DNA of 64,000 bases from Erwinia sp. E602 (GTDB lineage: Bacteria; Pseudomonadota; Gammaproteobacteria; Enterobacterales; Enterobacteriaceae), in contig NZ_CP046582.1 of NCBI RefSeq assembly GCF_018141005.1, positions 2,914,001 through 2,978,000 on the forward strand, in the 5' to 3' direction. The translations under genes were made by a program, and so were the position numbers. Numbering within the stretch: position 1 is the stretch's first letter; each line of letters begins with the position of its first letter. Below the pieces are notes generated by a model. The model saw only the letters and a program-made list of their open reading frames with translations. It had not been told where the DNA came from and did no database searches. Below are positions 1-64,000 of the stretch, piece after piece.

Positions 1-18
1 ATGGTGATTCCTTAAATA

Positions 19-46
19 GAGAAAAGCACCGGCCCGCAGGCCGGCG
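19..46 (-). terminator. Rho-independent terminator after ganB
   Basis: Just past the ganB stop, a perfect 6-bp hairpin (CCGGCC, loop of 4, GGCCGG at 29-44) is followed on the minus strand by a T-rich run (GCTTTTCTC). Further down the minus strand a Shine-Dalgarno-like AAGGA at 9-13 leads up to a possible ATG cut by the window edge. Another gene, perhaps ganA, may therefore start just outside the window. That last part is inference. Confidence 0.6.
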
Positions 47-48
47 AA

Positions 49-1242
49 TTAATGGAAAACGTTGATCGAGGGCAGCACTTTGCCGCGGCAGTCGAACAGC
101 GCCTGGTTTTCGCGCGCGTTGCCCTGCTTCCACTCGTCGTGGATATACTTCATGCCTTCCGGCGTGGCCCAGGTGTTACCGGCGGCCGGGATCCACGTCG
201 GCTCCCAGTAGACCACCCCTTTACCACGGTGGCCGGGCACCGCCAGCACCGCCTTCATCAGGTCACGCAGGTAGTCGGCCTGCCCGGTGACGCTGGCCGG
301 GTAGCCGCCGTCTTTCTCCTCCTTCGCCTGGAAGCTGTTCTCCGCGCTGTCGCAGTTCTCCAGCGTGTACGCGTAGGCGGCTTCCACCACCATCACGTCC
401 TTGTTATAGCGCTGGCTGATGTCATCCATATTGGCCTTCAGCGCGCTAATCGGGCCGTTCCAGTAGGTGTACATCGACAGGCCGATCACGTCGAACGGCA
501 CCTGACGACGGGTGATCTCGTCGAACCACCAGCGGAAGGTGTCATTTTTGGTGCCCTCCGCCAGGTGCAGCATGATTTTTACCTGCGCAGGATCGCTGAG
601 GTTCTCGCGCAGGCCGCCAATCGCCGCCTTCAGCAGCCCGGCCAGCCGGTCAAACTCGCCGCCGTTCTGCCCCCAGCTTTTACCCTCCGGCCACAGCATG
701 CCGCCGTTCAGCTCGTTGCCGATCTGCACCATTTCCGGCAGCACGCCCTCGGCCTTAAAGCGGGCGATGGTGTCGCGGGTGTAGTCGTGAATGCGCGTTT
801 CCAGCTGCGGGAAGCTCAGTTTTTCCCACGCCTTTGGCTTAAACTGCTTGCCCGGATCGGTCCAGAAGTCGCTGTAGTGGAAGTCGAGCAGCAGGTGCAT
901 GCCCGCCGCTTTGGCACGTTTGGCCAGCGCCAGGGTGGTGGCCAGGTCGTTGGTGCCGCCGCCGTAGCCGTGGCCTGACGCATCATAAGGGTCGACCCAA
1001 AGACGCAGGCGCACGGTGTTGATACCGTTGGCCTTGAGGATGGCGATCGGGTCCTGTAACTGGTTGCCTTCGTTGTAGAATTTTGCGCCCTGCTTCTCCA
1101 GCTCGGCCAGCGTGGAGATATCTACGCCTTTAACAAAGTCCGCCGGCACCGGGCCGATCGGGGCAATCACCGGCTGGCTGGCGGCGAGCAGCGGCGTCGC
1201 CCAGGCCAGCGCCAGGGCGAGAAACAGCGAGGTTGGTTTCAT
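49..1242 (-). CDS. ganB: Arabinogalactan endo-beta-1,4-galactanase (GH53)
   Basis: Hydrolyses internal beta-1,4-galactosidic bonds of pectic galactan, giving galacto-oligosaccharides for the neighbouring importer. The 397-residue protein has a secretory signal peptide (residues 1 to about 20, ending LLAA), so it acts in the periplasm or outside. The GH53 TIM barrel is recognisable from VKGVDIS, TVRLRLW and LLLDFHYSD. The acid/base glutamate is E177 in IGNELNGG, and the likely nucleophile is E287 in VVEAAYAY. It is the last visible gene of the minus-strand gan operon, starting 3 nt after ganG ends, and a hairpin terminator follows its stop. Length is normal for bacterial GH53. The call is firm; the symbol follows Dickeya usage. 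Confidence 0.93.
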   Translation of the reverse strand: MKPTSLFLALALAWATPLLAASQPVIAPIGPVPADFVKGVDISTLAELEKQGAKFYNEGNQLQDPIAILKANGINTVRLRLWVDPYDASGHGYGGGTNDLATTLALAKRAKAAGMHLLLDFHYSDFWTDPGKQFKPKAWEKLSFPQLETRIHDYTRDTIARFKAEGVLPEMVQIGNELNGGMLWPEGKSWGQNGGEFDRLAGLLKAAIGGLRENLSDPAQVKIMLHLAEGTKNDTFRWWFDEITRRQVPFDVIGLSMYTYWNGPISALKANMDDISQRYNKDVMVVEAAYAYTLENCDSAENSFQAKEEKDGGYPASVTGQADYLRDLMKAVLAVPGHRGKGVVYWEPTWIPAAGNTWATPEGMKYIHDEWKQGNARENQALFDCRGKVLPSINVFH

Positions 1243-1245
1243 GGT

Positions 1246-2100
1246 TTATCCCTTTGTACTGCCTGAAGTCAGGCCGGAAACGAAGTATTTTTGCAGTGCC
1301 AGGTAAAGAATGGCGACCGGTACGGCAATCAGCACCGCGCCCGCCGCGTAGGTGGTATAGCTGGCCCCCATCTTCTGCGACACCAGGTTATACAGGCCGA
1401 TCGGCAGGGTGAACTGCTCCGGGCTGCGCAGAATGGTGCTGGAGAGAATAAAATCCCCCAGTGGGCCGGTGAACGAGAACAGCGCCACCACCGCCAGAAT
1501 CGGCTTCGACAGCGGCATAATGATTTCGATAAAGATGCGGAAGTTGCCCGCGCCATCCATCCGCGCCGACTCGTCGAGATCTTTCGGAATGGCGTCGAGA
1601 TAGCCCTTCATCAGATAAGTGTTCATCGGGATCATGCCGCCGACGTAGATCAGCACCAGCGCCAGGTGGCTGTTAATCAGCCCCAGCAGCTGCGACAGCA
1701 CGAAGATGGCGATCAGCGCCGAGAACTGCGGGATCATCTGCAGCAGCAGGAACAGCATCAGCCCGTTCTGCCGCCCCTTAAAGCGAAAGCGCGAGAAGGC
1801 GTAGGCGGTACAGCTGACGCTGATAAGCGTCAGCACCATGGTAAAGAAGCTGATTTTCATCGAGTTCCAGTACCAGGTGAGGTACGGCACCTGGCCGTTA
1901 AACAGGTTACGGTAGTGCTGTAACGAGGCGTTCTCCGGAATAATCGAGCTGCTGAGCAGGCTGTTACCGGCGTTCAGCGACGCACCGACCGTCCACACCA
2001 GCGGGTAGATGATGATGGTCGACACCAGCAACACCACCAGCCAGGTGAGCGACAGGCGCACCCATTTTTCGCGTTTGATACTGACTGACTTAGCCTTCAC
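1246..2100 (-). CDS. ganG: Galacto-oligosaccharide ABC transporter, MalG-type permease
   Basis: Inner-membrane permease of an oligosaccharide importer, 284 residues, with about six hydrophobic segments. The EAA loop that contacts the ATPase is seen as DESARMDGAGNFRIFIEIIMPLSKP in the C-terminal half. The reading frame is open further upstream, but the GTG at 2100 is preferred: it lies 7 nt after the ganF stop, follows GGGAGTAAGGG, and gives the basic N-terminus expected of MalG proteins. Its context between ganF and the galactanase gene makes galactan oligomers the likely substrate. Family assignment is clear, substrate is inferred from neighbours. Confidence 0.9.
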   Translation of the reverse strand: MKAKSVSIKREKWVRLSLTWLVVLLVSTIIIYPLVWTVGASLNAGNSLLSSSIIPENASLQHYRNLFNGQVPYLTWYWNSMKISFFTMVLTLISVSCTAYAFSRFRFKGRQNGLMLFLLLQMIPQFSALIAIFVLSQLLGLINSHLALVLIYVGGMIPMNTYLMKGYLDAIPKDLDESARMDGAGNFRIFIEIIMPLSKPILAVVALFSFTGPLGDFILSSTILRSPEQFTLPIGLYNLVSQKMGASYTTYAAGAVLIAVPVAILYLALQKYFVSGLTSGSTKG

Positions 2101-2107
2101 GATGCCC

Positions 2108-3406
2108 TTACTCCCTTTCCTGTTTAAACGAACTGGTGGCGCGGAACTGCCACAGCGCCACGCCCACCACGAAGATCGACAGCAGGATGGTGATGGTGGC
2201 GGCAATCGCGTACTGCGACGACGACATGGTCAGCTTGTAGATCCACGACACGAGAATATCGGTGCCGCCGGCGTTGGATCCGGCCACCGCCGGGCCGCCG
2301 TTGTTAAACAGGTAAATAATGTTGAAGTTGTTAAAGTTGAAGGTGTACTGGGTGATGATGATCGGCGCGATGGCGGTCATCACCAGCGGCAGCGTGATGG
2401 TTTTCAGCCGCGTCCAGCCGCTGGCCCCGTCCATCTTCGCCGCCTCGTACAGGTCATCCGGGATCGCCTGCAGCACGCCGGTGGTCATGGCAAACACAAA
2501 CGGGAAGCCCAGCCAGGTCTGCATCATGATCAGCGCGGTTTTGCTCCAGAACGGGTCGGTCATCCACGGCTTAGGCGCAATGCCAAAGAAGTCGAGGATG
2601 GCGTTGTTGATCACGCCAAAGCTGTCGTTAAACATGCCGGCGAACACCAGGATAGTGACAAAGCCCGGCACCGCCCACGGCAGGATAAAGATGGTGCGGA
2701 TCAGCGCCTTAAACGGCAGATCTTTCTGGTTAACGAGGATCGCCAGCATCACCCCGACGGCGCACTGCAGCGTGGTCGCCAGCAGCGTCCACACCACCGT
2801 CCACTGCAGCACGTCGAAGAAGGTCGAACGCCAGATCGACAGGGTAAAGATGTTGATAAAGTTCTTCAGCCCCACCCAGTCCACCAGTTTGGCCGGCGGC
2901 GTGTGGTAGAGGTTGTAGTTGGTGAAGGCGATGGCGAAACCGAACAGGATCGGGAACACCACCACAAACACCAGCAGGATAAAGCCGGGGGTGATCATCA
3001 GGTAGGGAAAGCCCTCGCGCAGCAGGATCTGATACTGCTTACGCACGCTGTGCAGCTGCTGGCCGGCGTCGCGGCGCTGGCCGTTCAGCCAGGCATCGCG
3101 CAGCGACAGCCCCCACAGCGCCAGGCCGAAGGCGATCACCAGCACGCTGATGATCCCCTCCGCCAGCAGGAAGATCGAGTTATCGCGCGGCACGGTTTCA
3201 CCCAGCGTCACCAGCCCCCACAGCCCCTGCTGCAGAAAATCGTGAAACACCCCGGCAAAGCTGACCAGCAGGATCAAAAAGCACAGCCCTTTGGCCCACT
3301 GCCGGTGGTAGAACTGGCCGAAGCCGGGCAGCAGCGCCAGCAGTACGCCGGTTATCGCGTGCTGCCGCGAGGGTTTATTAAGCATCAGTGGTTCACTGGG
3401 AGACAT
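2108..3406 (-). CDS. ganF: Galacto-oligosaccharide ABC transporter, MalF-type permease
   Basis: Partner permease of GanG, 432 residues. The long N-terminal part has several membrane segments before the conserved transport core, as in MalF. The EAA loop reads DLYEAAKMDGASGWTRLKTITLPLV in the C-terminal third. An in-frame GTG lies two codons upstream at 3412, but ATG 3406 is better placed after AAGGTG. It lies between the binding-protein gene ganE and ganG, all on the same strand, so it belongs to one transcript. Function as a maltose-type sugar permease is clear; galactan specificity comes from the operon. Confidence 0.9.
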   Translation of the reverse strand: MSPSEPLMLNKPSRQHAITGVLLALLPGFGQFYHRQWAKGLCFLILLVSFAGVFHDFLQQGLWGLVTLGETVPRDNSIFLLAEGIISVLVIAFGLALWGLSLRDAWLNGQRRDAGQQLHSVRKQYQILLREGFPYLMITPGFILLVFVVVFPILFGFAIAFTNYNLYHTPPAKLVDWVGLKNFINIFTLSIWRSTFFDVLQWTVVWTLLATTLQCAVGVMLAILVNQKDLPFKALIRTIFILPWAVPGFVTILVFAGMFNDSFGVINNAILDFFGIAPKPWMTDPFWSKTALIMMQTWLGFPFVFAMTTGVLQAIPDDLYEAAKMDGASGWTRLKTITLPLVMTAIAPIIITQYTFNFNNFNIIYLFNNGGPAVAGSNAGGTDILVSWIYKLTMSSSQYAIAATITILLSIFVVGVALWQFRATSSFKQERE

Positions 3407-3451
3407 CGTCACACCTTCATCCTTCCTGGTTAGATCCGCCGCGCGGCGAGA

Positions 3452-4672
3452 TTACTGGTTACTGGCCTGCATCGCTTCGATCTGCATATGGATCTGCTTC
3501 ACGGCGTTATCCAGCGCGGCTTTCGGCTCCTGCTTGCCGGAGACGCTCAGCTCCAGCGCGGCGTTGGCCGGGCCCCACACTTCCTGCATTTCCGGCACGC
3601 CCGGCATCGCCGACGCGCGCGCTGCCTGCAGGGCGACCGCACTGGCCTTCTCATCGTCTTTGATGATCGGGTCATCCATCAGCGCCACCAGCGGCGGGAT
3701 CTCCTGGGTCTGCTGATAACGCAGCTTCACGTACTGCGGCTGGTTGATGAAGTTGATAAACTTCTCCGCCAGCGCTTTGTCCTTGCTCCAGGTGGAAACC
3801 ACGTAGCCCTTCACGCCGAGGAACGAGCTCATCGGCTTGCCGTTCGGCAGATCGGGCAGCGGCGCAACGCCGTAGTTGATACCGGCGGCCTGGTAAGGCT
3901 GGAACGCCCACGGGCCGTTAATCACCGCCGCCGCTTTCTTCTCGGTGAACAGCGAGTCGATGGCGTTCAGGCCGTTATCGCCGATGATGCCGCCCGGCAG
4001 CAGCCCTTCGCTGAAGAAGCGCTTCAGGTAGGTCACCGCCTCTACGCTGCCGGGGGTGTTCAGGCCGATGTCCAGCGTGTTCAGCCCGCCTTTACCGTCT
4101 TTGCCGAAGATATAACCGCCCATCGGCGCAATCGCGCCCCAGCTGTAATAAATCTGGTCAAACTTGGCCAGCAGGCCGTACTGCTTCGCTTCGCGCTGCT
4201 TCTGCGAGAACAGGCGGTACTCTTCCAGCGTTTTCAGCGGCGACGGCAGCAGGTCTTTGTTATAAATCAGCACCAGCGTCTCAACCGCCTTCGGCACGCC
4301 GTAGGCCTGGTTATTCAGGCTGAAGGCCGCCATCGCCGACGGCGTATACGCCGCCTGGTGCGCGGCATCCAGCGTCAGCGGCGTCAGCAGCCCCTGCACC
4401 ACCGCGCTGCCCAGCTGATCGTTGGGGATCACCAGCACGTCCGGGCCGATGCCGGCCGGGCCATCCAGCCGCAGTTTCTCAATCTGCTGGGCAAACGGCG
4501 TCTCCTGAACCTTTACCTGCACGCCAAACTGCTTCTCAAAGTCGGCCACCGCCGTTTTGATGCCGGCCGACTTCTTAATATCTTCCCAGACGGTCAACTG
4601 CTGCGCGGCCAGCGCCGAGTGACTTAATACCAGCGCTGACAGCAGCAGCGAGAGACGGGTTTTCATTTTCAT
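3452..4672 (-). CDS. ganE: Periplasmic galacto-oligosaccharide-binding protein (MalE-like)
   Basis: Solute-binding protein of the importer, 406 residues, delivering oligosaccharides to GanFG. A signal peptide is evident in the first 23 residues (MKMKTRLSLLLSALVLSHSA, then LAA). Maltose-binding-protein features follow: LTVWEDI at the mature N-terminus, GPDVLVIPND, and AAAVINGPWAFQPY near the middle. The start at 4672 is preferred over ATG 4699, which adds residues ahead of the lysines of the signal peptide; GAGG precedes it at the right distance. It is the first gene of the minus-strand operon, facing the ATPase gene ganC across a regulatory region. Confidence 0.9.
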   Translation of the reverse strand: MKMKTRLSLLLSALVLSHSALAAQQLTVWEDIKKSAGIKTAVADFEKQFGVQVKVQETPFAQQIEKLRLDGPAGIGPDVLVIPNDQLGSAVVQGLLTPLTLDAAHQAAYTPSAMAAFSLNNQAYGVPKAVETLVLIYNKDLLPSPLKTLEEYRLFSQKQREAKQYGLLAKFDQIYYSWGAIAPMGGYIFGKDGKGGLNTLDIGLNTPGSVEAVTYLKRFFSEGLLPGGIIGDNGLNAIDSLFTEKKAAAVINGPWAFQPYQAAGINYGVAPLPDLPNGKPMSSFLGVKGYVVSTWSKDKALAEKFINFINQPQYVKLRYQQTQEIPPLVALMDDPIIKDDEKASAVALQAARASAMPGVPEMQEVWGPANAALELSVSGKQEPKAALDNAVKQIHMQIEAMQASNQ

Positions 4673-4996
4673 TGCTAACCTCATGTGAAGGTATGACATT
4701 TTTAGTTATTTAGCGGCGTAATTTTTGGCGCTTAAGCCTGTAAAGTCGCGATGTAAACTATCTGTAGGGCGTCGGACTTCAGGTTATGTCGTGTTACAAA
4801 CTACCTGCAACCGCGCCCCGGCTCCAGCCCTGCTGCGCTAATATGTGATCGGTATTACAGAAATCGAAATCACCGGTAGGGGGCATAACATCAGGGAGTT
4901 ATAGTCAACTCAGGCAGTGCAAGGCTGGCGTCATCAAACGCCAACTTGTTACACGTAATACATTTTACCGTTATTCTTCCTTCCGATGAGGTCCGC
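4673..4996. promoter_or_regulatory. Divergent ganE/ganC regulatory region
   Basis: About 320 bp with no gene separate the divergent ganE and ganC genes. It is more AT-rich than the flanking genes and holds a CRP-like site. The start of ganC is decided by GAGG at 4988-4991 before ATG 4997. No clear -10/-35 pair stands out, and no pathway-specific operator could be defined by eye. Confidence 0.5.
4844..4859. promoter_or_regulatory. CRP-like binding site
   Basis: TGTGATCGGTATTACA matches the CRP consensus TGTGA-N6-TCACA with one mismatch. It lies midway between the divergent galactan transport genes. Catabolite control of an oligosaccharide operon would be expected, so this is probably a CRP site serving one or both directions. 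Confidence 0.6.
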
Positions 4997-6118
4997 ATGT
5001 CCGGTATCAGACTGAGAAACGTCAGCAAGCGCTTTGACAAAACCGAAACGCTCAAAAATATTCAACTGGATATCGAGGCGGGTGAGTTTGCCGTCTTCGT
5101 CGGCCCTTCCGGCTGCGGTAAATCCACCCTGCTGCGGCTGATTGCCGGGCTGGAGGAGGTCAGCGACGGTGAGATCCTGATCGGCGATGAAGTGGTCAAC
5201 GACGTGGCCCCTGCCCATCGCGGCGTGGCGATGGTGTTTCAGTCCTACGCGCTCTACCCGCATATGACGGTGGCGGAGAATATGGGCTATGGCCTGAAGG
5301 TCAACGGCGTGCCGAAGGATCGCATCCGTCACCAGGTGGAGATGGTGGCAAAAACCCTGCAGCTCTCTCACCTGCTGGACCGCAAGCCTAAACAGCTCTC
5401 CGGCGGCCAGCGCCAGCGCGTGGCGATTGGCCGGGCGATCGTACGCAATCCGCGGGTATTTATGTTCGATGAGCCGCTCTCGAACCTCGACGCCGAGCTG
5501 CGCGTGGAGATGCGCCTGCATATCGCTAAACTGCATCAGGAGCTGAAGACCACGATGGTGTATGTCACCCACGACCAGGTCGAAGCGATGACGCTGGCCG
5601 ATAAGATCGTGGTGATGAACTACGGCAAGATAGAACAGGCCGGTTCGCCGATGGCGCTCTACTACAACCCGGTCAACCGTTTTGTCGCCGGTTTTATCGG
5701 TTCACCAAAGATGAACTTCCTGCCCGCGCTGGTGGAAGAGTGCAGCGCGGCCGGACTGGTGGTCAGCATCGGCGGCGGCGCACGCACCCTGAACCTGCCC
5801 GCTCCGCTGCGCCAGCTGCGGCCCGGCGACGAACTGACCTTAGGCATCCGCCCCGAGCATCTGTGCATCAACAGCGACGCGCCGCTGCAGCTGGAGTTCC
5901 ACTGCGAAGTGGTTGAGCGGCTGGGGAATAACACTTTCCTGTTTGGTCAGAGCCACGGCCAGGACGGCTTTAAGCTGCTGCTGCCGGGCGACGTGCATTT
6001 CCGCCCTTACCAGACGCTGCAGACCGCGTTCCATCCGCACCAGTGCATGGTGTTCGCCGCGGACGGCGAACGCATTAGCGCCGATATCCCGCTGCCGCAG
6101 GATCGGGCGGCGGCGTAA
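4997..6118 (+). CDS. ganC: Sugar ABC transporter ATPase (MalK/UgpC/MsmK type)
   Basis: Energising subunit for the galactan-oligosaccharide importer, 373 residues. Walker A is GPSGCGKST at residues 36-44, the signature LSGGQ is at 134-138 and Walker B is in [15 protein letters not shown]-terminal MalK-like regulatory domain (TOBE/OB fold, about residues 235-373) contains LGIRPEHL. The open frame begins earlier at 4946, but ATG 4997 after GAGG matches the family N-terminus [13 protein letters not shown]. It is transcribed away from ganEFGB, so the transporter is encoded on both sides of a shared control region. The symbol follows the Dickeya gan operon and is less certain than the function. Confidence 0.85.
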
Positions 6119-6624
6119 AGGGGGACCGGTGCAGAACGGCGGCAAGCCGCCCGCCTGATTAACGCTAAGTAAAGCCTGGGCAGGGCTCGGAATGAACGGG
6201 TGGACGATACGCGAGGGCTGAGAGGGATTCCGGCACTGACCAGGATGCACAATCGAGACGGTCAGCGCAGGGAAGGATGGCATTCGAAAGCGCGGGCGGA
6301 AGGTGTGACAGAACCGGCCACCCGCTAACCGTAAAGCAACGGGTAAGCGTTGGCATTTATGGCTGGGGCGAGGATAGTGCCGGCGGGGTGGGCAAACAAG
6401 TGCCGCAGTGGGCTTTACGGAAAAATCGGTGAAGATGGGATGGCTGGCAGTAATGAGTGCCGGTGCAGCCTTACACTCCACCATCACGTAAAAACCCAGT
6501 GAACAGCGGGTGTGGCTGGCAACCGGTTTCAGCCGGCCGTTTCCTGGCTGACTCACTCTCCTCCCGCGGCATTTGATGAGCATGAAGAGCCCATCTCATC
6601 AGGCTTTAAAACTGATTATTGTCT
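6119..6624. other. Gene-free stretch downstream of ganC
   Basis: About 500 bp lie between the ends of two convergent genes, ganC and the GntR regulator gene. Several short open frames exist, all overlapping one another and none with a recognisable protein pattern. No clear hairpin terminator was found. It may be decayed sequence or an intergenic repeat. Confidence 0.4.
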
Positions 6625-7374
6625 TCATTCGTTTTTAGAATGCAGCTCAATCGTAAAATCACAGTAATTGTTAAGACACCAGGTTCGGGTATGTTCAACC
6701 GGCCGGTCGTTATGTGTAAAGCCCGTCCGGGTCACCAGTAACACGGGCTCATTCTCGTCGGTGCCAAGGTAGTATGCCAGTTTAGCGTCCGTCATCGCTG
6801 CGCTAAAGTTCTGGGTTGCCCGCAGTACCCGGGCACCTTTCTTTTCCAGGTGCCGGTACAAAGACTCACCCAGCTCACCGACGTTATCCAGCAAATGCGC
6901 CGGAAGAATCGCCAGCTGGAGGGAAACGGCAATGCCGTTAACCTTTCTGAGTCGGGTCAGTTCCACTATTTCGTCATTGCCCTCTGCCATTTGCAAGGCA
7001 CGACGCTCATCCGGCGAGCATGGCCGCCGCAGATACCCCATCAGATCACTTTGCGCCGTGCCGCCGCTGGCCGCAGCCATTTCACTGAAGCTCTCCAGAA
7101 ACGGCAGGGACTGACGCACATGCGGCGCAATAAATGTTCCCACTCCCTGATTGCGTAAGAGAATGCCCTCTTCCAGCAGCTGTAACAGGGCCTTACGAAC
7201 CGTGCCACGCGCAACCTGCAGCATCTCTACCAGCGTCCGCTCTGACGGCAGGACATCGCCTGCACGTAAGCGACCTTCGCTAATTGCAGTTTTTATGCAA
7301 TTCACCAGTTGTAAATACAGCGGCAGCCTGCTGGATTCATCAAGGTGGAATTCAGTTGGTGAGGATGTGCTCAT
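6625..7374 (-). CDS. GntR-family transcriptional regulator with UTRA domain
   Basis: Likely ligand-responsive repressor of the divergent PTS cluster. The 249-residue protein has an N-terminal winged helix (about residues 15-80) with the typical GDVLPSERTL and ARGTVRKALLQLLEEG. A C-terminal UTRA effector-binding domain follows (about 95-245), ending in the usual NYCDFTIEL. The frame is open up to 7518, but ATG 7374 (MSTSSPTEF) fits the family length; its ribosome-binding site is weak (GAAG). UTRA regulators commonly sense a phosphorylated sugar, which would suit the adjacent PTS, but the ligand is not known. Confidence 0.85.
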   Translation of the reverse strand: MSTSSPTEFHLDESSRLPLYLQLVNCIKTAISEGRLRAGDVLPSERTLVEMLQVARGTVRKALLQLLEEGILLRNQGVGTFIAPHVRQSLPFLESFSEMAAASGGTAQSDLMGYLRRPCSPDERRALQMAEGNDEIVELTRLRKVNGIAVSLQLAILPAHLLDNVGELGESLYRHLEKKGARVLRATQNFSAAMTDAKLAYYLGTDENEPVLLVTRTGFTHNDRPVEHTRTWCLNNYCDFTIELHSKNE

Positions 7375-7572
7375 AGGTCTTCGTGGATATCCTGACTGGT
7401 TCAGAATGAGTGAACCAATTGTTATCCAGTGACGCGGGATTGTCATCATCAGAATGATATTGCAACCCGCTGAGCGTGATCCGCACCACAAATTTTCATC
7501 CAGATTCAAAAACAACATCGGTTGCTTATGAAAGGTCTATCAAAGGTGCATTAATGGTACATATCGATTTTT

Positions 7573-7578
7573 TATAAT
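7573..7578 (+). promoter_or_regulatory. Putative -10 element of the PTS cluster
   Basis: A perfect TATAAT sits 28 bp before the EIICB start codon. A -35 hexamer is not obvious (TTAATG 16 bp upstream is the best). Nearby GGTAC and TGTAC words could belong to a GntR operator, but this is only suggestive. Confidence 0.4.
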
Positions 7579-7605
7579 CTGTACGGGTACTTTTGAGGTG
7601 ACTTT

Positions 7606-8988
7606 ATGCAGGGAAACGTCTTTCTTATGATGCAACGGCTGGGTAAGGCTCTGATGCTGCCTATTGCCGTTTTACCGATAGCCGGGTTGCTGTTACGCCT
7701 GGGGCAACCTGATGTTCTGGATATCAGTTTTATCACCAAAGCCGGACAAACGCTGTTTGACAACCTTCCGCTGCTGTTTTCCATGGGCATCAGCGGTGGG
7801 CTGGCAAAAGATAACCACTGCGCTGCCAGCCTGGCGGGCACCATTGGCTATCTGGTTCTGACTTCCGTCATGCAGGCTATCAATCCCGAGCTGAATATGG
7901 GGGTGCTGGCCGGTATTCTGACCGGGCTGTTAGCCGGATTTATCTACAACCGCTTCTGTAATATCAGGTTGCCGGAATTCCTGGCTTTTTTTGGCGGTAA
8001 GCGTTTTGTTCCGATCGCTACGGGATTAAGCTGCCTGGTCATCGGCGTTGCGCTGGGATGGGCATGGGCACCGGTGCAGCACGGCGTGAATGCGGTGGGA
8101 AACTGGCTGATCGCATCGGGTCCGGTTGGCCCGTTTGTCTACGGTATGCTGAACGTTATCTTCCGCGTCGTGGGCCTGCACCATATCGTCAATTCGCTGG
8201 TCTGGTTTGTGTTTGGTGCATATACCACTGCCGATGGAACTGTTATTACCGGCGATATTCACCGGTTCTTTTCAGGCGACCCGTCAGCGGGGGCATTTAT
8301 GACGGGGTTTTTCCCGGTATTTATGTTCGCGCTGCCAGCAGCATGTCTGGCCATGTATCACGCCGCGCCGAAAAAAACGCGTTCTGCCGTAGCAGGGCTG
8401 TTTCTTTCGCTGGCACTGACAACGTTACTGACGGGTATAACTGAGCCCGTTGAATACACCTTTCTGTTTCTGTCCCCTGTGCTCTACGGTATCCATGCCT
8501 TACTGACCGGTGTCGCTATGGCCGTATGCCAGGCCCTAGGCATCAAAATGGGATTTACCTTCTCTGCTGGCCTGATTGACTATGTGCTGTCCTTTGGGCT
8601 TTCTTCACGCCCCTTGTTGATATTTCCAATAGGTATACTGTGGGCGCTGATCTATTATTTCTTGTTCAGGTTTTTTATAAGCCGTTTCAATCTGGCCACG
8701 CCGGGAAGAGAAGAAACGGATAAGTCTTTTTCGCCTCCTGTTACCTCGGCGCACCGTGCAGCGGCCTATCTCGCCGCGCTCGGTGGCGGGAATAATTTAA
8801 CGCGTATTGACTCCTGCATTACGCGCCTGCGGCTGGAGGTAGTCAGCATGGACAATATTCAGGAGCACGAGCTTAAAAACCTGGGTGCCATGGGTATTGT
8901 CAAACGTGGAAATACGGGGCTGCAGGTCATTGTCGGGACGCAGGCTGAAACTATTGCTGATGAAATTCGCTCGTTAGTTAATCAATAA
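7606..8988 (+). CDS. PTS sugar transporter subunit EIICB (glucose/GlcNAc superfamily)
   Basis: Membrane permease that imports and phosphorylates a sugar, 460 residues. The EIIC domain (residues 1 to about 370) has many membrane helices and the conserved substrate-site motif GITEPVEY. The C-terminal EIIB domain (about 385-460) has the phosphorylated cysteine C404 in LTRIDSCITRLRL. No EIIA domain is present, so phosphate must come from an EIIA elsewhere, for example Crr. Ribosome-binding site GAGG precedes the start. It heads a three-gene plus-strand cluster, divergent from a GntR/UTRA regulator. The substrate is unknown; the EIIC resembles the NagE/MalX group more than PtsG, but this is an impression. 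Confidence 0.88.
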   Translation: MQGNVFLMMQRLGKALMLPIAVLPIAGLLLRLGQPDVLDISFITKAGQTLFDNLPLLFSMGISGGLAKDNHCAASLAGTIGYLVLTSVMQAINPELNMGVLAGILTGLLAGFIYNRFCNIRLPEFLAFFGGKRFVPIATGLSCLVIGVALGWAWAPVQHGVNAVGNWLIASGPVGPFVYGMLNVIFRVVGLHHIVNSLVWFVFGAYTTADGTVITGDIHRFFSGDPSAGAFMTGFFPVFMFALPAACLAMYHAAPKKTRSAVAGLFLSLALTTLLTGITEPVEYTFLFLSPVLYGIHALLTGVAMAVCQALGIKMGFTFSAGLIDYVLSFGLSSRPLLIFPIGILWALIYYFLFRFFISRFNLATPGREETDKSFSPPVTSAHRAAAYLAALGGGNNLTRIDSCITRLRLEVVSMDNIQEHELKNLGAMGIVKRGNTGLQVIVGTQAETIADEIRSLVNQ

Positions 8989-9000
8989 GGTAAAACTGTC

Positions 9001-9930
9001 ATGACGAACAAACGCTTACTGGACTGCTGTGCTTCTGATTATATGTCGATGGATAAAAAAGCGCTTTTGTATGCTATCCGTGCCAGTGAAGGCCGGGTAA
9101 TGGTGAGTGAAACCATTGCAATAACTCAGCCACTGCTCAACGACGTGACAAATGCGGAACTGGCTGCATCACAAGGCGCGGATATCTTACTGATTAACAT
9201 GTTTGATCTTGAAAACCCTCAGATCCGCGGGCTTCCTGCAAACATTGCACCACCGCAAATACTGCGTGAACTACAACGCCTGACGGGGCGTCTCATTGGC
9301 GTAAATCTTGAGGCGGTTGATCCTGAGTTTGCCGTTGCTCATGACAATATCTGGAAAATGAAACCGGGACGCGCCGCAACAGTAGAAAATGCGCGTAAGT
9401 TAGTTGATATGGGTGTGAAATTTCTGGTGCTGACCGGCAATCCCAATAATGGCGTCAGCAATCACGCTCTGGGAATGGCTGTCAGAGATATTCGCGATGC
9501 GGTTAAAGAAAGCGCTGTTATCATCGCCGGAAAAATGCACGGCGCGGGGATCGTACAGGAAAGCGGCAATCGCATTATTAACGAAGAGGACGTGATCGGG
9601 TTCGCCTCCCAGGGGGCTGATGTTGTTTTACTTCCGGCACCGGGTACGGTGCCCGGAATGAGCCAGCAGCGCGTCGCATCGCTTATTGATGCTGCGCACA
9701 GCCAGGGCGCACTGGTAATGACAGCGATTGGTACATCACAGGAGGGGGCAGATATCAACACCATTCGTCAGATAGCGCTGATGAGCAAAATGGCAGGAGC
9801 CGATCTGCATCATATTGGCGACACGGGTTATATGGGGGTGGCATTGCCAGAAAACATTCTGGCATACAGTATCGCGATCCGCGGGGTAAGGCATACCTAT
9901 GCCCGCATTGGTCGGTCAATTAATCGCTAA
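9001..9930 (+). CDS. TIM-barrel protein, DUF7916-like (former 'PEP phosphonomutase' annotation)
   Basis: 309-residue soluble protein starting 12 nt after the EIICB gene. Beta-alpha repeats with barrel-like strand ends are visible: ADILLINMFDLENP, RLIGVNLEAVD, VKFLVLTGNPNNGVSN, AVIIAGKMHGAG, ADVVLLPAPGTVPG, ALVMTAIGTSQEGAD. The last part reads like the phosphate-binding end of an aldolase-type barrel. I recall this family as DUF7916, often found next to PTS permeases and sometimes mislabelled as a phosphonomutase or haloacid dehalogenase. A role in processing the incoming sugar phosphate is a reasonable inference, but the reaction is unknown. Confidence 0.65.
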   Translation: MTNKRLLDCCASDYMSMDKKALLYAIRASEGRVMVSETIAITQPLLNDVTNAELAASQGADILLINMFDLENPQIRGLPANIAPPQILRELQRLTGRLIGVNLEAVDPEFAVAHDNIWKMKPGRAATVENARKLVDMGVKFLVLTGNPNNGVSNHALGMAVRDIRDAVKESAVIIAGKMHGAGIVQESGNRIINEEDVIGFASQGADVVLLPAPGTVPGMSQQRVASLIDAAHSQGALVMTAIGTSQEGADINTIRQIALMSKMAGADLHHIGDTGYMGVALPENILAYSIAIRGVRHTYARIGRSINR

Positions 9931-9959
9931 CAGAGTAATAATTAAAAGGGAGGATAATT

Positions 9960-11864
9960 ATGTTCCATAAATGCATCAGCAAACCAGATATAATAAAATC
10001 ACATAAAACAGAGGGGGATGAAAAGGAGAATAAAAACAGCCTCCTTCGGAATTTAAATATAGTAAATAATAACATTGCTAAAATATTGATAGTTGGCTAC
10101 TCCCCTACCGGCGGAGGGCATACCGCACGAACACTGAACGTCGTTGAACATGCGCTGCAAAGAGGGTCTTTGCCTGCTGGTAGTCAGGTCTATTTTCATG
10201 TACCTCCTCGCTGGGAAGGGACACCAAGACCCGCATTACTGGAGATATTAGCCAAGACACTTTTATCAAATGGCATTAGCGTAATACTCGCAGAGTCGGA
10301 CAAACCCGTTTATGGATATCTGGATGAAAAAACAGGTTCCTCAAACGATCCCGAGATTTTGAAACGAATTGCGCTACATCCATTACGCGATAAAGAAAAG
10401 ATTGGAAAGAATGCCTTTTTAAATAAATATTTCCCTTGTCAACTCCCTCCACAGAAAAGTTCTTTTAAAAATTACACTCCAGGGGATGATTTTGAAAATT
10501 TACCGAGAATATCCGCTTTCACCATGATGGAAAACATCATCAGGATGAATGATCAAAAAAAAGACAATATATGGGTATTGTCAGATATGGATCCAGGCCT
10601 GCAGAAAGCCGCTCACAAAAATTGCATTCCTCGTAAGCACAGAGTTGATCAGCAGAACCATGCAATTTTATTAAAGGAAAATGATATCAATTCGAATTTA
10701 CTTTTGGCTAATGCCGTGCTATCAAAAGTTTTGGATGCCCGCGGAGCGGGTATATCACATATCGCACTCGGCGGAAAAAACACGCTTATCGATGCATGGA
10801 AAACTGCAACGAAATTGGGTGTTGATGAAAAAACCCCTTCAGATGACCGAAAATCAATAATTAATAAAATCATTTACCCGTTTGCTAAATCACCTGATGA
10901 TTCACCTTGTGATATTGTTAACGGCTGTGTATTGAAAGGTCATGGCGTAGACTCACCTAAAGCTATTGAAAAGGTGATTTACACCTACGCCCATAAAAAA
11001 ACGAACATCATAGCAGAACATGTGAAAAAGCAGTTAAAAACAAAGCACCTTGATTATCTGGACAAACTGTTTATTTTTTGCGGGAAAAATGCCATTCCTG
11101 GGTACAATGCAATGCACCTGGCTTATCTGACGGATGCTGATGGCATCACAACGGCTGGGGCAGGAACCAGCGGAGAGTTCGCATACCTGCACAGGAAAGG
11201 TGGCGCTAAATCCAGCCTCTTAATTTTGCCCATTGAAAATCACAATGAACAAGAGGCCATTGCAGACACTTTGCACCTTGAGTTCCCGGAACATATATTG
11301 CGCATAGTTTCGGCTGAACCGATTGAATACGGAAAAAAAATTGATGAAGTCGTCAGAAGAAAAAGCATAAATCAATCTGGTACAAAACATGATTCAGGAC
11401 AATTAATGAAAGCTATTAGTTCTCCCGGGAGCTATGTTGAACAAACTCATGACATTTTATTCTCCCATGCCGACATGAGTGAGCAAATGATAAATTTCTG
11501 GAAGATTCAGCGAAAGATGTACCACCATCAGGATATGAAAGCAACCAGGCTTTATCTTAAGCTTTACTTCCAACTTACAACCTATCTTTCTATGGATAAC
11601 ATACACTTTCCTGTGGAGATTTTTTTCAAAAAAGATGCCCCTCCTGCAATAACGTTTGATGATTTACTGGGGGTTAATAGATTATTCAGTAATAATACCG
11701 AGATGAAAAAACTCATCAACATGTCATCTGAAAAGGCTGTATATGATCTCCCATTATTTAATGAGGTTAAGTGCCTGATGACCAGAAATAAGTTTCCTCT
11801 ATCTGAGGATGCCATTAGCCATTTAAATGAGAAATTCGGTCATTACATGACTACCGGTTTTTAG
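9960..11864 (+). CDS. AT-rich gene for a 634-residue protein of unknown function with GT-B-like motifs
   Basis: I do not recognise a family. The start is clear: GGGAGG lies 6 nt before ATG 9960. There is no signal peptide or membrane segment, so the protein is probably cytoplasmic. Residues 43-58 (IVGYSPTGGGHTARTL) resemble the glycine-rich N-terminal loop of MurG/MGDG-synthase-type glycosyltransferases. Residues 398-431 contain AGAGTSGEFAYL and later LPIENHNEQEA, which resemble the donor-binding C-terminal half of such enzymes. Codon use and base composition are visibly AT-rich compared with all neighbours, including the two genes upstream in the same cluster, so lateral origin is likely. 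Function could be glycosyl transfer onto or from the PTS product; this is only inference. Confidence 0.6.
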   Translation: MFHKCISKPDIIKSHKTEGDEKENKNSLLRNLNIVNNNIAKILIVGYSPTGGGHTARTLNVVEHALQRGSLPAGSQVYFHVPPRWEGTPRPALLEILAKTLLSNGISVILAESDKPVYGYLDEKTGSSNDPEILKRIALHPLRDKEKIGKNAFLNKYFPCQLPPQKSSFKNYTPGDDFENLPRISAFTMMENIIRMNDQKKDNIWVLSDMDPGLQKAAHKNCIPRKHRVDQQNHAILLKENDINSNLLLANAVLSKVLDARGAGISHIALGGKNTLIDAWKTATKLGVDEKTPSDDRKSIINKIIYPFAKSPDDSPCDIVNGCVLKGHGVDSPKAIEKVIYTYAHKKTNIIAEHVKKQLKTKHLDYLDKLFIFCGKNAIPGYNAMHLAYLTDADGITTAGAGTSGEFAYLHRKGGAKSSLLILPIENHNEQEAIADTLHLEFPEHILRIVSAEPIEYGKKIDEVVRRKSINQSGTKHDSGQLMKAISSPGSYVEQTHDILFSHADMSEQMINFWKIQRKMYHHQDMKATRLYLKLYFQLTTYLSMDNIHFPVEIFFKKDAPPAITFDDLLGVNRLFSNNTEMKKLINMSSEKAVYDLPLFNEVKCLMTRNKFPLSEDAISHLNEKFGHYMTTGF

Positions 11865-11978
11865 CCTGCCTGGTCATTATGCCTGCGGCTAAAGACGTCG
11901 AACAGGATCTTACAGGGCTCGCTTACTCCCGGATTAAATCCCTCTGCGACGTTTTATCTGGCAAAGAGCGGGATTCAT

Positions 11979-12371
11979 TTAAGTCCAAATCTCTGTGCCA
12001 TCCGGGGTTAACCAGACCACGCCGGCAGGTGAGTTAGCCAGAAACCACATGCCGACCTGATCCAGTTCGTCGTCTTCGTCTACAGAGGGATACGGCGGCC
12101 AGGCCTGCTGTATTAGTGTGATTTGCTGCTCAACGGAGCCGGGCAAAAATACGCCTTCCGCGGCTAGCTTTATTTTCCCGGTACTGAGCAACGCGGTTAG
12201 CAGCACGAAAAACGCGTGTTTTCTGAACAGGTAATTATCAGGCAATTCAACGCATTCAACGCATTCAACGCATTCAACGCATTCAACGCAGATATGTTGC
12301 CATATCGTCCCCATCGATAATCCATAAGCACTTTCTGTCACGGAAGCGCAGAGTTCAGTGATGTTTTTCAT
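11979..12371 (-). CDS. DUF596-family protein, probable orphan CDI immunity protein
   Basis: 130-residue protein. The pattern AYGLSMGTIW, LPDNYLFRKHAFF, GKIKLAAEGVFLPGSVEQQI and WFLANSPAGVVW is that of DUF596, a family usually found downstream of cdiA-type toxin genes and thought to act in immunity. The start at 12371 has AGGA 6 nt upstream. Residues 28-42 are five in-frame CVE/VEC repeats made by five perfect copies of a 9-bp unit (12245-12289), inserted just before LPDNY. No matching toxin gene is present upstream; only a cdiA fragment without a toxin end lies next to it. It may therefore protect against toxins from other strains, or be inactive. Confidence 0.7.
   Translation of the reverse strand: MKNITELCASVTESAYGLSMGTIWQHICVECVECVECVECVELPDNYLFRKHAFFVLLTALLSTGKIKLAAEGVFLPGSVEQQITLIQQAWPPYPSVDEDDELDQVGMWFLANSPAGVVWLTPDGTEIWT
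12245..12289. repeat. Five perfect tandem copies of a 9-bp unit inside the DUF596 gene
   Basis: The unit ATTCAACGC occurs five times head to tail. Because 9 is a multiple of 3, copy-number change keeps the reading frame and adds or removes Cys-Val-Glu triplets in the protein. Confidence 0.95.
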
Positions 12372-12491
12372 TATTTTCCTTTAACCTCACATCTTCGTGC
12401 CACATTGACCGAGCGCAGTTAATAACTGATAGTATTTCACAGTTCAACATCATCCCGGGTTCGATTCTGCTCCGCCGGTTGCGTCTGAACA

Positions 12492-12604
12492 CGCTGCGCC
12501 GGGCCTGCGGGATGATTTCGGCGCACAATCATCTATATCCAACTGATTTTATTCAGGTAATTTCAGGGAAACAGAAGTAAGCGGAGCATCGGTAACTGGC
12601 TGGT
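12492..12604 (+). pseudogene. symE C-terminal remnant (second copy)
   Basis: This stretch matches 13577-13695 (the 3' end of the better-preserved symE remnant) with many changes: shared words include GCCGGGCCTGCGGGA, TTTATTCAGGT and CGGTAACTGGCTGGTT. No intact reading frame remains. It ends exactly where the duplicated cdiA fragment begins, so it was probably brought in as one block with that fragment. Confidence 0.55.
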
Positions 12605-12606
12605 TC

Positions 12607-13140
12607 CCCCCGCCAGCAGCGCGTTTTCCATATTGCCGCCAAACTGGCTGCCGATGCTGCCGCCGCTGCTCAGGCCCACGCCCTGATGTTCCGACTTCAC
12701 GTCGGCCCTGTTGTGGATATCGCTCCAGCCCAGCGTGCCGGTGGTCAGGCTGTTTTTATCCGCCGTGGCGGTGGAGCTGATGACGGAGCCGTCCAGCTGC
12801 GTATGCTTACCAACGTTAACGTTAAAGCCGCCTTCACCGGCAAACAGCCCGCTCTGCTCCCGCACCGAGTCGTAGTTGCTGTGGATTTTATCGCGGCTGG
12901 CGCTGACGCTGCCCGATGCGACGCTATAACCGGCTCCCGCGCTGGCGTTCTGCTGCCTGCTGTCGTAGCGGTCGCCGTCCTGCTCTGAAGCAATGGTCAG
13001 GTTGCCGCCAGCGTCAGCCACAATCGCTTTCCCGCTGGCCTGCGCCCCCTTCAGCGTCGTGTCGCCGCCGCTGATGATAACCAGATTATTGCCCGCGGTA
13101 ACGGTGGTCTCAGTATGGGTCAGGCCGTTGCCGTGTTCGC
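12607..13140 (-). pseudogene. Orphan fragment of cdiA (duplicate of an internal segment)
   Basis: Nearly identical to 15647-16192 inside the large cdiA gene (CdiA residues about 2371-2553), with a 12-bp deletion and a few substitutions. The open frame continues to 12563 and 13201, but both ends are unrelated sequence and no ribosome-binding site or natural start is apparent. It lacks the VENN motif and any toxin end. It is most simply read as the remains of an older or displaced cdiA 3' cassette, generated by recombination between homologous segments and now silent. Confidence 0.8.
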
Positions 13141-13382
13141 GGACGGAGGGAACCTCAGTAAAGAGACCCAGGAGCCCGGAAGATAAGTACGCTACCGCCA
13201 TCGCTCCCGTTTTAAGAAGAACGCTATATGAGTGGAATGCAGGTTGTGCCTTGCCGGCTTTATATTTAACCCGGCTGGCTCAAGGGTTATCGGAGCATGA
13301 TGATACCGGATTTTGAAATCTGACTGAGGTAGTAATGTGCTGATTATACTGTATTTAAGTGGATATTAGTTTCATGCTTCAA

Positions 13383-13683
13383 CCGCAATAGTCTGCACCC
13401 TGAGCTATATCCGCGATGCGGCAACGTCTGAGCCGCTGCCGGCTATCACCCTGTGGGGGCGCTGGCTGAGGGAGGCGGGGTTTGAGATGGCACGCGGGTT
13501 AACGTCCGGGTCTCGCCCGGCTGCCTGATCCTGACCGCGCAGGAGCCACAGCCGGACCAGGAGCCGGAAGTTTTGGCGACGCTACGCCGGGCCTGCGGGA
13601 AGCTTTCAGCCCGCAAGCAGCGGCAGATTACCGAATTTATTCAGGTGATTCCGGGGGGACAGAAGCGGGTGGAGCAGCGGTAA
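13383..13683 (+). pseudogene. Frameshifted SymE-like toxin gene
   Basis: Two frames together give a SymE C-terminal region. The first reads PLPAITLWGRWLREAGFEMARG to about 13497, and the second reads RVNVRVSPGCLILTAQ and continues through TEFIQVIPGG to the stop at 13681-13683. A single-base indel near 13494-13500 separates them, and no start codon with a ribosome-binding site is seen. SymE belongs to the SOS-linked, antisense-controlled toxin family and is often found scattered among CDI and Rhs cassettes. It faces the cdi operon. Confidence 0.7.
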
Positions 13684-13696
13684 CTGGCTGGTTGTG

Positions 13697-13726
13697 AAGT
13701 AAAATCCCGGCTCGGTGGCCGGGATT
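13697..13726 (-). terminator. Terminator of the cdi operon
   Basis: Perfect 9-bp hairpin AATCCCGGC/GCCGGGATT (13703-13711 and 13718-13726) followed on the minus strand by TTTACTTC. It lies 7 bp beyond the cdiI stop codon. Confidence 0.6.
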
Positions 13727-13732
13727 GATCGT

Positions 13733-13987
13733 TTACTTAGGTTGATCTTTTTTGCTACTTCGCTCTTGCAGCCTGATTTTTATCCAGAGTCCAATGGCTA
13801 AGCCCAGTCCTCCTGCATATCCAGACTCGAAAAAAGATGAAAAAACATCACTCAAAAAGAATGAAAAACATCCTATTTTGAAATACACAATTAATGATGC
13901 AAGAAATACAGACACAGCATCAAGCCATAAAAACAAAAGCATACATTGAAGTATAAGCCTGACTAAAAGTATAAAATTAGCGATCAT
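13733..13987 (-). CDS. cdiI: Probable CDI immunity protein, small membrane protein
   Basis: 84-residue hydrophobic protein with about three predicted membrane segments (roughly residues 4-22, 24-44 and 56-73) and a charged C-terminal tail. Its ATG at 13987 overlaps the 3' end of cdiA by 11 nt, with AAGGA of the cdiA end serving as ribosome-binding site. Position directly after cdiA is diagnostic for cdiI. The family itself is not recognised, which is normal because immunity proteins are highly variable. A membrane immunity protein suggests that the toxin acts at the inner membrane. The gene is AT-rich like the toxin end of cdiA. Confidence 0.75.
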   Translation of the reverse strand: MIANFILLVRLILQCMLLFLWLDAVSVFLASLIVYFKIGCFSFFLSDVFSSFFESGYAGGLGLAIGLWIKIRLQERSSKKDQPK

Positions 13988-16900
13988 TTTTCTTATCCTT
14001 TACATCAAGAGTTTCTTTTACTACTCCACTCGTTTTTTCATTGACATAGCTTCCTCCTATCGCACCAGTGATATCAGAAGCTTTATCTTGGATAACTTTA
14101 GAGGCTGAATTTTTTATTAATTTCCCAGCCCCAGATCCAGCTATTGTACCAACTCCAGCCCCAATGACAGAATTAGTTGGATCTTCTCCCTTAATCCCAC
14201 TACCTATAGCAGCCCCACCCATATTTATTCCGGCTGATGCGCCAATTCCTTTACCCGTGGTCGCCGCTGAGGTGATACCGGCCATAATCACGTCAACATA
14301 GCTGAACGGGTCGTTCCCGCTGAGCTGTGACACGGTATTAACACCCGCACCTATCGCCGCGTTAACCGCCATCCCTTCTCTAATGGTATTTCCCAGCACG
14401 CTGCCGCCAAATAACAGCGGCGCGTCGCCGATACTGGCGTTTGATTTATGGTAGCCCCAGGTATTCATTATTGTCTGCGCTTTCGCCATCGCCTCAGAGT
14501 CAGGGCTACGTTTTATATAATCCTGTCCCGACAGCAACCCCTTAACCAGTTCCTGCGAGACGGCTGAGCCATATTCTTTCTCCATTTCAGCGGCATAAAC
14601 TCGCAGATAACCCGCCAGCTCAGCCCGCTCAGCGCTGTTCATCTGTGAAGGGTCTTTGGTGAATTTTGACACCAGCGCATCGCTGCGTTTGTCTGCGTTC
14701 TCCAGCTTTATCAGCTCGTTAGCAGCGGCCAGGGACTTATCCCCCTGTTTGATTTTCTCCACGGCTTTGTCGAGTTTGTCTGAGGATGTGGCCCCCAGGA
14801 AATTATTCTCAACCGTCGTTTTCCCCGCCTGCGCCCCAGCGACCGCGTCCGCCGTGCCGTTACCCGCCAGGCCGCCCGCCAGACCCGCCGCGACCGTGGC
14901 CAGCGCCGAGACCGTCTGCCTCTCGCTCTCGCTCAGCTCGTCCGGGTTCTTACCATACATCTCCTGCGCCAGGATGCCAACCGCTTCTCCCGTCACCGCA
15001 CCCGCCGCGCCCGCCAGCACGCTGTTACCCTGCACCGCCGCCAGCACCGCGTTCACCACCGCGTGCGCGGCCAGTTTGCCTTTCGCGTCCAGCCCGCTCT
15101 GATGGCCGATAACTTCTGCGATATACGGCGCGGAGCCGCCCGCGATGGCCTTCGCGATATCGCCGCCCGCCAGCCCCTGCACCACCGCCGTCGCCGCCTG
15201 AACCGCGCGCTGCGCCCAGCCGCCGGTGCCCATGCCGGAGGCGTTCATCGCCCGGTCGAAGAACGTCTTGTACGCCTGGTCGCCGATGTCTTTTGCCGTG
15301 GCGGTTTTACCCGGGTTCGACTTCTGCCAGTCGGCCTCCGCTTTCTCCCGCTCCGTCTCTGAGAGGTTTTTCAGCTTCTCCGTCGCCTCACGCGTGGCGT
15401 TAATCGTGCCCTGGGTGCGCACGATATCCGCCGCCTGGCTCCCTATCTCCGCAATAAGCTGCGCCTGCTGTAACCGCTTCTGCTCCTTCTCCTTGTTAAA
15501 TATCGGCCCGATGCTGCCGTTAGCACCCTCAGCGTCACGGCTCAGCTGAGAAACATCCTGCTTCTGGGCATCCCCGTCGCGGATGGTGATACTGCCCGCA
15601 CTCACCGCCGCTTTGGTGGCGCCTTCCGCGCTGTCTTTGTGGTTTACCCCCGCCAGCAGCGCGTTTTCCATATTGCCGCCAAACTGGCTGCCGATGCTGC
15701 CGCCGCTGCTCAGGCCCACGCCCTGATGTTCCGACTTCACGTCGGCCCTGTTGTGGATATCGCTCCAGCCCAGCGTGCCGGTGGTCAGGCTGTTTTTATC
15801 CGCCGTGGCGGTGGAGCTGATGACGGAGCCGTCCAGCTGCGTATGCTTACCGACGTTAACGTTAAAGCCGCCTTCACCGGCAAACAGCCCGCTCTGCTCC
15901 CGTACCGAGTCGTAGTTGCTGTGGATTTTATCGCGGCTGGCGCTGACGTTGCCCGATGCGCCGCCCGCGCCCAGGGTATAACCGGCTCCCGCGCTGGCGT
16001 TCTGCTGCCTGCTGTCGTAGCGGTCGCTGTCCTGCTCTGAAGCAATGGTCAGGTTGCCGCCAGCGTCAGCCACAATCGCTTTCCCGCTGGCCTGCGCCCC
16101 CTTCAGCGTCGTGTCGCCGCCGCTGATGATAACCAGATTATTGCCCGCGCTAACGGTGGTCTCAGTATGGGTTACGCTGTTGCCGTGTTCGCTGCCTTTA
16201 CCGGCATTTACGTTCGCCGAGACGTTGAACCCGGCCCCGCCGGAGCCGGCGGTGACCCCCACGCCAAGGCTGCCGCCCCTGCTGCTGTTTGTCCCTTCAC
16301 TCTGTTCGCGGTTTTGCGCGGAGGTGAGGTAGATATCATTTTTCGCGTTCAGCGCCACATCGCCACCGGCGTCAACCTGGCTGCCGTTGATGCTGATATT
16401 GCCGTTATCGCTGGCACCCGCGTTCCCCTGCCCGGTGGCCGTGATGCTGATATTGCCACCGGCGCTGAGGGTGCTGCCCTGCGCGCGGCTGCTGTCGCTG
16501 TGGCTTTCGCTTTTCGACGACTGGCTGCCGAGAGAGGCGCTGATGCCGATCGTATCGGTGGCGCCTTTTTCAAATCCTTCGTCGCCAGGTTTTAGCCCGG
16601 CAGCCTGATTGCGTGCATCAGCCGCGCCGGTTTTCGCGCTGTCCATCTCCATCGCCTGTTGCGCCTGCACCGCGGCAAGCCCGGTTTTGGTTGCCTGCAA
16701 TCCGGCCAGGCGGCTGTCGCTCTCCTTACGGGCGGCCTGCGCGGCGGTGACGGCCGTGTTGATGGCCCCACCCGCCGCGCCGGAGAGCGCAAGTGTCAGG
16801 CCGCTGCTTTTCTGTTCAAAGCGTTCATCACGGGTACGCTGGTCATGTCCCGGATCGACGGTCACGCTGCTGCCGCTCAGCGTCATATTTTTACCGGCCA

Positions 16901-19900
16901 CCAGATCCGCACCCGCGACATGTACCGCATCGTTAGCCGTAATGTTCAGGCTGCCATCGCGGCTGCCAATGGTGCTGACGCTCTGGCTCTGGGTGGTGCC
17001 CTTCTCGTCAATCTCATGACGGCTGGACTGTTTGCCGATGCTGAAACCAATGCCACCGGTGCCAGACAGCCCGCTTTTTTTCTTCTCCTCCAGCAGGTAA
17101 TGAGCGTCGGTTTCGGTGGCGGCGCTGATATCAACCCGGTTGCCCGCGCGGATGTTAACATCGTCATCACCCACGACGGCCGAGCCGCTGACCTTGACAT
17201 CATGTCCGGCAGTAACGGTTACCCTGTTGCCGCTGAGCGTTGATCCCTGCTCACGAGTGACGCGATCCTCCTGCGCAATATGAGTGGTTTTTTTGTTCAG
17301 GAAGCCCTTCTTCGTACTCCGGACGTCGCTGGACTGCTCTTCACGTTCGGTCGCGGTATTCAGGATTACGTCCCGCTTCGCCGACACCGCCACCTCGCCA
17401 CTTTCACTGTGCAGGGTGCTGGCCGTCAGGGTGACATCGCCCGAGGTCGCGTTAAGCAGCACCCCCTCCTGGCCGCTGAAGGTGCTGCCAGTCACGCCAT
17501 CGCGGTGGGCTTCCAGCGTGCGGCTGGCCTTCGTTTTGCCCTGCCGGGTACTTTCAGCGTCCGCAATTGACGAGGTGATATGTACTTCGCCAATGCTGAC
17601 CTGGTTTGCCGTAACGCTGACGCTGCCTGAGGTGCTGTCAACCTGTGCGCCCTCCGCCCGGAAGGTATTACCGGCCTGCAGATCCACACCGCCCGCACCG
17701 CTGATGCTGCTGAGCTGCTGGCGGGTCTCATCATACTGGTTGCTGACCCGCGTATTGCCGCTCGCGGCGTTGAGCAGGCTGGAGCTGCTGACCTCCTCGG
17801 CCAGCAGGTTCATATTGCCCCCGGCGCTGGCCTTCAGTTGCCCGCCGGCAGCGAGCTGGCTGCCCTTAACAGTCAGATCGTTGCCGGCGTTGATGCTGAG
17901 CCTGCCGTCGGAGGTGATACTGCTGCCCAGCGCCTGCTGCCACTCCCCGCTGACCGTCGCCAGGCGTGAGCCTGCCTCTTCACGATCGCCCGCCGCACGC
18001 CCTCCCAGCGAACCGGATATCACCTCATAGCTGCCGGCATGGCTGCTTCGGGCGCTGCCGATAGTGATGTTATGGGTGGCGTTGATGGCGAGATCCTCTC
18101 TGGCCGCCAGCTTCGCGCCCTTCATCGTGATATCGCCGCCGTTGAGGTCAATCTTCCGCGCGCTGACTGCCGCCTGCCGCAGCGCGTTCTGCAGATCGGT
18201 ACTGATATCGATCAGATTCGCCCGGACCTGCACGGCATCGGCGCGAATGTCACCGCCCTGATGATGGAATTGGCCGGCGGTGACCTCCAGCGCCCCGTCG
18301 GCAAACAGATTACCCGCATTGTTAATGCTCTCTGCCGACAGCTTCAGCTCGCCGCCGCCAATTAACGCGCCATCGCCGGTCAGCCGCAGCGTACCGGGGG
18401 CCAGATAGACTTTCGGCACCAGCACCGTCTGTGGCCCCGCTGCGGTCTGCACCGTTTCACTCACCAGCCAGACGATATCCTGCTGCAGCGCGGCAATCTG
18501 CGCCGGGGTCAGCGCCACGCCGGTTGTCAGTTGCAGATCGCTGGCCGCCTGCGCGCCGCTGTTCATCAGCGCCTGATACTGCGCCATCGCGTCCTCGCCG
18601 TGCAGCGAAGGCCGCCCGGTCAGGTTCAGCAGCTGTTCACGCACCACCCGCTGCTCATAGAAGCCGTCGCCAAGGCGCTTGTGCACGGCAGCCGGATCGT
18701 AACCCACCCGCTGCAGCAGATAGTCGCTGCTGATAAATTTGCCGCGGTCGGCAAAGCGCGGATCGGTCACCACCAGATACGGGCTTTCCGGCCCGGGGCG
18801 CTGATGGAACAGGCCGTTATCCGGAATATGGCTGGCGACCTTCTCCGCCTGCTGCTGCGCGGTCAGCGACGGGTCGGTTTCACCCGGACGCTGCTCGCCC
18901 GCCTGCACCTGTGTGGCCAGCGGGTTACGTTCCCGCTCTTCGCGCGCCGCCTGTGCGGCCTGCTGCGCCGCCTCGGTAAGGCTGGTCTGCGCCTGGCCAA
19001 CGGTGGTGTTGCTAATGCTGACGGCGGTAATGGTGGTGTTGCGATTACCGCTGATGATGCCGTCAATCGTGCTGAGCGCGGTGGTCTCATCGCGATCGAA
19101 CTCAGGATGCCAGTGCACGGTGTCTTTATCGTAGTGATCGACGATGTGCTCCTGGCGCCGTTCGTTAACCGAGTAGCCGATATTTTTCACTTCACCGCCA
19201 CCGCTGACGGCCAGATCGCCATTAGCACCGATCGTGCTGGCATCGTTTAGCAATTCGTTACGGATAGTTAAAGACATACTGCCGCCGGCCAGAATGCGGG
19301 CAGCGCTCCCCTCGGAAACCAGCCTGTCGCGGAGGACTTTGCCGCTGGCACTGCGTTCGCGCAGGTTGTTGTAATCGGTCACCTGCGGCGCGTTGAAGAT
19401 GTCGAGGTGGCGCTGCGGATCCCACTGCTCGATTTTCCCCTGATTAAATTCACGCCAGAAGGTGTTGTGATAAGGGGTGGGCACGTCATCCTGGTGGCTG
19501 CCGCGCGTGGCGTAGAAGGTCATGTCAAAGCCCCCCTCAGCCCCCGGCTTCAGCGCCAGATAGTTCACCCACAGCTCAATTTCCCTGCCGTGATTGTTCT
19601 TAACCCGCACCTTCGCGCGTTTGTTATCCGCATCGATATCGAGGATGGTGCCATAGCGGCTGCTGTTAACCGCTGAATCATCCCGGTACGGAATATGCTG
19701 CGTCACCGGAGCCATGGTGTTTTTATCGCGGTTGACCCCGGACTTGTAGGACCGCCAGTAGTAGTTGTAACGGTGCCAGCGGTAATCCTCCTCTTCCGCT
19801 TCCCGTTCGATTTCCAGGCCGATACGGCGGTTCTCCAGCCGGGCAGCGTTGAAGGCAACGTTGCCATCCGCCTCAATGGTGGCGGCAAGGTTCTCAATCA

Positions 19901-22900
19901 GATCGCCGCTGCGCAGCTGCAGATCGCCCGCGCTGTAGATCAGCGCGTCGTCACGGTTGGTCAGTCGCTGGCGGGCGGTGAGATCGGTGCGTTCGGTTGC
20001 GGCGATCAGCGCCTGGCTGCCGTGATTGTCGAGGGTGCCAGTGGTTACCGCAATGCGATCGCCGGTTAAGGTGGCGCGGTTGTCCAGCCGGTCGCTGGCT
20101 ATCTGCAGGTTGTCGGCCTCAATCCGGCCGTCATTCTGCAGCAGACCGGTGGTAAGCTGCAGCGTTTTTCCGACCAGGCTGCCGCTGTTGTTCAGGCCGT
20201 TGCTGGTGAGCTGCAGATCGCCGGGCAGCAGCCACTGTGCCAGGTTGGTTAATATCCCGGCCACGCTCAGCGTCACCCTGCCGTTGCTGGTCAGCGTGTC
20301 GCCCGTGCGATGGGTGTAGTCGCCGCCCAGTGCCAGCGTCAGCGCCCGGCCGCCGGTGAGTGAACCGCCGGTATTATTCAGTGCGCGCAGCGTAGCATTC
20401 AGGGTGCCGCCGCTCTCAATGGTGCCGCGCTGATTCAGGAGTTCAGCCACGCCCGGGGCAGCATCTGCCGTGGAAAGCGCACGGTCAGCGGCGGATAGCG
20501 CGGCTGCGCTGTGATCCGCTGCCCTGGCCTCATCAGCCTTAGCCAGACCCTGCAGTGTGACATCGCCCTCTGCCAGCAGCCGACCCTCGCGGTTATCCAG
20601 CCGGTCGCTGGCGATGTTCAGCGAACTGCTGCTGTAGATCTGACCTTCACGGTTGGCCAGGCCGGTTGCCGCAATCACCGCCGCCAGACGGCTGGTGAGA
20701 TGCCCCTGGCGGTTATCAAGATCCTGCGCCTGCAGCTGCAGGCTGCCGTCTGCCGTCAGCTGCCCGTTACGGTTATCCAGCGTCCGGGCGGCGAGCAGCT
20801 TAAGCTCGCTGCCACCATAAACCTCGCCGTGGCGGTTATCGATGTTGCCGGCGTTAACGCTTATCACGCCGTTCGCTTTCAGCTGCCCGCTGCGGTTATC
20901 CAGCTCGCTCAGCTTGAGTGTGGCATCACCGCTGCTCAGCACGCTGCCGTTGCGATTTTCCAGCCGTCCTGCCTCCAGCGTCACTATCTGCTGGCCGCCG
21001 ATCCAGCCGTCATTGTTGTTCACATTACCCGTATGCAGCCGCACCGCCTGCTGGCCGAACAGGCGGCCGTTGCGGTTGTCCAGAGTACCGCCGCCATTCA
21101 GCGTCAGCTCGCCGGCCTGCAGCGTGCCACCCTGGTTATCCGTGTCGCCGTCAATATCAAGCCGGAGATGCTCAACGGCCAGCAGCTTGCCGCCCGCGTT
21201 ATTCAGCCCTTGCGCCGTCAGCTGCAGGTTCTCTGCCATCACCTGCGCATCGCGGTTATCCCATACGCCTGCGGTGCTCAGACCCAGCGTGCCGCCGCTG
21301 ATGATTTTTCCCTGCTGATTATTGATGCCGTCACGGGCATTCATCGTCAGCGATCCCTGGCTGGTCAGAGTGCCGTTGACGTTACTGATGCTACCGGCAT
21401 CCAGCGCCAGCGCGCCGTTGCTGCCGAGCAAGCCGCCATCATTACCGATCGGGCCGTCAGTCTGCCAGCGCTGCGCCTGCTCCCCCAGCGCCACCAGACG
21501 TCCGTTGGTATTGTTCAGAGATGCCGCCTGCAGGCTGAGGTCCTGCGCTTCAATGCTGCCGCTGCGGTTATCCAGCGCGCCGGTCAGCTGAAAGCGGCTG
21601 AGGGCATCACCGGTCTGCGTCCAGACGCCGCCCTCAGCCCACAGATCGTTGCCGGTAATCTGCCAGCTTCCCGCGCTGACTGAAGCGTTCTGTGCCGCAA
21701 TATCACCGGAGGTGGTCAGCCACAGCTGGCCGACGTCGAGGGTCGCGCCGGCCAGTGAGACGGCAGCCGGTGCAGCGTCTGCCGGAGACTGTTGCCGGTC
21801 TGCCTGCTGATGATTGCCTGTCTGAGGGGGATTATTCGCCAGCCGGGCTGCAGGGGTCTGCTGCGGTTTTTCGGTCAGAGTGGCCGATCCGCGGCGTTTC
21901 GCTCTTTCTGTCCGCCTGTCCGTGTCTGAGCTTTGCAGTATCGCGCGTCCGGCTGCCAGCCGGCTGCCGCTCAGGTCGACCCGGCTGCCGCTGACAGTGA
22001 CGTCTCCCCGACTTAACAGCCTGCCACCGGCACGAACCGTACCTTTACTCTTCAGGATCAGATCCGCCTTATGCACCAGCGAACTGTTGATATCGCTACC
22101 CGCCAGCAGATTTCCCCGGCTGTCGATGCCCTGCGCAGCCTGCAGCGACACGTCCCCGGCCGCAGCCAGTGTACCGGACTGGCGAAGATGTCCGCTGGTG
22201 CTGCTGACCTGCAGTTTTCCTCCCGTATAGAGGGTGCCGTGCTGTTCAATATCGTCGCGAGCCTGCAGGCGAATATCGCCACCGGCCTGGGTATGCGCAT
22301 TATCCTGCCACACCAGCCGCCCGTTGCTGCTGACGGTCAGCGTTTTGTCCGCCTGCAGCTGGCCGCCACGGTTGCGCACGCCAACGCCCGCTTCGGTAGC
22401 GATCATACGGATCGCCCCGCTGTACATGCCGCCCATCTGGCCCATATCGATGGCCAGTTCCGCTGGCCCACTCTCCCCCGCCAGCGGCTGAATAACCGAG
22501 CCATCGGCGCTGATGCGGTTGCGCCCGGCCACCACCGTGGCCTCACGGGTGGCGCGAATGCTGCCGTTAATCTTCACCGTGCGCGCCAGCAGCTCAACGT
22601 AAGCCGTGTCGTTACGGGCATTATCATTCAGCCCGCCGCCCGCCACCTCAATCCGTCCGCGCTCCACCTGCCAGCCCGCCAGGCTACCGTCCTGGTTCCA
22701 CTGCGGTCTGCCGGTGCTCAGCGTCATACGCCCGGCGTTGATGGTGCCGCATCCGTCGCACAGCAGCCCGGCCGGGTTGGCGACAATTACCTGCGCCTTA
22801 CCGCCCGCCACCTCAAGATAACCTCTCAGCTGGCTGGGGTTACTGCTGTTGACCTCGTTGAGGATCACCCGCGCCGGAGCACGCCCGTTCAGGTTCGGAT

Positions 22901-23303
22901 TGCCCTGAACCATGCCTGCCAGCTGCGTCTGCGTCATGGTCGCTGAGTTGTTAAGGATCGCCCCGCGTTTATCCACATCAAACTGCTGGTACTGATTGTG
23001 CGACAGCCCGGCCTGGTTTGGCGCGCTGATATTGACCTGCGGCAGGCCGTTCTGCGTATCGATCACCTGCGGCTGCTGGCTGGCGGGGGCACGCCCGTCG
23101 GCGACAATACCTGCCGCCAGCACCGGCGTGGCGCTGACGGCCAGCCCGACCAGCAGCGCCAGCGGACGCAGCGCGACCCACCGCCTGCGGCCGCCATTGC
23201 GCCCCTGGGCGGGCGGCGTGCCGCAGCCGCGCGCCAGCTCGGATACCACCTGCAGTTCACCGCGTGTGCGGTTGACGATATGACGATAACAGCGCTTGTT
23301 CAT
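13977..23303 (-). CDS. cdiA: CdiA contact-dependent growth inhibition exoprotein (3108 residues)
   Basis: Large two-partner-secretion effector displayed on the cell surface that delivers its C-terminal toxin into neighbouring cells. Residues 1 to about 65 are an extended signal peptide (MNKRCYRHIVNRTRGEL, then LLVGLAVSATPVLAA). The TPS secretion domain follows (to about 320; NPNL and NPAGLLCDGCG motifs). Long FHA-type repeats rich in LDNRNGQL come next. A middle region around residues 1150-1640 has the unusual YRWHRYNYYWRSYK stretch, probably including receptor-binding sequence, and a second FHA repeat block follows. VENN is at 2831-2834, leaving a 274-residue CT. The CT contains glycine/alanine-rich hydrophobic stretches (GINMGGAAIGSG, GAGVGTIAGSGAGK) resembling ionophore-type CTs. 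Base composition becomes AT-rich from about 14245, so the variable toxin may be only the last 90 or so residues. Confidence 0.93.
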   Translation of the reverse strand: MNKRCYRHIVNRTRGELQVVSELARGCGTPPAQGRNGGRRRWVALRPLALLVGLAVSATPVLAAGIVADGRAPASQQPQVIDTQNGLPQVNISAPNQAGLSHNQYQQFDVDKRGAILNNSATMTQTQLAGMVQGNPNLNGRAPARVILNEVNSSNPSQLRGYLEVAGGKAQVIVANPAGLLCDGCGTINAGRMTLSTGRPQWNQDGSLAGWQVERGRIEVAGGGLNDNARNDTAYVELLARTVKINGSIRATREATVVAGRNRISADGSVIQPLAGESGPAELAIDMGQMGGMYSGAIRMIATEAGVGVRNRGGQLQADKTLTVSSNGRLVWQDNAHTQAGGDIRLQARDDIEQHGTLYTGGKLQVSSTSGHLRQSGTLAAAGDVSLQAAQGIDSRGNLLAGSDINSSLVHKADLILKSKGTVRAGGRLLSRGDVTVSGSRVDLSGSRLAAGRAILQSSDTDRRTERAKRRGSATLTEKPQQTPAARLANNPPQTGNHQQADRQQSPADAAPAAVSLAGATLDVGQLWLTTSGDIAAQNASVSAGSWQITGNDLWAEGGVWTQTGDALSRFQLTGALDNRSGSIEAQDLSLQAASLNNTNGRLVALGEQAQRWQTDGPIGNDGGLLGSNGALALDAGSISNVNGTLTSQGSLTMNARDGINNQQGKIISGGTLGLSTAGVWDNRDAQVMAENLQLTAQGLNNAGGKLLAVEHLRLDIDGDTDNQGGTLQAGELTLNGGGTLDNRNGRLFGQQAVRLHTGNVNNNDGWIGGQQIVTLEAGRLENRNGSVLSSGDATLKLSELDNRSGQLKANGVISVNAGNIDNRHGEVYGGSELKLLAARTLDNRNGQLTADGSLQLQAQDLDNRQGHLTSRLAAVIAATGLANREGQIYSSSSLNIASDRLDNREGRLLAEGDVTLQGLAKADEARAADHSAAALSAADRALSTADAAPGVAELLNQRGTIESGGTLNATLRALNNTGGSLTGGRALTLALGGDYTHRTGDTLTSNGRVTLSVAGILTNLAQWLLPGDLQLTSNGLNNSGSLVGKTLQLTTGLLQNDGRIEADNLQIASDRLDNRATLTGDRIAVTTGTLDNHGSQALIAATERTDLTARQRLTNRDDALIYSAGDLQLRSGDLIENLAATIEADGNVAFNAARLENRRIGLEIEREAEEEDYRWHRYNYYWRSYKSGVNRDKNTMAPVTQHIPYRDDSAVNSSRYGTILDIDADNKRAKVRVKNNHGREIELWVNYLALKPGAEGGFDMTFYATRGSHQDDVPTPYHNTFWREFNQGKIEQWDPQRHLDIFNAPQVTDYNNLRERSASGKVLRDRLVSEGSAARILAGGSMSLTIRNELLNDASTIGANGDLAVSGGGEVKNIGYSVNERRQEHIVDHYDKDTVHWHPEFDRDETTALSTIDGIISGNRNTTITAVSISNTTVGQAQTSLTEAAQQAAQAAREERERNPLATQVQAGEQRPGETDPSLTAQQQAEKVASHIPDNGLFHQRPGPESPYLVVTDPRFADRGKFISSDYLLQRVGYDPAAVHKRLGDGFYEQRVVREQLLNLTGRPSLHGEDAMAQYQALMNSGAQAASDLQLTTGVALTPAQIAALQQDIVWLVSETVQTAAGPQTVLVPKVYLAPGTLRLTGDGALIGGGELKLSAESINNAGNLFADGALEVTAGQFHHQGGDIRADAVQVRANLIDISTDLQNALRQAAVSARKIDLNGGDITMKGAKLAAREDLAINATHNITIGSARSSHAGSYEVISGSLGGRAAGDREEAGSRLATVSGEWQQALGSSITSDGRLSINAGNDLTVKGSQLAAGGQLKASAGGNMNLLAEEVSSSSLLNAASGNTRVSNQYDETRQQLSSISGAGGVDLQAGNTFRAEGAQVDSTSGSVSVTANQVSIGEVHITSSIADAESTRQGKTKASRTLEAHRDGVTGSTFSGQEGVLLNATSGDVTLTASTLHSESGEVAVSAKRDVILNTATEREEQSSDVRSTKKGFLNKKTTHIAQEDRVTREQGSTLSGNRVTVTAGHDVKVSGSAVVGDDDVNIRAGNRVDISAATETDAHYLLEEKKKSGLSGTGGIGFSIGKQSSRHEIDEKGTTQSQSVSTIGSRDGSLNITANDAVHVAGADLVAGKNMTLSGSSVTVDPGHDQRTRDERFEQKSSGLTLALSGAAGGAINTAVTAAQAARKESDSRLAGLQATKTGLAAVQAQQAMEMDSAKTGAADARNQAAGLKPGDEGFEKGATDTIGISASLGSQSSKSESHSDSSRAQGSTLSAGGNISITATGQGNAGASDNGNISINGSQVDAGGDVALNAKNDIYLTSAQNREQSEGTNSSRGGSLGVGVTAGSGGAGFNVSANVNAGKGSEHGNSVTHTETTVSAGNNLVIISGGDTTLKGAQASGKAIVADAGGNLTIASEQDSDRYDSRQQNASAGAGYTLGAGGASGNVSASRDKIHSNYDSVREQSGLFAGEGGFNVNVGKHTQLDGSVISSTATADKNSLTTGTLGWSDIHNRADVKSEHQGVGLSSGGSIGSQFGGNMENALLAGVNHKDSAEGATKAAVSAGSITIRDGDAQKQDVSQLSRDAEGANGSIGPIFNKEKEQKRLQQAQLIAEIGSQAADIVRTQGTINATREATEKLKNLSETEREKAEADWQKSNPGKTATAKDIGDQAYKTFFDRAMNASGMGTGGWAQRAVQAATAVVQGLAGGDIAKAIAGGSAPYIAEVIGHQSGLDAKGKLAAHAVVNAVLAAVQGNSVLAGAAGAVTGEAVGILAQEMYGKNPDELSESERQTVSALATVAAGLAGGLAGNGTADAVAGAQAGKTTVENNFLGATSSDKLDKAVEKIKQGDKSLAAANELIKLENADKRSDALVSKFTKDPSQMNSAERAELAGYLRVYAAEMEKEYGSAVSQELVKGLLSGQDYIKRSPDSEAMAKAQTIMNTWGYHKSNASIGDAPLLFGGSVLGNTIREGMAVNAAIGAGVNTVSQLSGNDPFSYVDVIMAGITSAATTGKGIGASAGINMGGAAIGSGIKGEDPTNSVIGAGVGTIAGSGAGKLIKNSASKVIQDKASDITGAIGGSYVNEKTSGVVKETLDVKDKKNDR

Positions 23304-23417
23304 GATTTTCTTCCCTGAAAAAAGTGGTTGATAAGTCAGTTATTTACCGTCAGCAGCACGGCGATTACCCTGCGCCTTCAGGGGCGTGGGGATGAAAGGC
23401 AAAACGGTTGCCTGATG

Positions 23418-25130
23418 CTACAGCTGCAGGCTGACGCTAAACCCGCTGGTCAGCCCGGAGGTATGAAACCCCTGCGGCTTCACCAGCGGCACGCCGGCAA
23501 ACAGGTCGTAGCTCAGCCGGTGCCACAGTGCGCCACGCAGGCCAACGGCGCTGCCCGCCAGCTGGTGCCCGGCCAGATAGCGGGTGCCGGGGCCAGCCAC
23601 ACGGCCATAGTCGACCGCCCAGTAGAGCTCATGGCCGGGTAACGGCGCGCGCCACGCCAGTTCGTTACGCCACTGCACGCCGCGTTCGCCAGAGAGCAGT
23701 TCTTCACCGTCAAAGCCGCGTACGGTGTAGCGGCCGGCAATCGCCATCCGGTCCTGCGGCGTCAGGGCATGGTGGCTCCACTGGCCGCTCAACGTGCCGT
23801 TGTAACGCCAGGCCGACGTCAACGGCAGGTTCAGGTTCAGGTCGCCGCTGGCGATGCCGGTACGGGCGCTGCCGCCGTGATAAGACTCTTCAGGCGCGGG
23901 CAGCGCGCCAAATGCGCCGGTGCCGCGCCGCCAGCGCAGGCTGGCGTCAAGCGTTGCGCTGTTCAGATAACTGTGCTGATTAATCCCTGCCTCCCAGCCT
24001 GGCGTGCGGCGGTGCTGCTGGCTGATATCAATGCCGTCGACGGCGTTGGTAGCCTGGCGGCCCCAGGCGCTGAGGCTGAGCGACGTTTTGTGCGACTGAC
24101 TGCGCAGCAGCAGGCGCGAGACGGTAAAACGCGCGTTTTCACTTTTGCCGCTGTAGGTCAGGATATCGCCCGCGCTCGGCAGATTCTGATGGTAGGTGTA
24201 GTCGTTGTAGTTGGCGCTAAACAGCCAGTAGCCATAGGGGATCATGTAGTTCAGCGTATGCGAGCGATTGCCAAACGGCCCGTGCTGAAACAGATCACGC
24301 CCGACGCTGGCATAGAACAGATCGTTCTGGGCAAACGGCGCGTCGACCGACAAGGTGGCCGAGCCGAGCCAGCGCCCGGTACTCTTCGATCCGCCGTCAT
24401 CCACGGCCAGGCTCAGGTGCAGCGGGCGGCTCTCCTGCCAGCCGATCAGCAGGTCGCTGCTGCCCTCCTGCTGGCCGGGCACGATACGGATATCGGCGGC
24501 CACGTTCGGCACCCGGCGCAGGTTCTCCAGCGCCTGTTCAATATCGCGCAGATTAAGCAGATCGCCGCGCCGCGCCGGCAGTGCATTCCACAGCCGGCCA
24601 CGCCAGCCCACCGGATCGCTGAAGCGAACAACACCGATGCGCCCCGGCTGCAGCGTCAGGGTTAACACACCGTGGCTGAGGTCCTGCTCCCGGGCCATCA
24701 CCCGGGTGGTGACATAGCCGCGCGCAAGAATGGCGTTCTGCACGCGATCCAGCGCCAGTTTAATGCCCCGCCCGCCCAGACAACGCCCGTCAATACCGTT
24801 GACCGCCGCCAGCGCCCACTGAAAACGGCCCGCGTCTTCGCCCTCCAGCCGCACGCTGTGCAACGGAAAACAGGGCTTCTCGTTGGCCGGATACGCCGTC
24901 ACCGCCAGTGGCGGCACGCTCAGGCGGACCTCAGGGCGTGGAGTATTTTGCTGTTGCAAGGCGCGTTCACGCTCCTGCTGGCGCTGTTGTTCACTGGCAT
25001 CCCTGAGCGCGGCCGCACGCTGCTGCTCCGGGCTGGCGGCGGGGGGAGCGGCGCACAGCGGGGTTGAGCAGAGTAACAGTGCGCCACAGCCAAATGACGC
25101 CGCTGAAAAAGTTCGGTAATACAGGTTCAT
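23418..25130 (-). CDS. cdiB: CdiB outer-membrane two-partner-secretion transporter
   Basis: Omp85/TpsB family barrel that exports CdiA across the outer membrane, 570 residues. The start at 25130 (MNLYYRTF) has GGAG 7 nt upstream and gives a good signal peptide ending PLCAA; an upstream ATG at 25163 is less likely. An N-terminal glutamine/arginine-rich helix (about 40-70) is followed by POTRA-type sequence (about 75-210). The barrel contains VRGFDGEELLSGERG, the conserved loop-6 motif of this family, and ends in aromatic FSVSLQL. Order cdiB-cdiA-cdiI is the Escherichia-type arrangement, with a 114-bp gap before cdiA. Confidence 0.93.
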   Translation of the reverse strand: MNLYYRTFSAASFGCGALLLCSTPLCAAPPAASPEQQRAAALRDASEQQRQQERERALQQQNTPRPEVRLSVPPLAVTAYPANEKPCFPLHSVRLEGEDAGRFQWALAAVNGIDGRCLGGRGIKLALDRVQNAILARGYVTTRVMAREQDLSHGVLTLTLQPGRIGVVRFSDPVGWRGRLWNALPARRGDLLNLRDIEQALENLRRVPNVAADIRIVPGQQEGSSDLLIGWQESRPLHLSLAVDDGGSKSTGRWLGSATLSVDAPFAQNDLFYASVGRDLFQHGPFGNRSHTLNYMIPYGYWLFSANYNDYTYHQNLPSAGDILTYSGKSENARFTVSRLLLRSQSHKTSLSLSAWGRQATNAVDGIDISQQHRRTPGWEAGINQHSYLNSATLDASLRWRRGTGAFGALPAPEESYHGGSARTGIASGDLNLNLPLTSAWRYNGTLSGQWSHHALTPQDRMAIAGRYTVRGFDGEELLSGERGVQWRNELAWRAPLPGHELYWAVDYGRVAGPGTRYLAGHQLAGSAVGLRGALWHRLSYDLFAGVPLVKPQGFHTSGLTSGFSVSLQL

Positions 25131-25739
25131 CCATGACTCCCATGCCAGATTAAATGGAAACATCCTGCCGCTTAATAACCAGAAAACGCTTAAACTTCTG
25201 TGCTAATGTTATTTCCGCTCAAAAAAACAGCAGCATTTTATTTGATATAAAAAATTACAACAATCAACGACGGATAAACAAAAGGAAGGTTCAGTGAACT
25301 TTTCAGGTAAAGCACATTTTGCCTAAACCACTAAAAAATAGTAAAATATCCATTTTAAAATCAAAAGAAACTCACATAATAAATTACAGCTCTACTGATG
25401 AAAAAACAAAACACCTTATTTTATCAAGGGCAGCTCGATTAAAACCTTAATTGCAGCGTTACATTAACCCGTTTTATTTTTGGTGCAGCCTGCACGCTGT
25501 TATCAGTCATCTGAAAATAACCCGCGCCTTCCGATTCAACGCAACCTGAACGGGATAAGCAGCCTCGCCCTGACGTTTCGTTTTCCTGTCATCTCACTGT
25601 GCGATACTGCGCTTTCCAGCCCTCCGCTCCCTGCCTTCTCACTGACAACCCGGCCGGTCGCCACGCGCCTGCTCCCCATCCCCACCTGCTCAGCTGACAA
25701 ATTTTTACCGAATCAGGAGCAAAAAATGCTCACCCTGAG
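25131..25739. other. AT-rich intergenic region between cdiB and sitA
   Basis: About 600 bp separate the divergent cdiB and sitA genes. The part next to cdiB (25140-25480) is markedly AT-rich and probably carries the cdi promoter. An open frame at 25480-25764 has no recognisable protein pattern and overlaps the sit control region, so it is not called. Confidence 0.5.
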
Positions 25740-25757
25740 TTATAGCCTGTGCTATAC
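25740..25757. promoter_or_regulatory. MntR-type operator of sitABCD
   Basis: The sequence ATAGC-CTGT-GCTAT (25742-25755) matches the enterobacterial MntR box, an inverted repeat ATAGC-N4-GCTAT. It lies 55 bp upstream of sitA, where a manganese-dependent repressor would act. Confidence 0.75.
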
Positions 25758-25810
25758 CTTATAGCATCAGCTAATCACCCTGCGTCATTACCCCGTTCAG
25801 GAGAATCCGA

Positions 25811-26722
25811 ATGCCCCGACTGTTACGCTTACCCCGGCTGCTCTGCGCCCTCACCCTTGCCGTCCTGCCCCTTTCCGGCGCGCTGGCGGCGGAGAAGCTG
25901 AAAGTCATCACCACCTTTACGGTGATTGCCGATATGGCGAAAAACGTCGCGGGCGACAGCGCCGACGTCGCGTCCATCACCAGGCCGGGAGCAGAAATCC
26001 ACGAGTATCAGCCAACGCCGGGCGACATTAAGCGGGCGCAGGGCGCGCAGCTGATCCTCGCCAACGGTCTGAACCTGGAACTGTGGTTTAACCGCTTCTA
26101 TCAGCACCTGAAAGGGGTGCCGGAAGTGGTGGTCTCCTCAGGGGTGGTACCGATGGGCATTGGTGAAGGCCCGTATCAGGGTAAACCTAACCCGCACGCC
26201 TGGATGTCGGCCGACAACGCGCTGATCTACGTCGATAACATTCGCGACGCGCTGGTGAAGTACGACCCGGCCAACGTGGCCAGCTACCAGCAGAACGCCG
26301 AGCGCTACAAGCAGCAGATCCGCGCCACCGTCGCCCCGGCGAAACAGGCGCTGGCGCAGATCCCTGAGGATAAGCGCTGGCTGGTCAGCAGCGAGGGGGC
26401 CTTCTCCTACCTGACCCGCGACTACGGGCTGAAAGAACTCTATCTGTGGCCGATCAACGCCGATCAGCAGGGTACGCCGCAGCAGGTGAGAAAAGTGATC
26501 GATGCGGTAAAACAGCATCATATCCCGGCGGTATTCAGCGAAAGTACCATCTCCGATAAACCGGCGCGCCAGGTGGCCCGCGAGACGGGCAGCCACTACG
26601 GCGGCGTGCTCTACGTTGACTCGCTGAGCGCGGCCGATGGTCCGGTGCCCACCTACCTTGACCTGCTGCGCGTCACCAGCGACACCATCGTCAAGGGTAT
26701 CCAGCAGGGGATGGCAAAATGA
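25811..26722 (+). CDS. sitA: Manganese/iron ABC transporter binding protein
   Basis: Periplasmic metal-binding protein of the cluster-9 family (ZnuA/MntC/PsaA), 303 residues with a signal peptide ending SGALAA. Expected ligands are visible: His in [13 protein letters not shown], His in PNPHAWMS, Glu in [12 protein letters not shown] and Asp in YVDSLSA. The Glu/Asp pair and the absence of a long His-rich loop fit Mn/Fe rather than Zn. First gene of four tightly overlapping genes, sitABCD, behind an MntR-type box. Import of Mn supports oxidative-stress resistance. Confidence 0.92.
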
Positions 26723-27495
26723 CCGGCGTCCCGGCCGGCGTGGTGCGGCCTGACGGCATCCGCATTGATAACCTGATGGTCACCTACCGCAACGGCCACA
26801 CCGCGCTGCGCGACACCTCGCTGACCCTGCCGACCGGCAGCATTAGCGCACTGGTCGGGATTAACGGCTCCGGTAAATCGACGCTGTTCAAGGCGATTAT
26901 GGGTTTTGTGCCGCTGGCCAGCGGCAGCATCACCCTGCTCGACCGGCCGGGCAGCCAGGCGCTGAAGCAGAACCTGGTCTCCTACGTGCCGCAGGCGGAG
27001 GACGTTGACTGGTCGTTCCCGGTGCTGGTGGAGGACGTGGTAATGATGGGCCGCTACGGCCATATGAACTGGCTGCGCATCGCCCGCCGCGAGGATCACC
27101 GGCTGGTGGAGGAGGCGCTGGCGCGGGTCAATATGCTGGAGTTCCGCAAGCGGCAGATTGGCGAGCTCTCCGGCGGGCAGAAAAAACGCGTCTTTCTCGC
27201 GCGTGCCATCGCCCAGCGCGGTGAGGTGATCCTGCTCGACGAACCCTTTACCGGCGTTGACGTCAATACCGAACGGCAGATAATCAGCCTGCTGCGTGAA
27301 CTGCGCGACGAGGGCCGTACGCTGCTGGTCTCCACCCATAATCTGGCTTCGGTTACCGACTACTGCGATCGCACGGTGATCGTTAAGGGCACGGTGCTGG
27401 CCAGCGGCGAGACGCGCACCACCTTTACCCGCGAAAACCTTGAGGCCGCCTTCAGCGGCGCGCTGCGCGAGATCAACTGGGAGAACCTGAAGTGA
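26719..27495 (+). CDS. sitB: Manganese/iron ABC transporter ATPase
   Basis: ATP-hydrolysing subunit, 258 residues. Walker A is GINGSGKST (47-55), the signature is ELSGGQKKR, and Walker B is [13 protein letters not shown]. The [15 protein letters not shown] segment after the Q-loop is typical of metal-type ABC ATPases. Its ATG overlaps the sitA stop by 4 nt, and its stop overlaps the GTG of sitC, so translation is coupled. Confidence 0.92.
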
Positions 27496-28391
27496 GCTGG
27501 CTCATTGAACCCTTCACCTACCAGTACATGCTCAACGCCATGTGGGTGTCGGCGCTGGTGGGCGGCGTCTGCGCGTTTCTCTCCTGCTACCTGATGTTAA
27601 AGGGCTGGTCGCTGATCGGTGACGCCCTCTCCCACTCGATCGTGCCCGGCGTGGCCGGTGCTTATATGCTCGGCCTGCCGTTTGCCCTCGGCGCGTTTCT
27701 CTCCGGCGGGCTGGCGGCGGGCAGCATGCTGTTCCTCAACCAGCGCTCCCGGCTGAAGGAGGACGCGATTATCGGCCTGATTTTCTCCTCTTTCTTCGGG
27801 CTGGGGCTGTTTATGGTGTCGCTGAACCCGACGTCGGTAAATATTCAGACCATCATTATGGGGAATATTCTGGCCATCGCCCCGGAGGATATTGTGCAGC
27901 TGGCGGTGATTGGCTTTGTCTCACTGCTGATCCTGCTGCTGAAGTGGAAAGACCTGATGGTGGCCTTTTTTGACGAGAGCCACGCGCGCTCGATTGGCCT
28001 GAGCCCGCCACGGCTCAAGCTGCTGTTTTTTACCCTGCTGGCCGCCTGTACGGTCGCCGCGCTGCAGACCGTCGGCGCGTTTCTGGTGATCTGCCTGGTG
28101 GTCACGCCGGGCGCCACCGCCTACCTGCTGACCGACCGCTTTGAACGTCTGCTGCTGATTGCGGTACTGATCGGCAGCCTGACCAGCTTCTTCGGCGCCT
28201 GGCTGAGTTACTGGCTGAACGGCGCGACCGGCGGCATTATCGTGCTGGCCCAGACGCTGGTGTTCCTGGCGGCGTTTATCTTTGCGCCGAAGCACGGCTG
28301 GCTGGCGCGCAGGCAGCGTGGCCTCCAGGCGCGCAGGCAGCGTGGCCTCCAGGCGCGGCGCAACCCTGGCTCATCTCAGGAGCGGCTCTGA
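27492..28391 (+). CDS. sitC: Manganese/iron ABC transporter permease
   Basis: Integral membrane permease of the ABC-3 family, 299 residues, with about eight hydrophobic segments and the motifs [20 protein letters not shown] and [20 protein letters not shown]. It starts with GTG 27492, overlapping sitB. The C-terminal tail after KHGWLA is unusual: residues about 271-289 are basic repeats of RRQRGLQA encoded by a 24-bp direct repeat. The tail is not part of the membrane core and its length may vary between strains. Confidence 0.9.
28303..28358. repeat. 24-bp direct repeats at the 3' end of sitC
   Basis: Two full copies and a partial third of a 24-bp unit beginning GCGCGCAGGCAGCGTGGCCT encode the repeated ARRQRGLQ tail of SitC. 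The unit length preserves the reading frame. Confidence 0.85.
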
Positions 28392-29221
28392 TGCTTAACG
28401 TTTTGCTGCAACCCTTTGAGTTCGACTTTATGGTCAACGCGCTGACCATCTCGCTGGTGGTCGCCATCCCCTGCGCGCTGCTGTCATGCTTTATGGTGCT
28501 CAAAGGCTGGTCGCTGATGGGTGATGCCATGAGCCACGCGGTGTTTCCCGGCGTGGTGGTGGCCTGGATTATCGGTATTCCGGTGGCGATCGGTGCCTTT
28601 GTCGCCGGGCTGTTCTGCGCGCTGGCCAGCGGCTGGCTGTCGGACAACAGCCGCATCAAGCGCGACACGGTGATGGGCATCGTCTTCTCCGGCATGTTTG
28701 CGCTCGGGCTGGTGCTTTACGTGTCGATTCAGTCGGAGGTGCATCTCGACCATATTCTGTTTGGCGATATGCTCGGGGTATCTGTCGCGGATATCGTGCA
28801 GACCACCACCATTGCGGCCGTGGTGCTGCTGGTGGTCGTGGTGAAATGGCGCGATCTGCTGCTGCACGCCTTCGACCCAAGCCAGGCGAAGGCCAGCGGC
28901 CTGAACACCGGACTGCTGCACTACGGCCTGCTGTGTCTGATTGCCATGACCATCGTAGCCACGCTGTCGTCGGTGGGGATTATTCTGTCGATTGCGCTGC
29001 TGATCGCGCCGGGGGCCATCGCCCTGCTGCTGATGCGCCGCTTTGCCACGGTAATGATCTGCGCGGTGCTGCTGTCGGTCGCGGTCTGTTTTAGCGGCAC
29101 ATATCTGGCATTTTTCCTCGACAGCGCCCCGGCACCGACCATTGTGGTGCTGTTCAGCCTGCTGTTTATCCTCGCCTTCAGCTATGCCCGGCTGCGGGAC
29201 AGCCGCACGGTCAGCGCCTGA
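28391..29221 (+). CDS. sitD: Manganese/iron ABC transporter permease
   Basis: Second ABC-3 permease, 276 residues, homologous to SitC (shared FMVLKGWSLMGDAMSHAVFPG and IILSIALLIAPGAIALLL). SitC and SitD pair to form the channel. Its start codon overlaps the sitC stop by one base (TGATG). A GC-rich hairpin (CCCCCGG/CCGGGGG at 29232-29252) follows the stop but lacks a T-run, so the terminator call is weak. Confidence 0.92.
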   Translation: MLNVLLQPFEFDFMVNALTISLVVAIPCALLSCFMVLKGWSLMGDAMSHAVFPGVVVAWIIGIPVAIGAFVAGLFCALASGWLSDNSRIKRDTVMGIVFSGMFALGLVLYVSIQSEVHLDHILFGDMLGVSVADIVQTTTIAAVVLLVVVVKWRDLLLHAFDPSQAKASGLNTGLLHYGLLCLIAMTIVATLSSVGIILSIALLIAPGAIALLLMRRFATVMICAVLLSVAVCFSGTYLAFFLDSAPAPTIVVLFSLLFILAFSYARLRDSRTVSA

Positions 29222-29329
29222 TCCTCGTCTTCCCCCGGCTTTTCACCGGGGGATTAGACGGTAAATGCACGACAAATCATCAGCTTGTTGAAAACATCGG
29301 CACTCAGTCACTTTTATGACGTTTACGCG

Positions 29330-29358
29330 TTGACACCCCGACCCGCGATGATTAATAT
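29330..29358 (+). promoter_or_regulatory. Sigma-70 promoter of tRNA-Asn
   Basis: Consensus -35 TTGACA (29330-29335), 17-bp spacer, and -10 TAATAT (29353-29358), followed by a GC-rich discriminator (GCGCCTCG) as is usual for stable-RNA genes under stringent control. Confidence 0.8.
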
Positions 29359-29376
29359 GCGCCTCGTTCACACGAT

Positions 29377-29452
29377 TCCTCTGTAGTTCAGTCGGTAGAA
29401 CGGCGGACTGTTAATCCGTATGTCACTGGTTCGAGTCCAGTCAGAGGAGCCA
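29377..29452 (+). tRNA. asnT-like: tRNA-Asn (GTT)
   Basis: A 76-nt cloverleaf: acceptor stem TCCTCTG/CAGAGGA, D-arm AGTTCAGTCGGTAGAACG, anticodon loop CTGTTAA with anticodon GTT at 29410-29412, T-arm CTGGTTCGAGTCCAG, and an encoded CCA end. tRNA-Asn genes are frequent integration sites for islands in Enterobacterales. Several Asn tRNA copies usually exist, so the exact locus name is not known. Confidence 0.97.
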
Positions 29453-29460
29453 AATTTGAA

Positions 29461-29493
29461 AACCCCGCTCAGGGAAACCTGAGCGGGGTTTTT
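29461..29493 (+). terminator. Terminator after tRNA-Asn
   Basis: A 12-bp perfect stem (AACCCCGCTCAG / CTGAGCGGGGTT), a 6-nt loop, then TTT. It starts 9 bp after the tRNA end. Confidence 0.9.
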
Positions 29494-29495
29494 GC

Positions 29496-29661
29496 TTTCT
29501 GGCGATCCCGAGCCGCCAGAGGAAGAGAACGCCCGGCTCAGGGAGAAGCTTGCGCAAGCCATACGGGATAAGAAGTGCTTCAGTCGGGCCTGGGCCGAAA
29601 GGACTGCCGACAGTCCAGAGGCGGAATTCATGCTGTTAATGTTCAGGTTGTTGTGCCTGTA
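29496..29661 (+). pseudogene. Possible coding remnant beside tRNA-Asn
   Basis: A frame without start or ribosome-binding site reads GDPEPPEEENARLREKLAQA and ends with FMLLMFRLLCL and a stop at 29659-29661. The heptad-like charged stretch looks protein-coding, but I recognise no family. Its place just after a tRNA gene suggests a leftover from a past integration event. This is low-confidence inference. Confidence 0.3.
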
Positions 29662-29779
29662 ACTCAAAGTGGCTCAGGCCGTTTTCCCTCCCCCCTCTCC
29701 CTCCTTTGGATAAAATGCTATTAATTAGATCAAACCGCTATTACTCTTTTACTTAAGTTTATCTTATAGTCTCTTAAGA

Positions 29780-29796
29780 TTGTCGACAGTCGACAA
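29780..29796. promoter_or_regulatory. Perfect palindrome, probable GntR operator
   Basis: TTGTCGACAGTCGACAA is a perfect 17-bp palindrome 13 bp upstream of the GntR gene and just after a TATAGT -10-like element (29765-29770). The TTGT...ACAA ends are typical for FadR/VanR-subfamily operators, so it probably mediates autoregulation and control of the downstream operon. Confidence 0.65.
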
Positions 29797-29809
29797 AAAA
29801 GGATGCCCG

Positions 29810-30502
29810 ATGGATATCAACCCTGTGACTCCCCGCGTAACGCTGCGTACTGAAGTGGGTGAACGGCTGCGTCAGGCGATCATAGAACGTCAACTGGCGC
29901 CGGGCAGTAAGCTGACCGAGTCACGGCTGGCCCAGGAGTTTGGCGTCAGCCGCGCGCCGATGCGCGAGGCCATTTCGGCGCTGGTCGAAGAAGGGCTGCT
30001 GGTGGCTAAACCCTATGCGGGCTACTACGTGCAGTCGCTGAATGAGCAGAGCCTGCGCGATCTGTACGATATGCGTCGGGTGCTGGAAACCTTCGCCTTT
30101 GAGCTGGTGTGGCCGAAGCGGGATGAGGCGTTTCGTGCCGCGCTGCATCAGCGTCATGAAGCGCTGCTGCAGATCCTGCTACAGGATGACAAATTCGCGG
30201 CGATTAAGGCCGAGTTGCACCTGCACGGCACCGCCTTTGACTTTTGTGGCAACGAGTTGTTAGTCAGTACCTGGCGCAGCTTATCCGGCCGGCTGCAACT
30301 TTACTGGTCGCTGCACCAGGATATTCATGGCCGTAAAGGCGCCCGTCTGGACGCCCATGAAAGCTATGTCGCACTGGCCTGTGGCGATGACTGGCAGGCG
30401 ATGCGGGAAGATATCGCTGAGCACGTGTACCGCGGGGTGGAAAAAGTGGTGGAGTCAGTGAAAATCCACCAGGGGCTTATCGCTCCCGCCAAAAGAACCT
30501 GA
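29810..30502 (+). CDS. GntR-family regulator, FadR/VanR subfamily (FCD domain)
   Basis: 230-residue regulator. The winged helix (about 10-75) has APGSKLTESRLAQEFGVSRAPMREAI, and an all-helical FCD effector domain (about 85-220) follows, starting DLYDMRRVLETFAFE. Metal- or ligand-binding residues of FCD are not all clear (LHLHGTAFDFCGN). The start is ATG 29810 with AAGGA upstream; the longer frame from 29780 would overlap the operator. It is the first gene before an amino-acid importer on the same strand, 14 nt upstream of the ATPase gene, so it probably controls that operon. Confidence 0.85.
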   Translation: MDINPVTPRVTLRTEVGERLRQAIIERQLAPGSKLTESRLAQEFGVSRAPMREAISALVEEGLLVAKPYAGYYVQSLNEQSLRDLYDMRRVLETFAFELVWPKRDEAFRAALHQRHEALLQILLQDDKFAAIKAELHLHGTAFDFCGNELLVSTWRSLSGRLQLYWSLHQDIHGRKGARLDAHESYVALACGDDWQAMREDIAEHVYRGVEKVVESVKIHQGLIAPAKRT

Positions 30503-30516
30503 TAAGAGAACCGCTT

Positions 30517-31305
30517 ATGTCACACCCTTTGCTGACCATCAGCCAGCTGCACAAGCGTTTTGGTGACCACCACGTGCTGAAAGGCGTCGATCTGACGGTA
30601 AATGCCGGCGATCGCATCGCGATTATCGGTGGCAGTGGTTCAGGTAAAAGCACCCTGCTGCGCTGCCTGAATTTTATGGAACTGCCCAGCGCCGGAGAGA
30701 TTACCCTCGACGGCCGGCTGATTGGCAAGGCGCTGCCGCCGGCCGGTAACGGTGAAAAACGCGTACAGTACAGCGAGGCTGAACTCTGTGAGGTGCGCAA
30801 AAAAATTGGCATGGTGTTTCAGCAGTTCAACCTCTTCCCACAGATGACCGTCCTGCAGAACGTGATGGAGGGGCTGGTACAGGTGAAGCGCCTTAAAAAA
30901 GCCCGGGCGCAGGAGATTGCCTTAGCCGAGCTGAATAAGGTCGGGCTGGGCGATAAGGCGCAGGCTTACCCTGGCCGCCTTTCCGGCGGGCAGCAGCAGC
31001 GGGTGGCGATCGCCCGCGCGCTGGCGATGCAGCCGGAAATTATGCTGTTTGATGAACCGACCTCGTCGCTGGATCCGGAACTGGTCGGTGAGGTACTGAC
31101 CAGCATCCGCAGCCTGGCTGACGAGGGCCGCACCCTGCTGCTGGTGACCCACGAGCTGGGTTTTGCTTACCACTTCGCCAGCCGGGTGATCTTCTTTGCC
31201 GACGGTGAATTTTACGAGAGCGGCACGCCGGACGAGGTGCTGAAGCACCCGCAGCGGCCGAAAACCCGGGCGTTTATCGACCGTTTTACCACCTTCAGCT
31301 TTTAG
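30517..31305 (+). CDS. Polar amino-acid ABC transporter ATPase
   Basis: 262-residue ATPase of the GlnQ/HisP family. Walker A GGSGSGKST (38-46), FQQFNLFPQMTVLQNV after the Q-loop, signature LSGGQQQR and Walker [16 protein letters not shown] are all intact. An insert after the A-loop region (IGKALPPAGNGEKRVQYSEAEL, about 69-92) is longer than in GlnQ and similar to HisP-like members. It belongs with the binding protein and two permeases 1-4 kb downstream; a class-IV aminotransferase gene interrupts the set. Substrate is probably an amino acid or derivative. Confidence 0.88.
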   Translation: MSHPLLTISQLHKRFGDHHVLKGVDLTVNAGDRIAIIGGSGSGKSTLLRCLNFMELPSAGEITLDGRLIGKALPPAGNGEKRVQYSEAELCEVRKKIGMVFQQFNLFPQMTVLQNVMEGLVQVKRLKKARAQEIALAELNKVGLGDKAQAYPGRLSGGQQQRVAIARALAMQPEIMLFDEPTSSLDPELVGEVLTSIRSLADEGRTLLLVTHELGFAYHFASRVIFFADGEFYESGTPDEVLKHPQRPKTRAFIDRFTTFSF

Positions 31306-31366
31306 CTGATTCCCGGCGCCTGCACCAGGGACGCTTCCACCAGGGCATTTTACGTAAGGAACCATC

Positions 31367-32287
31367 ATGAGCATTACGCCTTCCGGCACCAGCGCACAGG
31401 GCTATATCCCTGACGAGCGCAACGAGAACGTGATTGTTTACGTTAACGGCGAGTTTGTGCCGAAACATCAGGCCACGGTGTCGATTTTTGACAGCGGCTT
31501 TGTGCTGGGAGACGGCGTCTGGGAGGGGCTGCGGCTGGTTAACGGTAAGCTGCTGGCCATCGACCAGCACCTTACCCGACTGTTCGACGGGGCGAAGTCG
31601 ATTGAGCTGGATATCGGCGTCGATAAGGCCGGCATGCTGGCACTGATTGAAGAAACGTTGCGACGTAACCAGATGCACGACGGCGTGCATATCCGTCTGA
31701 TGGTCACCCGCGGTAAAAAACACACGCCAAACCAGGATCCGCGCTTTGCGCTGGGCCAGGCGACCATCGTGATCGTCGCCGAGTTTAAGGTGATTGATAA
31801 CGCGAAAAAAAGTCAGGGTCTGTCGCTGTTTACCTCCACCTACCGCTGCAGCGGCCCGGACGTGTTCGACCTGCGCCTCAACTCACACAGCCGCCTGAAC
31901 TTTATTCAGGCGCTGATCCAGGCAATCAACGCCGGTGCCGACGAAGCGCTGATGCTCGATCCGCACGGCTTTGTCGCCAGCTGTAACTCCACCAACTTCT
32001 TTATCGTGCGCGGGGATGAGCTCTGGACCTCCAGCGGGCGCTTCAACTTCAACGGCATCACCCATAAAACGGTGATGCGGCTGGCGCGTGAGGCGGGTAT
32101 TACCCTGGTGGTGGGTGATTACACCCTCGCCGAGGTCTACACCGCCGATGAAGCCTTTATTACCGGTACGCTGGGCGGCCTTACCCCAGTGGTGCGCGTG
32201 GATGGTAAGACCATCGGCAGCGGCCAGCCGGGGGCGCTGACCGCACGCCTGTCCGCCCTTTATGAACACTACACCCAGGCCGGCTAA
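31367..32287 (+). CDS. Class-IV aminotransferase homologue, catalytic lysine apparently absent
   Basis: 306-residue member of the fold-type IV PLP family (branched-chain/D-amino-acid aminotransferases, ADC lyase). The N-terminal domain has FDSGFVLGDGVWEGLR. The C-terminal domain has INAGADEALMLDPHGFVASCNSTNFFIV and GTLGGLTPVVRVDGKTIG. In Bacillus D-amino-acid aminotransferase the PLP lysine lies in the motif KSLNLLGNVMAKQEA; the ungapped counterpart here is NSHSRLNFIQALIQA, with Asn in place of Lys. Activity is therefore doubtful, or another residue serves. It is embedded in an amino-acid ABC importer operon and may process or sense the imported compound. Confidence 0.8.
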   Translation: MSITPSGTSAQGYIPDERNENVIVYVNGEFVPKHQATVSIFDSGFVLGDGVWEGLRLVNGKLLAIDQHLTRLFDGAKSIELDIGVDKAGMLALIEETLRRNQMHDGVHIRLMVTRGKKHTPNQDPRFALGQATIVIVAEFKVIDNAKKSQGLSLFTSTYRCSGPDVFDLRLNSHSRLNFIQALIQAINAGADEALMLDPHGFVASCNSTNFFIVRGDELWTSSGRFNFNGITHKTVMRLAREAGITLVVGDYTLAEVYTADEAFITGTLGGLTPVVRVDGKTIGSGQPGALTARLSALYEHYTQAG

Positions 32288-32330
32288 GGTGCGTTAAGCC
32301 ACCACAGCGGCCCATAACCCGAGGTAATTT

Positions 32331-33164
32331 ATGAACGTATGGCATCGTCCTTTGCGTCGGCTGTTTGCCGCCGCCCTGCTTGGCAGCACGCTGTTCTCAG
32401 CCGCGGCCAGCGCTGCTGACTCCACCTGGGATCAGATTCATGAGACTAAACAGCTGCGCCTTGGCGTGGCGCCTGGCGACCCGTGGTATTACAAAGATCC
32501 GATCAGCGGCAAGTGGACCGGCGTCGGTTACAAGCTGGGTGAGAAGATCGCCGCCGATCTCGGCGTGAAGCTGGTGCCGGTGGAGACCACCTACGGCAAC
32601 GTGGCGGCAGCTATTCAGGCCAATCAGATCGATCTGCTGCTGGTGCTGGACGCCACCGCCGAACGTAAAAAAGCGCTGGCCTTCCCGGAAGCGCCGCTGC
32701 TGTGGTACAAGCAGGGCGTGCTGGTGAAAGACGGCATCAAAGCCGACAGCTGGGACGACCTTAACCGCCCTGACGTGCGCATTGGCGTCACCCTCGGCAG
32801 CTCAACCGACCGCGATCTGACCCAGCGTCTGCCGAAAGCGCAGATCCAGCGCTTCGCCAACACCGATGAGACCGTCGCCGCCTTTATGTCGAAGCGCATC
32901 GACGGTTTTGCCTTCTACCATCCGGCGCTGGCCATCGCCCTGTCGCACATCCGTACCGGCAACCTGATCGTGCCGACCCCGGTGGTGCAGCTGTCCAGCA
33001 GCATCGGCCTGCGTAAAGAGAGCGACCCGCGCTTCCTGAACTACATCAACCAGGAAGTGATCAAGCTGAACGCCAGCGGCGAGGTGCAGAAAACCTTTAG
33101 CGAGTATATGACCTCTAAAGGGCTGGATGCCAAAACCATCCCAGGCGTGACGGCAGACCAGTAA
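32331..33164 (+). CDS. Amino-acid ABC transporter substrate-binding protein
   Basis: 277-residue periplasmic protein with a signal peptide ending AAASAA, of the SBP_bac_3 family. Typical features are LRLGVAPGDPWYYKDPISGKW, GVGYKLGEKIAADLGVKL, AAAIQANQIDLLL and VGVTLGSS-like IGVTLGSSTDRDL. GAGG before the ATG supports the start. It lies between the aminotransferase-like gene and the two permease genes of the same operon. The exact ligand cannot be read from sequence. Confidence 0.88.
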   Translation: MNVWHRPLRRLFAAALLGSTLFSAAASAADSTWDQIHETKQLRLGVAPGDPWYYKDPISGKWTGVGYKLGEKIAADLGVKLVPVETTYGNVAAAIQANQIDLLLVLDATAERKKALAFPEAPLLWYKQGVLVKDGIKADSWDDLNRPDVRIGVTLGSSTDRDLTQRLPKAQIQRFANTDETVAAFMSKRIDGFAFYHPALAIALSHIRTGNLIVPTPVVQLSSSIGLRKESDPRFLNYINQEVIKLNASGEVQKTFSEYMTSKGLDAKTIPGVTADQ

Positions 33165-33327
33165 CCGGCCTGCGTAATACAGCCGGCACCCAGGCGGTCG
33201 CCAGCAACAGGGTGACCCGCCGTGAACTGACCGGTGCAGCGTGCCAAATCGCCGTGCGCTGCCCGGCAACAGAATGTGCATCAGATAACCGGCGCATTGC
33301 GCTGTGGCAAGGGCAGCAGGAGAAGGT

Positions 33328-34005
33328 ATGCAGTATCAGTGGGATTTTAGCGGCGTCTGGCAGCAGCGGGCGCTGCTGCTGGAGGGGCTGCTCGGCACCG
33401 CGCAACTGGCGCTGGCGGCAATCCTGATCGGCATTGTGGTCGGCGCGCTGGTGGCGCTGATGATGATGTCACCTAAGCGCGCGCTGCGGCTGCCGGCGAA
33501 GGTGTTTATCGACTTTTTCCGCAATACGCCGCCGCTGGTGCACTTTTTCTGGTGCTTCTACGCCCTGCCGCTGGTCAGCGGCATTACGCTGTCGCCCTAC
33601 TGGGCGGCGGCCATCGCCCTCTCCACCCAGTCCGGTGCCTTCTACGCCGAGGTGTTTCGCGGCGGCATCCAGTCAGTGGAGCGCGGCCAGTGGGAAGGCG
33701 CAAAAGCGATCGGCATGAGCCACCGTCGCGCCCTGTGGCGGGTGATCCTGCCGCAGGCGCTGCGCCGGATGAGCGGGCCGTTTGTCGAACGCACCTTTGA
33801 ACTGATTAAAACCACCTCGCTGGCCTCCACCCTCGCCTACAGCGACGTGATCTATAAAGCAATGCAGGTCAACAGCATGCTGTTCCGCCCGCTGGAGATC
33901 TACACCGTGGTCGCCGGGCTGTTCTTTATTTCGCTACTGCTGCTCAGCCAGCTGGCGCGCATCGCCGAATACCGCCTCGCCCGCTACAGCCGGGCGCAGG
34001 ATTAA
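33328..34005 (+). CDS. Amino-acid ABC transporter permease
   Basis: 225-residue HisM/GlnP-type inner-membrane permease. The conserved FFRNTPPLVHFFW and the ATPase-contact loop EGAKAIGMSHRRALWRVILPQALRR are present, with about five hydrophobic segments. The start chosen is ATG 33328, preceded by AGGAGAAGGT; a longer frame from 33304 has no ribosome-binding site. A 160-bp gap precedes it, so the operon may have a weak internal break here. It pairs with the next permease. Confidence 0.9.
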   Translation: MQYQWDFSGVWQQRALLLEGLLGTAQLALAAILIGIVVGALVALMMMSPKRALRLPAKVFIDFFRNTPPLVHFFWCFYALPLVSGITLSPYWAAAIALSTQSGAFYAEVFRGGIQSVERGQWEGAKAIGMSHRRALWRVILPQALRRMSGPFVERTFELIKTTSLASTLAYSDVIYKAMQVNSMLFRPLEIYTVVAGLFFISLLLLSQLARIAEYRLARYSRAQD

Positions 34006-34024
34006 AATATGGGAGTAAACCGCC

Positions 34025-34690
34025 GTGGAATTTAGCTGGGACAGCGCCGTGGTATGGACCAGCCTGCCGGTGCTGGGGCGCGGCATTATACTGACCGTGG
34101 AGCTTTGGGCTGTCGCCTTTCCGCTGGGCATGCTGGCCGGCGCGCTGTTCAGCCTTGGCCGCACCTCGGGCAGCCGCCTGTTAAACGGCCTGAGCATCGC
34201 CTGGGTCGAAGTGTTCCGCAATACGCCGGTGCTAATCCAGCTGATCTGGTTCTACTACGCCCTGCCGGTGCTGACCGGCGTGCAGCTGTCGCCGCTGCAG
34301 GCCTCGCTGCTGGCGCTGGGCCTCAACACCTCCGCCTACTGCTGCGAGATTTTCCGCAGCGGTATTCAGTCGGTGGCACAGGGGCAGTGGGAAGGAGCAA
34401 AAGCGATCGGCATGCGTAAAGCGCAGATCCTGCGGCGCATTATCTTCCCGCAGGTGTTCAAACGCATGCTGCCCGCGCTGACCAACCGCGGCATCGAGAT
34501 GGCAAAAATGACCTCGCTCTGTTCGGTGCTGTCGGTGCAGGAGATTATGTATCAGGGGCGGCTGCTCAGCGCCGCGTACTACCGCCCGCTGGAGATCTTC
34601 ACCTGCGTGGCGCTGATCTACTTCCTGGTAATCTGGCCGTTAAGCCTGCTTTCCGGGCGGCTGGAAAAGAGATGGAGCCGGTCGGACTAA
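34025..34690 (+). CDS. Amino-acid ABC transporter permease
   Basis: Second permease, 221 residues, starting with GTG 34025 after GGGAG. FRNTPVLIQLIWFYYALP and EGAKAIGMRKAQILRRIIFPQVFKR define the family. It is the last gene of the operon 29810-34690. Two permeases, one ATPase and one binding protein make a complete polar amino-acid importer. Confidence 0.9.
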   Translation: MEFSWDSAVVWTSLPVLGRGIILTVELWAVAFPLGMLAGALFSLGRTSGSRLLNGLSIAWVEVFRNTPVLIQLIWFYYALPVLTGVQLSPLQASLLALGLNTSAYCCEIFRSGIQSVAQGQWEGAKAIGMRKAQILRRIIFPQVFKRMLPALTNRGIEMAKMTSLCSVLSVQEIMYQGRLLSAAYYRPLEIFTCVALIYFLVIWPLSLLSGRLEKRWSRSD

Positions 34691-34833
34691 GCCGGTGCGC
34701 TACGCCCTGGCTGACGCAGGGTGAAATGCGTGACTTACGTAGCCGATGATAAAACTTTTCGCGCCAGGTTCGGTCACCTTCATCAGGGTGTGGATCCGCG
34801 GAAGTAAAAACCCGGGCAACAATTTGACGGCAA

Positions 34834-34865
34834 TAAAAAGCCCCGAATGCAGCAGCATTCAGGGC
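34834..34865 (-). terminator. Terminator of the ribose-type operon
   Basis: On the minus strand, an 11-bp stem with one G-T mismatch (GCCCTGAATGC / GCATTCGGGGC) is followed by TTTTTATT. It lies 39 bp after the kinase stop. Confidence 0.85.
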
Positions 34866-34903
34866 CTTGAGACTGGAGAAACCGGCCGTCACGGCGGGCG
34901 GTG

Positions 34904-35764
34904 TTACGCCGCCGGGCGTGAAACGTGTTCAGCGGCCGCCTGATTGGCACGCGCAACGGCGGTGGAGAGCGGCTCGCCCTGCAACAGCGTGGCGCACAGC
35001 ATACCCATAAAGCAGTCCCCCGCGCCGTGGGTGCTGACCAGTACTACCTTTTGTGCGGCCAGCGACTGCGCAGGCTGGCCCGCTTCAATCCAGGCCACGC
35101 CGTGTTCCCCGGCGGTGACCACCACCGCCGGATAGTGCTGGCCCAGCGCCTGAGCGGCCTGCAGCGCATCTGCAAGGCTGTTGACGCTGATGCCGCTCAT
35201 ATCACGTGCCTCTACGCCGTTCACCACCAGCAGATCGAGGCAGGCGATCAGCGCTGGGCTTAACGCCCGTGCCGGGGCGGCGTTGATGCACACCGGGATC
35301 GCCCGCTGGCGGGCAGCCTGCGCCGCGGCGAGGTTCACCGCGTCCGTGACCTCATTCTGCAGCACCAGCATCCCCACCTGCTGCCACAGCGACGCTTCCG
35401 CCAGCGCCTGGGGTTCGATCAGGGTATTTGCCCCTGATACCACCACCGCGCCGTAGTCGCCTTCGGCATCCTGAATCGCCACGCTCATTCCGGAAGGTTC
35501 ACCGGCTTTTACCGCCACCCGGCTGTCAATGCCGTGCTCGTCTAATACCGCCAGCAAAAATGCTCCGGGCGCATCGTCGCCGACCGCGCCCGCGAAGCGC
35601 ACTGCCGCCCCCGCCCGCGCGGCGGCCACCGCCTGATTACCACCTTTACCGCCGAATTTGTAGCTGCAGCGGCTGCCGATCACCGTTTCGCCCTTTTCCG
35701 GGCGATGATCGGCCTGCAGCATAATGTCGTAATGGAGACTGCCGGTGACTAAGATCTGACTCAT
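34904..35764 (-). CDS. PfkB-family sugar kinase (ribokinase-like)
   Basis: 286-residue kinase. The N-terminal signature GGKGGNQAVAAARAGA and the C-terminal STHGAGDCFMGMLCA, with the catalytic Asp in GAGD, identify the ribokinase branch. It would phosphorylate the sugar brought in by the adjacent importer. It is the last gene of the minus-strand operon and starts 1 nt after the RpiR gene stop. Calling it RbsK is tempting, but the neighbouring isomerase and RpiR regulator differ from the classical rbs operon (no rbsD, no rbsR), so the substrate may not be ribose. Confidence 0.85.
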   Translation of the reverse strand: MSQILVTGSLHYDIMLQADHRPEKGETVIGSRCSYKFGGKGGNQAVAAARAGAAVRFAGAVGDDAPGAFLLAVLDEHGIDSRVAVKAGEPSGMSVAIQDAEGDYGAVVVSGANTLIEPQALAEASLWQQVGMLVLQNEVTDAVNLAAAQAARQRAIPVCINAAPARALSPALIACLDLLVVNGVEARDMSGISVNSLADALQAAQALGQHYPAVVVTAGEHGVAWIEAGQPAQSLAAQKVVLVSTHGAGDCFMGMLCATLLQGEPLSTAVARANQAAAEHVSRPAA

Positions 35765-35765
35765 G

Positions 35766-36623
35766 CTAATATTCTCTGAGGTCCTGGACCGCCTGCTGGG
35801 TCTTCATCAGGTTTTTCTCCGCCGTTTTCAGATCCTTCTGCGCTATCGCCACAAACAGGGCATCCAGAATATTCAGCTGGGCGATGCGTGACGCGGCGTT
35901 TTCCCCGAGCAGGTGCGATCCCTGAGAGGTTGAAGTGAGCACCACCTGCGCATTACGCGCAATCGGCGACTCGGCGTAGTTGGTAATTGCAATCACTTTG
36001 GCCCCGTTACGCGCTGCCAGCTTAATCGGGTCATTCACCGCACGGGTGGCACCGGAATGGCTGATGGCGATCACCGCATCATCATCCGCTAATACCGCCG
36101 CCGACATCAGCATAATATGCGCATCGTCATAGACGGTGGTTTTGATACCGATCTTAAGCAGCTTGTGGCTTAAATCCCGCGCAACGGTGGCTGAACCCCC
36201 CACCGCGTAGAGATCGATATGCCGCGCCTTAAATAAGATCTCTGCCGCCCGGTTGAACTCAGAAATATCCAGAATCGACATGGTCTCTTCCATGGCCTGA
36301 ATCGAGGTTCTGAATACTTTTGCCAGTAATTGCTCCGACGAGTCATCCGCTTCAATTTCCGCATGCAGCCCGGCCACTTCTGAATAGTTGTAGAACAGCA
36401 GGCTGCTCCTGAACTCACGAAAACCGGAGAAATTCAATTTCTTGGCAATTTTCACCACCATCGCCTCGGAAACATTATTGGCCTGCGCGATCTCTTTAAT
36501 TGAGGTCTGCTCGGTTAAATCTGTTTTCGAGGTGATTGAATCCACCACTTTTCTTTCCAGCGGGGTCAGGCCGGGTAATCTCATGCGTATTTGAGCGCCA
36601 ATGGCTCGCGGATCCTGCTTCAT
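35766..36623 (-). CDS. RpiR/MurR-family transcriptional regulator
   Basis: 285-residue regulator with an N-terminal HTH_6 domain (about 1-80; TSIKEIAQANNVSEAMVVKIAKKLNFSGFREF) and a C-terminal SIS sugar-phosphate-binding domain (about 125-260; DLYAVGGSATVARDLSHKL, AVIAISHSGATRAV). It overlaps the permease stop by one base, so it is translated with the operon. SIS domains bind phosphosugars, so the phosphorylated product of the kinase is the likely signal. Confidence 0.88.
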   Translation of the reverse strand: MKQDPRAIGAQIRMRLPGLTPLERKVVDSITSKTDLTEQTSIKEIAQANNVSEAMVVKIAKKLNFSGFREFRSSLLFYNYSEVAGLHAEIEADDSSEQLLAKVFRTSIQAMEETMSILDISEFNRAAEILFKARHIDLYAVGGSATVARDLSHKLLKIGIKTTVYDDAHIMLMSAAVLADDDAVIAISHSGATRAVNDPIKLAARNGAKVIAITNYAESPIARNAQVVLTSTSQGSHLLGENAASRIAQLNILDALFVAIAQKDLKTAEKNLMKTQQAVQDLREY

Positions 36624-37594
36624 TACTTGCCTCGTGTCGCTCTGTCTATCAACATCGCTATGATAATTATAAGGCCGGTGGCAAGCAATTGATAAAACGC
36701 CTGAATATTTAGCAGCGTCAGGCCGTTACGCAGCGAACCGAGGATCACCGCGCCGATCAGCGTACCGACAATGCTGCCTTTACCGCCCATCAGCGACGCG
36801 CCGCCGATCGCCGCGGCGGCAATCGCATCCAGCTCCCACAGGTTGCCGAGCGTTGGCTCTGCCGCGCCAAGGCGGCCGATCAGGATCAGCGAGGCCAGCG
36901 AGGCCAGCAGCCCGGAGATCACATAGACCGTAACCTTGGTACGTTTCACCGGTACCCCGGCGACCCGCGCCGCCTCTTCGTTGCCGCCCACCGCCAGAAT
37001 ATACTCGCCCAGCGGAGTCTTGTTCATCACCACCCACAGCAGCAGCGCAATCGCCACTACGATCAGAATCGGCGCCGGCACGCCGAAAGGCGCGCTGTTA
37101 ATCAGGTCACGGAACGCCATCGGAATGCCGAAAATCGGGTTACCGTTGGTGAAAATCAGCGACAGCGCGCGGAACAGCGACAGGCCACCGAGGGTAACGA
37201 TAAACGGCTGCAGCCCGGCATAGGCGATCAGCGTGCCGCTGAACACCCCGCACAGCGCGCCAACGCCCAGCGTGGCCATCACCGCCAGCGGCACCGGCAC
37301 GCCGGCGACCATCAGCGTGGCACCCAGCACCGCCGACAGCGCTGCGGTCGGCCCCACCGACAGGTCAATACCGCCGGAGATAATCACCAGCGTCATTCCC
37401 AGCGCAATAATCGCGTTAATGGAGGACTGCTGCAAAATATTCAGCAGATTTGGCAGCGTCCAGAATACCGGTGACAGCAGCGAGAACGTCACGACAATAA
37501 TTATCAGGCCAATCAGCGTACCGGCATCGCGCAGATTAAATTTAAACAGCGCGGCGGTGGGCAGCCCAGGTTGAGTCTTATCTTGCGTCATCAT
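36623..37594 (-). CDS. Ribose-type sugar ABC transporter permease (RbsC-like)
   Basis: 323-residue membrane protein with roughly eight to ten hydrophobic segments. Typical motifs are GMTLVIISGGIDLSVGPTAALSA, GTLIAYAGLQPFIVTLGGLSLFRA and GGASLMGGKGSIVGTLIGA. The ATG at 37594 has AAGG 8 nt upstream; a second ATG follows directly. It belongs to the CUT2 class with the ATPase and binding protein upstream. Confidence 0.9.
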   Translation of the reverse strand: MMTQDKTQPGLPTAALFKFNLRDAGTLIGLIIIVVTFSLLSPVFWTLPNLLNILQQSSINAIIALGMTLVIISGGIDLSVGPTAALSAVLGATLMVAGVPVPLAVMATLGVGALCGVFSGTLIAYAGLQPFIVTLGGLSLFRALSLIFTNGNPIFGIPMAFRDLINSAPFGVPAPILIVVAIALLLWVVMNKTPLGEYILAVGGNEEAARVAGVPVKRTKVTVYVISGLLASLASLILIGRLGAAEPTLGNLWELDAIAAAAIGGASLMGGKGSIVGTLIGAVILGSLRNGLTLLNIQAFYQLLATGLIIIIAMLIDRATRGK

Positions 37595-37618
37595 GTTATT
37601 ACCTTAGAAAGTCAATGC

Positions 37619-39112
37619 TTAAGCCAGTTCGTTAATTGCATAACGGGCGATATTCTCTTCGGTGATTGCATCACCCTGCAGTTCACGGGTTATTTTCCCT
37701 TCCCGCATCACCAGAACCCGGTCTGAAATACGCATTATTTCCGGCATCTCGGAGGAGACCACTACAATGGCTTTCCCCTGGCGGGCCAGCTTTTCAATTA
37801 AATTATAGATTTCTGATTTGGCACCAATATCAATACCGCGCGTCGGTTCATCAAACAGGAAGACTTTATTATCCGCCGCCACCCAGCGGCCGATAATCAC
37901 CTTCTGCTGATTGCCGCCGCTTAGGGTGCCGATCGGTTTTTCAATATTTAACGGTCGCAGATTCAGATCGGTCATCACCTGCAGCGCCAGGGCGTCCAGC
38001 TTACGCTGCCGCAGCAGCCCCTGACGGGTGAACTGCGCCATCGAGGGCAGCGCCATATTCATCTTTACCGCCCGCTGTTTGATAATGCCCTCTTTTTTAC
38101 GGTCCTCCGGCACCAGCCCGATACCGGCTCTAATCGCCCGGCTGACGTTGAGATTTTTCACCGCCACGCCGTCGACCCACACCTCACCGCAGCTCTTCTT
38201 ATCGATGCCGGCGATCAGCTTAAGCAACTCGGTGCGCCCGGCACCGACCAGCCCGGCAATCCCCAGCACTTCGCCGGCGCGCACGCTGAAGCTGGCGGGC
38301 AGCACCGCCGTGCCGCGCCCGACGCCCTCCAGCCGCAGCACCTCACGGTCGGTGATATACGACTGATGCTGGACCTTGTCGATCTTACGGCCAACCATTT
38401 TGGTGACGATGCTCTCTTCGGTTTCATCACAGATGTTAACCACTCCCACCTGCCTGCCGTCACGCAGGATGGTGGCGCGATCGCAGACTTTGAAGATCTC
38501 ATTCATCTTGTGCGACACGTAAATCAGCGCCACGTTCATCGCCTTAAGGTCGCCGATCAACTCGGCCAGGCGGTCGAATTCGCGCGGCGTCAGGCTTGAG
38601 GTCGGCTCATCCATGGCGATGATTTTTGCTTCATCGAGCAGCGCACGGGCGATCTCGACAATCTGCTGCTGCGAAACCTTGAGATTTTTGATCGGCTCGT
38701 CCGGGTCGATGCTCGGATCCAGGCGGCGCAGAATGCTTATGGCTCTGGCATACTGCGCCTTACGGTCAACGAAAAAACCCGCCCCGCGCGTCAGTGGCCG
38801 GCCAAGAAACATGTTCTGCGCGACGGAGAGTTCAGGAACGTGCTGTAACTCCTGGTGGATCATGGCAATACCGGCCTGACGGGCAGACAGCGGGTTTTTC
38901 ATCTGGATGGTGACGCCGTCAACGCAGATCTCACCGCCGTCCGCCAGCCGCACCCCGGAGAGAATATTCAGCAGCGTGGATTTCCCCGCGCCGTTCTCGC
39001 CGATCAGTGCATGAACTTCGCCGGGACGCACCGAAAAATCAACGCCCTGTAACGCGGCCGCGCTGCCGTAGCTTTTACTGATAGCGCGCATGGTTAAACT
39101 GAACTGTTCCAT
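37619..39112 (-). CDS. Ribose-type sugar ABC transporter ATPase (RbsA-like)
   Basis: 497-residue protein with two fused ATPase domains, as in CUT2 importers. The first domain has GENGAGKSTLLNIL, VSQQQIVEIARAL and IIAMDEPTSSL. The second has the degenerate Walker A GLVGAGRTELLKLIAG and the signature LSGGNQQKVIIGRW. The start is ATG 39112 with GGAGGGGAT upstream; a longer frame from 39133 would touch the binding-protein stop. It lies 20 nt after the binding-protein gene. Confidence 0.9.
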   Translation of the reverse strand: MEQFSLTMRAISKSYGSAAALQGVDFSVRPGEVHALIGENGAGKSTLLNILSGVRLADGGEICVDGVTIQMKNPLSARQAGIAMIHQELQHVPELSVAQNMFLGRPLTRGAGFFVDRKAQYARAISILRRLDPSIDPDEPIKNLKVSQQQIVEIARALLDEAKIIAMDEPTSSLTPREFDRLAELIGDLKAMNVALIYVSHKMNEIFKVCDRATILRDGRQVGVVNICDETEESIVTKMVGRKIDKVQHQSYITDREVLRLEGVGRGTAVLPASFSVRAGEVLGIAGLVGAGRTELLKLIAGIDKKSCGEVWVDGVAVKNLNVSRAIRAGIGLVPEDRKKEGIIKQRAVKMNMALPSMAQFTRQGLLRQRKLDALALQVMTDLNLRPLNIEKPIGTLSGGNQQKVIIGRWVAADNKVFLFDEPTRGIDIGAKSEIYNLIEKLARQGKAIVVVSSEMPEIMRISDRVLVMREGKITRELQGDAITEENIARYAINELA

Positions 39113-39132
39113 TATCCCCTCCGTCACCCGCA

Positions 39133-40176
39133 TTACTGCTGCTGTGCCAGCAGCTGACGCAGCTTCGCGTTGTCTTTGGTCGAGAAAGCCTCAGCGTTGT
39201 CTTTGGTGATCAGCGCCTGCGGGGTGGAGACCACGCGGGAGATTTTCTGGCCGTTAATCAGACGCAGCATCACTTCCATCGCCACCTCGCCGGTCAGCAC
39301 CGGGAAACTGTCCACGGTACCGGTCAGCTCACCGCGCCTGATGGAAGCATAGGCGTCGGAGATGCCGTCGGTGCCAAATACGGCGGTCTGCCTGCTTTTA
39401 TTCTGCGCCCGCACCGCTTCCACCACGCCCAGCGCCATGCCGTCGTTGTTGGCATAGAAGCCGATCAGATCCGGGTGCTGCTGCAGGATGGTGGAGGCGG
39501 CGTTATAGGCATTCTCACGACTCCAGTTGGCCGGCACGCTGGCCACCACGGTGAACTTACCGTTTTTGCTGATGGTTTCGCGGAAGCCTTTGGTGCGCTG
39601 CCCGGCGGCATAGACGCCCGGCTGCCCCTCAACGATCGCCACCTTGCCGCCCTGCGGATAGTGCTGGATAAACCACTGCGCCACGCGCACGCCGTTATCC
39701 TTCTGCACGTTGCCGACGTAGTGTGACACGTTCGGCATCACCGCATCGTTAACGTTAACCACCGGGATGCCTTTGCTTTTGGCCACCTCATAGGCCGGCT
39801 GCAGGTTGGCGTCGGTCTGCGGTGAAACCAGCAGGCCGTTAAAGCCCTGCGAGATCAGCGTTTCCGCAATCGACAGCTGGCCCAGCTGATCGTCTTCATT
39901 CGCCGCCGCCTGGTACTCAACGGTGAAACCATATTTCGCGCCGCTGGCCTTGTAGCCATCGCCCAGCGATCGCCAGTATTCGTTGGTCAGGGTTTTTGAC
40001 ACGCCACCAATTTTCAGCGTTTTCGCCGGAGCCGGTAACGGGCCATATTTTTCCGTCAGCTGCGTCCAGTCGGTACGATCCGCTTCGGTGTCAGACTGCA
40101 ACGGTGGCAGATCGGCGGCATACGCGGTGGTGCTCAGCAGGGTAACGGCGAGTACAGAGAGTAAGGTTCTTTTCAT
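39133..40176 (-). CDS. Sugar ABC transporter substrate-binding protein (RbsB/periplasmic-binding type I)
   Basis: 347-residue periplasmic protein with a signal peptide ending AYAA. Type-I binding fold features: QLSIAETLISQGFNGLLVSPQTD, GIPVVNVNDAV, VAIVEGQPG, IGFYANNDGMALGVVEAV and VFGTDG. A 30-residue N-terminal extension before LKIGGVSKTL is longer than in RbsB. It precedes the ATPase and permease genes. Ligand not known; the downstream kinase and isomerase point to a pentose, hexose or related polyol. Confidence 0.88.
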   Translation of the reverse strand: MKRTLLSVLAVTLLSTTAYAADLPPLQSDTEADRTDWTQLTEKYGPLPAPAKTLKIGGVSKTLTNEYWRSLGDGYKASGAKYGFTVEYQAAANEDDQLGQLSIAETLISQGFNGLLVSPQTDANLQPAYEVAKSKGIPVVNVNDAVMPNVSHYVGNVQKDNGVRVAQWFIQHYPQGGKVAIVEGQPGVYAAGQRTKGFRETISKNGKFTVVASVPANWSRENAYNAASTILQQHPDLIGFYANNDGMALGVVEAVRAQNKSRQTAVFGTDGISDAYASIRRGELTGTVDSFPVLTGEVAMEVMLRLINGQKISRVVSTPQALITKDNAEAFSTKDNAKLRQLLAQQQ

Positions 40177-40220
40177 GATCGATCCTGATATTGTTGTTAG
40201 ATGGATTGTCCAGAGAAAAA

Positions 40221-41201
40221 CTATCGTGCCAGCATGATGTCGTTAATAATCTGCTGGGAGGTCACCGCGTCCTGACGGCTGATTGCATCATGCAATTCGG
40301 TATTATTATCCAGCCGATCGCACAGTTTCAGTAAACGGGTCACCGTGGCGATGTTGGTTTCGGCTTCGCGGACCGGGTCGAGGCCGCTGGCGTCCGGGAA
40401 GGTATCGAAGTAGTAGGCGCCCTTGTAGCCGTCGCGCTTCATCTGCCAGAGGAATTCCAGCGTGGCGCGCGGGTTAACGGCACCGACCATCAGGCCGTCG
40501 TCACGTTTTCCCCAGCCGTCATTCAGATCCAGCCCGAGCAGGCGCGAACGGCGTGCCACCATCGCCGCCGCAAAGGCCGGCACCTCATTGGCAAACAGCA
40601 CGTGGGCAAAATCGAGGGTTACACCGAGGTTCGGGCAACCGGCTTCTTCCACCGCCAGCAGGCAGGTGGTGACGTTGGGGAAGATGGCAAAGGCACGCGG
40701 CTCGTTGGGCTTGTACTCGATGCTGACGTCCATATCGCCGGCATATTCCGCCACTTCACGCACGGCGCTGACCGCGTCTTCCCAGATCTTCTTGTAATCC
40801 GCCTGGAAGCAGTAGTCGAAACCATCCTGCCCCATCCACAGGGTCATAATGCTGGCACCGAACTCGCGACCGGCGTCGATGCCGCGCTTGGTCAGCTCGA
40901 TCGCCTGGCGGCGCACTTTCGGGTCCGGGTTGGTGTAGGCACCGATTTTAAATTCTGGCGCATCCCAGCGCATCTGCATGCCGTTTACCGCCAACCCGAC
41001 GTCCGCGATCTTCTGCCGCATGGTGTTGATATCGTCAGTGATGTGCTGCGGATAGTTTAAATCGAGGTGGGTCAGCCCCTTCGCGGTGGCCGCACGCTCA
41101 ATCATCTGCAGCACGGTAGGCTTGCCCTTCAGCTCCGGCCAGTAGCGCCAGGCCCCGGAGGCAAAGGAGTTAAGGCGGGTGGCAAATTTCAGTTCCGACA
41201 T
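40221..41201 (-). CDS. TIM-barrel sugar isomerase/epimerase (xylose-isomerase-like)
   Basis: 326-residue AP-endonuclease-2/xylose-isomerase-like barrel. Candidate metal ligands and core motifs are IEYKPNEPRAF (Glu), LGVTLDFAHVLFANE (Asp/His), LDLNDGWGKRDDGLMVGAVNP, and YYFDTFPDASGLDPVREAE (Asp). It recalls the L-rhamnose-isomerase-like and ketose-epimerase groups. First gene of the minus-strand operon of isomerase, binding protein, ATPase, permease, RpiR and kinase. It would convert the imported sugar to the ketose that the kinase phosphorylates. Substrate not identifiable from sequence. Confidence 0.8.
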   Translation of the reverse strand: MSELKFATRLNSFASGAWRYWPELKGKPTVLQMIERAATAKGLTHLDLNYPQHITDDINTMRQKIADVGLAVNGMQMRWDAPEFKIGAYTNPDPKVRRQAIELTKRGIDAGREFGASIMTLWMGQDGFDYCFQADYKKIWEDAVSAVREVAEYAGDMDVSIEYKPNEPRAFAIFPNVTTCLLAVEEAGCPNLGVTLDFAHVLFANEVPAFAAAMVARRSRLLGLDLNDGWGKRDDGLMVGAVNPRATLEFLWQMKRDGYKGAYYFDTFPDASGLDPVREAETNIATVTRLLKLCDRLDNNTELHDAISRQDAVTSQQIINDIMLAR

Positions 41202-41628
41202 GGCATGTCCTTGATCAGGTTGTTTGTGAATTACTTTACAACTTCACGATTATTTGTGAACAAGTGCATTAATATCACTGTGCTTCTGCGACGGCAAGCC
41301 CGGGTGAGGGATTAATCACCGATTTGAGACGCGATTCACGAATTTTTAACGTGGAGGAACGCGAGATTATCGCGGCCCGCAGGGTGCGCAGGGTGCGCCT
41401 GCAGGCTTTATGGCAGATGGCAGATGACAGATGACAGATGGAGAGTGTTACAGGACAAAGGGAACGGACAAATGTACGATGCCAGATGCCAGACAGTTGC
41501 TTTCAGCCTTGGATCGTTAGCAAAGACAGCCGGGAAGTACACAACCTGACTCAGTGCAGGAAAGGATGGCGCGAGTTAAAGCAAAGGCGGCAAGTGTGGC
41601 AGGCGCGCTTCGCCTGCCCCTCCTCCGC
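41202..41628. other. Gene-free region upstream of the isomerase operon
   Basis: About 430 bp. Next to the isomerase start there are two TTTGTGAA direct repeats (41222-41229 and 41253-41260) in AT-rich sequence, probably part of the promoter. Further right are short imperfect repeats of GCAGATG and GACAGATG (41408-41442). No gene or terminator is convincing. Confidence 0.4.
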
Positions 41629-42480
41629 CTACGGTTCATCCGGGCTGGCGATACGCACCAGGTGGATCATCAGATAGAGTAATTCGTCGCTGGTCAGCGT
41701 TACCTGGAGCAGGTTATGAACATATTCGGCGATCAGCTGGCTGGCGCGGTAGTGGCGCGGATACTCGCGGCTGACCTGGGCGAAGATAAAGTCCTCTCTG
41801 GCGACGATCTGCCGCCCCTCGATCATCCGCTGAATAAAGAACTGCAGGTGGGTGAGGAAACGCTGGTAGTTAAGTGAATCCTCATCCAGCGTCACGTTAA
41901 AGTGATACTTAACGATATTGAAAATATCCTTCAGCATCTTCACCGACAGCAGGGTCGATTCCATATTCTGCACGTCGGTCTGGCCATTGACCAGGTGAAA
42001 GGCGATATTGCCCGCCTCCTCGTCCGGCAGCCAGATATTCAGCTGCTGGTTGAGGCCGGCGACCGCCTGCTGCGCCACGCTGAACTCACGCGGGTAGAAA
42101 CGTTTCACCTCGGCCAGCAGACGGTTCTGGATCACCATGCCCTTCTGGAAACGCTCAATGGCAAAACAGATATGGTCCACCAGGGTAAAGAACAGCTGCT
42201 CGCTGAAGCGGGCGTTGAGCCGCGTGCTGGCATCGTCGATCAGCGCCTGCACCAGCGGCAGCAGGTATTCCGGCGAGTTGGCGATCACCCGCAGGTAGTC
42301 CCGCGAGGTCTGGCTGCCCTGTACCACGAAGATCTTCTCGATTTTCTCCGGGTCCAGGGTATCGCCGACGTTGCTGTTAAAGCCGATGCCTTTACCCATC
42401 ACAATAACTTCGTCATGGCCGGGCGTGCTGGATAACACCAGACTGTTATTCAGCACTTTGGCTACCGTCATTTTTTCCAT
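41629..42480 (-). CDS. bglG: BglG/LicT-type transcriptional antiterminator
   Basis: 283-residue RNA-binding antiterminator. The N-terminal CAT domain (about 1-58) has AKVLNNSLVLSS and GKGIGFNSNVGD. Two PTS-regulation domains follow (about 70-170 and 175-280) with conserved histidines in LVDHICFAIERF, NIAFHLVN, VKYHFNV and YLMIHLVRIA. It would bind the RAT hairpin in front of bglF when not phosphorylated by the permease, allowing transcription. Unlike the E. coli bgl operon, it is the last gene rather than the first, so basal read-through or another promoter must supply it. Confidence 0.92.
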   Translation of the reverse strand: MEKMTVAKVLNNSLVLSSTPGHDEVIVMGKGIGFNSNVGDTLDPEKIEKIFVVQGSQTSRDYLRVIANSPEYLLPLVQALIDDASTRLNARFSEQLFFTLVDHICFAIERFQKGMVIQNRLLAEVKRFYPREFSVAQQAVAGLNQQLNIWLPDEEAGNIAFHLVNGQTDVQNMESTLLSVKMLKDIFNIVKYHFNVTLDEDSLNYQRFLTHLQFFIQRMIEGRQIVAREDFIFAQVSREYPRHYRASQLIAEYVHNLLQVTLTSDELLYLMIHLVRIASPDEP

Positions 42481-42514
42481 TTCACCACCCGGCCATTATC
42501 TGTCTGGCTCTGTT

Positions 42515-46032
<3,518 letters not shown>

Positions 46033-46051
46033 ACTTCACCCCTGAAAAAAA

Positions 46052-46118
46052 CCAAAAAAAAAGACCAAAATAGAAATGCCCCCCAAAAAATAAGGGTGAG
46101 CATTTTTATTTTGGTCTT
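46052..46118 (-). terminator. Leader terminator of the bgl operon
   Basis: Stem arms 46061-46079 and 46100-46118 (19 bp with one mismatch; AAGACCAAAATA / TATTTTGGTCTT) are followed on the minus strand by an unbroken run of nine T. It lies 20 bp before the bglF start codon and would stop transcription unless BglG binds the overlapping RAT. Confidence 0.92.
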
Positions 46119-46141
46119 GCCTGCATTACCAGTGACATGCC
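46113..46141 (-). promoter_or_regulatory. RAT (ribonucleic antiterminator) site for BglG
   Basis: The 29-nt minus-strand sequence starts GGCATGTCACTGGTAATG and ends GCAGGCAAGACC. It lines up with the BglG/LicT RAT consensus of the same length (GGATTGTTACTGC... GCAGGCAAAACC). Its 3' end shares the first 6 nt of the terminator stem, so the two structures exclude each other. This is a complete PTS-controlled antitermination switch. Confidence 0.88.
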
Positions 46142-46243
46142 GTGATAAAAACGAGCGGCAACCTGTACTGCCGTTGCGCCGCGATTATCGTCAGCGTTAG
46201 CGCGGCCTGGCAAGTCTGGAGAGATCAGAATGGGATCTGGTTC

Positions 46244-46591
46244 TCATCTTTTCTTAGGGATGACGGTATCCGTGCCTTCTGCCACCCTCCTTGCTTCCAG
46301 CAGATCGCTCTTTCTGCCATGAGGCAGGCTTCCTTCAAAAGAGCGATTCCACGGCCACTCTGAACCATAAATGCTCTCAAGTGCATCTGAAACCGCATTA
46401 CGAATCACCACTTCACATACCTGTAAAGGTGCCAGTAGCGCGCCCGAAATGACCGCGTTCCAGGTATATAAGCCCAGCGGGGCGGGGTCATCCACACTTT
46501 TCGTCACCACTGCACGTTCAAAAGTTGACAGCCTGGCATCAGATAATGCCCGCCGAACGGCCCGGATAACGGATTCTTGCTGAGTTGACAT
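46244..46591 (-). pseudogene. Truncated Abi-like protein gene
   Basis: The 115-residue frame from ATG 46591 (GAGGGAAG upstream) reads FERAVVTKSVDDPAPLGLYTWNA, LLAPLQVCEVVIRNAVSDAL and YGSEWPWNRSFEGSLP. This matches the N-terminal part of Abi-like proteins (abortive-infection-related; about twice this length in full). The frame ends soon after the conserved TVIP, followed by PKKR and a stop, so the C-terminal half is missing. It is probably inactive. The upstream gene-free stretch may hold more debris. Assignment from memory of the family, moderate confidence. Confidence 0.6.
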
Positions 46592-47125
46592 GTACGCTTC
46601 CCTCGTTTTATAGTCTGCAACGTGAGCCACGGGATTCGCGGGCGAAAGCCTCCCCCCGGGACAATAGTAAGAAGTACAACAAAACCCGCTCTGCGGGTTT
46701 TGTTGTTTTTATAGCTGCAGGATTGAGCAGAACATCTGTTTTTCGTCAGACTGCAGGGGGCATTTCACCCCGCCAGCAAAGGTTCTTCGTGATCCTGTTA
46801 CTCCTTTCCTGACCGAATCTACACCTGCTTTCCGCGTGTGAAAATCCTCATTCCAGGCCTGTAGCGCACCTTTGCGAGCCCCCACGCAACGCTTCTGCAC
46901 GGGCTGCAAACCGGCCATTTGGCCTGTGAAGAACGTTTCATCTCTATCCGGCGAAAGTCAGTAGTTAGGGATGCGAGACACATTCGGCAAACGTTGAAAT
47001 AAGGGATGCGTGGCCTGTTCGGTTAAAGCTGAAGTATGGATGCCCGGAGACCTGCTGATTACGGGGGGAGCTGGCGTGCGGTAAGGACGTGTGGGATCCC
47101 CCCACACGCCCGGCGATCGGCGGTA
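46592..47125. other. Gene-free stretch with an inverted repeat
   Basis: About 530 bp. The only clear structure is a 13-bp perfect inverted repeat (CAACAAAACCCGC / GCGGGTTTTGTTG at 46678-46705) followed by a T-run on the plus strand: a good terminator shape, but no plus-strand gene ends in front of it. A 69-codon minus-strand frame at 46709-46918 has no recognisable pattern. Confidence 0.5.
46678..46711 (+). terminator. Perfect hairpin with T-run
   Basis: Arms CAACAAAACCCGC and GCGGGTTTTGTTG around a 3-nt loop, then TTTTT on the plus strand. No associated transcript is identified; it may be left from a lost gene, or terminate a small RNA. Confidence 0.6.
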
Positions 47126-47968
47126 TTATTCCAGCGCTTCAAACTTCAGCCCGCTGAGCGGCTGCACCTTCTCTTCACGCACCATTTTGTATTCGGTTTG
47201 CGGCCCCAGCCAGCGCTGCCAGATGGCGTCGATCTCGCCGTCCTTCTCCATCGTCGCCAGACTTTCGTTGACCTTTTTCAGCAGCGCGTCGTCATCCTTT
47301 TTCATCCCCACCGCCACCGGCTCCAGCGCCATCGGCTCTTTGATAATCGCCAGCTTCACGCCGTCGGCACCGGCGCGGTTAACCATCTGCAGCGCGGTCA
47401 TCCCGTTGGTGACAAAGCCCAGCGACTTATTCTGCTGCAGCGCCAGGTAGGCGGAGGCAGTGTCCTGGAAGGTCACCGGGCGGGCACCGGCCAGGCGGAT
47501 TGCCTGCTCTGAGGTGGAGCCTTTCGTCGAGCTGAGGCGTTTGTCTTTGAAATCTGCCGGGGTTTTCGCCGCGTTGGCCTCCTTAACGACCAGCACCTCT
47601 TTGGCGATATAGTACGGGTCGCTGTAGGCGATCTGCCGCGCGCGGCTTTTGGTGTAAGCGAGGTTGGCGATCAGTACGTCAGCACGTCCGGTGGTCAGAA
47701 TGGCGATGCGCGCCTCAACCGACACCGGCATCAGGTTAGCTTTTACGCCCAGCTGCTTTGCCAGCGCGTGGCAGAGGTCAACATCCATGCCCGCCAGTTC
47801 GCGGGTTTTCGGATCCGGTGAGGAGAACGGCGGCGTGTCGCTGTAAACGCCACAGTTCAGCGATCCACGGCTGGTGATGTCGCTTAAGGTGTCCGCACGG
47901 GCGGAGAGACTGGTGCTCAGCAGTAATGGCAAACAGAGTGCCAGTGACAGCGGAAAAGGTTTTCTCAT
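47126..47968 (-). CDS. Amino-acid ABC transporter substrate-binding protein
   Basis: 280-residue SBP_bac_3 protein with a signal peptide ending LSARAD. Motifs: GSLNCGVYSDTPPFSSPDP, LAGMDVDLCHALAKQLGV, RIAILTTGRADVLIANLAYT and AIWQRWLGP. It is the last gene of the minus-strand cluster 53972-47126 and probably supplies the periplasmic receptor for the two permeases and ATPase just upstream. In context (5-oxoprolinase genes), 5-oxoproline or another lactam/amino acid is a possible ligand; that is inference. Confidence 0.88.
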   Translation of the reverse strand: MRKPFPLSLALCLPLLLSTSLSARADTLSDITSRGSLNCGVYSDTPPFSSPDPKTRELAGMDVDLCHALAKQLGVKANLMPVSVEARIAILTTGRADVLIANLAYTKSRARQIAYSDPYYIAKEVLVVKEANAAKTPADFKDKRLSSTKGSTSEQAIRLAGARPVTFQDTASAYLALQQNKSLGFVTNGMTALQMVNRAGADGVKLAIIKEPMALEPVAVGMKKDDDALLKKVNESLATMEKDGEIDAIWQRWLGPQTEYKMVREEKVQPLSGLKFEALE

Positions 47969-47992
47969 CGTTTTCAGGCTCCGGTTATTATT

Positions 47993-48730
47993 TTAATGCT
48001 GACGCAGGTCAGTGAGGAAACGCTGCGCACGCGGGTGCTGCGGCTGGGTGAAGAAGCTCTGCGGCTGGGCTTTCTCCAGTATTTTGCCTTCATCCATAAA
48101 CCAGATGGTGTCGGCGACTTCACGGGCAAAATTCATCTCATGGGTAACGCACATCATGGTCATACCTTCGTTCGCCAGGCTGCGCATCACGCTCAGCACT
48201 TCGCCGACCATCTCCGGGTCAAGCGCCGAGGTCGGCTCGTCGAACAGCATCACCGGCGGTTTCATCGCAAGCGCGCGGGCAATCGCCACGCGCTGCTGCT
48301 GGCCGCCGGAGAGCTGTGCCGGCCACGCGTTAGCCTTGTGCGCCAGCCCGACGCGATCCAGTAGCGCCAGCGCCTGCTGCTTCGCCTCGGCTTTGCGCAC
48401 GCCCAGCACTTTGACTGGCGAGATCATGATGTTGTCCAGCACCGACAGGTGCGGGAACAGGTTAAAGCTCTGAAACACAAAACCGATGCGCGATCGCAAC
48501 TGGTTCTGCTGGGTGCTGCTGCCGTGAATGTCCTGGCCGTCAAAGACGATCTGCCCTTCCTGGATCGGCTCCAGCCGGTTAACGGTGCGGATCAGCGTCG
48601 ATTTGCCGGAACCGGACGGCCCGCACACCACCACCACCTCGCCGCTGTTCACTTCCGCATTGAGATCGGCAAGCGCGTGATAGGCACCGTACCATTTGTT
48701 CACCTGGTTAAAGCGAATAATCGGATTCAT
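47993..48730 (-). CDS. Polar amino-acid ABC transporter ATPase (GlnQ-like)
   Basis: 245-residue ATPase: Walker [10 protein letters not shown] (37-45), [16 protein letters not shown], signature QLSGGQQQR, Walker [15 protein letters not shown] and H-loop CVTHEM. It starts 3 nt after the stop of the permease gene and precedes the binding-protein gene, so it belongs to the same importer. Confidence 0.92.
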
Positions 48731-48733
48731 GCG

Positions 48734-49492
48734 TTACTCCTCGATAGCGGATTTGGTTGCCAGTGAGACACTGCGCTGCGGCACGGCGGCCTGCTCAGCC
48801 CGGTTGCGCCTGGCATTGATGCGTCGTTCCAGCCAGCCGGCGAACCAGGTCAGGCTGAAGCAGATGATGTAGTAACTGATGGCGACAATGGCGAACACCT
48901 GAAACGGCTTGGTCAGCAGCTGGTTGTTGACCTGGTTGGCGGCATAGGTCAGCTCCGGCACGTTGATCACGTAGCCGAGGGTACTGTCCTTGATGATGGA
49001 GACCAGCTGGCTGACCAGGCTTGGCAGCATATTGAACAGCGCCTGCGGCAGGATCACCTGCCGGAAGGTGCGGGTGTAGCTCATGCCCAGCGCACGGGAG
49101 GCTTCGTACTGCCCTTTCGGCAGCGCCTGAATACCGGCACGCACGATTTCGGCAATATAGGCGCTCTCATACACCACCAGCGTGCAGAGCATGGTGCCGA
49201 AGCCGCTCAGCGTGTGCCCCAGCACCAGCGGCACGCAGAAGTAGGTCCAGAACACCACCATCAGCAGCGGCACGCCGCGCAGCACGTAAACCCAGGCGGT
49301 GGCCGGCCAGCGCAGAATGCGGAACGGCGAGATACGGGCCATACCGAGCAGCACGCCCACCGGCAGCGCCAGCACAATCGCCGACAGCGACACCAGCAGC
49401 GTACAGAGCACTCCGCCCAGCGGGCCGTTGGGGTACTGCCCCATCAGGAACAGCATGCCGTTCTGCTGTAAAATCGTCAGCATTTCACTCAT
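48734..49492 (-). CDS. Amino-acid ABC transporter permease
   Basis: 252-residue GlnP/HisM-type permease. YVLRGVPLLMVVFWTYFCVP and EASRALGMSYTRTFRQVILPQALFN are the family signatures. The C-terminal tail is long and charged. It is 5 nt downstream of the second permease gene. Two different permeases indicate a heterodimer like GltJK. Confidence 0.9.
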   Translation of the reverse strand: MSEMLTILQQNGMLFLMGQYPNGPLGGVLCTLLVSLSAIVLALPVGVLLGMARISPFRILRWPATAWVYVLRGVPLLMVVFWTYFCVPLVLGHTLSGFGTMLCTLVVYESAYIAEIVRAGIQALPKGQYEASRALGMSYTRTFRQVILPQALFNMLPSLVSQLVSIIKDSTLGYVINVPELTYAANQVNNQLLTKPFQVFAIVAISYYIICFSLTWFAGWLERRINARRNRAEQAAVPQRSVSLATKSAIEE

Positions 49493-49497
49493 TCAGC

Positions 49498-50199
49498 CTA
49501 CCTCGCAGTGACACGGTGGAAACGCTGCGCCAGCAGCGCGCCTGCGGCCATCAGCAGCAGGGAGAAGACCAGGTAACAGAACGTCGAGACCAGATACGCT
49601 TCGAAGGTGCGGAAGGTGTAGTTCTCGATTTCCCGGGTCACGTAGGTCAGGTCGGCAACGCCTATCACCATCGCCAGGCTGGTATTTTTAAACAGCAGCA
49701 CGGTGTGGTTAATCAGGGCCGGCAGCGCGTTGCGCACCCCCTGCGGCAGAATAATCAGCCGCATTGACTGCACGTAGCTCATGCCCAGCGCGCGTGCCGC
49801 CTCGCTCTGCCCGTCCGGCGTGGCGCGCAGGCCGCTGCGGATATCCTCCGAGAAGTAGGCCGACTGGCACATGCCCAGCGCCACCAGCGAGAACAGGAAC
49901 TCGGCGTTGAACTCGTTCAGCCACATCTGCACCGACTCCGGCAGCAGCGTGGGGATGGCGAAATACCACATCATCAGCTGGATCAGGGTCGGCACGTTGC
50001 GGTGGTAAGAGACCCAGGCCGCCACCAGCCACTCCAGTGGCCGCACTCTGGTCAGGCGGATCACCACCAGCACCATCGCCAGCACCATCGCCAGCAGCCA
50101 GGCACCCACCGCCAGCTGCAGCGTCAGCCACATGCCGTCAAGGATCATATGCCCGTACTGGCCGTGCAGAATGACGCTAAAATCGAGTGAACCGTTCAT
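49498..50199 (-). CDS. Amino-acid ABC transporter permease
   Basis: 233-residue permease starting at ATG 50199 with GAGG 9 nt upstream. YHRNVPTLIQLMMWYFAIP and EAARALGMSYVQSMRLIILPQGVRN are present. It resembles GltJ-type glutamate/aspartate permeases in its NVP loop. It follows the SDR gene by 26 nt, linking transport to the catabolic genes. Confidence 0.9.
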   Translation of the reverse strand: MNGSLDFSVILHGQYGHMILDGMWLTLQLAVGAWLLAMVLAMVLVVIRLTRVRPLEWLVAAWVSYHRNVPTLIQLMMWYFAIPTLLPESVQMWLNEFNAEFLFSLVALGMCQSAYFSEDIRSGLRATPDGQSEAARALGMSYVQSMRLIILPQGVRNALPALINHTVLLFKNTSLAMVIGVADLTYVTREIENYTFRTFEAYLVSTFCYLVFSLLLMAAGALLAQRFHRVTAR

Positions 50200-50225
50200 C
50201 AGCAAGGCCCTCAGTCAGTTACGCG

Positions 50226-50978
50226 TTAGCGCGGTGCATCACCGGGACGCATGATGGACAGCCCGCCCGGCACCTGCAGCGTCGGGGTGATCTCGATATT
50301 GCCAATGTTCACCGCCACCGGTGCCGCGATGGCGAAGGCCACGGTGTCGGCAATGTCTTTGGCCGTCGGCAGCTCGAAGCCGTCGATAAACTGCTTACGC
50401 GCGCCCTCTTTATCGCCGCTGACGTTGCCGAAGATGTCGGTGGCAACGCGTCCCGGACACACTTCGGTGATGCGCACGCGCTTGCCGTAGCAGTCGACGC
50501 GCAGCTGGCGCGACAGCGCATGTACACCGGCTTTGGTGGCGTGGTAGATCGAGTTGCCACCGAAGTTGTAGATCGCGGCAATCGAGGTGATGTTGATGAC
50601 GTGGCCGCGATCGCGATCGACCATGCCCGGCACCAGCAGGCGGCACAGGTGCAGCACCGCACGCAGGTTAACGTCGACCTGGGTCTCAATATGCTGCGCT
50701 TCGGACTGCAGGATTGAGCCCGGGTGCGAGACGCCGGCGTTGTTAACCAGAATGTCGATCTCCAGGTTCTGGCACAGTTCAGTCAGCGCCGCCACGTCAG
50801 AGACGTCGATGGCGTGCGGAATACAGCCGGTACGCGCGGCCAGCTGCTCCAGTTCGTTGTGGCGACGCGCCACGGCATGAACGACGATCCCTTCCTGGCA
50901 CAAACGCTCAACGATCGCTTCACCCATTCCGGCTGAAGCACCGGTAACCAGCGCGGTTTTATAATCTGCAAACGGCAT
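50226..50978 (-). CDS. Short-chain dehydrogenase/reductase (YdfG-like)
   Basis: 250-residue classical SDR. NAD(P)-binding TGASAGMG (12-19), NNAG in DILVNNAGVS, catalytic Tyr145 and Lys149 in YHATKAG, and PGRVATDIFG after the active site. The Arg/His pair in VARRHNELEQL suggests NADP use. It resembles YdfG-type 3-hydroxy acid dehydrogenases, but position between the oxoprolinase genes and the amino-acid importer suggests a role in handling the imported compound. Substrate not known. Confidence 0.85.
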   Translation of the reverse strand: MPFADYKTALVTGASAGMGEAIVERLCQEGIVVHAVARRHNELEQLAARTGCIPHAIDVSDVAALTELCQNLEIDILVNNAGVSHPGSILQSEAQHIETQVDVNLRAVLHLCRLLVPGMVDRDRGHVINITSIAAIYNFGGNSIYHATKAGVHALSRQLRVDCYGKRVRITEVCPGRVATDIFGNVSGDKEGARKQFIDGFELPTAKDIADTVAFAIAAPVAVNIGNIEITPTLQVPGGLSIMRPGDAPR

Positions 50979-51107
50979 AGACTTCTCCTGATGTTCTTTT
51001 TGCTCTGTTTTGACTCTATCCGCTCATCGCGGTGAGGGGTAAGAGGGAAAGGCTTTAGGGCAATAAGGCTGCCTTATAGCGGCTATAGTAATAAGCTATG
51101 CCACTGT

Positions 51108-51881
51108 TTATTCATAGGAATGTTTCGATATCGGGATGATTTCCCCGCCCGCATTCGCAATATCCTGGCGCAGTTGTGCGATCAGTTGCAGCGCACCCGG
51201 GGTATCGCCATGCAGTAAAACCGACGAGATGTCCATCGCCAGCAGCGTGCCGTCAATGGCGTTGATGCTGCCGGTCTGCAACAGCGTCAGCACGCGCTGG
51301 CTGACCAGCAACGGATCGTGGATCACCGCCCCTGGCTCGCCGCGCGGTACCAGCAGCCCGTTTGCCTGATAGGCGCGGTCCGCCAGGAAGGTACAGGCCA
51401 CCCGCAGCCCCAGCTCGCGGGCGCAGCGTTCAACGGCGTTACCGGCGGTGGTGCTGATAATGATGTCAGGATCGAACGCCTGCACCGCCGCCAGCAGCGG
51501 TCGCGCCAGCGCGTCGTCCTCGGCGGCCATATTGCCCAGCGCGCCGTGAAAGCTCATATGGCTGAGCGGGTAGCCCTCTACGCGGGCAAAGGCGGCCAGC
51601 GCTCCCAGCTGATAAGTGACATAATGCGCCAGGGTGGCGGTATCAATCTGCATGCGGCGGCGGCCAAAACCGGCCAGGTCGGGGAAGCCAACGTGCGCCC
51701 CGAGATCGACGCCGTGGCGTCTGGCCAGCGCCACGCTGGCCGCCATGATCGCCGCATCCCCGGCGTGAAACCCGCAGGCGACGTTGGCAGAGCTGATCAG
51801 TGCCATCAGTCCGGCGTCATCGCCCATGCGCCAGTCACCAAAGCCTTCGCCGAGATCGGCGTTAAGATCAATGGCTCTCAT
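51108..51881 (-). CDS. pxpA: 5-oxoprolinase subunit A (LamB/YcsF family)
   Basis: 257-residue subunit of the ATP-dependent enzyme opening 5-oxoproline (pyroglutamate) to glutamate. Start ATG 51881 with GGAG upstream; a longer frame exists but overlaps the previous gene. Family motifs: DLNADLGEGFGDW at the N-terminus, SANVACGFHAGDA, GVDLGAHVGFPDLAGFGRR and VEGYPLSHMSFHGALGN (usually VKPHGALYN). It works with PxpB and PxpC, encoded upstream in the same transcript. Confidence 0.88.
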   Translation of the reverse strand: MRAIDLNADLGEGFGDWRMGDDAGLMALISSANVACGFHAGDAAIMAASVALARRHGVDLGAHVGFPDLAGFGRRRMQIDTATLAHYVTYQLGALAAFARVEGYPLSHMSFHGALGNMAAEDDALARPLLAAVQAFDPDIIISTTAGNAVERCARELGLRVACTFLADRAYQANGLLVPRGEPGAVIHDPLLVSQRVLTLLQTGSINAIDGTLLAMDISSVLLHGDTPGALQLIAQLRQDIANAGGEIIPISKHSYE

Positions 51882-52320
51882 TTGCTGTCTCCTCTGTGAT
51901 GACCTGTGCCACCGGCTGGCCGTACTCCACCCGCTGTCCATGACTGACCGTATAACCCGCCAGCCTGCCGCCGGTTTGTGCCCGTAACGGCAGACAGATC
52001 GGCCCGACCTGCAGCAGCGCCAGCAGATCGCCCGCCGCCACCGTCCCCTGCTCCTCCGCCAGCGCCTTGCCGGTGAGCGGGTCCTGCAGCCAGATATGGC
52101 CGGGCATCGATGCCGTCAGCGCCAGCGGTTCCGGCGGTGCTGGCGGTGCCTGTGGTTCCGGCGCGGCCACGCCGGCGGCGGCGGCGGCGGGTAATGCTGA
52201 TGCGCCGCCCGGTTCGCAGGTCAGCCGCACGGCATAATCTGCACCTTTGATCTCGATGCTCTCCAGCCCGCTGCGGCGCAGCCGGCGGGCAATCGCCTGA
52301 ATTTCACGAAATGCTAACAT
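51868..52320 (-). CDS. Biotin-carrier-like protein lacking the biotinyl lysine
   Basis: 150-residue AccB-like protein. The N-terminal part (IQAIARRLRRSGLESIEIKGADYAVRL) and the Ala/Pro-rich hinge (about 40-68) are as in BCCP. The C-terminal biotinyl domain is recognisable (MPGHIWLQDP, GDLLALLQ, GRLAGYTVSHGQRVEYGQPVAQV), but the EAMKM motif is replaced by QVGPI. The lysine is absent, so it should not carry biotin. It sits between pxpC and pxpA. AccB-like partners are known in some oxoprolinase clusters, where pxpC belongs to the carboxyltransferase-like fold family. A structural or regulatory role is likely. Confidence 0.8.
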   Translation of the reverse strand: MLAFREIQAIARRLRRSGLESIEIKGADYAVRLTCEPGGASALPAAAAAGVAAPEPQAPPAPPEPLALTASMPGHIWLQDPLTGKALAEEQGTVAAGDLLALLQVGPICLPLRAQTGGRLAGYTVSHGQRVEYGQPVAQVITEETANESH

Positions 52321-52329
52321 CCTGCCTCC

Positions 52330-53304
52330 TCAGGCCTGCTGTGGGCACAGCCGGTAGTCTTCAATACGCTGGCACAGGGCATCAAGCCACTGCTGACGCT
52401 CGCGCCCGGCGCCCTCCGCCTGCTGCCAGTTCACTTCCACAAACTGCACGCTGCTGCCCACCGGCACCTGGCCGAGCAGCCACATATCGGCGTCGATCAC
52501 CGTGCCGAGTTTCGGATAGCCGCCGCTGGGCTGGGCATCGCGCATCTGAATAATCGGCTGACCGCTGTGGGTCACCTGGATAACCCCGGGGATGATGCCG
52601 TGAGAACGCATCTCCAGCGGGGTTTTCGCCACCAGGCCCTCGCCTTCCAGCCGGTAGCCATAGCGGTTGCTCTGCGGCGTGACGCGCCACTGCTGCTGCC
52701 AGAATCGGGCTACTGAGGCATCGGTAAAGGCGCGGTATTCGGCGGCGGGAAGCACCCGCACCTGCGGAATACCGGTCGGGTTATCGCTCAGCGCCAGCCG
52801 TGGCGGCGCGATACCAAAGTCGGTAGCACCCTGCCAGTCCGTCAGGCACGGGCTGAGGCAGTCACCCTGCTGCAGGCCACGGCCATGAAAACCACCAAAC
52901 TCGCCGCGCAGCTGGGTGCTGCGCGAGCCAAGTACAGGCGGTACGTCCACGCCGCCCGGCAGGTGCAGGTAGCTGCGTGCGGAGAAGCGCGAGGCGTGCA
53001 GGGTCAGCACGTCACCGGCGCGCGCCTGCGCCACCCACCAGGCCGGGATGCGCCGCTCGCCCAGCGTGGCGCTGCTGTCGCCACCGCTGAGGGCAAAGGC
53101 GCAGTCGCGGGTGAAGCGCAGACGGAACGGGAACAGCGGCACTTCGATGGCCGCGTCGTCCGGCTGATTGCCGAGCAGCGCGTTGCCAAGGCGCAGCGCC
53201 AGCGGATCCATTGCACCGGCGGTGCCGACGCCGTAGTGCAGCGCGCCAAAGCGGCCGGTGTCCTGCACGCTGGTCAGCGCGGTGGTACGTTCGATAACGA
53301 TCAT
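52330..53304 (-). CDS. pxpC: 5-oxoprolinase subunit C (KipA/urea amidolyase-related)
   Basis: 324-residue cyclophilin-like carboxyltransferase-domain protein. Motifs TSVQDTGRFGALHYGVGTAGAMDPLALRLGNALLGN, GPRGFHGRG-like FGGFHGRGLQQGD and SNRYGYRLEGEGL, MRSHGIIPGVIQV and QPSGGYPKLGTVIDADMWLLGQ are the family hallmark. Its ATG overlaps the pxpB stop by 4 nt. Together with PxpB and PxpA it forms the bacterial 5-oxoprolinase. Confidence 0.92.
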   Translation of the reverse strand: MIVIERTTALTSVQDTGRFGALHYGVGTAGAMDPLALRLGNALLGNQPDDAAIEVPLFPFRLRFTRDCAFALSGGDSSATLGERRIPAWWVAQARAGDVLTLHASRFSARSYLHLPGGVDVPPVLGSRSTQLRGEFGGFHGRGLQQGDCLSPCLTDWQGATDFGIAPPRLALSDNPTGIPQVRVLPAAEYRAFTDASVARFWQQQWRVTPQSNRYGYRLEGEGLVAKTPLEMRSHGIIPGVIQVTHSGQPIIQMRDAQPSGGYPKLGTVIDADMWLLGQVPVGSSVQFVEVNWQQAEGAGRERQQWLDALCQRIEDYRLCPQQA

Positions 53305-53972
53305 GCCAGCACCCGGCTTACCCGAAAGCGAATGCTGTCGCCGGGTTGCAGCCGCACCGGGGATTCGGCGTGGGCATCAAAGAAGACGAAATCAGTGCGG
53401 CCGATGGTGTTCCAGCCGCTGGGGCCTGGCGAAGCCGAGACGCCGGTTTGCACGCCACCTATTGATACCGATCCACCGGGAATGCTCTGCACCGGCGTGC
53501 TGCGGCGCGGGGTGGCGATCGCCGGATCCATATTGCCGAGGTAGCAGTAGCCGGGATGGCTGCCGAGGGCGTAAACCGGATAAAGCGGTTCGCTGTGGCG
53601 CTGGACGATCTCCTGAATGGTCATGCCGGTGTGTTCGGCAACGTCACAGATGTGCGGGCCGGGCTCACCGCCGTAGGTGACGTCCAGTTCGATGACGCGG
53701 CCGGAGAAGGTTTTGCTCTCGCCGCGCTGCCACTGGCGCTGCAATTGTTCGAACAGCGATGCGCCTTCGCGCAGCTGCGGGCCGAACACCAGCATCAGAT
53801 TATTCATGCCCGGCACGACGCCACGGATGGCGTTGAGCTCCTGCGCGTAGTCCGCCAGCGCCCAGATGCGCTGCTGGTTTTCCAGGCTGAGTTCACCGGG
53901 GGCTTCGAACAGCACCGCGTGGGTGCCAAGCCAGCTGATTTGCGGGGTCTGTAACTGACGTGCTGGATCCAT
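53301..53972 (-). CDS. pxpB: 5-oxoprolinase subunit B (KipI family)
   Basis: 223-residue allophanate-hydrolase subunit-1-like protein. Typical IRGVVPGMNNLMLVFGP, VTYGGEPGPHICDVAEHTGMTIQEIVQRHSEPLYPVYALGSHPGYCYLG and SVSIGGVQTGVSASPGPSGWNTIGRT are present. ATG 53972 is preceded by GAGGAAA. It is the first gene of a transcript that seems to run to 47126 (pxpB-pxpC-accB-like-pxpA-SDR-ABC importer), and a LysR regulator lies 1 kb upstream. Confidence 0.92.
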   Translation of the reverse strand: MDPARQLQTPQISWLGTHAVLFEAPGELSLENQQRIWALADYAQELNAIRGVVPGMNNLMLVFGPQLREGASLFEQLQRQWQRGESKTFSGRVIELDVTYGGEPGPHICDVAEHTGMTIQEIVQRHSEPLYPVYALGSHPGYCYLGNMDPAIATPRRSTPVQSIPGGSVSIGGVQTGVSASPGPSGWNTIGRTDFVFFDAHAESPVRLQPGDSIRFRVSRVLA

Positions 53973-54117
53973 TCCATTTCCTCAACGTGGTATCCGCTAA
54001 CGGAAAAACCGTGATGGGAACACTGTATCTTGTGGCTTTTGCCCGGGTGTAAGAGGGTTTCGCTTTAGGGTGATAAGAGAGCCTTATTACTGTTGGCTGT
54101 GGTGTTGCTGTCTTAGG

Positions 54118-54470
54118 GCGTAGCTTTCTGCTCTGGTGGTGGGTTCAGTTGTTGCGTTGCTGTTTTAAAGGCGTGGCTTTCTGCTCTGGTGGTGGGTTCA
54201 GTTGTTGCGTTGCTGTTTTAAAAGCGTGGCTTTCTGCTCTGGTGGTGGGTTCGGCCGCGGGCGAAAGAACGCCGGGACGCTGCAAGTACGTCCATGTAAG
54301 CTCGGGCGGCGCTCCCTGCGCCGCACGCCCGGCTAACCTTTTCGCCCGCGTCCTCCCTGCCAGCTGTTGTGTTGCTGTCTTAAAGACGTGGCTTTCTGCT
54401 CTGGTGCCGGGTTCAGTTGTTGCGTTGCTGTCTTAAAGGCGTAGCTTCCTGTTCTCGTGCCGGGTTCAGC
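54118..54470. repeat. 53-bp repeat units, five copies in two groups
   Basis: A 53-bp unit beginning GCGTGGCTTTCTGCTCTGGT starts at 54118, 54171 and 54224, then at 54386 and 54439, the two groups being split by a palindromic element. Copies within a group are spaced exactly 53 bp, and differ by a few bases. No reading frame or RNA gene explains it. Confidence 0.9.
54256..54350. repeat. 95-bp palindromic element, copy 1
   Basis: Inverted ends CGCGGGCGAAAG and CTTTTCGCCCGCG flank a core with further inverted segments (GGGCGGCGC / GCGCCGCACGCCC). A near-identical copy lies at 54471-54566. Such ends suggest a MITE- or REP/BIME-like dispersed repeat. Confidence 0.8.
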
Positions 54471-54566
54471 CGCGGGCGAAAAGAACGCCGGGACGCTGCA
54501 AGTACGTCCATGTAAGCTCGTGCGGCGCTCCCTGCGCCGCACGCCCGGCTAACCTTTTCGCCCGCG
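54471..54566. repeat. 96-bp palindromic element, copy 2
   Basis: Near-identical to 54256-54350, with the ends now matching as CGCGGGCGAAAAG / CTTTTCGCCCGCG over 13 bp. Each copy follows a 53-bp unit directly, so the pair was probably amplified as a composite. Confidence 0.8.
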
Positions 54567-54721
54567 TCCTCCCTGTTGGCTATTGCGTTGCTGCTAAAGA
54601 CATCGCTTTTCGCCAGTGCTTCTGGCGGCTAAACAGCAGAGACTGTTTGGTCGGCTTTAATTTTGCCTGGTTTGGTTTTATCTGATTTTGTTTCAAAACA
54701 GCAACACAGAAAATAACAGGC

Positions 54722-54823
54722 AATCGGGGTTTATCCGGGTTAGCGGACCTTCGGGCACAGGGACGTGCCCGGCAGAGCCCAGGGACGTTACTGGCGTGTC
54801 CGCGATCCGGATAAACCCCGATT
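54722..54823. repeat. 102-bp palindromic element of a second type
   Basis: Perfect 17-bp inverted arms (AATCGGGGTTTATCCGG at 54722-54738 and its complement at 54807-54823), with a nested inverted pair GCGGAC / GTCCGC (54743-54748, 54798-54803). It does not resemble the 95-bp element. Two different dispersed palindromes within 600 bp mark this intergenic region as a repeat sink. Confidence 0.8.
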
Positions 54824-54945
54824 AGCCGGGCACCTTAACCCGAAGCGACCAGCGGTCCCAAAGCCACACCCCGTCAGGCCAGGCACCGGAACCTGAAACG
54901 ACAAAAAGTACGCCTGAGTGCTGCCTTTTGGGTGGTGGGAGGGGC

Positions 54946-55869
54946 TTAGCTCACCAGCGTCAGCGGCCGGTTGTCCTGGGTGCGTTCGGCCATCAGCGAC
55001 AGCAGGATCTTCTTCACCGCTTCGGCCGGCTGCGACAGCGGCAGATGATCGGATGTACAGAAGGAGAGCGGTGCCTGAATCGGTTCGACGATCTTGCTCA
55101 TGCGCAGCAGTGGTGCCTGCTTCAGCATCTGACGGGCGATCGACTCCGGCAGAATGGTGGAACCCAGATTACTGGCCAGCGCCTGGGCCAGCGTGGTGGC
55201 CGACTCGATTTCGCACGTCACTTTGTAAGCAAGATTCTTCTGCACAAAAGCTTCATCGACCAGCTTACGCATAATGTTGTAGATGCGCGGCAGGAACAGG
55301 TCAAGATGGGCGATCTGTTCGAGGGTCACGGTTTTACCGAAGCGGGCCTCGGACGGCGGCGTCACCAGCCACAAATCTTCTTTCATCAGCGGGATAAAGG
55401 CCAGACCGTGCACCTGGCGGTTGCCGTACAGCACCGCCATATCCATGCGTCCGCTCATAATCAGCTCGCTGAGGGTGGTGCCAAAACTCTCATTAAAGTA
55501 GAGCAGGATGCCGGGATGCTGGCGACGCACCTCCTCCATCAGCGGCAGCGCCAGCAGCGAAGCGGCGGTGCCGGGGGCCAGGCCCACGGAAACCTGCCCG
55601 CTCAATGCCTGGCCCGCACCATCGATCGCGCTCTGCGCCTGTTCGCACTGACGCAGGATCGCCTGAGCATGGGCGTAGAGAATATTGCCGGCCTCGGTGG
55701 GGGTGACGCCGCGCTTGGTGCGGATCAACAGCTGCTGACCCACCTCCCCCTCCAGCGAGGCCAGCTGCTGGCTGAGCGCCGGCTGGGCGATGTGCAGAAT
55801 ATCGGCCGCCTGGGTCAAACTGCCAACGTCGACAATTTTGATAAAATACTTAAGCCGCCTGAGATTCAT
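54946..55869 (-). CDS. LysR-family transcriptional regulator
   Basis: 307-residue regulator. The N-terminal HTH (about 1-60) reads MNLRRLKYFIKIVDVGSLTQAA with HIAQPALSQQLASLEGEVGQQLL; the C-terminal co-inducer domain starts near SGQVSVGLAPGTAASLLALPLM. It resembles the nac/cynR-like group acting on nitrogen metabolism, but that is an impression. It is transcribed toward the oxoprolinase operon and away from the aminotransferase/RraA pair, sharing a 327-bp control region with the latter. Either or both could be targets. Confidence 0.88.
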   Translation of the reverse strand: MNLRRLKYFIKIVDVGSLTQAADILHIAQPALSQQLASLEGEVGQQLLIRTKRGVTPTEAGNILYAHAQAILRQCEQAQSAIDGAGQALSGQVSVGLAPGTAASLLALPLMEEVRRQHPGILLYFNESFGTTLSELIMSGRMDMAVLYGNRQVHGLAFIPLMKEDLWLVTPPSEARFGKTVTLEQIAHLDLFLPRIYNIMRKLVDEAFVQKNLAYKVTCEIESATTLAQALASNLGSTILPESIARQMLKQAPLLRMSKIVEPIQAPLSFCTSDHLPLSQPAEAVKKILLSLMAERTQDNRPLTLVS

Positions 55870-56196
55870 CGTTACACCCCTGTTTCACGTTCAATATGTT
55901 ACGGAAAAGTGAACGGGAGTGTAGCAAGAGTCAGGCCAGGCTGATTGTTACCCACCCCACAAAGTGCGATGTTAAAAAAGTTAATATGCAAAACAGTGAG
56001 ATAGATCGTGTTATCTCAGGATGCCCCTATAAATCAGCCAGTTGCTCCCTGGCCGCGCCTGCACTATTGCAGGTCAGTTTGCTTATGACGGTGCCCCATC
56101 CATAAGCTTTTGCTCTTGAATCAGAACGATTCCCTGTTACCCGCCGGCCGCCTGAATTCGTAACGTGGTGCTATCCCGGAACAGACTGGAGTCATC
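55870..56196. promoter_or_regulatory. Divergent LysR/aminotransferase control region
   Basis: 327 bp between divergent genes. It is AT-richer near the LysR start and presumably holds both promoters and a LysR site. No T-N11-A palindrome could be picked with confidence. Confidence 0.4.
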
Positions 56197-57411
56197 ATGA
56201 GTGCTATCCGTATTGCCAGCCGCGTCACGCGCATCAAACCATCGCCGAGCAGCACCGCGTCCGATCGCGCCAACGCGCTGAAGCGCGAAGGCAAATCGAT
56301 TATCAATCTGGTGGTCGGCGAGCCGGATTTTGACACGCCACCGGCGATCTGCCAGGCGGCCTGCGAGGCGATTAACCGCGGCGAAACGCGCTACACGCAG
56401 AATAACGGCACCCCGGCGCTGCGGGCGGCGATTGCCGCCAAATTCGCGCGCGAGAACCGCCTGACCGTCGCCGCCGACGATATCATCGTCACTAACGGGG
56501 CCAAGAGCGCGATTTTCAACGCCTTTGCCGCCACGCTGGAAACCGGCGACGAGGTGCTGATCCCGGCACCTTACTGGGTCTCCTACCCGGATATGGTGCT
56601 GGCCTGCGACGGCCGCCCGCTGATTATCACCTGCCAGGAAGCGGCAGGTTTCAGGCTAACGCCGGAGCAGCTGCGCGCCTCCATCACCAGCCGCTGCCGC
56701 TGGCTGCTGCTCAACTCGCCGTCTAACCCGACCGGGGCGACCTACAGCCGTGCCGAACTGCGCGCGCTGGCCGACGTGCTGCTCGACTATCCGCACCTGG
56801 CAATTATGACCGACGATATCTACGAGCATATCCGCTACGACGGCTCAGAGAACGTGCATCTGCTCGAGGTGGAGCCACGCCTGGCGGATCGCACGCTGGT
56901 GGTCAACGGCGTGTCGAAAACCTACGCCATGACCGGCTGGCGCATCGGCTATGCCGCCGGACCAAAGGCGCTGATCGCCGCGATGGGCACGCTGCAGTCG
57001 CAGTCCACCAGCAACGCCAGCTCGGTAAGCCAGGCGGCCGCGCTGGCGGCGCTGAACAGCGGCACGGAATTTATCAGCCACAGCCGCGAAATTTACCGCC
57101 AGCGCCGCGACGCGATGGCCGCCGCCCTGAACGCCATTCCCGGCCTGCACTGCCAGCTGCCGGACGGCGCTTTCTACCTCTACGTTAACTGCGCCGGGCT
57201 GCTGGGCAAAACCACCGCTACCGGCCAGGTGCTGAAAAGCGACACGGAGGTAGTGCTGTGGCTGCTGGAGAGCGCCGGCGTGGCGGTGGTGGCCGGTTCT
57301 GCCTACGGCCTGTCGCCCTACTTCCGCCTGTCGATTGCCACCGATCTCGCCACACTCCAGGCCGGCGCGGCACAGATCGCCACCGCCGTCGCCACCCTGA
57401 ATTCATATTAA
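56197..57411 (+). CDS. Class I/II aminotransferase (aspartate aminotransferase-like)
   Basis: 404-residue PLP enzyme. NLVVGEPDFDTPP, RYTQNNGTPALRAAIAAKF, NSPSNPTGATYSRAEL and the PLP lysine K241 in GVSKTYAMTGWRIGYAAGP place it in the bacterial AspC/PatA-type group Ib. The start has GGAG 6 nt upstream. It is followed after 10 nt by an RraA-type aldolase gene, suggesting a route from an amino acid through a 2-oxo acid to aldol cleavage. The specific amino donor is unknown. Confidence 0.88.
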   Translation: MSAIRIASRVTRIKPSPSSTASDRANALKREGKSIINLVVGEPDFDTPPAICQAACEAINRGETRYTQNNGTPALRAAIAAKFARENRLTVAADDIIVTNGAKSAIFNAFAATLETGDEVLIPAPYWVSYPDMVLACDGRPLIITCQEAAGFRLTPEQLRASITSRCRWLLLNSPSNPTGATYSRAELRALADVLLDYPHLAIMTDDIYEHIRYDGSENVHLLEVEPRLADRTLVVNGVSKTYAMTGWRIGYAAGPKALIAAMGTLQSQSTSNASSVSQAAALAALNSGTEFISHSREIYRQRRDAMAAALNAIPGLHCQLPDGAFYLYVNCAGLLGKTTATGQVLKSDTEVVLWLLESAGVAVVAGSAYGLSPYFRLSIATDLATLQAGAAQIATAVATLNSY

Positions 57412-57421
57412 GGAATCCGTT

Positions 57422-58114
57422 ATGAGCGTAGGAAACCGAATTTTCTTACAGCGCGACCTCAGCGCTGCCGCGTATGTTGAGGCCTTCCGCCAGCTGCCGG
57501 CTGCGGTGGTGGCCGACTGTATGAGCCGCCTGCCCGCCCTGTCGCAGAAGATTAACCTGATGAGCGCACCGCGTAACCCGGTGATGTGCGGGCTGGCGTT
57601 TACCGTTAAAGCCCGCTCCGGCGACAACCTGATGCTGCATAAGGCGATGGACCTGGCCGGGCCGGGTGACGTGATAGTGGTGAACAACGAAGGCGATACC
57701 AGCCAGGCGCTGATGGGCGAAGTGATGACCACCTTTGCCCGCCAGCGCGGGATTGAGGGGCTGGTGCTGGACGGCGCGATCCGCGATATCGAAGGGATCG
57801 GCAAAATGGATTATCACCTGTATGCCGCCGCCGTAACGCCGGGCGGGCCGTTCAAGGATGGACCGGGGGAAATTAACGTGCCGATCGCCTGCGGCAATAT
57901 CCACGTGTCACCGGGCGACATTATCCTTGGCGACCATGACGGGGTGATCGTGATCCCGCACGGTGACGCGGCGCGGATTCTGGAGGCGGCGCAGGCCTAT
58001 CTGATCGTCGACGAACGCAACTTCGAGCTGGCCAAAACCGGCGAGCTGGAGCGCAGCTGGATCGACGTGGCGCTGCAGGCGAAAGGCGTTGAGGTGATTG
58101 ACGGGCGCTACTGA
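57422..58114 (+). CDS. RraA/HMG-aldolase-family protein
   Basis: 230-residue RraA-like protein. MCGLAFTVKARSGDNLMLHKAMDLAGPGDVIVVNNEGD, LVLDGAIRDIEGI and NVPIACGNIHVSPGDIILGDHDGVIVIP contain the family's substrate and metal residues (Arg-Asp in AIRD and the loop Gly-Glu). Such proteins cleave 4-hydroxy-4-methyl-2-oxoglutarate or 4-carboxy-4-hydroxy-2-oxoadipate to pyruvate plus an oxo acid. Paired with an aminotransferase, it probably acts on a 4-hydroxy-2-oxo acid made from an amino acid. This differs from the RNase E inhibitor RraA, which is shorter. Confidence 0.85.
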   Translation: MSVGNRIFLQRDLSAAAYVEAFRQLPAAVVADCMSRLPALSQKINLMSAPRNPVMCGLAFTVKARSGDNLMLHKAMDLAGPGDVIVVNNEGDTSQALMGEVMTTFARQRGIEGLVLDGAIRDIEGIGKMDYHLYAAAVTPGGPFKDGPGEINVPIACGNIHVSPGDIILGDHDGVIVIPHGDAARILEAAQAYLIVDERNFELAKTGELERSWIDVALQAKGVEVIDGRY

Positions 58115-58180
58115 GGCGCCGCGCGTTCGCTAGCGATTGCCACTGAGACCACCAGTGCTACTGCTATAACATCATCAGAT

Positions 58181-58206
58181 AAGTGCGGCATGGCCGCACT
58201 TTTTAC
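58181..58206 (+). terminator. Terminator of the aminotransferase-aldolase operon
   Basis: A 9-bp perfect stem AAGTGCGGC / GCCGCACTT with a 3-nt loop followed by TTT, 67 bp after the aldolase stop. Confidence 0.85.
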
Positions 58207-58292
58207 GTTTGCCCTGTTAACCTTCTTCATCAACCCTCCTTCAAGCCGCACACTTCATCAACCAGGAAGTCTTCAGGTTGAGTAAAGCCAAC

Positions 58293-58317
58293 GAAACAGG
58301 GCCCACCAGGGCCCTGT
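58293..58317 (-). terminator. Terminator of the hydroxyacid dehydrogenase gene
   Basis: A 9-bp perfect stem (ACAGGGCCC / GGGCCCTGT, 58296-58317) lies 35 bp after the gene stop on the minus strand. It is followed by TTCGTT, so the T-run is weak. Confidence 0.6.
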
Positions 58318-58351
58318 AAAGGTTAACGTTTGTTCACGATGACGCTGATTC

Positions 58352-59290
58352 TCAGCCCACCGGCGTCAGCGCCTCACCGCGCGCGAACCAGGCCGCCAGA
58401 TTACCGGCAACGTTATCGGCCATCGCCTGGCGGGTCTCGCCGGTGGCGCTGGCGATATGCGGGGTCAGTACGGTATTTTCCAGCGCGGCAAAACGCGGAT
58501 CGATGGCCGGCTCGTTGTCATAGACGTCCAGCCCCGCGCCGAGAATGGTGCGATTCTGCAGGGCGTCGATCAGGTCATCTTCATTGACCACCGCGCCGCG
58601 CGCCACGTTAATCAGAATGCCCTTTTCGCCCAGCGCGCTGAGGATTTCGCTGTCCACCACCTTATAGTTGCGCGCGTCGCCAGGCACCGCCAGCACCAGC
58701 ACGTCGCTGAACTGCGCCAGCTGGTGCAGATCGCCGAAGCGCTGCCAGCCCGGCTGGTCGCTCTGACGGCTGTTAACGTAGCCCACCTGCATATCGAAGG
58801 CGGCACAGCGGCGGGCAATGGCCGCACCAATCCTGCCAAGGCCGAGGATACCCACGCGCTTACCGCTCAGTTTGCTGGCCAGCACCGGCGGGCGCTGCGG
58901 CCACTCGCCGGCGCGCAGGAAGGCGTCCTGCGCCACGATCTGCCGCGAGACGCTGAGCATCAGCGCCAGCGCCAGGTCGGCCACGTCATCGGTAAGAATG
59001 TCCGAGGTGACGGTCACGGTGATATTGCGGTCACGGGCGGCCGCCAGGTCGATGGCATCGGTCCCGACGCCAAACACCGAGATAATCTCCAGCGCCGGCA
59101 GCGCGGCCATCACCTCCGGGGCCAGGCCGACGTCGCCACGGGTGGCCACGGCACGAATGCTCTGCCCGTGCTGCCGTAGCCAGGCGGCCGCATCCGGCTG
59201 TTCATACAGGCGGTGGCACAGGTAGTCACGGTGCAGCGCTTCGCTCAGCACCGGCATCAGCGGTTGAATAATCAGCAGTTCTTGTTTCAT
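58352..59290 (-). CDS. D-isomer-specific 2-hydroxyacid dehydrogenase
   Basis: 312-residue NAD(P)H-dependent dehydrogenase. The Rossmann motif GLGRIGAAIARR, catalytic Arg in INVARGAVVNEDDL, Glu in VYDNEPAIDP and His in TPHIASATGE are all present. It most resembles hydroxypyruvate/glyoxylate reductases. Start chosen at 59290 (MKQELLII); ATG 59302 is also possible, and neither has a strong ribosome-binding site. The gene is alone and convergent with the aminotransferase-RraA pair; it could reduce the 2-oxo acids made there, but this is inference. Confidence 0.88.
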   Translation of the reverse strand: MKQELLIIQPLMPVLSEALHRDYLCHRLYEQPDAAAWLRQHGQSIRAVATRGDVGLAPEVMAALPALEIISVFGVGTDAIDLAAARDRNITVTVTSDILTDDVADLALALMLSVSRQIVAQDAFLRAGEWPQRPPVLASKLSGKRVGILGLGRIGAAIARRCAAFDMQVGYVNSRQSDQPGWQRFGDLHQLAQFSDVLVLAVPGDARNYKVVDSEILSALGEKGILINVARGAVVNEDDLIDALQNRTILGAGLDVYDNEPAIDPRFAALENTVLTPHIASATGETRQAMADNVAGNLAAWFARGEALTPVG

Positions 59291-59447
59291 TACGCACACC
59301 ATCCATTGAGAGTCAGAGTAAGAAGTCGTTATTAAACTAGCGAACTTTTTAGTGTTACACCTGCAATGTTACGCTTATTGCTATACAGGTTACGCTTATG
59401 GTTGATCTTACTTAGCGCGGCAAGCGGGGTGCAGCCATACTCAATGC

Positions 59448-60086
59448 TTAGTCGTAGGCCGCATCGAAGAAGGCTTTTTCCAGGGTGACGGCGCGCAGGA
59501 AGAAATCTTCGCAGCGATCGCGTTCGGCGGGGCCGACCCGGTCGAGCTCTTCGCGCAGGAAGTCGACAAAGGCGTTGAAGTCGGGATTATCGTGCAGCGT
59601 GACCCATTCGGCGTAGAGGAAATTTTCCGGCAGCGGGCGCGGGGCGCGGGTGGCCCAGTCGCGGTAGAGCCATTCGGCGACGTTGAGCACGGAGAGGATC
59701 GCGGCGTAGGAGCGGGTAGCGGCGGCTTCCAGCATAATGGCTTTAAAACCGGCGGTGGGCGCGCTGTCCGGCAAGCTGGTACGCCGCTGTTCGCTGATGC
59801 CCAGCGCGTCGAATCCCCGCAGGAAATAAGTGTTTTCGTCGGAGGAGACCATGCCGGCGAAGCGGCCAAAGCGCAGTCGTGCAAGGGTGCTGTCGGCGCT
59901 GGCGATGGCGGAGCCGATCAGGGTGAGGAAGCTGTCCAGAAAGCGGTAGTCCTGGATCAGGTAGGTGGCCATGACCGTATCGGCGACTTCGCCCTGGCAG
60001 AGTTCACGCACGAAGCGGTGCTGTACCGCCTGCGACCAGATGGGCTGGCTCAGTTCACGGAGCTGTTCGGTAAAACGTTGGGTCAT
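59448..60086 (-). CDS. tenA: TenA-family thiamine salvage protein
   Basis: 212-residue all-helical TenA/Thi-4 protein. VRELCQGEVADTVMATYLIQDYRFLDSF and AGMVSSDENTYFLRGFDALG match the family start. The position usually holding the catalytic Cys (in the motif LLPCAWLY of Bacillus TenA) reads LSVLNVAEWLY here, without Cys. The conserved C-terminal Glu lies in AVTLEKAFFDAAYD. It therefore belongs to the TenA_E type, which salvages aminopyrimidines from degraded thiamine. It is controlled by a TPP riboswitch directly upstream. AAGGA at about 8 nt from ATG 60086 is sequestered in a hairpin. Confidence 0.88.
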   Translation of the reverse strand: MTQRFTEQLRELSQPIWSQAVQHRFVRELCQGEVADTVMATYLIQDYRFLDSFLTLIGSAIASADSTLARLRFGRFAGMVSSDENTYFLRGFDALGISEQRRTSLPDSAPTAGFKAIMLEAAATRSYAAILSVLNVAEWLYRDWATRAPRPLPENFLYAEWVTLHDNPDFNAFVDFLREELDRVGPAERDRCEDFFLRAVTLEKAFFDAAYD

Positions 60087-60088
60087 CA

Positions 60089-60113
60089 GGTAGTCCTTGG
60101 GTAACGGACTACC
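60089..60113 (-). promoter_or_regulatory. Ribosome-binding-site hairpin of tenA
   Basis: A perfect 8-bp inverted repeat GGTAGTCC / GGACTACC encloses 9 nt, and its second arm contains most of the AAGGA ribosome-binding site of tenA. It lies just after the riboswitch aptamer and is probably its expression platform, blocking translation when TPP is bound. Confidence 0.75.
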
Positions 60114-60129
60114 GGCGAGAGTTAGCCAG

Positions 60130-60234
60130 GCTGCGCCATCCCTTCGCCGGCATTATCCGGATCAGGTAATAAGGGTCATCGCGCTGCGTACGCCTGCGAT
60201 CTCTCAGCCAGCTGCCTGGCTCCCCCTGGGAGCT
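60130..60234 (-). promoter_or_regulatory. TPP riboswitch (thi-box)
   Basis: On the minus strand the conserved thi-box words occur in order: GGGGAGCC, GGCTGAGAG, GACCCTT, ACCTGATC, CCGGATAATGCCGGCG and AAGGGA. This spacing is diagnostic of the TPP aptamer. It controls tenA, whose start lies 44 nt after the aptamer end. Confidence 0.93.
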
Positions 60235-60417
60235 GAGATCTATATCTTAAAATCCCGGCTTTGTCACTTAACGTATGTTCCCTGAAATCTTCTGCTGTGC
60301 CCGCAGCGGGCGGTGGCCGGATGCGTTCTTAAGCACGAATTGACCGTAGAATAGCGTCTGACCCAGGCGGAAATTTCCGCCGAGAACCAGGACAACGTCT
60401 CTGTGGGCGGTGCAGCG
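60235..60417. other. Region between phnN and the tenA riboswitch
   Basis: 180 bp between the end of phnN and the tenA leader, both on the minus strand. It should hold the tenA promoter and the phn terminator; neither is clear by eye. Confidence 0.3.
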
Positions 60418-60963
60418 TCAGCGGATCGCCGCGTTTTTATGCAAAATCTGCGAGAACGCTTCCAGCGTCTGCCGCAGGTCGCCGTCGTTGTTCAGGGTGA
60501 TGCAGGAGGCCGGAACCGGCTCCAGCGCCCGTGCCAGACGCCGCTCTATCGCACCCGCATCCTCCCGCCCGCGCTGCAACAGTCGCTGCGCCAGCACCGC
60601 CGGGGAGACCTGCAGGCACACCGGCAGCAGCAGCTCGCCGTAGCGCTGCTGCACCACCGGCAGGTGGCGGCGCGAGCCGTTGACCACCACGTTCAGCCCG
60701 TTAGCCAGCCACAGGTCTGTTTCGCAACCCAGCCCGTAAAAGCACTGGTGCGCCTGCCACTCGATGGCAAACAGCCCCAGCTCGCTGCGGCGTAAAAACT
60801 CCTGCTCGCTGAGCGCCACGTGGTTCTCGCCGCCCGCCCCGGCGCTGCGGGTGATATAGCGGTGGGCAATCAGCAGCTTCGCCGGCGGGCATTCGCCCAG
60901 CGCCTGCAGCAGGCTGTCCTTGCCGGCACCGGACGGCCCAATCAGCCAGATCAGCCGCGCCAT
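60418..60963 (-). CDS. phnN: Ribose 1,5-bisphosphate phosphokinase
   Basis: 181-residue guanylate-kinase-like enzyme making PRPP from the ribose 1,5-bisphosphate produced by phosphonate breakdown. P-loop GPSGAGKDS at 9-17; the ARGHRY-like IAHRYITR, and VVNGSRRHLPVV follow. It overlaps the phnM stop by one base and is the last visible gene of the C-P lyase operon. Confidence 0.92.
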   Translation of the reverse strand: MARLIWLIGPSGAGKDSLLQALGECPPAKLLIAHRYITRSAGAGGENHVALSEQEFLRRSELGLFAIEWQAHQCFYGLGCETDLWLANGLNVVVNGSRRHLPVVQQRYGELLLPVCLQVSPAVLAQRLLQRGREDAGAIERRLARALEPVPASCITLNNDGDLRQTLEAFSQILHKNAAIR

Positions 60964-62099
60964 CAGAACACCATCCTGCCCTGCGCCCAGACGCTTCTGA
61001 CGTACGGCTGCTGCTGATGCTCGTGCACCAGCACCAGATCGGCACGCAGCCCTTCGGCGATCGTCCCGCGATCGTGCAGGTTAATGGCACGTGCCGGATT
61101 ACGGGTCACCAGCGCAACGGCGGCAGGCAGATCGAAGGCGTTGCGTTCGTCGTGCGCCAGCCGGAACGCCGCGTCCAGCAGGCTGGCGGGATAGTAATCG
61201 GATGACAGGATATCCAGCTGACCCGCCGCGGCGAGGTCGGCCGCCGCCACGTTGCCGGAGTGTGAGCCGCCGCGCACGATATTCGGCGCCCCCATCAGCA
61301 CCTGCAGGCCCAGCTCGCGTGAGGCGCGTGCGGCTTCGGCGGTGGTCGGGAATTCGGCGATGGTGCTGCCGATCGCCTGCGACTCCTGCACGTGAGCGTG
61401 GGTGGCATCATCGTGGCTGGCCAGCGGGATCTGGTACTGGCGGCACCAGGCGGCGATCGCCTCGCGGTTCGGCGCGGACCAGCGGGCGGCCAGCCGCAGC
61501 TGGTCGGCCTGGTAGGCGTCCAGCTGCGCGTCGCTCATCTGATACTTGCCGCCAAAGTAGGTGCGCCACGCCGCCAGCGACACGTACTGACGCTGGCCCG
61601 GCGAGTGATCCATCAGCGACACCAGCGACAGTTCGGGGATGCACATCAGCTGTTCAAACAGCGGCAGCGTCGAATCATTTGGCAGCTCGCAGCGCAGGTG
61701 CAGACGGTGCTCGGCACGGTTCAGCCCGTGCTTCTGGCTGTGACGGATCGCCTTAATCATCTTCTGCAGGTTATCCATGCGGTGGCCGCCGTCGCGCACG
61801 TCGCCGACGCCGATCGCGTCCAGCACCGTGGTGATGCCGCTGGCGATAATCAGCGCGTCGTGGCTGCTCATCGCCGAGTGGGCCGGCCAGTCCACCTTTG
61901 GTCGTGGCGCAAAGAACCTGTCGAGGTTATCGGTATGCAGTTCGATCATGCCCGGCATCAGCCAGCCGCCTTCGCCGTCGATCGCCTCCGGCAGCTGGCT
62001 GGGCGTGTCGGCGTACGCGGTGATGACGCCGTTCTCGCAGGCCAGCGATCCGGCCACCACTTCCTTTTCCAGAATCAGTTTAACGTTATTGATAATCAC
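60963..62099 (-). CDS. phnM: RPnTP hydrolase (alpha-D-ribose 1-methylphosphonate 5-triphosphate diphosphatase)
   Basis: 378-residue amidohydrolase-fold enzyme removing pyrophosphate from the 5-triphosphate intermediate of the C-P lyase pathway. Metal-binding residues are seen in [32 protein letters not shown] and [20 protein letters not shown] and the C-terminal [22 protein letters not shown] also fit. The ATG overlaps the phnL stop by 4 nt. Confidence 0.93.
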
Positions 62100-62800
62100 A
62101 GGGCGTGCTCCACGGCAACAGGTTGCATCACATGCAGACGGTCCGCGACGCGTTCGCGCACCGCGTGGTCATGAAAAATACCGACGATGGCCGCGCCGCG
62201 CTGGCGCGCCTGCTCAATCAGCGCCACCACCGCGGCGCTGTTGGTGGCGTCCAGCGAGGCGGTCGGCTCGTCGAGCAGCAGAATCGGCGACTCGGCGATA
62301 AACCCGCGGGCGATATTGACCCGCTGCTGCTCACCGCCGGAGAAGGTGGACGGTGCCAGCGACCAGAGCCGCTCAGGCACGTTAAGGTGGCTAAGCAGCG
62401 CTTTGGCACGCGCTTCACTCTCGGCGCGCGCCACGCCGCGCTCCAGCAGCGGCTGCATCACCACCTCCAGCGTGGTGATACGCGGGATCACCCGCAGAAA
62501 CTGGCTGACCCAGCCCAGCGTGTCACGGCGGATGCTGAGGATGTGTCGCGCCGGGGCGCTGACCAGATCGACCCATTCGCCATGATGATCCAGCCAGATC
62601 TGGCCGCTGTCCGGCAGATAGTTAGCGTACAGCGAGCGCAGCAGCGTGGACTTGCCGCTGCCGGAGTGGCCGTGCAGCACCACGCACTCCCCCGCCGCCA
62701 CCTGCAGCGAGGCGTTCTCCAGCACCGGCAGGCGTGCGCCCTGCTGGTTGTGCATCACAAACGTTTTCGACAGATTTTCAACGCGTAGTTTTAAGCTCAT
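62096..62800 (-). CDS. phnL: C-P lyase system ABC-type protein PhnL
   Basis: 234-residue ABC ATPase with Walker [10 protein letters not shown] (44-52), signature FSGGEQQR and Walker [13 protein letters not shown]. PhnL is not a transporter subunit; with PhnK it associates with the C-P lyase core (PhnGHIJ). ATG 62800 is taken as start ([14 protein letters not shown]), although a GTG 12 nt upstream is in frame and neither has a strong ribosome-binding site. A 118-bp gap with a hairpin separates it from phnK. Confidence 0.9.
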
Positions 62801-62857
62801 GAGGGTTATCACCGTCAGATAATAGTAGTCAACGTTTCACTGCCCCATTCAGCGCCT

Positions 62858-62875
62858 GGCGGGCGGTAACCCGCC
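62858..62875. repeat. REP-like hairpin between phnK and phnL
   Basis: GGCGGG, 6-nt loop, CCCGCC within a GC-rich stretch. No T-run on either strand. It may act as an RNA-stabilising or REP-type element inside the operon. Confidence 0.4.
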
Positions 62876-62918
62876 TGGTGCCACCGCCCGCACCGGGGAC
62901 TGATGACCGCATAACGCG

Positions 62919-63680
62919 TCAGCTCAGCACCGATGAAACCAGCAGCTGGGTATAGGGATGGTGCGGGTCGTCCAGCACCCGGTCGGTCAGCCCGCTCTCC
63001 ACCACCGCGCCCTGCTTCATCACCAGCAGCCGGTGGGCCAGCAGCCGCGCCACGCCAAGATCGTGGGTGACGATCACCACCGCCAGGTTGAGATCGCGCA
63101 CCAGCGTGCGCAGCAGATCCAGCAGGCGCGCCTGCACCGAAACGTCCAGACCGCCGGTGGGTTCATCCATAAACACCAGCTTCGGCCGGGTGACCAGGTT
63201 ACGGGCAATCTGCAGGCGCTGCTGCATGCCGCCGGAGAAGGTGCCCGGCAGGTCGTCAATGCGCGCCAGCGGGATCTCCACGTCCTGCAGCCACTGGCCG
63301 GCGGTGGCGCGGATCTGGCCGTAGTGGCGTTCCCCCACCGCCATCAGCCGTTCGCCGATATTGCCGCCGGCGGAGACCTGCGCCCGCAGCCCGTCCATTG
63401 GATACTGGTGTACCACGCCCCACTCGGTGCGCAGCAGGCGGCGACGATCGCTTTCGCTGCGGGCGTAGAGGTCTTCGCCCTGATAGATAATCGAGCCCTG
63501 CTGCGGCGTCAGCCGGGCGGAGATCGCCTTCAGCAGCGTGGTTTTGCCGGAGCCGGACTCGCCGACGATGCCCAGCACCTCACCCGGATACAGTTCAAAT
63601 GAGACGTCGCTGAAGCCTTTGCCCGGCGCGTAGAGGTGGGTCAGCTGGTTAACCGCCAGCAGCGGTGACTCTGCGATCAT
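62919..63680 (-). CDS. phnK: C-P lyase system ABC-type protein PhnK
   Basis: 253-residue ABC ATPase, Walker A GESGSGKTT (40-48), DLPGTFSGGMQQRLQIARNL and LVFMDEPTGGLDVS, H-loop IVTHDL. PhnK binds the C-P lyase core complex and is needed for phosphonate use. Its ATG overlaps the phnJ stop (ATGA). Confidence 0.92.
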   Translation of the reverse strand: MIAESPLLAVNQLTHLYAPGKGFSDVSFELYPGEVLGIVGESGSGKTTLLKAISARLTPQQGSIIYQGEDLYARSESDRRRLLRTEWGVVHQYPMDGLRAQVSAGGNIGERLMAVGERHYGQIRATAGQWLQDVEIPLARIDDLPGTFSGGMQQRLQIARNLVTRPKLVFMDEPTGGLDVSVQARLLDLLRTLVRDLNLAVVIVTHDLGVARLLAHRLLVMKQGAVVESGLTDRVLDDPHHPYTQLLVSSVLS

Positions 63681-64000
63681 GTGGACGGCTCCTGTGGATC
63701 TTGCTGCTCTTCCGGGGACGGGCGCTGGCCCTGCAGCTGCTGCTGTTCGCCGCAGTAGTCGGTGTCGGAGCAGACAAACAGGCGGTTACCTGCGTCGTCC
63801 AGCACCACTTCATCCAGATAGCTGTCGCGTGAGCCGCACAGCGCACAGGGCTGCTCCCAGCGCTGCACGCTGAACGGATGGTCGTCAAAGTCGAGGCTCT
63901 CGACGCGGGTGTAAGGCGGTAGCGCGTAGATGCGCTTTTCACGCCCGGCGCCAAACAGCTGCAGAGCCGGCATCATATTCATCTTCGGGTTATCAAATTT
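63677..64000 (-). CDS. phnJ: C-P lyase subunit PhnJ, C-terminal part (cut by window edge)
   Basis: The last 107 residues of the radical-SAM carbon-phosphorus lyase PhnJ; the frame is open to the window end and the start lies outside. LQLFGAGREKRIYALPPYTRVESLDFDDHPFSVQRW matches PhnJ. The four cysteines occur with exactly the spacing of the E. coli enzyme (Cys 241, 244, 266, 272): three bind the 4Fe-4S cluster and the last is the catalytic thiyl residue. The tail after DYCGE is Gln/Glu-rich. Probably phnGHI continue beyond the edge. Confidence 0.93.
   Translation of the reverse strand, partial: KFDNPKMNMMPALQLFGAGREKRIYALPPYTRVESLDFDDHPFSVQRWEQPCALCGSRDSYLDEVVLDDAGNRLFVCSDTDYCGEQQQLQGQRPSPEEQQDPQEPST

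What the first reader, a model, noticed from the sequence alone, without database searches (positions are those of the whole stretch)
9960..11864. AT-rich 634-residue protein with GT-B-like loops in a PTS operon
The gene has visibly different base composition from every neighbour. Its protein shows two widely spaced motifs (SPTGGGHTAR near residue 50 and AGAGTSGEFAYL...NHNEQ near 400-431) that resemble the acceptor-side loop and donor site of MurG/MGDG-type glycosyltransferases. I know of no described family that combines these with the other conserved-looking blocks. It could be a new glycosyltransferase or a laterally acquired effector-like protein.
Basis: partly seen in the sequence, partly recalled or inferred. 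Interest (0 to 1): 0.75.

Follow-up and report, generated by a model that had tools for sequence, protein, structure and literature searches.

The report
Undescribed MurG-like glycosyltransferase family
This AT-rich gene encodes a probable sugar-transferring enzyme of a small, undescribed family that is predicted to fold like the cell-wall enzyme MurG, ends in Gly-Phe in every relative found, and in one pair of relatives changes unusually fast outside its conserved core; what it puts sugar on is unknown.

Summary

The gene is patchy and probably laterally acquired. It adjoins the TIM barrel DUF7916 in 10 of 18 loci. In Yersinia it adjoins a contractile-injection locus, yet it and DUF7916 occur in the same 2 of 25 genomes. 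In Janthinobacterium and Massilia it follows type IVb pilus genes. Between two Yersinia its dN/dS is 0.83, against 0.10-0.31 for eight machine genes; conserved sites stay at 0.13.

Best reading: an inverting, UDP-sugar-dependent glycosyltransferase of a new family, possibly deployed in conflict. Donor, acceptor and delivery are untested; sequence-only links to MurG are weak.

The parts
9960..11864 (+). MurG-like GT-B protein, 634 aa, undescribed family
9947..9953 (+). Shine-Dalgarno-like AGGGAGG, 6 nt before the ATG
   Evidence: read directly
10101..10130 (+). SPTGGGHTAR loop (residues 48-57), aligned with the MurG GGTGGH region
   Evidence: weak local match; H54 in 63 of 63 rows reaching it
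10581..10613 (+). SDMDPGLQKAA block (residues 208-218), D209 and K216 invariant
   Evidence: 66 of 66 rows reaching it
10647..10661 (+). DQQNH block (residues 230-234); resembles MurG HEQN by eye
   Evidence: Q231 and H234 66 of 66; the MurG resemblance is by eye against the own-genome MurG printed, not aligned by a program
11157..11177 (+). GAGTSGE (residues 400-406); E406 aligns with MurG Glu269
   Evidence: E406 67 of 67
11241..11252 (+). HNEQ (residues 428-431); Q431 aligns with MurG Gln289
   Evidence: E430 and Q431 67 of 67
11475..11861 (+). C-terminal, mostly helical extension (about residues 506-634), outside the MurG-like part
   Evidence: matches span about 39-505; not folded or searched alone
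11853..11861 (+). C-terminal TGF; GF in 67 of 67, TGF in 65 of 67 sequences; absent from two paralogues that also lack the catalytic motifs
9001..9930 (+). DUF7916 TIM-barrel protein, linked partner in the gammaproteobacterial clade
7606..8988 (+). PTS EIICB, GlcNAc type (TIGR01998 553.5 bits, cut-off 553.2); present in 3 of 18 loci
6625..7518 (-). GntR/UTRA regulator, divergent from the operon; present in 5 of 18 loci

Best explanation
The gene encodes an inverting, nucleotide-sugar-dependent glycosyltransferase of an undescribed family with the GT-B fold, nearest in structure to MurG (GT28). Shown by model and conservation: a GT-B fold and invariant residues at the MurG-like donor site. Inferred: residues 338-505 bind a UDP-sugar (perhaps UDP-GlcNAc), with E406 on the ribose and E430/Q431 on the sugar. 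The N-terminal domain, with the SPTGGGHT and DQQNH loops, holds the acceptor. The C-terminal helical extension packs on this core, and its invariant Gly-Phe end closes or docks near the active site. The acceptor is unknown. The fast-changing surface in Yersinia suggests a variable macromolecule, of a rival, a host or the cell's own surface machines. In the gammaproteobacterial clade it works in a common process with the DUF7916 TIM barrel.
Against: Foldseek gives no match at E 0.001 or less (best 1.2e-3, plant UGT2). The hhalign score against MurG (25.9) was reached by 1 of 150 column shuffles, reversed MurG gave 21.3, a WecB control gave 23.6, and a whole-length alignment was unusable. The window protein itself has no PF04101 match and no PDB sequence relative. 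Its position 434, MurG Asn292 by alignment, is Ile (Asn in 45 of 67). No counterpart of MurG Arg164 was assigned. The two motif-less paralogues still keep D209, Q231, Q232 and C374, so not every conserved block tracks the catalytic motifs. Nothing shows activity, donor or acceptor. Inverting stereochemistry is inferred from MurG alone.
Confidence: 0.72

Rival explanations
1. It is a GT-B-fold enzyme that does not transfer sugar to an acceptor, such as an epimerase, phosphorylase or UDP-sugar hydrolase, and serves amino-sugar catabolism together with the GlcNAc-type PTS and the DUF7916 barrel.
Against: The EIICB is present in only 3 of 18 loci and DUF7916 beside the gene in 10 of 18. 5 of 17 host genomes have no DUF7916 at all. 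The profile match to WecB is out of register. MurG scores above the epimerases.
Confidence: 0.13
2. Role variant: it is a deployed weapon, a cytosol-acting glycosyltransferase carried into other cells by injection systems such as the contractile machine, with a conserved catalytic core and a diversifying surface.
For: In Yersinia it adjoins a contractile-injection locus: sheath, CIS_tube, gp19, hub, M15, Rz. There dN/dS is 0.83 against 0.10-0.31 for eight machine genes of the same block; conserved sites 0.13, variable sites 0.94. Distribution is patchy (2 of 37 in the genus, 4 of 295 sampled in the family), the gene is AT-rich, and N-tails vary (motif start at residue 18 to 199 in the 62 of 67 where it was found).
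Against: dN/dS is not shown to exceed 1 (90% bootstrap range 0.76-1.2 at variable sites), and its dS (0.335) is a little above the highest neighbour (0.316). DUF7916-linked copies evolve under purifying selection (L007/L008 0.15, L011/L018 0.12; L010/L011 0.45 on few changes). No secretion signal was tested. Other gammaproteobacterial loci show no injection genes nearby, judged by eye.
Confidence: 0.3
3. Role variant: it is a cytosolic protein glycosyltransferase that decorates the cell's own surface machines or adhesins (tail parts, PilV pilus tips, large adhesins), as HMW1C does for its adhesin (recalled).
For: It follows type IVb pilus genes with PilV adhesins in Janthinobacterium and Massilia and adjoins a contractile machine in Yersinia. 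In the window a 3108-aa TPS haemagglutinin lies 2.1 kb downstream, convergent. No Sec signal is evident by eye in the N-termini read.
Against: Vibrio, Cedecea, Ewingella and Erwinia loci show no adhesin or machine beside it, judged by eye. Two ORFs lie between the gene and the window's TPS gene.
Confidence: 0.2
4. It is a catalytically dead sugar-binding or scaffold protein that only keeps the fold.
For: Tandem paralogues without the catalytic motifs exist in two genomes as intact ORFs.
Against: The donor-site residues are identical in 67 of 67, even in the fast-evolving Yersinia copies.
Confidence: 0.05

Closest known systems
MurG (UDP-GlcNAc:lipid I GlcNAc transferase, GT28)
   Different: 634 aa against 353 for the genome's own MurG; extra C-terminal helical part and invariant GF end; other invariant residues (D209, K216, K256, N274, Y343, C374); no MurG model match; the genome has its own MurG
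Pfam PF04101 Glyco_tran_28_C
   Same: 11 of 43 members match at E up to 1; one of 10 rescanned passes the cut-off
   Different: The window protein and most members do not match; the N-terminal half and C-terminal part are unmatched
MGDG synthase N-terminal domain (PF06925)
   Same: TGGGH loop, by recall only
   Different: No PF06925 match in the window protein
UGT/GT1 transferases and UDP-GlcNAc 2-epimerases
   Different: Lower Z than MurG; WecB profile match out of register
Glycosyltransferase effectors of Afp and PaTox type (recalled)
   Same: Location beside a contractile injection locus in Yersinia
   Different: Those are GT-A enzymes (recalled); no sequence comparison was made here

Membership tests
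GT-B fold enzymes | two Rossmann-like domains facing a cleft | tested here: met
   predicted model; GT-B matches span residues 39-505
MurG equivalog (TIGR01133) | match to the curated MurG model | tested here: not met
   one search lists no TIGR01133 match at E up to 1; a separate MurG exists in the genome
MurG equivalog (TIGR01133) | donor residues Glu269, Gln288, Gln289 | tested here: inconclusive
   E406 and Q431 align and are invariant; Gln288 is Glu430, but the profile alignment is weak
MurG equivalog (TIGR01133) | GlcNAc transfer to lipid I | not testable with these tools
   needs enzymology
GT28 C-terminal domain (PF04101) | match over the curated cut-off | tested here: inconclusive
   window none; 11 of 43 members at E up to 1; of 10 rescanned 5 match, P0029 passes with 23.3 against 22
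MGDG synthase N-terminal domain (PF06925) | match to the model | tested here: not met
   no match at E up to 1
UDP-GlcNAc 2-epimerase (PF02350) | sequence or profile match in register | tested here: not met
   no Pfam match; hhalign match out of register
UDP-GlcNAc 2-epimerase (PF02350) | fold | tested here: inconclusive
Injected effector | delivery into another cell | not testable with these tools
   context and dN/dS only
HMW1C-type (GT41) adhesin glycosyltransferase | sequence relation and protein acceptor | not tested
   named from recall as a functional analogue only
Known anti-phage defence protein | PADLOC model match | tested here: not met
   0 families for the window protein and DUF7916

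The most novel reading that the evidence does not exclude
An overlooked family of MurG-like conflict glycosyltransferases. One catalytic core, closed by an invariant C-terminal Gly-Phe plug, is moved between sugar-PTS/DUF7916 operons, contractile injection loci and type IVb pilus loci. Its surface diversifies against a variable target, and in some hosts it is paired with a dead copy of itself.
Probability: 0.28. Interest if true: 0.82.

Novelty: new variant of a known kind. Interest (0 to 1): 0.62.

Why it matters
It would be a new glycosyltransferase family with a testable catalytic site, an unusual invariant C-terminus, a named partner family of unknown function (DUF7916) whose role it could reveal, and an evolutionary pattern (frozen core, fast surface, injection and pilus contexts) that points to a conflict role for which I found no paper in the searches listed under Tried and rejected.

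Tried and rejected
Mobile carriage: no match in plasmids, phages, E. coli genomes at DNA level or viral contigs (39 pattern stretches, none confirmed).

Known families: Pfam Csx1_HEPN (E 0.12), NCBIfam FcpB (E 0.0076, 15.9 bits against a cut-off of 400) and PDB 6ner (E 0.45) were dropped as chance. PADLOC none. NCBIfam and PADLOC were run on the window protein only, not on its relatives. The family profile against PDB sequences gave 0.

Second homologue search with the alignment added nothing new: 65 proteins, all seen before; both searches scored only the 7999 best candidates.

hhalign: whole-length alignment to MurG failed and local scores are weak, so sequence alone is not used as proof. 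Of 30 MurG loci 25 were kept after trimming and of 20 WecB loci 18.

MGDG synthase as a control set: 0 of 150 genomes carried it, so that comparison could not be made.

Papers: searches for DUF7916 (0 papers); 'PEP phosphonomutase' with PTS, operon and GntR (0); contractile injection with glycosyltransferase, effector and Yersinia (3); 'MurG-like glycosyltransferase' (1); GT28 with effector, pilus and contractile injection terms (8 of 1,265 listed); type IVb pilus secretion (5 of 18 listed); Yersinia similis with contractile injection (1); MurG residues (2). For all of these I saw the listing only, and by title and abstract start none is about this family; of PMC10966019 I read passages.

Full report
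WHAT IS THERE. ORF 9960-11864 on the + strand encodes 634 aa with a good ribosome-binding site. It is the last gene of a four-gene set: divergent GntR/UTRA regulator (6625-7518, -), GlcNAc-type PTS EIICB with EIIC and EIIB but no EIIA match (7606-8988), DUF7916 (9001-9930) and this gene. GC is 0.396 against 0.51-0.53 for its three partners and 0.622 at the median of 49 window ORFs; it is the lowest. In 16 other loci measured (L002-L018 without the truncated L013), the gene is poorer in GC than the rest of the locus by 0.045 to 0.225 in 11, and within 0.02 in the other 5 (three Vibrio, Legionella, Herbaspirillum). That fits repeated acquisition from an AT-rich pool.

FAMILY. One search gave 67 proteins including the window's own; a second search with the alignment found no new one. 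In the full-family alignment E406, E430, Q431, G400, G402, G405, T397, Y343, C374, G633 and F634 are identical in 67 of 67 rows. D209, K216, Q231, H234, K256, G271 and N274 are identical in 66 of 66 rows that reach them, and G51-H54 in 63 of 63. Every one of the 67 ends in Gly-Phe, and 65 in Thr-Gly-Phe. No Pfam, NCBIfam, PADLOC or PDB sequence family covers the window protein. PF04101 (GT28 C-terminal domain) is found in 11 of 43 members at E up to 1; of 10 members rescanned, 5 match it and one is above its curated cut-off.

SITE. hhalign of the family against 25 MurG sequences from the phylum found only two local matches: GAGT..E with HNEQ, and SPTGGGHT, each on the corresponding MurG motif. 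The score is modest: 1 of 150 column shuffles reached it. For a WecB control 3 of 150 did, in a senseless register. In MurG, Glu269, Gln288, Gln289 and Arg164 are described as significant for UDP-GlcNAc (PMC10966019, passages). By the alignment, numbered by spacing in the own-genome MurG, E406 and Q431 correspond to Glu269 and Gln289, and E430 stands at Gln288; Arg164 was not assigned. A natural test comes from Janthinobacterium and Massilia. Each has, upstream of an intact copy, a diverged paralogue (21% identical to the window protein) in which SPTGGGHT, GAGT.GE, HNEQ and the TGF end are all gone, while D209, Q231 and C374 remain. Loss of the tail together with the catalytic motifs is the best evidence that the tail serves catalysis; with two related paralogues it is not proof.

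CONTEXT. Counting the window and the 17 loci, DUF7916 adjoins the gene in 10 of 18, and the EIICB is present in 3 of 18 and the GntR in 5 of 18. L013 is cut at a contig end, so its upstream side is unknown. In Buttiauxella the pair is divergent, so linkage outlasts rearrangement. DUF7916 alone is far commoner: over cut-off in 36 of 295 sampled genomes of the family, against 4 of 295 for the glycosyltransferase; all four lie beside DUF7916. In the genus the gene is in 2 of 37 genomes and DUF7916 in 5 of 37, both carriers included. By contig coordinates the second carrier is Erwinia phyllosphaerae (L016 and L019; inferred). Of the 17 host genomes, DUF7916 is in all 12 Enterobacterales and Vibrio and in 0 of 5 others (Legionella, Trinickia, Janthinobacterium, Massilia, Herbaspirillum). 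In Yersinia the two genes are unlinked, yet both occur in exactly the same 2 of 25 genomes; such a coincidence has a chance of 1 in 300 (my arithmetic, ignoring kinship).

A result that complicates this: the two Yersinia DUF7916 genes lie in different places (with a divergent GntR in Y. similis, none found in Y. pekkanenii), and between them dS is 1.97, against 0.335 for the glycosyltransferase. So the two genes were not inherited together there. Either DUF7916 was gained separately in each species, which would strengthen the functional link, or the coincidence is accidental.

The tree (68 rows; fragments and duplicates left out, L013 not included, midpoint root) puts the DUF7916-linked copies and the Yersinia copies on one side of a branch (100/99), with Yersinia nested inside, and the rest on the other. 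The partnership thus looks ancestral to that clade. Near-copies (L010/L011, L007/L008) are not independent.

MACHINES. In Yersinia pekkanenii and Y. similis the gene lies beside a contractile-injection locus (sheath, CIS_tube, gp19 tube, hub) and, in Y. pekkanenii, an M15 peptidase-Rz lysis pair was identified between them. In Janthinobacterium and Massilia the motif-less and the intact copies follow, on the same strand, type IVb pilus genes: T2SSE, PilS, PilV, SLT; T2SSF was identified in Massilia only. A same-strand solute-binding protein gene starts about 440 bp after the Janthinobacterium copy, and co-transcription was not tested. In the Herbaspirillum, Trinickia and Legionella loci no such machine lies directly beside the gene; a T2SSE gene lies about 8.5 kb upstream in Herbaspirillum.

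EVOLUTION. Over the same 11.9-kb Yersinia block (89.6% DNA identity) the eight machine genes have dN/dS 0.10-0.31 at dS 0.056-0.316. The glycosyltransferase has 0.83 at dS 0.335, with 61% protein identity (59% in the alignment). Sites conserved in the rest of the family have 0.13 and variable sites 0.94 (90% bootstrap range 0.76-1.2). All 23 key residues checked are kept. This is not proof of positive selection, but decay would not spare the core. DUF7916-linked pairs behave differently: L007/L008 0.15, L011/L018 0.12 (dS saturated), L010/L011 0.45 on few changes; DUF7916 in the same pairs has 0.12, 0.04 and 0.10 (ratios). Between the window and Citrobacter the glycosyltransferase is 47% identical, DUF7916 82%, EIICB 80% and GntR 65%.

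JUDGEMENT. Fold: nearly certain. Glycosyltransferase activity: likely. Donor UDP-GlcNAc: a guess from MurG. Acceptor: unknown. Two role readings stay open, a deployed conflict enzyme and a decorator of own surface machines; neither is shown.

Noticed in passing
window 12245-12290, inside ORF 11979-12371 (-): Five perfect copies of a 9-base unit encode a VEC repeat in the first part of a DUF596 protein; the unit keeps the frame.
   Followed up: partly
window 12563-13201 (-): A short ORF with a haemagglutinin repeat resembles an internal stretch of the 3108-aa TPS protein at 13977-23303 (VENN pre-toxin domain); by eye it looks like an orphan module of a contact-dependent inhibition locus.
   Followed up: partly
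L012:7622-9574 and L014:7649-9634: Diverged, apparently dead paralogues of the glycosyltransferase lie upstream of intact ones after type IVb pilus genes.
   Followed up: yes
L055, L056, L060, L064, L067; L059: DUF7916 without the glycosyltransferase sits alone among housekeeping-looking genes (purB-like and two-component genes in the first five, an mnmE-like gene in L059; names by eye), suggesting single-gene insertion.
   Followed up: no
L073, L145: Distant DUF7916 members (36% and 34% identical) lie near GntR-like regulators and what by eye are other PTS genes, so the barrel may serve phospho-sugar metabolism generally.
   Followed up: no
L143 (Rahnella): GntR-EIICB-DUF7916 operon without the glycosyltransferase, which lies on another contig of the same genome.
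   Followed up: partly
L141 and L142: The DUF7916 genes of the two Yersinia genomes lie in different neighbourhoods and are far more diverged at silent sites (dS 1.97) than the glycosyltransferase block.
   Followed up: partly
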